This document shows, one piece after another, positions 1-32,449 of a stretch of DNA of 32,449 nt. Source of the stretch: a virus. The DNA is taken from IMG/VR virus record IMGVR_UViG_3300025771_000106, positions 1-32,449 of that record. One strand, given 5' to 3'. The notes under the pieces were generated by a model. The model was not told the DNA's origin, made no database searches, and was given only the letters and a program-made list of their open reading frames with translations. The translations under genes and the position numbers were made by a program. The stretch's first letter is position 1. Each line of letters begins with the position of its first letter.

Positions 1-45
1 CCAGCGGCGGCGGCTATAATTGCCGGCACAGCTGGAGCCCAGTGA
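1..45 (+). CDS. 3' end of a head-region gene (partial)
   Basis: Only the last 14 codons are in the window, read from base 1 as PAAAAIIAGTAGAQ and then TGA. The small-residue-rich tail is compatible with a capsid or decoration protein C-terminus, and the position just before head-completion genes agrees, but there is too little sequence to identify it. The stop overlaps a possible GTG start at 42 in the GTGA arrangement, a coupling style common in this genome. An alternative is that frame 3 is open from the window edge and the real upstream gene ends at 128. Confidence 0.4.
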   Translation, partial: PAAAAIIAGTAGAQ

Positions 46-128
46 CCGCTTCATTCATTGACTCCGCTGGGCTCGATGTCGCGAAGTCGGCAGATATCAG
101 GAAGGCCAACCAAGGAGGCAAGCGATGA
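42..128 (+). CDS. tiny 28-residue ORF before head-completion gene, or tail of a larger upstream gene
   Basis: A GTG at 42 is preceded by CTGGAG at a usable ribosome-binding distance and opens a 28-codon frame that ends in an ATGA overlap with the next gene at 125. The product is charged and has no recognisable domain. The same frame is open leftward to the window edge, so this may instead be the C-terminal end of a longer gene. The tight stop/start overlaps on both sides are the main support for translation. Confidence 0.33.
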   Translation: MTASFIDSAGLDVAKSADIRKANQGGKR

Positions 129-1066
129 GGAAGACACCCACCGGTCAAGTGATTCACTTTATCTGGAACCCGCGCTCACCCTACACAGGGAGCGCAACAC
201 TGACCGTTGAATTCAGCACGCCTTTCTCTAGCGTTCTGACTCAGCAGAGAGCTGATGTGAGCGTAACCACAATCGCCACTGATCGAAGAACACTGGCGCT
301 CTCTGCTCCTGTCGCTGTTGCGCTCGAGCGTGATGAGGTCAGAGCGTTCCTGACTACCACTCGAGACACTTGGTACTCAGTCAAGGTCAGCAGGCTGGGA
401 GGCTCAACCGCTGTTCTCGCTGAGCCGCTACCAAGAGAGCTTGATCTCACTTCAGCCGCTACGCTTAACTTTGCTTCAGCGGTTGTTGATATTCCAGCGG
501 TCAACGCGGTCACCGGGCTCTATCCTTACAAGATCGCCTATGAGTCAGAGGCCGGCTCGAACGTCGTTGAGTGTGGAGTTCTGAAGGTAACGCCGCGACC
601 CTTTGACACTGGGCTGAATCATGATCAGCTCGTTGATCGTTTCCCCCAGTTGGCTGACATGGTCCCAAGGCGCCAAAGCGATCTCTTGCCACAGATCAAC
701 GCGGCGCTTGATGAGATGATCTTAGCTATCCGTGATCATGTGGTTGCTGATGGCGTGACTGAGGATGAGGTCTTTAATCAAGGCTCCTTCATGAGCGCTC
801 ACGCCTACTGTACAGCGGCGCTCGTGTATGAGTCAGCCCTTCAGCTTGATGTCGCTGAACAGATGAGAGCGAGGTGTCAGGAGCTGCTCGAGGTCGCTCT
901 TAGATCAGTCACTCTTGACCTCGATGGTGATGGGGTTATTGATGAGGGAGAGATTGACCTCAGACGCACCGGCGGCAGCTCAACCGACTTCAGAGCGAGC
1001 TGGCGCGGCTACGTCAAGAGCGCCAATGATTCGCGGTTCACACCCACGCGAGGGATGAGGCACTGA
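125..1066 (+). CDS. putative head-tail connector/adaptor protein with an EF-hand loop
   Basis: A 313-residue product begins with ATG behind a strong AAGGAGG ribosome site (about 113-119). Residues 1-155 are beta-rich and Ser/Thr/Val-rich, as in virion structural proteins. Residues 160-260 are helical, with a segment resembling head-tail connector (gp6/DUF1320-like) proteins, which usually sit between capsid and tail-completion genes as here. Residues 265-276 form a textbook calcium-binding EF-hand loop, DLDGDGVIDEGE, with acidic ligands at positions 1, 3, 5, 9 and 12. Fusion of a beta domain to a connector-like helical domain is unusual. The connector role rests mainly on gene order and size; the EF-hand is directly visible. 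Confidence 0.55.
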   Translation: MRKTPTGQVIHFIWNPRSPYTGSATLTVEFSTPFSSVLTQQRADVSVTTIATDRRTLALSAPVAVALERDEVRAFLTTTRDTWYSVKVSRLGGSTAVLAEPLPRELDLTSAATLNFASAVVDIPAVNAVTGLYPYKIAYESEAGSNVVECGVLKVTPRPFDTGLNHDQLVDRFPQLADMVPRRQSDLLPQINAALDEMILAIRDHVVADGVTEDEVFNQGSFMSAHAYCTAALVYESALQLDVAEQMRARCQELLEVALRSVTLDLDGDGVIDEGEIDLRRTGGSSTDFRASWRGYVKSANDSRFTPTRGMRH

Positions 1067-1566
1067 TGGCAGCTAGAGTAAATCTTAACTTGCCTCGCTC
1101 ACTGTGGACCTCTCAAGACTCTTTGAGATTGGCCTCCAATACTCTGGCATCAATCAAGCTCAGAACAGGTAAAGGGCTGGACGCCAATGGCAAGCCTTTT
1201 AAGCCTTACAGCACAACTCCCATTTATGTGGCGAAGCGAGGAGCGCGGCTCAAACCAAAGGGCGGCCGGCCCAGTCGAACAGGCAAGAGCATTTACTATG
1301 AGGGCGGCTATCAGCAATATAAGAACCAGAGCAGGAGGCGAGGACAGAGCACTGACAGCGCTGAAGTTGACTTGGTCCTGAGCGGCAACATGATGAACAA
1401 CTTGGTAGTCAAAGAGGCCACAGCTTCAGGCTTTACCATTGGCCTCACCAAACATGCTCAATATGGATTTGCGGTCAATGAGACTCGTGAGTTTATCGGG
1501 CTAAGCCCTGATGATATTGAAGTGTTAATGGACTCAGCAGAAGCTGAATTAAGGCGCAAGCTATGA
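1066..1566 (+). CDS. phage virion morphogenesis / tail completion protein (Mu gpG-like)
   Basis: The 166-residue product is basic in its first two thirds (loop with GGRPSRTGKS at about residues 66-75) and carries near its C-terminus the motif NETREFIGLSPDDIEVL, typical of the phage virion-morphogenesis family (Mu gpG, P2 gpS-like). In that family the motif is usually R-x-F-[IL]-G-L-[ST] followed by a helix. These proteins act at the head-tail joint or help complete the tail. The ATG overlaps the previous stop by one base (TGATG) and the gene ends in an ATGA overlap with the next, so the three genes are translationally coupled. Position after a connector and before the tail terminator agrees. 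Confidence 0.7.
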   Translation: MAARVNLNLPRSLWTSQDSLRLASNTLASIKLRTGKGLDANGKPFKPYSTTPIYVAKRGARLKPKGGRPSRTGKSIYYEGGYQQYKNQSRRRGQSTDSAEVDLVLSGNMMNNLVVKEATASGFTIGLTKHAQYGFAVNETREFIGLSPDDIEVLMDSAEAELRRKL

Positions 1567-2024
1567 GCCAAGGAATCGCGGCAGCTCTCACACATCTAGA
1601 GGGCATGATTATGGACGTGACCCCAAAGAGAGACGTTCATCATGGATTCGTTGCTTTAGCTCGAGGAGATGGCAGCACACCCCCATTAACTCAGCGGTCG
1701 AACTCAACACGCTTCTTCACTCTAGACATCTCTGGCTTTACTGAGGACGATGGCGCGGCCGGCCTCTCAGGTCGCAGACGCTCAACCATAAATCTCAATG
1801 TGCGCTATGATATCCCCAGAGACGCGCTCTATTTACAGCGTATGATTTCAGAGGACGCCGAGAGTTTACTCGTTAAGCTCAAGGGGCCAGAGTATGATCT
1901 GATTAATACTGGGATTGTCTCAGTGATCCCTGAAGCGCCAATCTTAACGCCGGTTGACGCGGTCAATGATACCGGCGCATTTATCCTGACCCTTCCTTTT
2001 GTCCTGCTCTACTTGGAGGCTTAA
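1563..2024 (+). CDS. putative tail terminator (minor tail protein U-like)
   Basis: A 153-residue protein starts in an ATGA overlap with the preceding gene. Size, mixed alpha/beta composition and position immediately before the tail tube gene match tail terminators (lambda gpU, HK97 gp10 neighbourhood), which cap the tail tube at the head-proximal end. The central region NLNVRYDIPRDALYLQRM and the hydrophobic C-terminal strand (ILTLPFVLLYLEA) are consistent with the family fold, but there is no diagnostic motif, so the call leans on synteny. Confidence 0.5.
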   Translation: MSQGIAAALTHLEGMIMDVTPKRDVHHGFVALARGDGSTPPLTQRSNSTRFFTLDISGFTEDDGAAGLSGRRRSTINLNVRYDIPRDALYLQRMISEDAESLLVKLKGPEYDLINTGIVSVIPEAPILTPVDAVNDTGAFILTLPFVLLYLEA

Positions 2025-2026
2025 TC

Positions 2027-3334
2027 ATGACAGTCACTCATAGATCAATCAGTGTAGCGAAAGAGAGCAGCTTTGGCTCACTCAGCAGCTCCACCGGTCT
2101 CCCTGATAATTCAGGGCTCACCTATACCTCAATCCCGTGTGAGCGTGACCCCATCATCATACCCGGCGAGGTGGTAGCCTCAGAGCGCAACGACGCTCGA
2201 GACGGTTCTTACTTTGTGCCACCAGAGCCTGACACAGTATGGAGCGGCGGCAGTCGAGTGAGGCGGCGCACTGGTCAAGTAGTGGTTCGGGTTGACCTCA
2301 CCACAATAGGCACAGGCGCTGACACCTACGCCTCTAACTATCTAGGCCACCTCTTAGGCGCTGGGCTTAAGAATCAGCTGCCCTCTATTGTTGATGGTGA
2401 CGCGGCGAGCGCTATCACTAGCGTTAACCAGTTCACCCCAACCTCATCTTATGCAGTCGCTGACACTGGCTGCTTAATTGGCGCTGAGCTCAATGGGCGC
2501 GCTGAATATTCAGCGATCACTGATAATGATGTTGGTGGTGATGTTACGGTTTCACCGGCCTTCAGCGCTGGCTTCACTGGAACGCCCACGCTCTATTCAT
2601 TGGCTACTTGGTACGTTCCATCTAGAAACGACACAGGGACCAAAGATCACTCTTTGAGCTTTCGCGTTGATGGCGTCAATTATCGCTCTTACGCTTATGG
2701 CTGTGTACTCGAGAGTCTTTCGATCTCGCTCGACAATGGCCGGCTTATGGGAGAGTTCACTTATCAGGCGGCGCTCATCCAAGACGACCACGCCAGCGCA
2801 GTGGGTCCAATTGAGCCCACCTATAACGCTGGGTCTCCTCCATTCTTCAGGGGCTCATATGTCGTGATCTCTGATGGCTCACCGGCAAGCCTTTCAAATG
2901 GCACAGTCGGAGAGACTCAAGGGCGAATCGCGCTGGACTGTGAAGACTTCACGTTGACGCTCACCAACACTCTCACACCACTGGGACACTCAAACAGCAT
3001 CCTAGCAATGAGCGGTATGGATATTAGCGACGTATCAGTTGAGCTGAGCCTCACTCTCTCAACGGTCAACACGACAATCGCGAACGATTACTTTAATCGT
3101 ACTGTCCGTCAAGTCATCGTTGGGACTGGCCCAATTGCAGATGGCAAGGGTTGCGCCATCATGATCCCGGCTGCTCAGCTCACCAATGACCCAAGCGCTT
3201 ATGATGTGAGCGGTAATGATATCGTTAGGCAGCAGCTCACCTATCAACAGAGCCGCTATGCTGGAGACTTCACAACAGCATCCTATGAGAGCAACGCTGG
3301 AAATTCACCGTTTAGATTGGGGCTTGGTGTCTGA
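2027..3334 (+). CDS. major tail tube protein
   Basis: A 435-residue, Ser/Thr/Gly/Val-rich beta protein starts two bases after the previous stop, with GGAGG just upstream (about 2014-2018). It opens with a typical tube-protein N-terminus (SISVAKESSFGS) and has a segment at about residues 205-250 (LSFRVDGVNYRSYAYGCVLES...) resembling tail-tube proteins of non-contractile phages. It is followed directly by the frameshifted chaperone pair and the tape measure, the conserved tail order. It is longer than lambda gpV (246 residues), so an added decorating domain is likely. No sheath gene accompanies it, which supports a siphovirus-type tail. Confidence 0.65.
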   Translation: MTVTHRSISVAKESSFGSLSSSTGLPDNSGLTYTSIPCERDPIIIPGEVVASERNDARDGSYFVPPEPDTVWSGGSRVRRRTGQVVVRVDLTTIGTGADTYASNYLGHLLGAGLKNQLPSIVDGDAASAITSVNQFTPTSSYAVADTGCLIGAELNGRAEYSAITDNDVGGDVTVSPAFSAGFTGTPTLYSLATWYVPSRNDTGTKDHSLSFRVDGVNYRSYAYGCVLESLSISLDNGRLMGEFTYQAALIQDDHASAVGPIEPTYNAGSPPFFRGSYVVISDGSPASLSNGTVGETQGRIALDCEDFTLTLTNTLTPLGHSNSILAMSGMDISDVSVELSLTLSTVNTTIANDYFNRTVRQVIVGTGPIADGKGCAIMIPAAQLTNDPSAYDVSGNDIVRQQLTYQQSRYAGDFTTASYESNAGNSPFRLGLGV

Positions 3335-3843
3335 TGTTGCGCTTTCTCACTGATTCGTCTCAAACCATTGAAGTGGTGACGACCTGTGATCCAGAGGTGT
3401 TATGTGATGACACCCAGAGACAGCTCTATCTTGAATCGGGTGACATCGAGGCGCTTGAGTCAGTTGGTGGGGATGCAACCTGCTTCACGCTCAAGGCGCT
3501 CTCACCGAGTGAGAGGGAACAGGCTGAAGTTAGGGCTGGAGCTCTTCAGCGGTCAGAGCTGGGCCGGCTGCTTTGGTCTGAAGCTCCAAGCGATTCAGCT
3601 GAGCGAGCGCGATGGCATCATGAGTTATCAGATGATGAGCGTGAGGCTATGGCTGGATATCAAGCTTACTTATCAAGGGTCTACCTTGAAATGATTCGAG
3701 GCGCTCTCGTTCACATTGATGGCGAGGCGGCGAGCGTTGAACAGCTCGACATGATTAGGCCAGACAGTCACAGAGTCCAAGTCATCTCAGAGTTGGTCCT
3801 TCACATTCAGAGAATCAGTCTGCTAGGTATTGAGGGAAAATAG
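3334..3843 (+). CDS. tail assembly chaperone, short form (gpG-like)
   Basis: The 169-residue acidic, mostly helical protein lies between the tail tube and the tape measure, where dsDNA phages encode tail-assembly chaperones that coat the tape measure during tail assembly. It ends ...GIEGK and a TAG at 3841, immediately after the heptamer GGGAAAA (3834-3840), which is in the correct phase for -1 ribosomal slippage. The start is in a TGATG overlap with the tube gene. Identification relies on position, size and the slippery site. Confidence 0.68.
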   Translation: MLRFLTDSSQTIEVVTTCDPEVLCDDTQRQLYLESGDIEALESVGGDATCFTLKALSPSEREQAEVRAGALQRSELGRLLWSEAPSDSAERARWHHELSDDEREAMAGYQAYLSRVYLEMIRGALVHIDGEAASVEQLDMIRPDSHRVQVISELVLHIQRISLLGIEGK

Positions 3844-4268
3844 CGCTGGCGGCTTCGGTGTGGCTTGGTCACTCTCGAGGCCGCGCTTGGAGTTGCGACC
3901 AATGCAGAGCTAACCCAAAGCTGAGAGCTCAGCGCGGCTCATGTGGTGGACCCTTCAAACAGGGATTGCCACTTGTTCAAGAGGATGAAGAAGGCCGCTT
4001 TATTGAGGGCTTCAGGGTCTGCCCTGACAGCGGCGAGGACTTCAGCGATTTAAAGATAAGGTCTTGCCCGGTGGCTGGAGCCAACAGGATGGCCAGCATC
4101 ATCGTCTCATATCGTCGCCACCAGTCTGGCCTTCTTTCTATTGAGCGAGCATATCCTAAACCAACTTGTGCTATTATCGAAGCGTTCGAGACCCTACACA
4201 TAAACTCAGAGTCAGCTCAGATCAGGGCTCATGAGAGAGCGATGAGGGAGAGTTATGGCAACCAATGA
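3334..4268 (+). CDS. tail assembly chaperone, long frameshift product (gpGT-like)
   Basis: Slipping one base back at 3834-3840 reads GGG AAA ATA and enters the open frame that runs to 4268, giving a fusion of about 311 residues: 169 from the first gene plus a 142-residue extension beginning IALAASVWLGH. The extension has no ATG or convincing ribosome site of its own near its beginning; the first in-frame start-like codon, a GTG at 3858, lies after the shift. The extension carries a cysteine cluster (CDQC, then CGG, later VCP and SCP) that could bind metal, unlike lambda gpT. It ends 14 bases into the tape measure gene. The phase agreement is directly visible; the shift itself is inferred. Confidence 0.7.
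3834..3840 (+). other. programmed -1 ribosomal frameshift site, GGGAAAA
   Basis: The zero-frame codons are GAG GGA AAA TAG, so the heptamer reads G GGA AAA, an X XXY YYZ slippery site. It sits directly before the zero-frame stop and leads into the -1 frame, open to 4268. Downstream, AGCGC (3842-3846) can pair with GCGCT near 3886-3891, a possible stimulatory stem. A -1 shift in the tail chaperone genes is conserved across long-tailed phages. Confidence 0.78.
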
Positions 4269-6318
4269 AATTGAAATTGAAGTCACCCTTGACGACAAGA
4301 ATGCGCTCAAAGGGCTCGATAAATTAGAGAAGGCCGGTGAGAGTGTTGGTGAGGGCTTCAGCGCTTTAGGCTCTTCAGTCAGTGCTATGGGTGGAGAGCT
4401 CAATGAGACTCTAGGTTCACTAGGTGAGAGCGTTGGTGGTGTAGCCTCATCAATGACGGGATTGACCCAAGCGGCAAAGGGGGCCGGCGGTTCATTCACT
4501 GCTATGATTGGGCCGATTGGGGCTGTGGCTGTTGCTATCGCCAGCGCTTATCATGCTCTTCAAGATTACATTGGAGCCAGCCGAGATGCTGAGATTAGGA
4601 CTGAGGCTTATAAAGCTTCGGCTGCTGAGCTCACCGCTTTTATTGAAGAGTTGGCAGTTGCTCAGGTTAAATTAAACGCTGAGCAGATTAGAGAGCTTGA
4701 TGAGCTCACCAGAGAGGCCAAATTTAGGATTGAGCGCGCTCAGCTCATCAGAGAAGAAAACGCAGAGCGAAGGTCTCAGATTGATCTCTTGGCTCAAGAG
4801 ATTGACGTATTAAAAGCGATGAGTGAAAGAGCTCGCGCTACCTTTGGAGACTTGGCTACTCTTGGAATGTCTCAAATGATTGAGGCTAAGCTCAAGGCTC
4901 AGGAGAAGCTTCAGGCTAAAGTCAATAAGACTTCAGCGCTCGCCATTGGCTTGGCTCAAGAGGGTGCTTCTGAATTCGCTAAAGCTGAAGCTAGAAAAGA
5001 AGAGCTTCTCAAGCAAGCTCCTGAGTTCAGAGAACAGGTTGAGGAGAAAGAGCGGCAGCTCTTAGAGCAAGCTCAGGCTGATAGGCTCGCCAGAGTTAAA
5101 GACAGCGCTGAAGCTCAGATAGTCACAGCGGTGACAGCCTCAGAGCGCAAGGTTAGAGAGATCAACAAGATTGAGGACGTGGCTGAGCGAGCCAAGAACG
5201 AGGCTATAGCGGCTGAGCGCGAACGCCTCCAAGCTCAGATTGATGATATTAATAAGAAAGCCGCTGACAAGAGGAGAGCTGAGCAAGCCAAGCGGCTGGC
5301 TGACCAGAGAGCCAGAGCAGCAAAAGAGCTAGCGCTAGAGCGGCTGAAGCAGGCTGAGCTTGCAAGGATTAGAAGGGCAGAGATTGAGCAGCTTAAGATT
5401 AGCGGCTCAGGAGCGCTTGAGGTTTTACAGCTTCAGTATGACCTAGAGGTTGAGCTCGCCGGTGACAATCAGCGCAAGCTCACAGCGCTTGAACTTGAGT
5501 TTGAAAATAGGCGGACTGTGATTGTGCAGGAGGAAGAGCGCAAGAGACAAGAAGCGGCGAGGGTGGCCGCTGAAGAGGAACAGCGAAAAGCTCAACAGCG
5601 TCAAGCGTTTATCCTGAGCAGTCTGGAGTTCGACGCTCGAATGATGGAGGACGGACTTGATAAAGAGCTGACGCTACTTGACCTCAAATACCGTCGAGAG
5701 GTTGAGCTTGCAGAGCACTCACAAGAGGAGCTCACTGAGCTTCAGAGGAGGCATGAAGCTGAGCGCCTCGCGATCACTGAGAGGTCAGTCAAGACTCAGA
5801 TTGAGACGTTGGCCCAATACACGTCAACAGTAAGTCAAGGTCTAGCAGAAAGCGCTTATAATGCTGCCCTCTTCGGTGAGAGCTTCAGCCAGAGTATTGG
5901 AGAGGTTCTCGTATCGTTGGGACGTCAAGCCGGTGTTGAGTCACTCATGGAATTGGCAAGAGGTACAGCGGCCTTATTCTTGAATCCTGCACTAGCCTCC
6001 AATCACTTCATCGCATCTGGGATATTTGGCGCGGCGGCGGCTGTGGCTGGTTCAGCCGGCGCTGCTTTGGGCGGCGGTGGTGGCGGTGGTGGTGGAGCGT
6101 CTGTTGCAGCTCGAGGCGCTTCACCTTCTGGAGCTCCACAGACAGCGCCAGCGCCAGAGAGGGAGAGGGCTGAGTCAACCTCGATGGTGTTCAATATCAA
6201 CTTTGGTAACTCGACAATCTACGACACCAAGAGAGCTGCTCAGGATGCTATGGCTAGTGAGATCATGAGAACGATGAACCGACAGCGGCGGGGCTCTCCT
6301 CGCTTCATGGGAGTGTGA
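4255..6318 (+). CDS. tail tape measure protein
   Basis: The 687-residue product starts with ATG behind GAGGGAGAG and overlaps the chaperone extension by 14 bases. Residues 1-100 are Gly/Ser/Ala-rich with hydrophobic helices, 110-520 are long Ala/Glu/Lys/Arg-rich coiled coils (many AEAR and EEERKRQEA-type runs), and 525-620 hold hydrophobic segments with a nine-glycine run. This is the classic tape measure layout. The protein sets tail length and is ejected with the DNA. By the usual ruler relation of about 1.5 angstrom per residue it predicts a tail near 100 nm, an inference. Position after the frameshifted chaperones confirms the call. Confidence 0.85.
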   Translation: MATNEIEIEVTLDDKNALKGLDKLEKAGESVGEGFSALGSSVSAMGGELNETLGSLGESVGGVASSMTGLTQAAKGAGGSFTAMIGPIGAVAVAIASAYHALQDYIGASRDAEIRTEAYKASAAELTAFIEELAVAQVKLNAEQIRELDELTREAKFRIERAQLIREENAERRSQIDLLAQEIDVLKAMSERARATFGDLATLGMSQMIEAKLKAQEKLQAKVNKTSALAIGLAQEGASEFAKAEARKEELLKQAPEFREQVEEKERQLLEQAQADRLARVKDSAEAQIVTAVTASERKVREINKIEDVAERAKNEAIAAERERLQAQIDDINKKAADKRRAEQAKRLADQRARAAKELALERLKQAELARIRRAEIEQLKISGSGALEVLQLQYDLEVELAGDNQRKLTALELEFENRRTVIVQEEERKRQEAARVAAEEEQRKAQQRQAFILSSLEFDARMMEDGLDKELTLLDLKYRREVELAEHSQEELTELQRRHEAERLAITERSVKTQIETLAQYTSTVSQGLAESAYNAALFGESFSQSIGEVLVSLGRQAGVESLMELARGTAALFLNPALASNHFIASGIFGAAAAVAGSAGAALGGGGGGGGGASVAARGASPSGAPQTAPAPERERAESTSMVFNINFGNSTIYDTKRAAQDAMASEIMRTMNRQRRGSPRFMGV

Positions 6319-6321
6319 CCA

Positions 6322-7527
6322 ATGCCTTTAAATAATCCTGCTCCTCAGTTTGGGCTGCTCACTGAGTACGACCTGAGAGACCTCAGCGGCGTTAAGCTCT
6401 TCACGCGAGGCGCGAGCCCCATCACCTTTCCCACATTCTCAGCGGGTGAAGGTGTGTATGAAGACGCGCTCTTCCTGCTCAACGGGCGGTCCAGCGCAAC
6501 CAATAACACAGCGACATCACAGGCTCAGAGCTCAGCAACCTTTGGGTCAGGGTGGAGCGTGAGCTTGACTGAAGATGACAAGGTTAGGATTCAGTCAGAC
6601 GCTGACTTCTCGCTTGTGCTCACCGGGTCAAATGACGCGCTAGGCTTTGGCTCAGCCTCCATCTCTGCCACCTTGGTAGGGTCTGACTATGTGGTCACCG
6701 CTCCACATGACTGGACCAGAGGATTACTCGACCTCACCAACGTCACCTACCGAATCACCAAGGCCGGCGGCGCTTCTCAATTTGATTGGCCGGCGTTCTC
6801 AAAAGTCCAGATTCAAGATGTCACCGTCTTCCTGAGAGACCGCTCAGCGGTGAGCGATGCTGACGCCTTCAGCCTCTCCACCATTGAAGAGCTCGATCAG
6901 ACAGCGGTGAGCAATGTGGGCGTTACTTGGTCAGTGACTGATGATGGCTATTGCCGCTGCTACTACCTGAGCTCACTGGGTGACATCACATGGAACAGCG
7001 ACACCTTTAGAGACACGCTAGGCTTTGAGGGTGACGAGACGCCAACGACATCTGGCGGCTATTCAACCCTGACCTCAACTCATAAGATTGCCGGCGTACT
7101 GATCCCATCGAGGCCATATCAAGACCATCACCTCAACGTTGAGAATATGAGCCAATCACGCCGGCTCATTGGCGGTGGCTATGTCTCTAACCATATCGGC
7201 TCTTATGTGGTCAGCTCACTCCTCTTTGACCTTGACGCGCTATTAGATCAGGTGAGTGATTACCGTCACTTCTCAAACCGCTGGCTCCCTCTCTGCTCTT
7301 CAGGTGAGCGAGTGAACTTTTATCAAGGGTGGGGAGACTCAAGGCGCTCACTGAGGTCAGCACAGGTCACAGCCTCACAGCCAGCTTATGACACTCTATA
7401 CTCATCAGAGGATGATGGTGAGTATGGCAGAATCAGAGGGTCACTCCTAACCTCTGAGTTTGGCTTGGTTTATCCCGGCAGGCTTAAGCGGCGTGTCCCT
7501 GTGCAGATGGAGATTGAGCATCTATGA
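6322..7527 (+). CDS. putative distal tail / minor tail protein
   Basis: A 401-residue beta-rich protein of the tail module begins three bases after the tape measure stop, with GGGAG upstream. There is no signature motif. Two halves are each rich in short strands (LTEDDKVRIQSDADFSLVL; VTWSVTDDGYCRCYYLS) that look alike in rhythm and may be related domains: both describe a 'GFGS' or 'GFEGDE' loop after a D-F/T-F-x-[LD] strand. Distal tail proteins commonly follow the tape measure, so that is the likeliest role. It ends in an ATGA overlap with the next gene. Confidence 0.45.
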   Translation: MPLNNPAPQFGLLTEYDLRDLSGVKLFTRGASPITFPTFSAGEGVYEDALFLLNGRSSATNNTATSQAQSSATFGSGWSVSLTEDDKVRIQSDADFSLVLTGSNDALGFGSASISATLVGSDYVVTAPHDWTRGLLDLTNVTYRITKAGGASQFDWPAFSKVQIQDVTVFLRDRSAVSDADAFSLSTIEELDQTAVSNVGVTWSVTDDGYCRCYYLSSLGDITWNSDTFRDTLGFEGDETPTTSGGYSTLTSTHKIAGVLIPSRPYQDHHLNVENMSQSRRLIGGGYVSNHIGSYVVSSLLFDLDALLDQVSDYRHFSNRWLPLCSSGERVNFYQGWGDSRRSLRSAQVTASQPAYDTLYSSEDDGEYGRIRGSLLTSEFGLVYPGRLKRRVPVQMEIEHL

Positions 7528-8600
7528 GTAACTCATTCACCTCGCCACCAGTGCTAGTCGATCCAGCGAGGACAACAGCAGGCTTAACGATTCGATCAGA
7601 AGAGGCTGCACGATTGGGAGACATGAGTAATTATGCTTTTGCTCATCTCGGTTGTGGCAACGTCTTAACTCAAGCTTGGGATGACGACGTCTGGCCTTTC
7701 TCGCTCACCACCATGACTGACGTCTGTGAGTGGATTATCCCTCATCCCAGTGAGGAGCATGTTGAGCTTAAGTTCATCATCATGGCTCACACCACAGCGG
7801 CAGGCTCAACCGCTAAGGTTACCGTTCAATTTCCACTCAGCGGTAACTCTTACTTCTCTACTGCTACCATCACGGACAGCGCTCGATTTGGTTCAAGCTT
7901 TAACGTGATCACTGTGGCCATCAGCGCGGTTGAAGATGAGACTGTCGCTTATGCTCGACTCTCACTCCAAGCGGCAAGCGGCGCGGTGATTGATGTCGCT
8001 GGAGTGCAAGCGAGTTGGAGCCCATTGAGCTCACCTCTGACAACTCGAGCGCTTGACCAATACGGTGCTGAGGTAATCCCTTTTGGAGCTTCTCGCCTCG
8101 CTGCTGACCTTCCTCTGACCTCTCGCTTTGGTGTCGATCAAGTCAACAACATCACCCAGATGAGGAAGAGGATGAGGACGCTGCTGAGCTGGTCTGGTGT
8201 GAGCGAGAGTGACACCTACACGCTTCAAGGCGCTCTCCATAACGCGGCTGAAGGTCTTGGATCATTTGACCCTCAACTGCTCTACTCTGAGGCCGCGCTT
8301 TTCGCTGGCATGTCAGAGAATGATCTAGATGTTGACGTCTACATCAAGGCCGCCAATGTGGGCGGCTCGCCGCTTATCATCGAGGTGTTTGGTTATCGCC
8401 TCTCGATCACCACCAACGGGTGGAGCTCATTCGGGCTTGACCTGAGATTACCTGAGATTGAGAGAGGTGTTGAGTTTAGGCTGCCCATGTATCGAGTGGG
8501 ATTAGAGCCAACTCAGCATAATGCTGATACACTCCTGAGTGATTCTAACAGAATCGCCACAGCGCCACACGTCACCGGCCTTTGTATTCTAGGAGTTTGA
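7524..8600 (+). CDS. minor tail / tail-tip protein, unrecognised family
   Basis: The 358-residue product is rich in Ser, Thr, Ala and Leu with predicted beta structure and no transmembrane segment. It shares general composition with its two neighbours and is coupled to the preceding gene by ATGA. No family motif was recognised. The position between a putative distal tail protein and the large hub protein argues for a tail-tip structural component. Confidence 0.42.
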   Translation: MSNSFTSPPVLVDPARTTAGLTIRSEEAARLGDMSNYAFAHLGCGNVLTQAWDDDVWPFSLTTMTDVCEWIIPHPSEEHVELKFIIMAHTTAAGSTAKVTVQFPLSGNSYFSTATITDSARFGSSFNVITVAISAVEDETVAYARLSLQAASGAVIDVAGVQASWSPLSSPLTTRALDQYGAEVIPFGASRLAADLPLTSRFGVDQVNNITQMRKRMRTLLSWSGVSESDTYTLQGALHNAAEGLGSFDPQLLYSEAALFAGMSENDLDVDVYIKAANVGGSPLIIEVFGYRLSITTNGWSSFGLDLRLPEIERGVEFRLPMYRVGLEPTQHNADTLLSDSNRIATAPHVTGLCILGV

Positions 8601-8601
8601 A

Positions 8602-9207
8602 ATGCTAGTGCCTACAGCCTACCAACGCCTTCCAAGAGTTCAGGGTTGTCACAATGGACGCTTGCTGTTTGGAGGTGCTGTGAGTCAGATGGCTTCAGCG
8701 CTCGCTCAGCTCACCAGAGCCAAAGCGCTCAGTGAAGCTCATTATTATGTTGGGCGCGGCGTGCTCACTGTGGCCGGCGGTCGCTCTTATATTGGCTTTG
8801 GCTTGAAGGGCGCGACCACTTACAACTTCCTCCATCAATCCAATCCAGCGGCCTCTCACATCGCGGTGATATTCCAGTACATCAGCGCTAACCATCGCAA
8901 CACAGCGGTGAGGGTAGACATCGAGCTGAGAGACACAGCGTCTAATTCTTACACAGGAACAATCTTAGATTATGGCGTGAGGTTTGGAGAGACTGAGCTC
9001 GAATCATCGCCCAGAAATCCAGTGGTGAGTTCAACCGGTGCTGAGCTCATAGCTGCTCCAACCAACACCAGTCCAGAAGCCCCAAGGCCGCTCTTTGTCC
9101 CTGTGGCGAATCGCGGCGAGTTGCTCAATATCTCGATGGAGGCCACCCAAGTGATACCGCTCTCAGTTCACATCTACGATCTCTTCTTGGCTGAGGTGAC
9201 ACCATGA
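8602..9207 (+). CDS. small minor tail protein, unrecognised family
   Basis: A 201-residue beta-rich protein starts one base after the previous stop, with AGGAG seven bases upstream, and ends in an ATGA overlap with the 1026-residue tail gene. It contains a jelly-roll-like rhythm of strands (HIAVIFQYI, TAVRVDIELRD, LNISMEATQVIPLSVHIYDLFLAEV). There is no diagnostic motif; the tail-tip role is inferred from the operon. Confidence 0.4.
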   Translation: MLVPTAYQRLPRVQGCHNGRLLFGGAVSQMASALAQLTRAKALSEAHYYVGRGVLTVAGGRSYIGFGLKGATTYNFLHQSNPAASHIAVIFQYISANHRNTAVRVDIELRDTASNSYTGTILDYGVRFGETELESSPRNPVVSSTGAELIAAPTNTSPEAPRPLFVPVANRGELLNISMEATQVIPLSVHIYDLFLAEVTP

Positions 9208-12200
9208 TTGATTCTCAGCATGGGCGGCGCGTCTTTGCTCTTCAGGTCGCTGGCCTTGAATATCGCTATCACAGCAACACCCCGCCAACATCGAGCAACC
9301 TAGATTCTACGATCACCACAGGTATCAGTTATGTGGATCTTGAAGGCTTGGTGAGTGTGAGCGACTTTAGCGCCTCAGTTGACCCTAGCGGCGGTGTTGC
9401 TGAATATGACGCTATCACGCTTACACTGGGGATTGATAAGCGGCGCGGCGGCGTTGGTGATGCTGGCATTATCTTTGGTAGGTGTGGAGCTCGCTCTAGT
9501 GTGGTGAGGTCTCAGCTCTCCTCCTCTGCGTCTCGTGATGCTGTCGTCTTCAATACAAGCTCTGACTTATCATCGTTGACCTTCCCTCGCCTCATGCATA
9601 TAGGCGCTGAGACTGTGAGAGCGGCATCAGCGACAGCCACAACCCTTAATGTGGCTCGAAGCGTTGGGGGAACACCGCGTCAAGCTCACGCTGTAGGCTT
9701 GGAGGGCTCATCTACACCAGAGCTCAGCGACACCATCACCACATTCAGAGGGCGATTGGCGAAGCTGTTCATGGCTCACCGTTATCCATCAGGCTCTACG
9801 TCAGATTATGTTGAGGTATGCAACGGATTCATCAGCGAGTCTCCTTATATTGAAGAGGGTGACACTGTCTCAATCTCAATGCTCCCTCTCACCGCGCTCA
9901 TTGATACCTCGCTGGCTGATAAAGGGATTGGTCAGACTCGACTCCTTCAGGGCTATCATTATTATGATGGCTTCAATGGTTCAGGCTTAGAGTATATCTT
10001 GATGATTGGCGCGGCTCCTCAAAGCACCAATGAGTTCATTGAGTTAACCCCTGACACAGCCTCATCAATTACCGCGTCAACGTTTCAGCTCATTGTCAAC
10101 AATCAGAGCGGCGGCGCGAATCTCCTCGATGACTTCGACCCCAGCTTAGCCGCTGGCCCAGACGCTGACGACTTCATAGAGGAGCATCCACGATTTCCCA
10201 AATTCAGAAGACAAGAGGATTTCCAAAACTCTGATGAGGGAGTGTTCACCACAGCGCTGAGCTATAGCGCGGCGATTCCCGGCTATGTGGTTAACGCAGA
10301 CTCAACGCCCACCAACGCGCTATCCGCCGGCCAGATCTCAGCGACTGATTCACTCAGGCTCAATCTTGGTAGGGCTGAGCTCAAGCAGCATTCGCTTGGA
10401 GTAGGCGAGGTCAAACAGTGGCCAGCGGTTATCAATGACACCTTAGAGAGTGATGGGCCATCGAGCGCTTCTGGCTATAGCGGCGGCGTTGCTAAGTGGA
10501 GGCTCACGCCAGACAATGAAGTGAAAGTCGAGAAGCTCTCAAGCTCACCGTTCAGCGCTCTGGTGGCCTTGTTTACGACAAGATCAACACTGATATGGGC
10601 GCGTGACAATCTAGGCATTGCTCGCCCCAGAGCATGGAGCGCTGAGACCTCCACGCTTGAACTCCCTGACGTTTCACGCTTGGTCTATCCCTTCCAATAC
10701 TTCATGAACACCAATGGGCGAGTCTTCCAACAGTTTGGAGAGAGCGCTCCTCGAATGTGGTTTGGTGTGGTCGCTGATGGCACAAATCTGAGCGGCTCGC
10801 GAGAACTGCCACAACCGCCGGCGGCGTACTATCAACAGTATGAGAGCGTAATCCTTGTAGAGAACTCGCTTGGCCTTCCCAGCTCACCAACTTCTGACCT
10901 CTATGATGTGGTGGTCAGGTACTACGACTTAGAAGAAGAGGCGGAGAGAGAGCAGGTCTTCACATGCACTCACGAGACAACAGCGAGCTTTGGAGGTTCC
11001 ACAGTGGGCGTCCTCCTGCACATCAGCGACGCCAACAACTTCCCGCTCAACTTCTCCTTTGGGGATTGGCCTGACCAAGATCGAGCGCTGATCTTTAGGG
11101 GCGGGCAGCTGACCAGAGAGAGACCCGGTGAGGCGCTGCTCAAACTCTTAGAGTCAGGTGGAGGAGGCCGCATCAATGGAACCTATGACACTTTAGGAGT
11201 TGGTCTAAATCTCGACTCATCCCATATTGATGAGGACTCATTCTTAGCAGTTGACTCAGCGGCCTCGCTGCCGGTCACCGGCAACCTCTTTGGGGATGGT
11301 CAGGACGTCAAAGGCATCGTTGAGGGCATACTCAAAATGTTGGGCGCTGTGATCACTATGGCGCGTGATGAGAGCACCGGCTTAAGTCGGCTCACCCTAG
11401 TCCCTGTGGGCTTTGAGAAGAGCGCGGCCACTGTCGCTACTGTTGAGGCTGGCGATTGGATCGCTGACCCTCCACCCTATTGGGGAATCTATGAAGACAT
11501 CGTGACTCAGGTGGTCTTCAAGTATGACTATAATCAAGGTGAGCAGGATTATGAGAGTGAGTTGATTTTTAACAACCAAGAGGCAATCTCTCGCTATGGT
11601 GGCGAGCGCTCAAAGATTACCATTGAGGTGCCGGGTGTGAGTTCGCTGATCTTTGGGCGAGGGGCTGCTAATGCCTTCTCATACTTCCTCCCAACCTCAT
11701 CGAGGATCTTCAACTTATTGAGCAATCCACTGAGAACGTGGACGGGTGAGATTGGGACCGGCCAGAGCGCTTATATGGACGTGGGCGCTTACATCAAGGT
11801 GAGCTCACCACACCTCAGAGGCTACTCTGACTCTTATGGTGTTACTGATGGAATCGGGATGATTCGAGCAATTAGGCAGAGCCTAGAGAATGAGGGTTGT
11901 CAGCTGGAGGTCATCAACACGGGGCTCGCTCCAGTAAATTGGAACAGCGCGGCGCGTGTGAGCTCAATCACAAGCCCTACAGTCATCTTAGTTGAAACCA
12001 ACGCCTTCACCTCATCAGGTTCAGATATCAGCTTTTTCAGCGCTGGCGATGTCGTCCAGCATCTGCCCAAAGGTGATCAAGACAACCCAAGCGCTCAGCT
12101 CACCATTGATTCAATTCTGGGTAATAAGATCACATTCACAACGACCCATGGAATCTCGAGCACTGGCGGATCCATTGAGCCGGTGACTTATGCAGCGGCC

Positions 12201-12284
12201 TCCACCACTCACAAGGAGGACGCATATTTGGCCAACAACAACGACATCATCAACGTCACCATCTCAGCACAGGAGTACAACTGA
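9204..12284 (+). CDS. large tail hub / tail-tip protein
   Basis: At 1026 residues this is the largest product in the window and the last of the tail-tip group, just before the lysis genes. The N-terminal third (VFALQVAGLEYRYHS...; repeated HI/LS-x-V-D strands) has the look of phage hub or baseplate-spike domains, and the C-terminal part (about 690-900) describes a further beta domain including DAYIKVSSPHLRG-like strands. Siphophages place a central tip or tail-associated protein of about this size here. There is no peptidase or muramidase motif that I can see, so a tail lysin activity is not claimed. It ends TGATG, overlapping the endolysin start by one base. Confidence 0.5.
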   Translation: MIDSQHGRRVFALQVAGLEYRYHSNTPPTSSNLDSTITTGISYVDLEGLVSVSDFSASVDPSGGVAEYDAITLTLGIDKRRGGVGDAGIIFGRCGARSSVVRSQLSSSASRDAVVFNTSSDLSSLTFPRLMHIGAETVRAASATATTLNVARSVGGTPRQAHAVGLEGSSTPELSDTITTFRGRLAKLFMAHRYPSGSTSDYVEVCNGFISESPYIEEGDTVSISMLPLTALIDTSLADKGIGQTRLLQGYHYYDGFNGSGLEYILMIGAAPQSTNEFIELTPDTASSITASTFQLIVNNQSGGANLLDDFDPSLAAGPDADDFIEEHPRFPKFRRQEDFQNSDEGVFTTALSYSAAIPGYVVNADSTPTNALSAGQISATDSLRLNLGRAELKQHSLGVGEVKQWPAVINDTLESDGPSSASGYSGGVAKWRLTPDNEVKVEKLSSSPFSALVALFTTRSTLIWARDNLGIARPRAWSAETSTLELPDVSRLVYPFQYFMNTNGRVFQQFGESAPRMWFGVVADGTNLSGSRELPQPPAAYYQQYESVILVENSLGLPSSPTSDLYDVVVRYYDLEEEAEREQVFTCTHETTASFGGSTVGVLLHISDANNFPLNFSFGDWPDQDRALIFRGGQLTRERPGEALLKLLESGGGGRINGTYDTLGVGLNLDSSHIDEDSFLAVDSAASLPVTGNLFGDGQDVKGIVEGILKMLGAVITMARDESTGLSRLTLVPVGFEKSAATVATVEAGDWIADPPPYWGIYEDIVTQVVFKYDYNQGEQDYESELIFNNQEAISRYGGERSKITIEVPGVSSLIFGRGAANAFSYFLPTSSRIFNLLSNPLRTWTGEIGTGQSAYMDVGAYIKVSSPHLRGYSDSYGVTDGIGMIRAIRQSLENEGCQLEVINTGLAPVNWNSAARVSSITSPTVILVETNAFTSSGSDISFFSAGDVVQHLPKGDQDNPSAQLTIDSILGNKITFTTTHGISSTGGSIEPVTYAAASTTHKEDAYLANNNDIINVTISAQEYN

Positions 12285-12943
12285 TGCCAACGAAGACCCA
12301 ACTTGAAGACCGCGTTGAGGCGCTCGAGAACGAAGTCAGACGACTTCAAAGAGCTGAGCGCCAAGCAGTGATGAACCTGCCACAAGTCAAAGAGCGTGAG
12401 CTTGATAACCCTGAAGCGAGCTGGAGCCCTGCCGCTCAGCAAGCATTAGGCCGCGCTCTCTGTGAGTGGGATCAAGTAATTAAAGACCCAGACGCAGAGA
12501 TTGACCGCTACATCAGATCAAGAGAAGGACTCGGTTGGAGCTGGTCTGATGAGTACACAAAGAACGGTCAATTTGCTTGGTGTGGAGCGTTCGCCGCGTT
12601 CTGCTGGACTCGGGTTAAATTCCCCATTCGTCAAAAGATCTTCCCTAGCTGCTACCGGCTATATGAGCAATGGAGCAACACAGCGCGACGAGTCAAAGAC
12701 CCTAGCAACATGCTCCCGGGTGATATCGTTGTAATCAGTACAGTCAATGGTGCTAAGTGGGGCGATCACATCACCTTGTGTCATGAGGCTCCAAACGGTG
12801 GAGACTCTTATGAGGCGCTCGAGGGCAACGCGAAAGGCACACTGGGCGATGGCTCGACGGGTGAAGGGGTCATCAAGCAGACTCGGCCACTCAGCCGCGT
12901 CATGTTCGTTTATCGCGTCCTCGAGGAGGATCTAGACTCATGA
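12284..12943 (+). CDS. endolysin, CHAP/NlpC-P60-type cysteine amidohydrolase with N-terminal coiled coil
   Basis: The 219-residue protein begins with a short coiled coil (residues 4-30) followed by a papain-like peptidoglycan hydrolase domain. The likely nucleophile is Cys100 in FAWCGAFAAFCW, the histidine is His162 in WGDHITLCHE, and a third polar residue is available at Glu180 or Asn182 (ALEGNA). This C...H...N/E order and the LPGDIVV segment before the histidine match the CHAP/NlpC family of phage lysins. It would cut peptide or amide bonds in peptidoglycan at lysis. There is no signal peptide, so release needs a holin; the gene after it, overlapping by ATGA, encodes a small two-helix membrane protein. 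Confidence 0.72.
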   Translation: MPTKTQLEDRVEALENEVRRLQRAERQAVMNLPQVKERELDNPEASWSPAAQQALGRALCEWDQVIKDPDAEIDRYIRSREGLGWSWSDEYTKNGQFAWCGAFAAFCWTRVKFPIRQKIFPSCYRLYEQWSNTARRVKDPSNMLPGDIVVISTVNGAKWGDHITLCHEAPNGGDSYEALEGNAKGTLGDGSTGEGVIKQTRPLSRVMFVYRVLEEDLDS

Positions 12944-13155
12944 GCTCAAAGAAGAAACGAACGCTGGTCCAGATGTTCGGCGGTCGAAAGTCTATGGCCT
13001 TTTATGCTTGCCTCGCTTGTATGATGACCCTCGCATTAATGGACAAAGCACAGGTGCACACCCTGAGCTTGATTGATACACTGTTCCTAGTCTATGCCGG
13101 CGCGAATGTCGCAAGGGCGAGCGTTACTAAAACTAATGATAAAGAGGAGGCTTAA
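12940..13155 (+). CDS. candidate holin, two-TM small membrane protein
   Basis: A 71-residue protein has a basic N-terminus (SSKKKR), two hydrophobic helices (about 18-34 and 42-60) and a charged C-terminal tail. Its start overlaps the endolysin stop as ATGA. Size, topology and tight linkage to the endolysin fit a holin that makes membrane lesions for lysin release. Similar two-helix proteins follow lysins in many environmental phages. No sequence signature distinguishes it, so the call is by context. Confidence 0.6.
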   Translation: MSSKKKRTLVQMFGGRKSMAFYACLACMMTLALMDKAQVHTLSLIDTLFLVYAGANVARASVTKTNDKEEA

Positions 13156-13530
13156 ATGAGTAAGCTTGGAGTAAGCGACCCAACTAGCGCGGGTGCTGTG
13201 GTGTGTTGTTTTGACGCCAGCGCGGTCAACAACACTGATTTCAATAACCTGACTTCAGCGAGCTTCTACGACCCCTCTACAGGGTCACAGCTCACAGATG
13301 GCCTCAAGTTCGCTTATCTGGGTGTGGCGAGCGCGAGTAAGTTTCATCTCGCGTTTAGGTCCATGAATCCAGCAGACACCGCAACGAACACTGATGGCGT
13401 CATCACGTCCTTTGGTGGATTTGACCTTGATACTCAGGCAATTGCCGCCGGTCTCAACATCACCACAGTGAGCTATAAGAAGACAGTAGCCGCTGATGAC
13501 CTGCTGGTTTACGCCGGCTTTAACTACTGA
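13156..13530 (+). CDS. small structural protein of the tail/fibre region
   Basis: The 124-residue product is rich in Ala, Ser, Asp and Thr, lacks membrane segments and starts directly after the holin stop (TAAATG) with AGGAGG upstream at about 13144-13149. It has predicted beta strands (FHLAFRSM, LLVYAGFNY) and ends a few bases before the long fibre gene. No family recognised. A fibre-base or virion decoration role is suggested by position only. Confidence 0.45.
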   Translation: MSKLGVSDPTSAGAVVCCFDASAVNNTDFNNLTSASFYDPSTGSQLTDGLKFAYLGVASASKFHLAFRSMNPADTATNTDGVITSFGGFDLDTQAIAAGLNITTVSYKKTVAADDLLVYAGFNY

Positions 13531-13546
13531 TCGAAAGGCTTAGAAA

Positions 13547-15901
13547 ATGGCAGTCTCTTTCTCTACACCCAGCGCGGCAGCTGCTGAGAGTGACACTCTT
13601 GATACGGTCACCACCAGAGGTAGCACAACCACAAACTCTATCCAGGTGGGCGGCGTAAATGTCGCGGGTAACTATGCCCTTCCAACGGTTGATGGCTCCA
13701 ACGGGCAATTTCTCCAGACTGATGGTTCAGGCTCTGTCTCGTTCGCTACGGTGAGCGTTACCGGCGGCCTAACCTATAAAGGCAGCTATAACGCGGCCAC
13801 CTCAACGCCTTCACTGGTGACAGCGCTTAAGGGTGACTTTTATATCATCTCAGTGGCTGGCTCATTGGCCGGTGTTAACCTCGCTGTAGGTGATCACATC
13901 GTTTTCAATCAGGACGCGGCCAACCCAGTAACGTCAGCAATGTTTGATGTGATTGACAATAGCGAAGCCGACACACTGGACAGCGTCACCACCAGAGGGA
14001 GCACCACTGCTAACTCTGTGCAGGTGGGCGGCCTTAACGTTGCTGGAAACTATAACCTCCCAACGGTTGATGGCTCAGCTAATCAAGCGATCACTACCAA
14101 CGGTTCAGGGACGCTCAGCTTCAACACCGTCCTTACTGACGTGGTGGAAGACACGACCCCACAGCTAGGTGGGCCGCTCGACGTCAATGGCCAAGCGATC
14201 ACAAGCGCGAGCAGTGGAGACATCACGCTTAACCCAGATGGGACTGGTGAGATCAAGCTTGGTGCTGACCTCATCCCTGACGCTGACGCAACCCACACTA
14301 TTGGCTCAGAGAACGAGCGCTTCATTAGCGCTTACACTGACCTCAATGGAGCGATTCGCTTCAAGGCCAAGAATGACAGCGGCGGCGTCATAAGCAAGGG
14401 CCAAGCGGTCTACATTAAAGGGATCTCAGGAACAGTCCCAACGGTTGGCCTTGCTCGAGCAAACAGCGCGGCTACTATGCCGGCTTTCGGCTTGGCGCTC
14501 GCCAATGCTAATGATCAAGCTGAGATGCAGATCATCACGTTTGGAAATCTCACCGACGTAAACACAACCACTTACAGCCTCAGCCTCAATGATACTGTGT
14601 TTGTCAGCGCGGCCACAGCTGGAGCGTTGACTAACTCAGCGCCAGCAGGTGAGGCCAATCTTATCCAGAACATTGGGCGTGTGATTCGGGCTGACGCTAG
14701 TGCAGGGATTATCAAGGTAGGCGGCGCGGGTCGCTCGAATGCCACACCGAATCTTGATGATGGCAAGATCTTCAAAGGCAACGCCTCAAATCAAGCTGAG
14801 TCAGTCGCGCTCTCTTCTATCGCGTTGAGCTCGCTCAATGATGACCTGAGCTATCTCACGCCGGCCAATAACCTGAGCGACTTAGACAACGCTGCAACCG
14901 CTCGAACTAATCTCGGTGTAGCTATCGGTTCTGATGTTCAAGCCTATGATGCTCAGTTGGCAGACGTGGCGGGGCTCACTCCAGCTGATGGGTCGTTTAT
15001 CGTTGGAGATGGTGCTAACTTTGTTAGCGAGTCAGGCGCGACAGCTCGAGCATCACTGGGGCTGACTATCGGAACAGACGTGCTAGCAGCCACAGCCGGA
15101 CTCAATGACCTGTCAGACGTGAGCTTCACCGCTGGCCCTGGCATTGATAATTATGTACTCACCTATGACAACGGAACCTCATCATGGGGCGCTGAGGCTG
15201 TATCAGGTGGCGGCGATTTATTAGCGGCCAATAACCTGAGCGACTTAGACAACGCTGCAACCGCTCGAACTAATCTCGGTGTAGCTATTGGCTCAGATGT
15301 TCAAGCCTATGATGCTCAGTTGGCAGACGTGGCGGGGCTCACTCCAGCTGATGGCTCATTCATCGTTGGAGATGGCGCTAACTTTGTCGCTGAGTCTGGC
15401 GCGACTGCTCGAACGTCTCTAGGCTTAGGGACTGCGGCCACCTCTAACACCGGTGACTTCTTGGCGAGCACAGCTGGACTCAATGACCTGTCAGACGTGA
15501 GTTTCACCGCTGGCCCCGGCATTGATAATTATGTGCTCACCTACGACAACGCCTCATCTTCATGGGGAGCTGAAGCGGCGGCGGGTGGTGGTTACTCAGT
15601 CACCGTTGATACAACCACCATTAGCACCACCAACCCCACTACTCTGAGTTCTCCCAGTGACAATGAAGAGGTTTACATCATCAGCAATAGCACCACTGAT
15701 GTTACGGTGAATTTAGTGGCGGCGGCCACTTGTGGCAGCGGCTTCAAGTACACTTTCAAGGTGTTGGGTACTGGGGTAATTACGCTGGACCCTAACGGTA
15801 CAGAATATATTGACTTTGCCGCTCAGACCACCTTTGCGATTGGCGCCCAGTATGACTCTGTGAGTCTTCAGACTGATGGCTCAAATTGGTACTTGGTGTG
15901 A
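13547..15901 (+). CDS. tail fibre / receptor-binding protein with internal repeats
   Basis: The 784-residue protein consists of repeated elements typical of trimeric fibres. The pair TLDxVTTRGSTTxNS plus VGGxNVAGNYxLPTVDGS occurs near residues 17-50 and 144-180. The phage tail-repeat NNLSDLDNAATARTNLG occurs near residues 440 and 561, and the block GLNDLSDVSFTAGPGIDNY near 519 and 644. Between them lies a beta domain with KAKNDSGGVISKGQAVYIKG (about 274-293) seen in many environmental phage fibres. The C-terminal 110 residues form a distinct beta domain ending DGSNWYLV. It is presumably the host-range determinant. Start chosen at ATG 13547 after GAAAGG. Confidence 0.75.
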   Translation: MAVSFSTPSAAAAESDTLDTVTTRGSTTTNSIQVGGVNVAGNYALPTVDGSNGQFLQTDGSGSVSFATVSVTGGLTYKGSYNAATSTPSLVTALKGDFYIISVAGSLAGVNLAVGDHIVFNQDAANPVTSAMFDVIDNSEADTLDSVTTRGSTTANSVQVGGLNVAGNYNLPTVDGSANQAITTNGSGTLSFNTVLTDVVEDTTPQLGGPLDVNGQAITSASSGDITLNPDGTGEIKLGADLIPDADATHTIGSENERFISAYTDLNGAIRFKAKNDSGGVISKGQAVYIKGISGTVPTVGLARANSAATMPAFGLALANANDQAEMQIITFGNLTDVNTTTYSLSLNDTVFVSAATAGALTNSAPAGEANLIQNIGRVIRADASAGIIKVGGAGRSNATPNLDDGKIFKGNASNQAESVALSSIALSSLNDDLSYLTPANNLSDLDNAATARTNLGVAIGSDVQAYDAQLADVAGLTPADGSFIVGDGANFVSESGATARASLGLTIGTDVLAATAGLNDLSDVSFTAGPGIDNYVLTYDNGTSSWGAEAVSGGGDLLAANNLSDLDNAATARTNLGVAIGSDVQAYDAQLADVAGLTPADGSFIVGDGANFVAESGATARTSLGLGTAATSNTGDFLASTAGLNDLSDVSFTAGPGIDNYVLTYDNASSSWGAEAAAGGGYSVTVDTTTISTTNPTTLSSPSDNEEVYIISNSTTDVTVNLVAAATCGSGFKYTFKVLGTGVITLDPNGTEYIDFAAQTTFAIGAQYDSVSLQTDGSNWYLV
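14863..15600 (+). repeat. tandem duplication inside the fibre gene
   Basis: About 150 bases starting at 14863 (GGCCAATAACCTGAGCGAC...) reappear almost unchanged at 15226, 363 bases later. The adjoining block starting near 15101 (CTCAATGACCTGTCAGACG) reappears at 15479, 378 bases later, so copy 2 carries 15 extra bases (five residues) in the middle. Near-identity at silent positions shows a recent or homogenised duplication of a unit of about 121-126 residues. Confidence 0.85.
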
Positions 15902-15902
15902 T

Positions 15903-16316
15903 ATGTATAAATCACCACAAGCTCCACAGATAGCAGAGCTAAGATATAGCGGCACTCCAACGGGTGCTACATTTACCTACAGCATCACGGTGCTACAGCA
16001 GACGGAATCATTCTTATCCGTCAGCTCTGGGACTGATATTGATCTGCCAGCGGGTCACTATTACGCTGTCAGCTATCCCGATTTTACACGCACTATTGCA
16101 AGCCGAAATAACAAAGTATTCTGGTTCGTTGATGGGGTCCAAGTTGGCAAAGAAGGTGGCTCTGACTACTACAGTGGGCAGTCTACAGACTGCGCTCAAG
16201 CTACCTTCACTTTGCATGAGGCGGGGGTGCTCACGCTTCAGCAGGTAGCTTGGTCAGGGGCCGCGATCACACTCACCAACGACGCATTTATTTATATATG
16301 GAGGGTGCCGCGATGA
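15903..16316 (+). CDS. small fibre-associated beta protein A
   Basis: ATG 15903 lies one base after the fibre stop and is the preferred start over in-frame codons inside the fibre gene. The 137-residue product is beta-rich: strands ATFTYSITVL, FWFVDGVQVG, AQATFTLHEAG and a C-terminal FIYIWRVPR. The SxSSGTDIDLPAGHYY segment and the closing [YF]-x-WR motif recur in the protein encoded at 16690, suggesting distant paralogy. No known family was recognised. Its place after the fibre suggests a virion appendage or a fibre chaperone. Confidence 0.5.
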   Translation: MYKSPQAPQIAELRYSGTPTGATFTYSITVLQQTESFLSVSSGTDIDLPAGHYYAVSYPDFTRTIASRNNKVFWFVDGVQVGKEGGSDYYSGQSTDCAQATFTLHEAGVLTLQQVAWSGAAITLTNDAFIYIWRVPR

Positions 16317-16690
16317 CGTTTAGAAGTCCTTTTAATGTCTCCCTAAACTCTTGGTCAGTTGGGCCGAACCTGTCTGTTGATGGTAAGATGTCCTATAACT
16401 GGGCTCGGATTGCCGCAGACGCCGGTTACTACAAGACAACTGCTGAAGGCCCGACTCTAGGCGAGATCACTACAGTCAATGCGACACTGGGCCGCTATTA
16501 TGCTAGCAGCTCTGGCACCTTGCCCGAAGCGGGTCACACATTTAACACGACTGCTCAAGCTCGCGGTGTGAGCGTAGATGAGGCCGTTAGTTTTAACGAT
16601 GACACTGATGGCTTAGCATATTGGCCAAACTCGCGAAGCGGGGCGACCGCGTCTCGACTTATGCTCTTTGCATTCCAGAGGAGTTCATAG
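16313..16690 (+). CDS. small fibre-associated protein B
   Basis: The 125-residue product starts at ATG 16313 in an ATGA overlap, with GGAGG eight bases upstream. It has an early FNVSLNSWSVGPNLSVDG segment and ends LMLFAFQRSS, a closing hydrophobic strand similar in position to those of its neighbours. Function is unknown; it lies in a coupled trio with the proteins at 15903 and 16690. Confidence 0.48.
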   Translation: MTFRSPFNVSLNSWSVGPNLSVDGKMSYNWARIAADAGYYKTTAEGPTLGEITTVNATLGRYYASSSGTLPEAGHTFNTTAQARGVSVDEAVSFNDDTDGLAYWPNSRSGATASRLMLFAFQRSS

Positions 16691-17172
16691 TGAGTTACTA
16701 CGCAGTAGACCGGCGTCTTGATTGCGCGGTTGTCATGGGCTACAGCACGACGACAAACGACGCGGTTACAGTGGGTGGCAAGGTGCCTCTCAATACACTC
16801 TCTGACATGATAGGCTCAGCAGCCTCAACGCTCAGTGTTTCGTCGAACGAAATCACTTTAGCATCTGGCTACTGGTGGTTCGTAAAAGGCTCACCTCAAG
16901 TGTATACAGCAAACGGGTACATCAGCTATCAGTGGTATGACACGGACAATACTACAGCTTATGGCCGGAGAGGCTTCATGAGTATGCAAGAGCGAGCTTG
17001 GTTAGAAGGAGGCGAAGAGCTAAGCACATGTCTCCTTGATTGCACTAGCGCGGCTAAGACCATTTTTCTAAAGGTACTGAGTCAACAGGACACCACTCAA
17101 TTTAACACCACTGATGTTACTCACTCACCTTACTGTGGGCGAACTCGCGTTGAGTTCTGGAGGCTAGGATAA
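16690..17172 (+). CDS. small fibre-associated beta protein C
   Basis: GTG 16690 is preferred: it overlaps the upstream TAG by one base and has GAGGAG (about 16678-16683) at good spacing, whereas the in-frame codons further upstream lie inside gene B. The 160-residue product has LSVSSNEITLASGYWWFVKG, similar to the SVSSGTDIDLPAGHYY segment of protein A, and ends VEFWRLG, like WRVPR. Four or five cysteines (VVMGY region excluded; CLLDC, YCGR) are unusual for a phage tail protein and may form disulfides or bind metal. Likely a jelly-roll-type appendage protein; this is inferred. Confidence 0.5.
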   Translation: MSYYAVDRRLDCAVVMGYSTTTNDAVTVGGKVPLNTLSDMIGSAASTLSVSSNEITLASGYWWFVKGSPQVYTANGYISYQWYDTDNTTAYGRRGFMSMQERAWLEGGEELSTCLLDCTSAAKTIFLKVLSQQDTTQFNTTDVTHSPYCGRTRVEFWRLG

Positions 17173-17522
17173 TGCAACTAATTCAAGATGAGCGCTTGAG
17201 ACTGGGCGCTATTGTGATTGGCATCCTCTTCTCAATCGCGTTTGTCTCTTACTCGATTGGCGTTTATGTGGGCAGCTCCTCAGCGCTCGAGAAGGCAGCC
17301 ATTGAAGAGAGTAAGCTTGTGATTGAGATCAGCGGTCTCAAAGAACAGTTAAAGAAGGCCAGAGCTGAGAAGGTTCAAGCGGCTGTGAAAGGCTCAGGTC
17401 AACAGGTGATCGACTGTCAAGCGACATGCTCACAAGAGGTTAACGCGGCGCTTGATGTGACCGCTGAGATTCTGTGTAAGCGCTTCGAGGACATGCAGCA
17501 GAAGAAGAGGGAGCCCGAATGA
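17172..17522 (+). CDS. inner-membrane coiled-coil protein, i-spanin candidate
   Basis: The 116-residue protein has a single N-terminal transmembrane helix (about residues 11-33) followed by a charged coiled coil (37-72) and three cysteines (82, 86, 102). This N-in, C-out single-pass coiled-coil topology is that of Rz-like i-spanins, which help disrupt the outer membrane at lysis. The gene overlaps the next one in an ATGA-type junction, as spanin genes commonly do. The distance from the endolysin (about 4 kb, beyond the fibre) is atypical. A structural or chaperone role is the alternative. Confidence 0.42.
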   Translation: MQLIQDERLRLGAIVIGILFSIAFVSYSIGVYVGSSSALEKAAIEESKLVIEISGLKEQLKKARAEKVQAAVKGSGQQVIDCQATCSQEVNAALDVTAEILCKRFEDMQQKKREPE

Positions 17523-17953
17523 ATCTCTTGATTTGGCTCATCCCTTGGACGCTTTCAGTCGGTGCCAATGAAATCTGGATGGGACGCAATGAACCCAAAG
17601 TGGTAGCTGAGCTCATCGAGCTTCAAGGCAGTCCCTTTATGGCGATGCCTGTTCGTGAGTTCGTTCGAGTCAAGCGCAAGGCTGAGAGCGCTCATGGTTA
17701 CTGTGAGAGCGCTGTTGATGCCGCTGCCCAGACTGCTCATGAGGAGTGCTTGACCCAGATTGAAGAAGCGGTGAACCTCGAGAAAGCCTCACGAGTTGAG
17801 GACCGGCGAACCATTGAAGCGCTTAAGCTTGCGCTCGAGCGTGAGCAGATCCTTAGAGCAGATCATGAGGCGTTCGGGAACACCATGACTTGGGTGAGCG
17901 TGGGCGTGGGCGCTGTTGCAGTGGGGACTACTCTAGCGCTTATTGTTCGCTGA
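17519..17953 (+). CDS. secreted, C-terminally anchored coiled-coil protein, possible spanin partner
   Basis: The 144-residue product starts with a signal-peptide-like stretch (residues 1-16, hydrophobic, then ANE), continues as a charged helix/coiled coil (about 45-118) with two cysteines (62, 77), and ends in a hydrophobic helix (about 122-143). Paired by a 4-base overlap with the gene at 17172, it could be the second member of a spanin-like complex, but it lacks a lipobox cysteine and has a C-terminal anchor, so it is not a standard o-spanin. Its 3' end overlaps the converging minus-strand gene by 21 bases. Confidence 0.38.
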   Translation: MNLLIWLIPWTLSVGANEIWMGRNEPKVVAELIELQGSPFMAMPVREFVRVKRKAESAHGYCESAVDAAAQTAHEECLTQIEEAVNLEKASRVEDRRTIEALKLALEREQILRADHEAFGNTMTWVSVGVGAVAVGTTLALIVR

Positions 17954-18673
17954 GTGGAGCAGGCAGGCTATGCAGGAGCGCTCAGGCTCACCGGGTGTAC
18001 AAGTTGTACACATCTGAGAACGCCACAGCAGATGAAGGGCATAGCGCTGTTCGAGCTGGCTTGGTGTTAAGTCAGTCCAGATTTTACGATAGACGCCCAG
18101 CGCTCTGGCCTTCTCACGATTGAACCATTTCTGAAAGTGATAGTCTCGCTCATAGGCGCGCTTTGCATCTTTCTGGGCTGGTGTCCTTGTTCGGCTTCGC
18201 TTGCGCTGTCTTCGGCGGTCTGATGCTCGATCTCGCTCACGCTGCTCTGGGGTTCGTTGAGCTCTCCACTGCCGCTCATACGCTCTCTGACGCGCTCTAA
18301 AGCCGGCGTGTTTCTCAGGGCTCGCCTTCATTGCTTGATACCACTTCTTGTGGCCTGCTTTGACTTGCTCGCGATATTCCTCACTTGACTGATAACGCCG
18401 CCTTGCTCTCTCCCTCCCTTTCTGCTTATCAGCCTCAATCTTCTCAGGGCTCCTGTTAGCGCGTCTGACCCTCTCCTGCTCTCTCTTCTTGGCGCGATAG
18501 GCTTCGAGCTCCTCTTCACTCATGCTGGCGCGCTTCTGCCTCTTATACTCTCGGTTCTTTCTGCGCTTCTCTTCGATCTGCTCAGGGGTCATCTTGGCGC
18601 GGCGTTTGCGCTGTTGGGCGGTGTTAGCCTTGGTCACTGTCCTGCCTTTTTCGCTGGCGGTATTTGCGTCCAT
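17933..18673 (-). CDS. highly basic repeat protein with C-terminal four-cysteine zinc motif
   Basis: The 246-residue product is dominated by Arg, Lys and Glu in repeats of about 22-27 residues of the form MTPEQ/SPEE-x(4-8)-REYxRxRRA. Its C-terminus holds CTTC-x8-CIAC (Cys222, 225, 234, 237), a likely zinc-binding knuckle. No enzyme motif is visible; the HNH or endonuclease VII histidines that sometimes follow such arginine-rich repeats are absent. It may be a DNA-binding or condensing protein. ATG 18673 overlaps the upstream paralogue by 50 bases; a GTG at 18637 is an alternative start. It is the last gene of the leftward early operon and converges on the tail operon. Confidence 0.55.
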   Translation of the reverse strand: MDANTASEKGRTVTKANTAQQRKRRAKMTPEQIEEKRRKNREYKRQKRASMSEEELEAYRAKKREQERVRRANRSPEKIEADKQKGRERARRRYQSSEEYREQVKAGHKKWYQAMKASPEKHAGFRARQRAYERQWRAQRTPEQRERDRASDRRRQRKRSRTRTPAQKDAKRAYERDYHFQKWFNREKARALGVYRKIWTDLTPSQLEQRYALHLLWRSQMCTTCTPGEPERSCIACLLHSANNKR

Positions 18674-18986
18674 ACTCTCGATGATATGCTAGGTAAGCTT
18701 CACGCTGCTCAGGGGTCATACTGGCTCGTCGCTTGCGGTGATACTCTCGAGCATAGGCCCGTCGTGCTTCACGCTGCTCTGGGGTCATGTTGGCGCGGCG
18801 GCTTCGTTCATACTCGCGCTGTCTCTCATTATAACGCGCTCTTTCCTCTGGAGACCTAGCAGCCCATTGAGCGCGCCTAAACGCCCTGATCTCTGCCTTC
18901 TCCTCCTCGCTCATCATGGCGCGGCGGTTGCGCTCATATTCGCGTTGTTTGGCGAGTCTAGCCGCTCTCTTCTCTTCTGGTGTCAT
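18624..18986 (-). CDS. basic repeat protein, paralogue of the downstream gene
   Basis: Start chosen at ATG 18986, which has AGGAG four bases upstream and lies 10 bases after the RecT-like gene's stop; longer in-frame starts fall inside that gene. The 120-residue product has four to five copies of the MTPEQREARRAYAREYHRKR-type repeat, is strongly positively charged and lacks the zinc motif of its neighbour. Nucleotide similarity between repeats points to expansion by duplication. Predicted as long helices that could lie along nucleic acid. The function is unknown. Confidence 0.55.
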   Translation of the reverse strand: MTPEEKRAARLAKQREYERNRRAMMSEEEKAEIRAFRRAQWAARSPEERARYNERQREYERSRRANMTPEQREARRAYAREYHRKRRASMTPEQREAYLAYHREYGRKYRQRKRQDSDQG

Positions 18987-18996
18987 GTCGCTCCTA

Positions 18997-20127
18997 TCAG
19001 TTAGATCCAAGCTCCATGTCTTCATCAAGCAGGCTCTGGACGAAGTCATAAGCTGTCCAGTCGAGTGGGTGCATCTCCTTAAGAACCGACACTGCCTTCT
19101 CTTGTCGCTCCTTCATCTGGATTGCCTGAGCCAGTTTAAGGGTCTCCATCCAAGCTCCACAGGTCATACGGGGGCCAAAGAACGTAGGCAGCATATAGGT
19201 GAGGATCTTGAACTGCTTGCTGATGTTCTGGTGGTAGGTTCTGCACTCCTCCATAGTACCAGTGAACCAGTTAACCGGGATGCTGGCATCTCTCATCGAG
19301 GTACAAGCAAGGCGCGAGTAGAAGAGCTCCTCTTTCTGCGAGGGCGTGAGCGCTGTGGGTGACTCTACCATGTGAGCCACCAAGTCCATGGCGTCACTCA
19401 GCTCAAGGCCCCAGCCCTTGAGTGCCTTCTGCCAACCCTCCTCTGTGGAGAAGTCATAGAGGCGATTGGGCTCGATCTGCTGTTGTTGCTGTGGTGGCTG
19501 TTGCTGTGGTGCCTGTGAGCGCTGTGGTGCCTGTGAGCGCTGTGGTGCCTGTGGGCGCTGTGGTGGTTGTGTTGGTGGGGCCTCACCGATAGCTTGAGCC
19601 ACCACGCGCTCTCTCTCGTGGTCACTGAGGTTTGAGCTCTCAGCGATCTCATCAGCGCCATAGATGCCGCTGACCGCGTCAGGGAACACAGCCCGAAGCG
19701 CCATCGTTACAACGCGACTCCTGAGCATCTGCATAGGCATCTTCTTCCATGTGTGGCCGCGCTGAGTCAGCCCCATTTGATTTGCCATCTCAATGGTGAA
19801 GGTGAACTCGTGTACGACCTCTTCAGGCTCATCAGTTCGAGCGGTCTTGAGTGTGCAGTGGTTCGCGTCCCAAGAGGTCACTTGGATATAGCGACAGAGC
19901 CCAGAGCGCCTCACGATGCCGGCCATAGGGTCAGCGCCTAGAGTAGGCTTGCCCTGAATGACTGAGCCCTGCTCTGAGAGCATCCCAAGCTCACCGTCAA
20001 AGTGATGGCCAAAGGCCGCGTGAAGGATGATCAGCTCATGTGTCTTGCGCTGGTCGTTGTTGGCGAGGAGCGAGGCCATGTTGATCGCCTCTTGTACATT
20101 TGCTGGGTTCCAGATAGTCTGTCTCAT
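18997..20127 (-). CDS. RecT-family single-strand annealing protein with Pro/Gln linker and extra C-terminal domain
   Basis: The N-terminal 180 residues follow the RecT pattern: GKPTLGADPMAGIVRRSG, a central CRYIQVTSWDA strand, MANQMGLTQRGHTWKKMP, then the helix QMLRSRVVTMALRAVFPD and GIYGADEI. RecT proteins anneal complementary single strands in phage recombination and repair. Residues about 188-217 are a Pro/Gln-rich linker, followed by a helical domain of about 150 residues (Cys-containing, EEGWQKALKGWGLELSD...) with no counterpart that I recognise in E. coli RecT (269 residues), which makes this protein much longer. No RecE- or Exo-like nuclease is adjacent. Leader AAAGGCACAGCCACC precedes the ATG. 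Confidence 0.72.
   Translation of the reverse strand: MRQTIWNPANVQEAINMASLLANNDQRKTHELIILHAAFGHHFDGELGMLSEQGSVIQGKPTLGADPMAGIVRRSGLCRYIQVTSWDANHCTLKTARTDEPEEVVHEFTFTIEMANQMGLTQRGHTWKKMPMQMLRSRVVTMALRAVFPDAVSGIYGADEIAESSNLSDHERERVVAQAIGEAPPTQPPQRPQAPQRSQAPQRSQAPQQQPPQQQQQIEPNRLYDFSTEEGWQKALKGWGLELSDAMDLVAHMVESPTALTPSQKEELFYSRLACTSMRDASIPVNWFTGTMEECRTYHQNISKQFKILTYMLPTFFGPRMTCGAWMETLKLAQAIQMKERQEKAVSVLKEMHPLDWTAYDFVQSLLDEDMELGSN
19504..19566. repeat. 18-bp tandem repeat in the RecT-like linker
   Basis: Three near-identical 18-base units (CTGTGGTGCCTGTGAGCG at 19504, 19522 and, with one change, 19540) followed by a partial unit encode the repeated linker PQRSQA on the minus strand. The unit keeps the reading frame, so copy number would only lengthen or shorten the flexible linker. 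Confidence 0.8.
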
Positions 20128-20178
20128 GGTGGCTGTGCCTTTCTGTTGGGGGGTCTGAGTGAGCCTTTCGTGGGTGGC

Positions 20179-20475
20179 TCAGTGCGATATTGGGGTTGCA
20201 GCCGCCGCCTTAATAGCGGCCTCAGTGATGGCTTGAGGTTGTGCCTCACACCACTCATAGGCTGAGCGGTATGAGAAGAACTGTTGACCGGTGAGGCGCT
20301 CGACCTGTAGCGGCTGGAGCTTCCTGACCTCGCGCTTACAGTTGAACTTGGGCTGTGGGCCATAGGTCTGGATGAGCCAGACCAAGGACACGCAGAGGAG
20401 GATGGTGGGGAGGATGGCGAGCTTAGCGGCTCGCTCTAGGATTGCGTTCTCTGGGTGGACGTGGCGTCTAGTCAT
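20179..20475 (-). CDS. small single-pass membrane protein of the early operon
   Basis: The 98-residue product has a basic N-terminus, one hydrophobic helix (about residues 19-38: LAILPTILLCVSLVWLIQTY) and a polar C-terminal domain with two cysteines (46, 76). Its 5' leader and first bases are an exact 33-bp repeat of those of the upstream gene starting at 20788. There is no known family. Small membrane proteins made early often affect host membrane functions or superinfection, but nothing here shows this directly. Confidence 0.55.
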   Translation of the reverse strand: MTRRHVHPENAILERAAKLAILPTILLCVSLVWLIQTYGPQPKFNCKREVRKLQPLQVERLTGQQFFSYRSAYEWCEAQPQAITEAAIKAAAATPISH

Positions 20476-20504
20476 GGGGAGGTGTCCTTAGTAGGCGATG
20501 AGGA
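20472..20504 (-). repeat. 33-bp direct repeat, copy 1 (leader of the 98-residue gene)
   Basis: Identical over 33 bases to 20785-20817. On the minus strand it contains the codons for LIAY, a TAA stop, the leader AAGGACACCTCCCC and the ATG. In this copy the LIAY codons follow a frame with no visible start (NYLSLLIAY), so they look like a leftover 3' end of a second copy of the 40-residue gene encoded at 20801-20923. Confidence 0.9.
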
Positions 20505-20521
20505 GGGAGAGATAGTTGAGG

Positions 20522-20788
20522 TCAGAGGTCTACGCGGCAAGCCCACCAGCCATTGCAATCACAGACAACCCAGTAGGCATCAGACCACAAGACCAAGTAG
20601 CAGTCTGGAGCGCTGAGAGCGCAGAGCACGTGAGCACCCTCTAGTTCAGCGGCCTCATAAATATCAGCCTCACAGGTGAGGTCGTCGGCATCACCAAAGG
20701 GCGCACCCTCACCAGCGCGGTTGGCGTTGCGCCATTGTTGGAGCAGATCAGAGTCATTGTGTGCAGGAATCTTGTGTGTAGCGTTCAT
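20522..20788 (-). CDS. small acidic cysteine/tryptophan-rich early protein
   Basis: The 88-residue protein is acidic and ends with an aromatic, cysteine-rich segment (residues 61-84: DCYLVLWSDAYWVVCDCNGW, then WAC). It is flanked on both sides by a 33-bp direct repeat that includes its own start region and the start of the next gene, suggesting the gene arrived or was duplicated as a cassette. No family recognised; codon use and the leader are typical of its neighbours. Confidence 0.5.
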   Translation of the reverse strand: MNATHKIPAHNDSDLLQQWRNANRAGEGAPFGDADDLTCEADIYEAAELEGAHVLCALSAPDCYLVLWSDAYWVVCDCNGWWACRVDL

Positions 20789-20817
20789 GGGGAGGTGTCC
20801 TTAGTAGGCGATGAGGA
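20785..20817 (-). repeat. 33-bp direct repeat, copy 2 (leader of the 88-residue gene)
   Basis: Exact second copy, 313 bases away. Here the LIAY codons are the genuine C-terminus of the 40-residue membrane protein and the ATG is the start of the 88-residue gene. The two copies bracket one gene, which fits a cassette insertion or duplication by recombination within the repeat. Confidence 0.9.
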
Positions 20818-20923
20818 AGCAGAGGCAGGTGAGAATGAAGAGAGTGTCGATGGGGAGGACTCGGTTAAGGATGACCAGAGCAGTGGCGAGGGCGATGGCG
20901 GCGAGGATGAGTTGAGCGGTCAT
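20801..20923 (-). CDS. 40-residue hydrophobic peptide, two membrane segments
   Basis: ATG at 20923 overlaps the stop of the upstream membrane-protein gene in a TAATG junction, and the product (MTAQLILAAIALATALVIL ... LCFLIAY) is almost entirely hydrophobic with a short polar turn, NRVLPID. A longer in-frame reading upstream is Arg/His/Ser-rich and lies antisense-like across the neighbouring gene's other frame, so it is not believed. It has no ribosome site of its own and probably depends on coupling. The function is unknown. Confidence 0.5.
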   Translation of the reverse strand: MTAQLILAAIALATALVILNRVLPIDTLFILTCLCFLIAY

Positions 20924-21228
20924 TACATTGCCACGAGTACAGGAGCGGTGATGGCTGTGAAGGCGATGAGCGCGACAGGAACAGCGCCAGTGATGAGCGT
21001 TGCGGCTGCACCGATAACAAGCACGATGAGAGCGAGTGAGCCAAAGCGCTTGCCCTTGTACTTGCCTGGACGAAATGGAGTGTGAGCGAAAGCCAAGAAG
21101 AGGAGGATAGCGACTGCGGCGAGGGCGAGCGCCCCGCTGATGCCGAAGCCGAGAGCGGCGCAAACTGCTGTAGTGAGGAGAGAGGTGATGAGGACAAGGA
21201 TGGTAGCGGCGTCTGCGTATGAGTTCAT
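20923..21228 (-). CDS. early multi-pass membrane protein
   Basis: First gene of the leftward operon. The 101-residue product has three or four hydrophobic helices (about 7-24, 28-48, 64-81, 83-100) with a basic loop, PFRPGKYKGKRFG, between the second and third. The leader AAAGGTACACACC before the ATG resembles those of the other early genes. No family recognised. A membrane protein expressed directly from the divergent control region is a candidate for host membrane takeover or exclusion, by inference only. Confidence 0.52.
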   Translation of the reverse strand: MNSYADAATILVLITSLLTTAVCAALGFGISGALALAAVAILLFLAFAHTPFRPGKYKGKRFGSLALIVLVIGAAATLITGAVPVALIAFTAITAPVLVAM

Positions 21229-21394
21229 GGTGTGTACCTTTGTTGAAGAGGTTGGTTGGAGTGGGGTGGGTGACTCGCTTGGTCACCCTCATGTAAAACA
21301 TCTTGACACACTCCCCCTCATGTGTCAAGGTGTTTTACACACTTTTTTTGATGGGGGGGTCAAGAGCCTCCCCAGGCACCAACAAGGAACACTC
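21229..21394. promoter_or_regulatory. divergent early control region
   Basis: This 166-base gap separates the leftward operon (start 21228) from the rightward replication operon (start 21395) and must hold promoters for both. It contains the inverted repeat at 21293-21338, a T7 run (21343-21349) directly after it on the plus strand, and a G-run/C-run hairpin (about 21352-21375, GGGGGGG against CCTCCCC) before the AAGGAA ribosome site of the rightward gene. No clean -10 box could be assigned on either side. Confidence 0.6.
21293..21338. promoter_or_regulatory. large inverted repeat, candidate operator with embedded -35 boxes
   Basis: Arms of 18 bases, GTAAAACATCTTGACACA (21293-21310) and TGTGTCAAGGTGTTTTAC (21321-21338), match in reverse complement at 17 of 18 positions around a 10-base C-rich spacer. 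Each arm contains a perfect TTGACA in opposite orientation (plus strand 21303-21308, minus strand 21328-21323), so one protein bound to both arms could control both directions. Seventeen bases beyond each TTGACA are weak -10s (CAAGGT, CAAGAT). Followed by seven T's, it might also behave as a terminator hairpin on the plus strand. Confidence 0.65.
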
Positions 21395-21823
21395 ATGGAC
21401 CCAGCAAAACGCGACATCCTCAATATCAAAGCGCTCGCCAAAGCAGCGGGCTGTTCACGTCAGATGGTTCACCTATCTCTTAAGGGCCAAGCCTATCCAG
21501 CGCGCCAGCTCGCGCTCACCCTATCTCTTAAGGCCAATGAGCTTACGGGGCAGAGCTGCTATGAGCCTCACGACTTCAACCCCACTCTTCCAGAGTCAAC
21601 ACGCAACCTCCTGCCCAGTGTGCGCTTCATTGTCACCAACTTGGACTTCAAGGTGAGTGAGTCCCAGACCGCTGAGGAGCTGCAAGCCGATAACCCTGAT
21701 GACCTCGAACTGCTCACCGCTCTGCATGAGTGCGTCTGGGATGGTCAACGCCAATTGATTCATGGTGGCTCAACCCTCATTGAGCTCGATGACCATGACC
21801 CTGACCTTGTGGACGTCGACTGA
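21395..21823 (+). CDS. HTH DNA-binding regulator
   Basis: ATG 21395 has AAGGAA at good spacing; an in-frame reading further upstream crosses the control region and is rejected. The 142-residue product opens with a Cro/CI-type helix-turn-helix: residues 12-35, ALAKAAGCSRQMVHLSLKG followed by the second helix region, in which GCSRQMVH is the recognition turn. The rest is acidic and ends with an Asp-rich tail. It is the first gene rightward of the divergent control region and therefore the obvious candidate to bind the inverted repeat there. Whether it is a lysogeny-type repressor or an early regulator cannot be decided, since no integrase is in view. Confidence 0.62.
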   Translation: MDPAKRDILNIKALAKAAGCSRQMVHLSLKGQAYPARQLALTLSLKANELTGQSCYEPHDFNPTLPESTRNLLPSVRFIVTNLDFKVSESQTAEELQADNPDDLELLTALHECVWDGQRQLIHGGSTLIELDDHDPDLVDVD

Positions 21824-22569
21824 TGAAAGAGATTGACATCAGAGACGCCATATTAAGGCTTGAACTCAAGCCCAACACCAAGTTGACCCTCATTGGGATA
21901 TTGCGCTTGGTGGACTGGAAGACGTGGGCCGGCCCATGCTCAGCCGCTCAGCTCAGTGAGCGCCTTAACATCAATGATCGAGCGATCAAGCGAGCGTTGA
22001 AAGAGCTGGTTGAGCTGGGACTCATTCAGCGAAGCGCTCAGAGAAGAGGAGGGCTCCAACATCATCGAGCGTTCACCACTCTCAATATTGAGCTTATCCT
22101 TAAGGGTGATTCAGAGGTGACACATAGTCACAGTGACACTATGTCACCCCTAGAAAAGCCCGAAGCTTCAGAGGTGACACATAGTCACAGTGACATAAAG
22201 ACACCCCTGATTGAGCCCGAAACTTCAGAGGTGACACATAGTCACAGTGACAAAGAGACACCTCTAGGGGTGACACATAGTCACATCAGGGGTGACATAA
22301 AGACACCTCTTTTAGATGTGACACATAGTCACCCAATATCAATATCAATAGATAATCAATCAGTAGAGTCAATGAATGAGGAAGACAACCTCATGAGCTC
22401 GCTCTGTGAGCTTGGGTTGGTCCCTGAGAACATTGAGAAGTCAGTTGAGATTCAGATGGGGATTGGCAAGACACGCGAACAAGCGCTGAGGATCTTGCTC
22501 AACATGCAGACTAAGTACATTGAGAACCAGAGACGAGAGAAGCTACTCGTTAGAGGAGGATTCAAATGA
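21823..22569 (+). CDS. replication initiator with winged-helix N-terminus (lambda O-like role)
   Basis: The 248-residue protein has an N-terminal winged-helix domain (about residues 1-95, with LTLIGILRLVDWKTWAGPCS and LNINDRAIKRALKELVELG as the HTH), a central low-complexity part made of VTHSHSD repeats encoded by iterons, and a C-terminal helical domain (about 185-248) probably contacting the helicase loader. This is the layout of lambda O: DNA binding first, origin repeats inside the gene, partner contact last. It is coupled to the HTH gene (stop/start share a base) and to the DnaC-like loader (ATGA). Confidence 0.7.
   Translation: MKEIDIRDAILRLELKPNTKLTLIGILRLVDWKTWAGPCSAAQLSERLNINDRAIKRALKELVELGLIQRSAQRRGGLQHHRAFTTLNIELILKGDSEVTHSHSDTMSPLEKPEASEVTHSHSDIKTPLIEPETSEVTHSHSDKETPLGVTHSHIRGDIKTPLLDVTHSHPISISIDNQSVESMNEEDNLMSSLCELGLVPENIEKSVEIQMGIGKTREQALRILLNMQTKYIENQRREKLLVRGGFK
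22117..22332 (+). repeat. iterons, candidate replication origin
   Basis: The 15-mer GTGACACATAGTCAC occurs exactly at 22117, 22174, 22231, 22270 and 22318, with start spacings of 57, 57, 39 and 48 bases. Each is a GTGAC-N5-GTCAC dyad. A related dyad (GTGACACTATGTCAC) follows the first at 22133, and degenerate versions (GTGAC-N5-GACAC) follow the second, third and fourth. Iterons inside an initiator gene are the hallmark of lambdoid origins. Confidence 0.85.
22333..22380. other. AT-rich tract beside the iterons, candidate DNA-unwinding element
   Basis: Directly after the last iteron come about 45 AT-rich bases with repeated AATATCAATATCAAT and AGATAATCAATCA elements, in contrast to the surrounding coding DNA. 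The order iterons then AT-rich stretch matches oriLambda. It encodes the linker ISISIDNQS of the initiator. Confidence 0.65.
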
Positions 22570-23495
22570 GCGACTTCACGCGACTTGGCAGCGCCCAAGA
22601 ATGGGACCAAATCAGCCACAGGCTCACAGAGCTCAAAGCCCAATTTCAAATGAGACAACTCCACAGTCCAAGAGAGGCTAAACAACTCGGTGACTACTCA
22701 CACCTCAACAGCGTTAACCTCGAGGAGCTAGACTGGATCGACGAAGCGGCGCCGCGCCTCACTGTCAAAGAGGTTCCGTTATGCGGTCGATGTGATGATG
22801 GTTGGTTGAGAGTGCAGGAGACTCGCAACTGCGTGAAGCTCTGCCATTATTGCGAGTTACCCAGAAGGAGAGCGAAGCGCCTCAATAAGCTGGAGCTCCC
22901 TGCTGACTCAGTTGGCATGCACCTTGGCCGCTACATCTGGGATAACGCCAATCAAGAGCAACTCATCACCTCAATGCTCAATCACCTCAACAAGTCACAG
23001 CGGCTCCCTCATTGCCCTTCTGCATATCTCTGGGGACCACCGGGCAACGGTAAAACCTCTCTCCTTTACTGCCTAGCGCGTTGGGGGTGCTTCAATGATC
23101 TCAGAGTCACCTACATCAGCCACACCAACCTCATGAACCAAATCAAGGAAGGCTTCGGAGACAACAAGCGGCGCGATCCTTTACGCGGTTGGCTCGATAG
23201 CACTGACCTGCTCTTGCTCGATGAGCTGGGAGGGCTTGGAGGTCACGCGAATAAAACCGCGTGGTATGTCAGCCAGACCACGGAGATTCTCGGCTCAATC
23301 TATGAGCGCTGGTCAGGAGGTAAGCTTGGAGTGGTGATGACAAGCAACCTCCAACCTCAACAGCTCGCTCAGGTCTTTGGGCGCAACGTTGCAGCGCTCA
23401 GTCGTCTTCGTGCAATGTTTGGGTCTCCCATCCAGATGACTGGACCTGACCGGAGACAGAGCGCTGATGAGCGTTTAAAGGAGTGGGGGCTCTAA
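22566..23495 (+). CDS. helicase loader, DnaC/DnaI-type AAA+ ATPase with zinc ribbon
   Basis: The 309-residue product has an N-terminal helical domain, a zinc ribbon (CGRC at 73-76 and CHYC at 93-96), then an AAA+ core with Walker A GPPGNGKT (157-164), Walker B LLLLDE (215-220), a sensor-1-like VVMTSNL (about 260) and an arginine-bearing tail (LSRLRAMFG). It closely follows the DnaC/DnaI/IstB pattern, in which the protein delivers the replicative helicase to the origin. The zinc ribbon is like Bacillus DnaI rather than E. coli DnaC. It overlaps the initiator by ATGA, as lambda P follows O. There is no phage helicase or polymerase in the window, so host enzymes are presumably recruited. Confidence 0.8.
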   Translation: MSDFTRLGSAQEWDQISHRLTELKAQFQMRQLHSPREAKQLGDYSHLNSVNLEELDWIDEAAPRLTVKEVPLCGRCDDGWLRVQETRNCVKLCHYCELPRRRAKRLNKLELPADSVGMHLGRYIWDNANQEQLITSMLNHLNKSQRLPHCPSAYLWGPPGNGKTSLLYCLARWGCFNDLRVTYISHTNLMNQIKEGFGDNKRRDPLRGWLDSTDLLLLDELGGLGGHANKTAWYVSQTTEILGSIYERWSGGKLGVVMTSNLQPQQLAQVFGRNVAALSRLRAMFGSPIQMTGPDRRQSADERLKEWGL

Positions 23496-24175
23496 TGAAT
23501 GGACTCGACAAGCAAACGTTTGAATCTGACTTCTACGTCTATCGCTTAAGCTGTGAAGAACACGGTGTTTATTATATCGGCTCTCACTTTTGCACTGGTC
23601 GCTCTTCCAGCTGCTCTGCTAAGAGGTGTAATTATCTCCATAAGTCACATGGTGCAAGGAAGCTTGAAAGGCTCTATCCTGACAGTGAATGGACACACGA
23701 GATTATTAGCTGGGCTGAATCTAGAGAGGAACTGGCTGCACAAGAGGTGAGCTTTCTTCAGTCTCATGTTGGACGCGATGGCTGCTTAAATGAGACTGTG
23801 GCTTCTCCAACTCGAACGCCAACTTATACACAAGAATCTCTAGAGGCATTAAGGAGAGCGGCAAGGAGAAAGACCATAACGCTCAAGCTCCCAAGCGGCG
23901 AGCTTCAGGAGTTTAAGCGTCACGAGATATCATCAGCGATTCTTAGAGGTTATACTTTTAAAAACGTTAATATAAGCCTTGTGAATCACGAAAGACGCCA
24001 ATTTGGGAGATTCTCATCAGTGACTGCCCGTAGGATTTGGAAACACTTAGAAGAGCAAGGCTGGGAGTTTGGGTACTGTGGGGAATATGAGAGCCTTAAT
24101 GCTAGGCAGCTCTTAGATAGCTTAGATTTAATTGAAGAGGTTGTAAGCCTTGTCACCTACAGAAAAAAAAGATGA
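23495..24175 (+). CDS. GIY-YIG family endonuclease, probably homing
   Basis: ATG 23495 shares a base with the loader stop (TAATG) and is preferred to a GTG at 23483. The 226-residue product starts with FYVYRLSCEEHGVYYIGSH, a GIY-YIG signature, followed by a cysteine-containing loop (FCTGRSSSC..KRC), a catalytic-type Glu in SREELAAQEVSFLQ and Asn in GCLNE. A C-terminal region (about 125-226) looks like a DNA-binding extension. Codon use is more AT-rich than the replication genes around it. Freestanding GIY-YIG enzymes are common mobile genes in phages. The intergenic DNA after it is structured (24176-24368). Confidence 0.68.
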   Translation: MNGLDKQTFESDFYVYRLSCEEHGVYYIGSHFCTGRSSSCSAKRCNYLHKSHGARKLERLYPDSEWTHEIISWAESREELAAQEVSFLQSHVGRDGCLNETVASPTRTPTYTQESLEALRRAARRKTITLKLPSGELQEFKRHEISSAILRGYTFKNVNISLVNHERRQFGRFSSVTARRIWKHLEEQGWEFGYCGEYESLNARQLLDSLDLIEEVVSLVTYRKKR

Positions 24176-24368
24176 CAGGCAGCTGAGCTTATGCTCTATT
24201 GATTGCTCGCCTTCTCGCTCCCTAGACTCAAGTCTCTTAATTGGCGTTCTCTTGATCCTGACAACCGAGAGTGAGAAGGCGTAGCTTCATGGTGAAGTGA
24301 TTGGTAGTGGCTCCCTAATGGTTTCGACATCTCCAAGGCAGGGGGCCGGTGCCTCTTATTTTTATTTG
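24176..24368 (+). ncRNA. structured non-coding stretch, possible small RNA
   Basis: No credible ORF lies in these 193 bases between two converging genes. It can form a long stem (CGCCTTCTCGCTC at 24208-24220 with GAGTGAGAAGGCG at 24269-24281, 12 of 13 paired, extendable by GCT/AGC past a one-base bulge) enclosing a small hairpin AGACT-CA-AGTCT (24224-24235). A third hairpin CTTCA-TGG-TGAAG (about 24285-24297) and a GGCTCCCT/AGGGGGCC stem (24309-24316, 24340-24347) follow, and the terminator at 24336-24367 closes it. No promoter, tRNA fold or known ncRNA family was found, so it may be just a 3' untranslated region. Confidence 0.35.
24336..24367 (+). terminator. rho-independent terminator
   Basis: AGGCA (24336-24340) pairs with TGCCT (24350-24354) around a G/C-rich loop, followed by CTTATTTTTATTT. 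It would end the rightward replication transcript before the converging minus-strand gene at 24369. Confidence 0.6.
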
Positions 24369-24641
24369 TCATTTTGGAGCGTGGTAGACCTTAGCGCTCG
24401 TGATTCGTCCAGTGATTGACGCTCGATAATGGATGAGCATTGAGCCAGAGTGAATCGTGAAGATCGAGCGCTCAAAGCTATAGGATTTGTAACAAGGCTC
24501 AACGTCAACTGATCCAGTGACGCTCACTCTAAGTTGTCCGAATCCTTCAACAAAGTCAGAGGTCATCAGTGTGACCTCATGGTTAGGGTGTACAAGCTCC
24601 AGCTCAATCGGGACCTCATGAGCAGTGAATAGCACATTCAT
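24369..24641 (-). CDS. small hypothetical protein
   Basis: The 90-residue product starts at 24641 behind AAGGAG five bases upstream, one of the best ribosome sites in the window. It is beta-rich (VPIELELVHPNHEVTLMT; LRVSVTGSVDVE) with no membrane segment and no recognised family. It is divergent from the RHH/SSB operon and shares the palindromic control region at 24662-24679, and it converges on the GIY-YIG gene's 3' region. The isolated orientation suggests separate regulation. Confidence 0.55.
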   Translation of the reverse strand: MNVLFTAHEVPIELELVHPNHEVTLMTSDFVEGFGQLRVSVTGSVDVEPCYKSYSFERSIFTIHSGSMLIHYRASITGRITSAKVYHAPK

Positions 24642-24650
24642 ATTAGCTCC

Positions 24651-24686
24651 TTGCGTTTATCGTTATACATATGTATAACACTTAGC
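24651..24686 (+). promoter_or_regulatory. promoter with 18-bp perfect palindrome over the -10
   Basis: GTTATACATATGTATAAC at 24662-24679 is a perfect 18-base palindrome. On the plus strand its right half supplies a good -10 (TATAAC, 24674-24679), 17 bases after TTGCGT (24651-24656). By symmetry its left half offers TATAAC on the minus strand toward the gene starting at 24641. A dimeric regulator on the palindrome, perhaps the RHH protein encoded at 24783, would block both. Confidence 0.55.
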
Positions 24687-24720
24687 GTTGAAGAGGTTAA
24701 CATAAGTGTTGGCCGAGATT

Positions 24721-24773
24721 GGCGGGGAGACGGTTTGTTAATGGGGTGCTGTCTCCTCGCCTTTTCTTTTCTT
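24721..24773 (+). terminator. strong terminator/attenuator upstream of the RHH-SSB operon
   Basis: GGCGGGGAGAC (24721-24731) pairs with GTCTCCTCGCC (24751-24761), 10 of 11, followed by TTTTCTTTTCTT. It lies between the promoter near 24680 and the ATG at 24783, whose GGAGG ribosome site follows it immediately. A shorter upstream hairpin (AACACTT 24677-24683 with AAGTGTT 24704-24710) adds structure. The leader may be an attenuator or antitermination target, or a stable RNA of about 80-90 bases. Confidence 0.68.
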
Positions 24774-24782
24774 GGAGGTCAC

Positions 24783-24980
24783 ATGAGTGAGAAGAGCCAG
24801 ATGATAGCCTTGAGAGTGACGCCCAGTGAGCACAGCTTTGTGGCCTCTGAGGCTAAGAAATTCGGCTGCACAAGCTCAGCGCTCATCAGGGCTTTGATCA
24901 AGATCCACTTCGACTCCCGAAAGAATCAAGGCGATTTGGCTCAACGTGTTGAGCGACACTTGGAGACACCACATGATTAA
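24783..24980 (+). CDS. ribbon-helix-helix (CopG/Arc-like) DNA-binding protein
   Basis: ATG 24783 is placed behind TTGGAGG; an upstream in-frame reading runs through the promoter and terminator and is rejected. The 65-residue product has an N-terminal strand MIALRVTPSEH and two helices (FVASEAKKFGCTSSALIRALIKIHF), the usual RHH layout. RHH proteins bind palindromic operators as dimers, so the perfect palindrome at 24662-24679 is a natural target, giving autoregulation. It overlaps the SSB start by eight bases. Confidence 0.6.
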   Translation: MSEKSQMIALRVTPSEHSFVASEAKKFGCTSSALIRALIKIHFDSRKNQGDLAQRVERHLETPHD

Positions 24981-25347
24981 CAAGATTACCCTCATTGGGA
25001 ATCTGGGCAAAGATGCCGAGATGAGACAGACGACCGGCGGCGCTTCATATTGCGCTTTCTCTGTGGCCACCTCAGAGCGGCGCAAGCAAGGAGAGGAATG
25101 GGTTGAGGAGACCGAGTGGCACACGGTTAAGGTCTGGGGTATTTCAGCGCCTCGAGCTGCTGAGCTGAAGAAAGGCAACAAGGTATATATCGAGGGCAAG
25201 CTGAAGTCATATGAGGTCAATGGTCAACGACGTTGGGAAGTTGTCGCTCACAACTGGAAGAGCCTGATGACCAAGAGTGACCACCTCTTACCTCCTGACC
25301 CACCACACCAGACCACATGGAACGCTGTACCCGGGGGATGGTCATGA
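24973..25347 (+). CDS. ssb: single-stranded DNA-binding protein
   Basis: Start at ATG 24973 (MINKITLIGNLGKDAE) matches the canonical SSB N-terminus; nine extra upstream codons are rejected. The 124-residue product has the OB-fold landmarks: LIGNLGKDAE, FSVATSE, EETEWHTVKVWG and GNKVYIEGKLKSYEV. It coats single-stranded DNA during replication and recombination. It is shorter than E. coli SSB (178 residues), and its C-terminus is Pro/Trp-rich and ends PGGWS, lacking the acidic DDDIPF-type tip through which SSB recruits partners. Confidence 0.9.
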   Translation: MINKITLIGNLGKDAEMRQTTGGASYCAFSVATSERRKQGEEWVEETEWHTVKVWGISAPRAAELKKGNKVYIEGKLKSYEVNGQRRWEVVAHNWKSLMTKSDHLLPPDPPHQTTWNAVPGGWS

Positions 25348-25538
25348 GTGACCGTTATGAGCGTGATGTGATGACACGCCTTGAAGAGCTCATCGTGCTC
25401 GATGCCAGAGAACACGGTAATGAGTTGAGCGCTCAGAGCGTTGAGTTACTCGAGAGAATCAGAGCGGTCCTCAATGCTGAGGAGGCTTTATATCAACAAA
25501 AAACAAGCGAGAAAGAGACAACAAGTGGGCGAGCTTAA
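25344..25538 (+). CDS. small charged helical protein
   Basis: Start at ATG 25344 in an ATGA overlap with the SSB stop. The 64-residue product is a helical, acidic protein (RDVMTRLEELIVLDAREHG...; SVELLERIRAVLNAEEAL) with no recognised family. Its end overlaps the start of the next gene. Confidence 0.5.
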   Translation: MSDRYERDVMTRLEELIVLDAREHGNELSAQSVELLERIRAVLNAEEALYQQKTSEKETTSGRA

Positions 25539-26319
25539 TTCCGTTACTTCCCTTAGCTTCATTTGGCGAGGTGTCAAACTAGAGAAGCCTTATCGTTCAA
25601 TCATAGAGACTATGAAGCGCGCAGATTCTAGGCAGAGGTGTGAGGCGAGGCTTATGGCTAGGATTATAGATATATTTGAAGAGGAGAGCCCAGATAGGGC
25701 AAGGGTCGCTCAGGTGTATGAAGAAAGTGTTACTGAGCACTTGCTGCCTGAAGTCTATCTCTGTTTAGAGGAGTTAGCGATTGCATTCCATGAAGAATAT
25801 ATAAGGTTTATCAGGGAGCTTGAAGACAACTATAAGGAAAGTGGAAAGCCCATAAGACTTAATACAGCCGAAGGCTTAGAGTTAAGCAGAATGGACAAAT
25901 GTTTAACTGTTGACCCTGACTCTCGCTATCCAGTGATTCTGACAAAGGGCGATGTTGGTGTCTGTCATTATGGCGGCATGTTTAAGAAAATTGCAGACGC
26001 TATAGAGATATTGTATGTGTACACAACCCGAGGCTGTGAATATATAGAGTGGGACTCGGTCCCCATAATCGTTGAATATATTGTTAACAAGATTGGCCGT
26101 GTGGGACGGGGAAGGTTACACCGCGACTTCCTAAGTGGCGACTATCTCCACCATATAGGAGAACCTAAGTCTCACTGGGTTGCGAGGTCGTTGGGCGATG
26201 AGGATTTTTATTCAGTTCCTCCTGTATTGAGAGCTCTATATAAAGACAATAAGACACACAATGTGCGCGCACGCGCACGCGCACGCGTGAAGCAAGATGC
26301 CTCCACCAGTCAAGGCTGA
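25525..26319 (+). CDS. AT-rich ORFan between SSB and terminase
   Basis: Start tentatively GTG 25525, overlapping the previous gene by 14 bases; the ribosome site is weak, and an ATG near residue 30 of this frame is an alternative. The product (264 residues) has helical segments (EVYLCLEELAIAFHEEYIRFIRELE) and the charged tail RARARARVKQ encoded by a GC-alternating tract. It uses ATA, TTA and AGA codons more than its neighbours, suggesting later acquisition. No family recognised. It overlaps the small terminase start by 23 bases. Confidence 0.5.
   Translation: MGELNSVTSLSFIWRGVKLEKPYRSIIETMKRADSRQRCEARLMARIIDIFEEESPDRARVAQVYEESVTEHLLPEVYLCLEELAIAFHEEYIRFIRELEDNYKESGKPIRLNTAEGLELSRMDKCLTVDPDSRYPVILTKGDVGVCHYGGMFKKIADAIEILYVYTTRGCEYIEWDSVPIIVEYIVNKIGRVGRGRLHRDFLSGDYLHHIGEPKSHWVARSLGDEDFYSVPPVLRALYKDNKTHNVRARARARVKQDASTSQG
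26261..26289. repeat. 29-bp alternating purine-pyrimidine tract (GCGCAC repeats)
   Basis: Bases 26261-26289 alternate purine and pyrimidine without a break and contain three and a half GCGCAC hexamers (26267-26287). Such GC-rich alternation can adopt left-handed Z-DNA under negative supercoiling. It encodes Arg-Ala repeats at the end of the ORFan and lies just upstream of the small terminase ATG at 26297. Confidence 0.75.
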
Positions 26320-26698
26320 AAAGAAAGAGGAGCTTCTCAGCAACCTCAGAGAAGGCATGTCAATTGATGCCGCTTGTGCAATGTCAGGAATTCACAGGTC
26401 AACCTTTTACCGCTGGCGCAAAGAAGACCCAGAGTGGTTGGAGCTGAGTGACCACGCGATGAACTTAGCAGAGCCTGTTTTACTTCATAAGCTCAAGAAA
26501 GCGGCTGAGCAAGACTGGAGAGCATACGCTTGGATTCTTGAGCGGAGATGGCCTAGACGATGGGGACCGCGTCAAGAGATCGAGCTTAATCACAACCAAG
26601 TGAATGACGGAGGCGCGGCTATGGTCGCAGCCATGATCCTCCAGACTGACGAGCGGACTAAACAATTAGAAAAGGAAAGTGATGATGAAGACGCATGA
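26297..26698 (+). CDS. terminase small subunit
   Basis: The 133-residue product has an N-terminal helix-turn-helix (about residues 20-41: GMSIDAACAMSGIHRSTFYRW), then a helical core with RRWPRRWGPRQEIEL, a motif seen in small terminases and related transposon/phage HTH proteins. TerS recognises the packaging site and stimulates the large subunit, whose gene follows three genes later. The gene overlaps the ORFan upstream and the short gene downstream. Confidence 0.72.
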   Translation: MPPPVKAEKKEELLSNLREGMSIDAACAMSGIHRSTFYRWRKEDPEWLELSDHAMNLAEPVLLHKLKKAAEQDWRAYAWILERRWPRRWGPRQEIELNHNQVNDGGAAMVAAMILQTDERTKQLEKESDDEDA

Positions 26699-26885
26699 CA
26701 CGACCAAGATCAACGCGGCTCCTGTTCTCGCTCGATGGGCGTTTCAAGACAGGAACCTTGTGAGGCTGCTGAAGCTTCGAGCTGACAAGGGCGGCGCTGG
26801 CTCTGAGCTCGCCGCTGAGCTTCACGACATTTACAAAAAGCGACTGGATGAGCTCGAGGTGATGATAAGTAAGGGGGCAAGATGA
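26682..26885 (+). CDS. short hypothetical protein between the terminase genes
   Basis: ATG 26682 (or 26685) follows AAAGGAAAG. The 67-residue product is helical with an Arg/Leu-rich middle (RNLVRLLKLRADKGG) and a coiled C-terminal part (LHDIYKKRLDELEVMI). It is coupled to the next gene by ATGA. No family recognised; its packaging context suggests an accessory role. Confidence 0.5.
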   Translation: MMKTHDTTKINAAPVLARWAFQDRNLVRLLKLRADKGGAGSELAAELHDIYKKRLDELEVMISKGAR

Positions 26886-27145
26886 TGGTTCAAATTTGCC
26901 TAATGAGAGAGTGGTCAATGCTTCACCACCTATTCAGCGCCACCTATGAGATCGAGGGCGATTGGGTCAAGGTGGCTGAGGAGAGCCAAGATCATGGTTG
27001 GCAGCGCTCAACCGTAGACATCATTAACGCTGAAGTTGGGGCAGTGGTTCACAAGCACACCACTGATAAGGATGGGCGTAAAGGTACTACAATATGGCGC
27101 GTAACTGAGGAAGGCCTTAAGCTATGGGAGAACCAAGAGAGTTAA
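26882..27145 (+). CDS. small putative winged-helix protein between the terminase genes
   Basis: The 87-residue product starts in an ATGA overlap (a second ATG at 26885 is possible). Its pattern, MLHHLFSAT ... VKVAEESQDHGWQRSTVDIINAE and then GTTIWRVTEEGLKLWE, looks like a winged helix with a hydrophobic wing strand. This is a fold-level guess without a family name. It overlaps the large terminase start by 22 bases. Confidence 0.5.
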   Translation: MMVQICLMREWSMLHHLFSATYEIEGDWVKVAEESQDHGWQRSTVDIINAEVGAVVHKHTTDKDGRKGTTIWRVTEEGLKLWENQES

Positions 27146-28509
27146 GCCTTAACCCACTCCAGCAAGACCTCATCGCGAGGATTAGAAGACAAGATAGGAT
27201 TATCGCGGCTCGATGTGGTTGGGGTGCTGGCAAAACCTCAGCGCTAGTATTCAGCATCCTCTTTATTGCAAAGTGGCGCGCTGGGAGCTCCTCGCTCTTG
27301 GTCACTGACACCAATCCCAGATATAACTCGGTGTTAATGCCTGAAATGGAGAAGTGGCTTGGTCCATTGGGCTGGACCTATAACCACTCTCTGAGGCAGT
27401 GGCTAGACCCCACCACAGGCTCGACGGTGTGGTGCCGCTCCTACTTTCGACCCGGCACAAGGGACGCAACACACAACCCGCTTGAGGGTCTTAACATCAC
27501 CTCTGGGTGCTGCCTCATTGATGAGTGTCAGACGCTCACTGCTGAGGTAGCGCATAAAGCGCTTGGGCGTCTGCGCTCAGGTCCATCGCCCATCATGATC
27601 CTTGTGGGCCTTCCTGTGGCTGATGCTTGGTGGTGTGCTATGGCTGAGGGCGCTGGCCTCTCCCCTTTGCTCTACACCTCATACGTCAACAAGGCCCATC
27701 TCTCTGACGAGTGGTTTGAGGCTACAGAGCTGCTCCCTAAAGAAGAGCGTGAAGCTATGGTGATGAACAAGCCACGACCTCCCAGCGGCTTGGTCTATTC
27801 AGAGTTTGACGCTGAGACGATGGTGATTGATGATTGGTCATACTCGCCAGAGATGAGCGCGAGGATAGCCATTGACTGGGGATTCCGGAAACCATCAGTG
27901 CTCATCCTCGCTCATGATGAGCGGCTAAACGCTGACGTGATCTGCGCTGAGCTGAACCCCAATGAGGTCACCATTGAGCAGCTCGCCTTACTGATCCTCG
28001 CTATTGCTTGGCCTCGCTCGATTCAGGAGCTGGCGCCAGCTCCTCGCATATGGCTTGATGAGGGTTGCGCCGACAAAGCCGGCAAAGCTCGCAATGATCA
28101 AACAGGGGCTTCAGCCTTTCGAGCAATGCGAGCAGCCCCACCCAAAGGTTTAGGGATACCGCTGAGGTCAACCACTGATCCAATCAGGACCGATATTCTC
28201 AACGGGGTGCAGAAGCTCAAGCGAGCATTCACGCGGCGTCAGTATCTCATCACTCGTGAAGTCTGGGACGCTGGCGAGCGAGTACCCGGCAACTCAATCA
28301 GGAAGGCGCTGCTCTCTTATCAGTGGGAGCGAACCAAGGAACAGCCGAAGAAGGATGGGCGTGAAGACCCACTAGACGCGCTCAGATATGACTGTATTAT
28401 GTGGCGTTGGGCTGATGACTCCACCGTTGACCGGCGCAACTACCAACCAAGGGCAACGCCTCGATCTCGTAAGGTTCGAGTGGGAGGCTCAAAGGCGAGG
28501 AGCTTTTAA
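27124..28509 (+). CDS. terminase large subunit
   Basis: The 461-residue product has an ATPase domain with Walker A RCGWGAGKTSA (Lys37) and Walker B CCLIDECQT (Asp133, Glu134), followed by an RNase H-like nuclease domain beginning SARIAIDWGFRKPS (Asp251) and later WLDEGC and EDPLDALRYD. It powers DNA packaging and cuts the concatemer. Length and the two-domain order are typical. ThyX starts immediately after in a TAATG overlap. Confidence 0.88.
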   Translation: MGEPRELSLNPLQQDLIARIRRQDRIIAARCGWGAGKTSALVFSILFIAKWRAGSSSLLVTDTNPRYNSVLMPEMEKWLGPLGWTYNHSLRQWLDPTTGSTVWCRSYFRPGTRDATHNPLEGLNITSGCCLIDECQTLTAEVAHKALGRLRSGPSPIMILVGLPVADAWWCAMAEGAGLSPLLYTSYVNKAHLSDEWFEATELLPKEEREAMVMNKPRPPSGLVYSEFDAETMVIDDWSYSPEMSARIAIDWGFRKPSVLILAHDERLNADVICAELNPNEVTIEQLALLILAIAWPRSIQELAPAPRIWLDEGCADKAGKARNDQTGASAFRAMRAAPPKGLGIPLRSTTDPIRTDILNGVQKLKRAFTRRQYLITREVWDAGERVPGNSIRKALLSYQWERTKEQPKKDGREDPLDALRYDCIMWRWADDSTVDRRNYQPRATPRSRKVRVGGSKARSF

Positions 28510-29174
28510 TGAAAATCTATGATGATGATATTGGTGAGGTGATCCTCATTGACTCGATGGGAGAAGATGCAACGCCAGCTCACGCGGCTCGCGTTAGCTT
28601 CGCTCACCTCCACCAAGAGCGCTCTGAGGACGTGAGCGAAAAGGATGAGAAGCTGATCAGGTACTTAGCCACCAATGGTCACACATCTCCTTTTGAGCAT
28701 ATCAGCGCGAGCTTTGAGTTAACGGTTCCTCTCTTCGTTGCTCGCCAGATTATGAGGCATAGGACGTTCAGCTTCAATGAGGTTAGCCGCCGCTACACCT
28801 CCAAGGACATCAGCGTTTATCACCCCATCAGCATCAAGCAACAGGCTGTTGATAATCTCCAGTGCTCCTCTAACCTCGAGGTTCAAGAGTCGGTCTATTG
28901 TCAGAAGCTCATCGAGGGTGCAGCCTCCACAGCGCTGGCTATTTATCACGAATTGATTAAGCGCGGCGTAGCTCGTGAAACTGCTCGCTCAGTTTTGCCG
29001 GTGGCTACCTATACCTCCTTTTGGATGACCGGCAATCTTCACAACTTCATGAAGTTCATCAAGTTGAGGACTTCGCCACATGCTCAACTGGAGACACGCC
29101 TAGCGGCTGAAGCTATCCGAGTGCAGCTCCTCGAACGTTACCCGGTCAGCATGTCGGCGCTCACCAATGAATAA
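28509..29174 (+). CDS. thyX: flavin-dependent thymidylate synthase
   Basis: The 221-residue product carries the ThyX signature RHRTFSFNEVSRRY (residues 83-96), the family motif RHR-x-x-S-x-N-E-x-S-x-R-Y, plus the N-terminal TSPFEHISASFE and a C-terminal NLHNFMKFIKLR segment. ThyX makes dTMP from dUMP using FAD and NADPH, with methylene-tetrahydrofolate as the carbon donor. Coupled to TerL (TAATG) and to the dCMP deaminase (8-base overlap), it is set in a late-gene cluster. Confidence 0.93.
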   Translation: MKIYDDDIGEVILIDSMGEDATPAHAARVSFAHLHQERSEDVSEKDEKLIRYLATNGHTSPFEHISASFELTVPLFVARQIMRHRTFSFNEVSRRYTSKDISVYHPISIKQQAVDNLQCSSNLEVQESVYCQKLIEGAASTALAIYHELIKRGVARETARSVLPVATYTSFWMTGNLHNFMKFIKLRTSPHAQLETRLAAEAIRVQLLERYPVSMSALTNE

Positions 29175-29631
29175 ACACATCCTCTTGAGGCTTCAGCAGG
29201 CTGAGCTCTTAGGCCAGATGTCAACGTGTCCACGCGGTCAAGTCGGGGCTGTGATCTTCGAGCCCTTTAGCTGGGTGGTGGTTGCTGATGGTTATAATGG
29301 CCCTCCCAGAGGAGGCGGCGAGCTCTGCGGCGAGGATCACTGTAGGCGTAACCTCTTAGAGATAATCTCTGGCTCGATGACTGAAACGGGCTGCCATCAC
29401 GCAGAGGCCAACGCCATCGTCAACGCGGCGAGGCGAGGCGCGCCCACTCGAGGTGCTTGGCTTGCAGTTACAAGAGCGCCTTGTTTGAGTTGTGCTAAGA
29501 TCGTCCATCACGCTGGAATCAAGAGGGTCTTTGTTTTTGCTTCCGAGTCGGAACCAAACCTAAGCGGCGTGAGTTATTTAGAGCAACATCAAGTGAGCGT
29601 GGAGTATGTTGAACGAGTCAGAGCAATATAA
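29167..29631 (+). CDS. deoxycytidylate deaminase (dCMP deaminase)
   Basis: The 154-residue product shows the zinc deaminase motifs CHHAEANAIVNAA (His78, Glu80) and PCLSCAK (Cys106, Cys109), plus the N-terminal CPRGQVGAVI segment typical of phage dCMP deaminases. It converts dCMP to dUMP, the substrate of the neighbouring ThyX. The gene overlaps both neighbours. Riboflavin-type or ComE-type deaminases are less likely given the ThyX partner. Confidence 0.88.
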   Translation: MNKHILLRLQQAELLGQMSTCPRGQVGAVIFEPFSWVVVADGYNGPPRGGGELCGEDHCRRNLLEIISGSMTETGCHHAEANAIVNAARRGAPTRGAWLAVTRAPCLSCAKIVHHAGIKRVFVFASESEPNLSGVSYLEQHQVSVEYVERVRAI

Positions 29632-30382
29632 AGAGCGGTCGCTCACAATTGTGCTTTTAGACTTGGTCAACTCAACTGGCTTTGTTGAGGCCGCTGGCGC
29701 TCAACGTGCAGCGCGGTGGTTTCAGTATCACGACAGATTAGCGCGCTCTCTCCTCTATCGCTTCAGCGGCCGAGAGATCGACAGGTCAGACGGTTTCCTC
29801 TTCACGTTTGATCGAGTGTTTGACGCGCTCAACTTCGCGCTTTATTACCAACAAACGATTCCACAGAAGACCAGAATAAAAGCGAGGATTGGGATTCATT
29901 ACGGAAGCGTTGTTGAAGTTCATCAACATGAGCTTTTAGTTTTAGTGGGAGCCAAGCCCATCGAGGTGGAAGGCTTATCTAAAAATATTGCAGCGCGAAC
30001 TATGAGCCTCGCCCAACCTGACCAAATCCTGATGACCAAGCCAGCGTTCGAGCGAGTCAAGAACCGCTTCGACGTGATGACCCCGAAAGGTACGCGCTAC
30101 GCTTGTGTAGGGCTTTACCGATATCAAGGCGTCAAAGAAGCTCAGGTCGTGTATGCGGTGGGCTCTGACATCAAAGCGCTTCAGCCTCCACCATCAACCG
30201 CTAAGGTCAAGAGGTTGGGTGGACCCAGAAAGGTCAGGTCTCGAATGCGGCACAAATCATTTTTAGAGTGGGCTGAGTTTATCCTGCTCTTTTTATTTTG
30301 GTTAGCTCTGGGCTATTTGGTCGCTCACATGTGGCCATACATTAAATTTAAATTCTGGGAGTGGTGGAATGAACAACGATGA
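29606..30382 (+). CDS. membrane-anchored class III nucleotidyl cyclase
   Basis: The 258-residue product has a class III cyclase homology domain (about residues 12-185). Both metal-binding aspartates are present: Asp19 in TIVLLDLVNST and Asp62 in GREIDRSDGF. The transition-state pair is present too: Asn127 and Arg131 in GLSKNIAAR. The middle RIGIHYGSV strand is canonical. The IEVEGLSK segment puts Glu120 where adenylyl cyclases usually have Asp. GREIDRSDGF and GAKPIEVEGLSKNIAARTMSLA follow a proteobacterial cyclase subgroup. A Pro-rich linker leads to a basic stretch and one C-terminal membrane helix (about 223-244), so the catalytic domain faces the cytoplasm if the anchor is N-in. The nucleotide used (ATP, GTP, CTP or UTP) cannot be read with confidence. 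Confidence 0.85.
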   Translation: MLNESEQYKERSLTIVLLDLVNSTGFVEAAGAQRAARWFQYHDRLARSLLYRFSGREIDRSDGFLFTFDRVFDALNFALYYQQTIPQKTRIKARIGIHYGSVVEVHQHELLVLVGAKPIEVEGLSKNIAARTMSLAQPDQILMTKPAFERVKNRFDVMTPKGTRYACVGLYRYQGVKEAQVVYAVGSDIKALQPPPSTAKVKRLGGPRKVRSRMRHKSFLEWAEFILLFLFWLALGYLVAHMWPYIKFKFWEWWNEQR

Positions 30383-30812
30383 AGAAAAAAAAACAAAACG
30401 CGGCTGGTGGTTCTCTGTAATCTTTATGGGTTTGGTGATGGGCCTGATTATTTTTTTGGCTCGCGTGGAGATAATCGAAAAGAACCGAGATGTGCTCATC
30501 GGGATTCTCGGGATGATCACAGGCTCAATTTCCTCAATGCTTGCGATCGCTTCGGGGCGCGACCCCGCCGAAGTCGATGAGCTCAGAGCAGAGGTAGCCA
30601 AGCTCAACGCTGACAGAGCAGCGTTAATTGCTCGCTTGAGAGACGCTAATATTCAGCTTCAGCTTAAAAATGATCATCTATTAGAATTACAATTAGCGAT
30701 GATAAAAGCGCTCACCAAGCTAGAGGTGAATTTTGTTTCTGAAGAAGTTGAGCTTCATGAACAGGTCAAGGAGTGGTTACCTTCTGTTGAAAAAACAGAA
30801 TCAAACAGCTAG
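30369..30812 (+). CDS. two-TM coiled-coil membrane protein, cyclase partner or holin-like
   Basis: The start overlaps the cyclase gene by 14 bases. The 147-residue product has a basic N-terminus, two membrane helices (about 13-31 and 42-62) and a long charged coiled coil (about 67-118). Such proteins can be effectors, anchors or holin-like pore formers. The overlap says it is made with the cyclase, suggesting a common function. It carries no recognisable cyclic-nucleotide-binding domain, so a sensor role would need a new fold. The helix pair with the GILGMITGSISSMLAIASGRD motif is also seen in small phage membrane proteins of unknown role. Confidence 0.6.
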   Translation: MNNDEEKKTKRGWWFSVIFMGLVMGLIIFLARVEIIEKNRDVLIGILGMITGSISSMLAIASGRDPAEVDELRAEVAKLNADRAALIARLRDANIQLQLKNDHLLELQLAMIKALTKLEVNFVSEEVELHEQVKEWLPSVEKTESNS

Positions 30813-30815
30813 ACT
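30787..30815 (+). promoter_or_regulatory. possible promoter for portal/head genes
   Basis: TTGAAA (30787-30792) and TAGACT (30810-30815) are separated by 17 bases, with five and four matches to consensus. It lies at the end of the two-TM gene, and the portal ATG follows 24 bases later after AAGGAG. This would give the head operon its own start. It is unsupported by any other evidence. Confidence 0.35.
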
Positions 30816-30838
30816 TAACAGAATGATAAGGAGCGCCC

Positions 30839-32233
30839 ATGAATGAGCGTACAACACCCAAACACCTAAGAGCGTCAACGCCTCGCTTTGGCGTCAGGGG
30901 CATCACAGGGACTCAGCTAAATGGCGGGGCCTTGTCGGTTGAGTCTAACCCAGAGCTCACCGGCCTCAATTGGGTTCAAGCTGCAGAGGAGATGTTACGC
31001 ACTGACCCCATCGTCAGACGCTCTTGGCACATGTTGAGACAGACCTTACTGAGCGCTACTTGGCGATTCACTCCGGGGGTTGAGGGTGATCTGGTATCGG
31101 AAGAACTCGCCAGATATGCAAACGAAGCGTTTGGCCTTGATGGTCATTCGGGACAAATGGAGAGCTCATGGGAAGAACAACTGAGCTATCTTTTTGAATT
31201 TGTTCCTTTAGGTTATCGCTACGCTGAAGAGGTTTATAAAGTTGGTCCTGACTCAACGGGAAAAGTTAAGGTTTGGCTGAGTCATTATGCAGACCGAGAA
31301 CCAAGCGCTCACAGCCGCTGGTTAAGTCGCGACTCTCAGCACCTCGATGGGGTTCTTCAGAATATGGTTGGATCAGGTAAACAGCCTGAACCTATCCCAG
31401 CTAACAAGCTCCTCTTGCTCACGCTCAACCGTACCGGCTCTAACTTCGAGGGCGTTGGAATGTTGCGCCCTGTGAGGTGGTGGTGGCGAACCAAACAGCG
31501 CGTCTCAAACCTCATGTGCGTAGGTCTGGATCGTTGGGCTGTCCCGACTCCCAAGGTAGTGGTTGACCGCTCGACCGCTGAGCAAATCGGGCTCACTGAT
31601 GGCGATATTGACGCGATGATCAACGACGCTGAAGCTCAGGCTCAAGCGTTCATCTCATCAGAGCAGAGCTACCTTGTTGAGAACTCAGCGGTTAAATTTG
31701 AGACTTATGCGGCTCAGCCTAATCTTTATGCTGATGGCCCAATCAATATCATTGCTAAATGTGATAGCCAGATTGCAGCGGCCTTCCTCGCTCAGTTCGC
31801 TGATTTGGGCCAGACTGAAACCGGCGCTCGATCAGTGGGAGAAATTCACCTCTCGGTATTTAGGCGAGCTGCAATTAACCTTTGTGACTTGGTGGCTGCT
31901 CAGGTGAGCGGTCCTGACCGTAGAGGCGGCGGCACGATTGGCCGGCTCATTCGTTGGAACTATGGAGCGGTGGACCCTTCTAAACTTCCTCGCCTCACTC
32001 ACACTGGCCTTGATACTGATGAGCTGGCTGAGTCCCTCATGACTCTGCCCAACTTGGTCACAGCTGGCCTCATCACTCCAGACGATGAGCTGGAGCGCGT
32101 GATCAGAGCCAAGATTGGTGCCGGTGATTTGCCAGAGGATGCTCAGCGAGCGCCGGCGGCGCGTGTTCCTTCTGCTGGTGGTGGTGTGTCTGCTCTTGCT
32201 GAGACTCTGATTAGGAGGCGGCGAAATGGTTAA
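30839..32233 (+). CDS. portal protein (Mu gp29-like, DUF935 type)
   Basis: The 464-residue product begins with a variable N-terminus, then TGLNWVQAAEEMLRTDPIVRRSWHMLRQTLLSATWRF, the motif region of Mu gp29-like portals. It continues with a helix-rich crown, a QxIAAAFLAQFADLG segment and a C-terminal LPNLVTAGLITPDDELE helix. Twelve copies would form the channel at the packaging vertex. It starts behind AAGGAG and overlaps the next gene by eight bases. Size and order after TerL are typical. Confidence 0.8.
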   Translation: MNERTTPKHLRASTPRFGVRGITGTQLNGGALSVESNPELTGLNWVQAAEEMLRTDPIVRRSWHMLRQTLLSATWRFTPGVEGDLVSEELARYANEAFGLDGHSGQMESSWEEQLSYLFEFVPLGYRYAEEVYKVGPDSTGKVKVWLSHYADREPSAHSRWLSRDSQHLDGVLQNMVGSGKQPEPIPANKLLLLTLNRTGSNFEGVGMLRPVRWWWRTKQRVSNLMCVGLDRWAVPTPKVVVDRSTAEQIGLTDGDIDAMINDAEAQAQAFISSEQSYLVENSAVKFETYAAQPNLYADGPINIIAKCDSQIAAAFLAQFADLGQTETGARSVGEIHLSVFRRAAINLCDLVAAQVSGPDRRGGGTIGRLIRWNYGAVDPSKLPRLTHTGLDTDELAESLMTLPNLVTAGLITPDDELERVIRAKIGAGDLPEDAQRAPAARVPSAGGGVSALAETLIRRRRNG

Positions 32234-32449
32234 GGCGATCAAGAAGAGGACCAAGGCGCAAACACCAGCCAAGCCTCAAGAGCGCATCAGAGGAAGCAAG
32301 GCCAATCCAGAAGGGTCAGCCAGCGGCTCACGCGGCGGCATTGAGATTGGTGAGCGAGCACAGAAGGCTCTTGAGAATATGAGGGATAGCCACAATGAAC
32401 GGTACACGAACGCTCAGCGCCAAGTTAATATGGGTCAGCTTAAAGCTGT
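32226..32449 (+). CDS. start of the next head gene (putative XkdF-like prohead protease/scaffold), partial
   Basis: ATG 32226 opens a frame of 74 complete codons running off the window end. The product begins with a Lys/Arg/Pro-rich stretch, then GSASGSRGGIEIGERAQKAL, HNERYTNAQRQVNMGQLKA. The GSASG-RGGI-x-I and VxxGQLKAV elements are typical of phage proteins of the XkdF/capsid-maturation type that sit after the portal. The remaining head genes, including the major capsid, are expected outside this window. Function is inferred from these motifs and position. Confidence 0.5.
   Translation, partial: MVKAIKKRTKAQTPAKPQERIRGSKANPEGSASGSRGGIEIGERAQKALENMRDSHNERYTNAQRQVNMGQLKA

Follow-up and report, generated by a model that had tools for sequence, protein, structure and literature searches.

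Nine dyads inside a phage initiator gene: a probable lambda-like origin and the recognition-helix residue that covaries with it

Why would a phage carry nine similar dyads in the middle of the gene for its own replication initiator? The window, by which we mean the whole 32,449-nucleotide stretch of viral DNA analysed (IMG/VR record IMGVR_UViG_3300025771_000106), raises this question with an array at 22117-22332, inside an O-like replication initiator gene at 21823-22569 on the plus strand. The full explanation that we favor, at a probability of roughly 0.88, is that the dyads are iterons, bound by the initiator in whose gene they lie, and together form the phage replication origin. Its computed support consists of the site array, selection on DNA at the codon level, the spread of the sites over initiator families, covariation between residue 57 of the initiator and base 5 of the site, an AT-rich tract and a neighboring helicase loader.

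The initiator comprises 248 residues, with a winged helix-turn-helix (wHTH) domain at approximately residues 12-92, a disordered linker at 98-183 and a C-terminal helical domain at 186-244. It matches HTH_36 (32.0 bits against a cutoff of 25), phrog_270 'replication initiation protein' (3.8e-9) and phrog_391 'O-like' (1.1e-8), and by these profile matches it belongs to the HTH_36/phrog_270 initiators. In the AlphaFold2 model, pLDDT is mostly above 90 in the wHTH and 31-38 in the linker. The recognition helix of the winged helix spans residues 52-64 of the model (codons 21976-22014, plus strand) and bears both R53 (21979-21981, plus strand) and R57 (21991-21993, plus strand), which are invariant among 17 homologs. 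A search of cultured phages found no convincing relative of this initiator or of the adjacent loader.

The nine 15-bp sites share the consensus GTGACA-N4-G-N-CAC, all on the plus strand, and lie between the codons of the wHTH and those of the C-terminal domain. An earlier sequence-only reading of this DNA had reported five exact copies of a 15-mer that encode the peptide VTHSH. We find these copies of GTGACACATAGTCAC at 22117-22131, 22174-22188, 22231-22245, 22270-22284 and 22318-22332 (iterons 1, 3, 5, 7 and 9), all in frame 0 of the 248-codon ORF and all encoding VTHSH. The remaining sites had been described as one close and several decayed dyads, a description that does not hold: GTGACACTATGTCAC at 22133-22147 (iteron 2), GTGACATAAAGACAC at 22190-22204 and 22292-22306 (iterons 4 and 8) and GTGACAAAGAGACAC at 22247-22261 (iteron 6) all match the consensus exactly and are conserved. 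Being in frame 1, these four sites are translated as SDxxSP/SDxxTP or GDIKTP. Iteron 2, a perfect GTGACA-N3-TGTCAC dyad (GTGACA-CTA-TGTCAC), is the most symmetric of the nine, and the position of iteron 6 is occupied by GTGACACTATGTCAC in a 92% identical relative (L002), with the arms unchanged. The reported spacing in multiples of three applies to the five frame-0 copies (57, 57, 39, 48) and not to the full array, where sites follow one another at 16, 41, 16, 41, 16, 23, 22 and 26 nt. Matches to the 15-mer with at most three mismatches number 10, against 0.77 expected by chance, and GTG-N9-CAC occurs on the plus strand nine times in the initiator gene versus seven times in the remaining 31.7 kb. 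We define the GTG-N9-CAC iteron class as 15-bp sites that follow a wHTH with R53 in its recognition helix; with nine sites, R53 and R57, the window belongs to this class.

The repeats could instead be a low-complexity peptide linker, grown by in-frame tandem duplication, in which the DNA has no function and the sameness of the copies reflects recent ancestry. The 57-nt in-frame units, the disorder of the linker and the recurrence of 57-nt two-site periods in three relatives (L026, L054 and L083) fit growth of this kind. We compared the array with a codon null of 5000 genes, in which the protein was kept and synonymous codons were resampled from the phage's own usage. The resampled genes contain on average 0.005 exact copies and 0.12 consensus sites, and none of the 5000 has the five or the nine seen in the window. 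The same test gave 0/5000 in three relatives, each with its own sites. Between the window and L002, none of 90 arm positions has changed, versus 7 of 45 spacer positions (Fisher 3e-4); in the part of the gene that does not belong to the array, 39 of 531 positions differ. Each of the seven spacer changes sits in a codon with an altered amino acid; that the arms stay constant while the spacers change with amino-acid replacements argues against a peptide-driven origin of the repeats. A 59% relative (L003) has ten sites at intervals of 21-24 nt; all occupy the other frame, where they encode PPSDIVTP repeats. As the sites are kept there with an unrelated peptide, it is the DNA and not the peptide that is under selection. 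Sites maintained in two reading frames and with other peptides in relatives, together with the same site in 39 initiator families that have the predicted helix residue, leave the peptide-linker explanation very unlikely.

Reading frame bears on which peptides can occur. Over 43 families, forward-type sites are in frame 1 (36) or frame 0 (18); none is in frame 2, in which GTGACA would introduce a TGA stop. Because frame 2 is closed in this way, two peptides recur, VTxxH and SDxxSP, and VTHSH is a by-product of the DNA sites. The earlier proposal that the same DNA is both a set of protein-binding sites and a linker is upheld for the sites, which covary with the recognition helix, and revised for the VTHSH peptide, which is only such a by-product. 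An ancestral double-site unit, likewise proposed, agrees with the 57-nt periods of L026, L054 and L083; the single sites every 21-24 nt in L003 and L010 indicate that the two-site unit is a unit of duplication and is not obligatory. The locus would be a clean case of one DNA stretch used as binding sites and as coding sequence, a stop codon within the site restricting the frames it can occupy.

We scanned 2.9 million viral contigs for pairs of GTGACA-type sites within 30 nt, using DNA alone and no protein information, and found at least 119 loci; among the matches listed the array lay inside an O-like wHTH ORF in 85 of 119. A scrambled dyad of the same shape gave none in such ORFs out of 55 loci, its ORFs being mainly tail fibres. 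Since the scrambled dyad also gave 55 contigs, we rejected the raw match count as proof; the gene matched is what decides. Among the matches listed, 73 of 86 array-bearing ORFs match phrog_270 and 61 of 86 match HTH_36. Across arrays the ideal site is GTGACA-N3-TGTCAC, usually spaced at 21-23 or 45 nt, and the genes downstream often encode DnaC-like or P-like loaders or DnaB-like helicases. The idea that GTGACA sites are universal was also discarded, as they are one class among several in homologs found by protein. A motif scan of bacterial genomes was diluted, with about 8 of 78 ORFs O-like, and a search of bacterial genomes for relatives of the loader found none.

An independent set of O-like genes was collected from bacterial genomes by protein only, excluding six seed genes that came from the bacterial motif scan, to give 50 non-redundant genes. 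These genes contain 33 GTG-N9-CAC sites where the codon null gives 7.7, and of all 64 X-N9-rc(X) patterns the commonest is that with GTG. The seven genes that have two or more sites all encode R53, as does every seed gene; in those genes, base 5 is C with R57 and almost always A with Asn, Ala or Asp at position 57. Three homologs from one genome differ accordingly in a nearly constant background, one with R57 and GTGAC (L338) and two with A57 and GTGAA...TGCAC (L323 and L337), and a homolog from another genome (L324) has N57 with GTGAA.

A prediction, that A at base 5 goes with an initiator without R57, was set before a scan for pairs of GTGAANNNNNTKCAC. In that scan, 105 of 120 loci lay in O-like wHTH ORFs. 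R57 is present in 36 of 39 GTGAC families and in 0 of 18 GTGAA families (Fisher 4e-12), and after clustering at 35% identity in 14 of 16 versus 0 of 10 (p 1e-5), so that the prediction held on data fetched afterwards. Residue 57 ranks first of the 64 domain columns for covariation, with a z of 16 versus 3.3 for the next. Comparison of the iterons with the HTH in related phages, a check suggested by the sequence-only reading, thus yields covariation of residue 57 with base 5 over 57 families. Arg reading G and Asn reading A are standard contacts. By this covariation, the initiator's own recognition helix almost certainly reads these sites.

The residue-base code is not strict: residue 57 is R, R, K, E and N in five GTGAT families. 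An extension of the code to T5 sites was dropped, since no more than 6 of the 15 loci were O-like and residue 57 varied among R, K, E and N. Cultured phages conform to the code: Vibrio phage D77 has R57 with GTGAC sites, two of its three having one T5 half, and cultured mEp460, ST64B and PseuP_222 have N57 with GTGCA/GTGAA sites. In a distant relative whose loader is 47% identical (L008), 24-nt repeats GTGACAACAGAATGTGGTCAG occupy the initiator linker at 3675-3790; the GTGAC half-site and R57 are kept, the geometry is wider, and residue 53 is Met, so that these are GTGAC repeats of another geometry without R53. Another homolog (L369) has R53 and R57 and a linker with five sites of the CCGAC/CTGAC-N5-GTCAC type, which suggests, on sequence grounds, that the outer GTG can drift in one of the half-sites.

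The same covariation bears on two other explanations of the dyads. GTGAC-N5-GTCAC resembles a generic dimer operator, and the sites could be bound by a host regulator or host initiator and not by the phage protein. Base 5 tracks the phage's residue 57 both within one host genome and across phages of unrelated hosts, which makes the probability of a host reader close to negligible. Alternatively, the dyads could form RNA hairpins in the mRNA, acting in attenuation or translational control. The RNA of the array does fold well (z -7.8), as expected of any set of inverted repeats, a value that does not discriminate between the explanations. Hairpins do not predict that base 5 should covary with a residue of the recognition helix, and many copies are incompletely symmetric with their outer positions fixed (for example GTGACATAAAGACAC), which suits protein contacts better than pairing; we give this explanation hardly any credence.

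The surroundings of the sites also resemble those of an origin. Directly after the array, at 22333-22382, is the AT-rich tract that the sequence-only reading had described, a candidate DNA-unwinding element. Its AT content is 70%, that of the genome 47%, and 0.3% of 50-nt windows in the genome are at least as rich. The interval 22117-22380 that had been assigned to the origin does contain the array, which ends at 22332, and the rest of it covers this tract. At the same position in three relatives AT content is 66-70%, and over 41 unrelated arrays the 50 nt that follow are 10.5 points richer in AT than the contig mean, the sequence before by only 1.8 points. Directly downstream of the initiator gene, a DnaC-like AAA+ helicase loader is encoded at 22566-23495 on the plus strand (phrog_50, 1.1e-24; IstB_IS21, 36.5 bits against a cutoff of 24.1), its start overlapping the initiator stop by 4 nt (ATGA). 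The same replication region encodes a single-strand DNA-binding protein at 24946-25347, plus strand (PF00436, 8.9e-26; phrog_44, 5.7e-27). Between these two genes, directly after the loader, a plus-strand ORF at 23483-24175 is weakly GIY-YIG/homing-endonuclease-like (phrog_314, 2e-4; Pfam GIY-YIG not significant). GC skew across the 32-kb phage has no switch at the array site, a result that is weak either way at such a size.

Binding of the sites by the initiator might mainly serve to repress or regulate its own operon, with the origin elsewhere. Covariation shows only binding by the protein's own wHTH, and the solved folds nearest to the initiator model are mostly MarR-type and other winged-helix regulators. 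Against autoregulation stand the position of the sites in mid-gene and not at a promoter, the AT tract after the array in 41 unrelated families, the frequent helicase loaders or DnaB-like helicases downstream, and the identical layout of lambda. We regard autoregulation as the main role of the sites as unlikely.

In lambda, the iterons lie within O, and P overlaps O by 4 nt (PMC7466680; lambda annotation). The window and the lambda origin share iterons placed midway along the initiator gene, an adjoining AT-rich tract, a 4-nt loader overlap and a DNA-binding part encoded upstream of the array. The proteins and sites themselves differ. The window initiator scores 15.5 bits for PF04492, below the cutoff of 28.7, while lambda O itself scores 123.4, and by BLASTP the initiator has no similarity to lambda O (E 0.99). 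Its iterons are nine 15-bp sites of the GTGAC-N5-GTCAC type, whereas lambda has four annotated 18-bp sites of another sequence. The loader, unlike lambda P (PF06992), is a DnaC-like AAA+ protein that matches IstB/DnaC-type families only. The architecture of an intragenic origin is already known, and the initiator and loader found here are not lambda O and P. By analogy, the window's origin would work like the lambda origin, whose layout it has, and is lambda-type only as architecture. The proposal of a lambda-like origin in the initiator gene, with dyad iterons and an AT tract, is in this sense strongly supported by anatomy and by the covariation of helix and site.

We propose the following mechanism for the origin. 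The N-terminal winged helix, probably as one dimer per site, would bind each iteron, with R53 and R57 reading, in each half-site, the outer GTG and the base pair at position 5. Several initiator dimers would assemble over the array, and the flanking 70% AT tract would open. The C-terminal helical domain would then recruit the DnaC-like loader encoded next door, which would load the replicative helicase of the host onto the exposed strand. It is by reference to lambda that we infer the binding as dimers, the opening of the strands, the recruitment of the loader and the point where replication begins. The array may be tolerated within the gene because the encoded linker is disordered, so that almost any in-frame peptide suffices.

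Lengthening of the linker has a parallel in the lambdoid origins of Shiga-toxin phages, where additional iterons insert further residues into the O linker (PMC7466680); those iterons are of the lambda type. Closer to the window are the HTH_36 'replication protein O' proteins of SfV, mEp460, ST64B and many prophages (phrog_270), which share the wHTH family, R53 and a linker array of 15-bp GTG-N9-CAC sites; they have N57 with GTGCA/GTGAA, whereas the window has R57 with GTGAC. In the records of the cultured HTH_36/phrog_270 members examined, the gene is named and no iteron annotation is present. The O-like initiator of Aggregatibacter phage S1249 likewise has a linker repeat array and a P-like loader next to it, but its residue 53 is Ala and no GTG-N9-CAC site occurs there. 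In the open-licence literature, we found no published account of the site class or of the covariation between residue 57 and base 5, which is weak evidence of absence.

Beyond this locus, we think it reasonably probable that a very large, mostly uncultured set of phages has the same type of self-encoded origin, made of 15-bp GTG-N9-CAC iterons in the disordered HTH_36 linker, that residue 53 goes with GTG while residue 57 selects base 5 (Arg with C; Asn, Thr, Asp and others with A), that pairs and compatibility classes can be predicted, and that the class has switched repeatedly by one residue together with the whole array. Initiator and origin would then evolve as a locked pair, and the iteron class could explain which related phages, satellites and plasmids share replication proteins. 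Origins of uncultured phages are rarely located; here a probable one was found from sequence, its binding protein was named and one contact was predicted. Phage replication start points may be readable from sequence alone.

Other features of the window deserve mention. Between divergent gene sets, at 21292-21339, is a near-perfect inverted repeat (TGTAAAACATCTTGACACA / TGTGTCAAGGTGTTTTACA) with 19-nt arms (95%) and a 10-nt gap, likely an operator for an early regulator. On the minus strand, 17933-18673 and 18624-19049 are paralogs with overlapping ends, rich in 'RRxxMTPEQRE' repeats, and a similar ORF is found in L008 at 7285-7596; judged by this recurrence, basic proteins with such repeats may be an early feature that is conserved. 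Further downstream, the plus-strand gene at 29606-30382 encodes a class III nucleotide cyclase domain (Guanylate_cyc, 23.7 bits against a cutoff of 21.9), with a weak PycC/Pycsar match (2.5e-4). The next gene, at 30369-30812, has a translation with a hydrophobic N-terminal stretch, and the two are possibly a phage-carried Pycsar-like pair.
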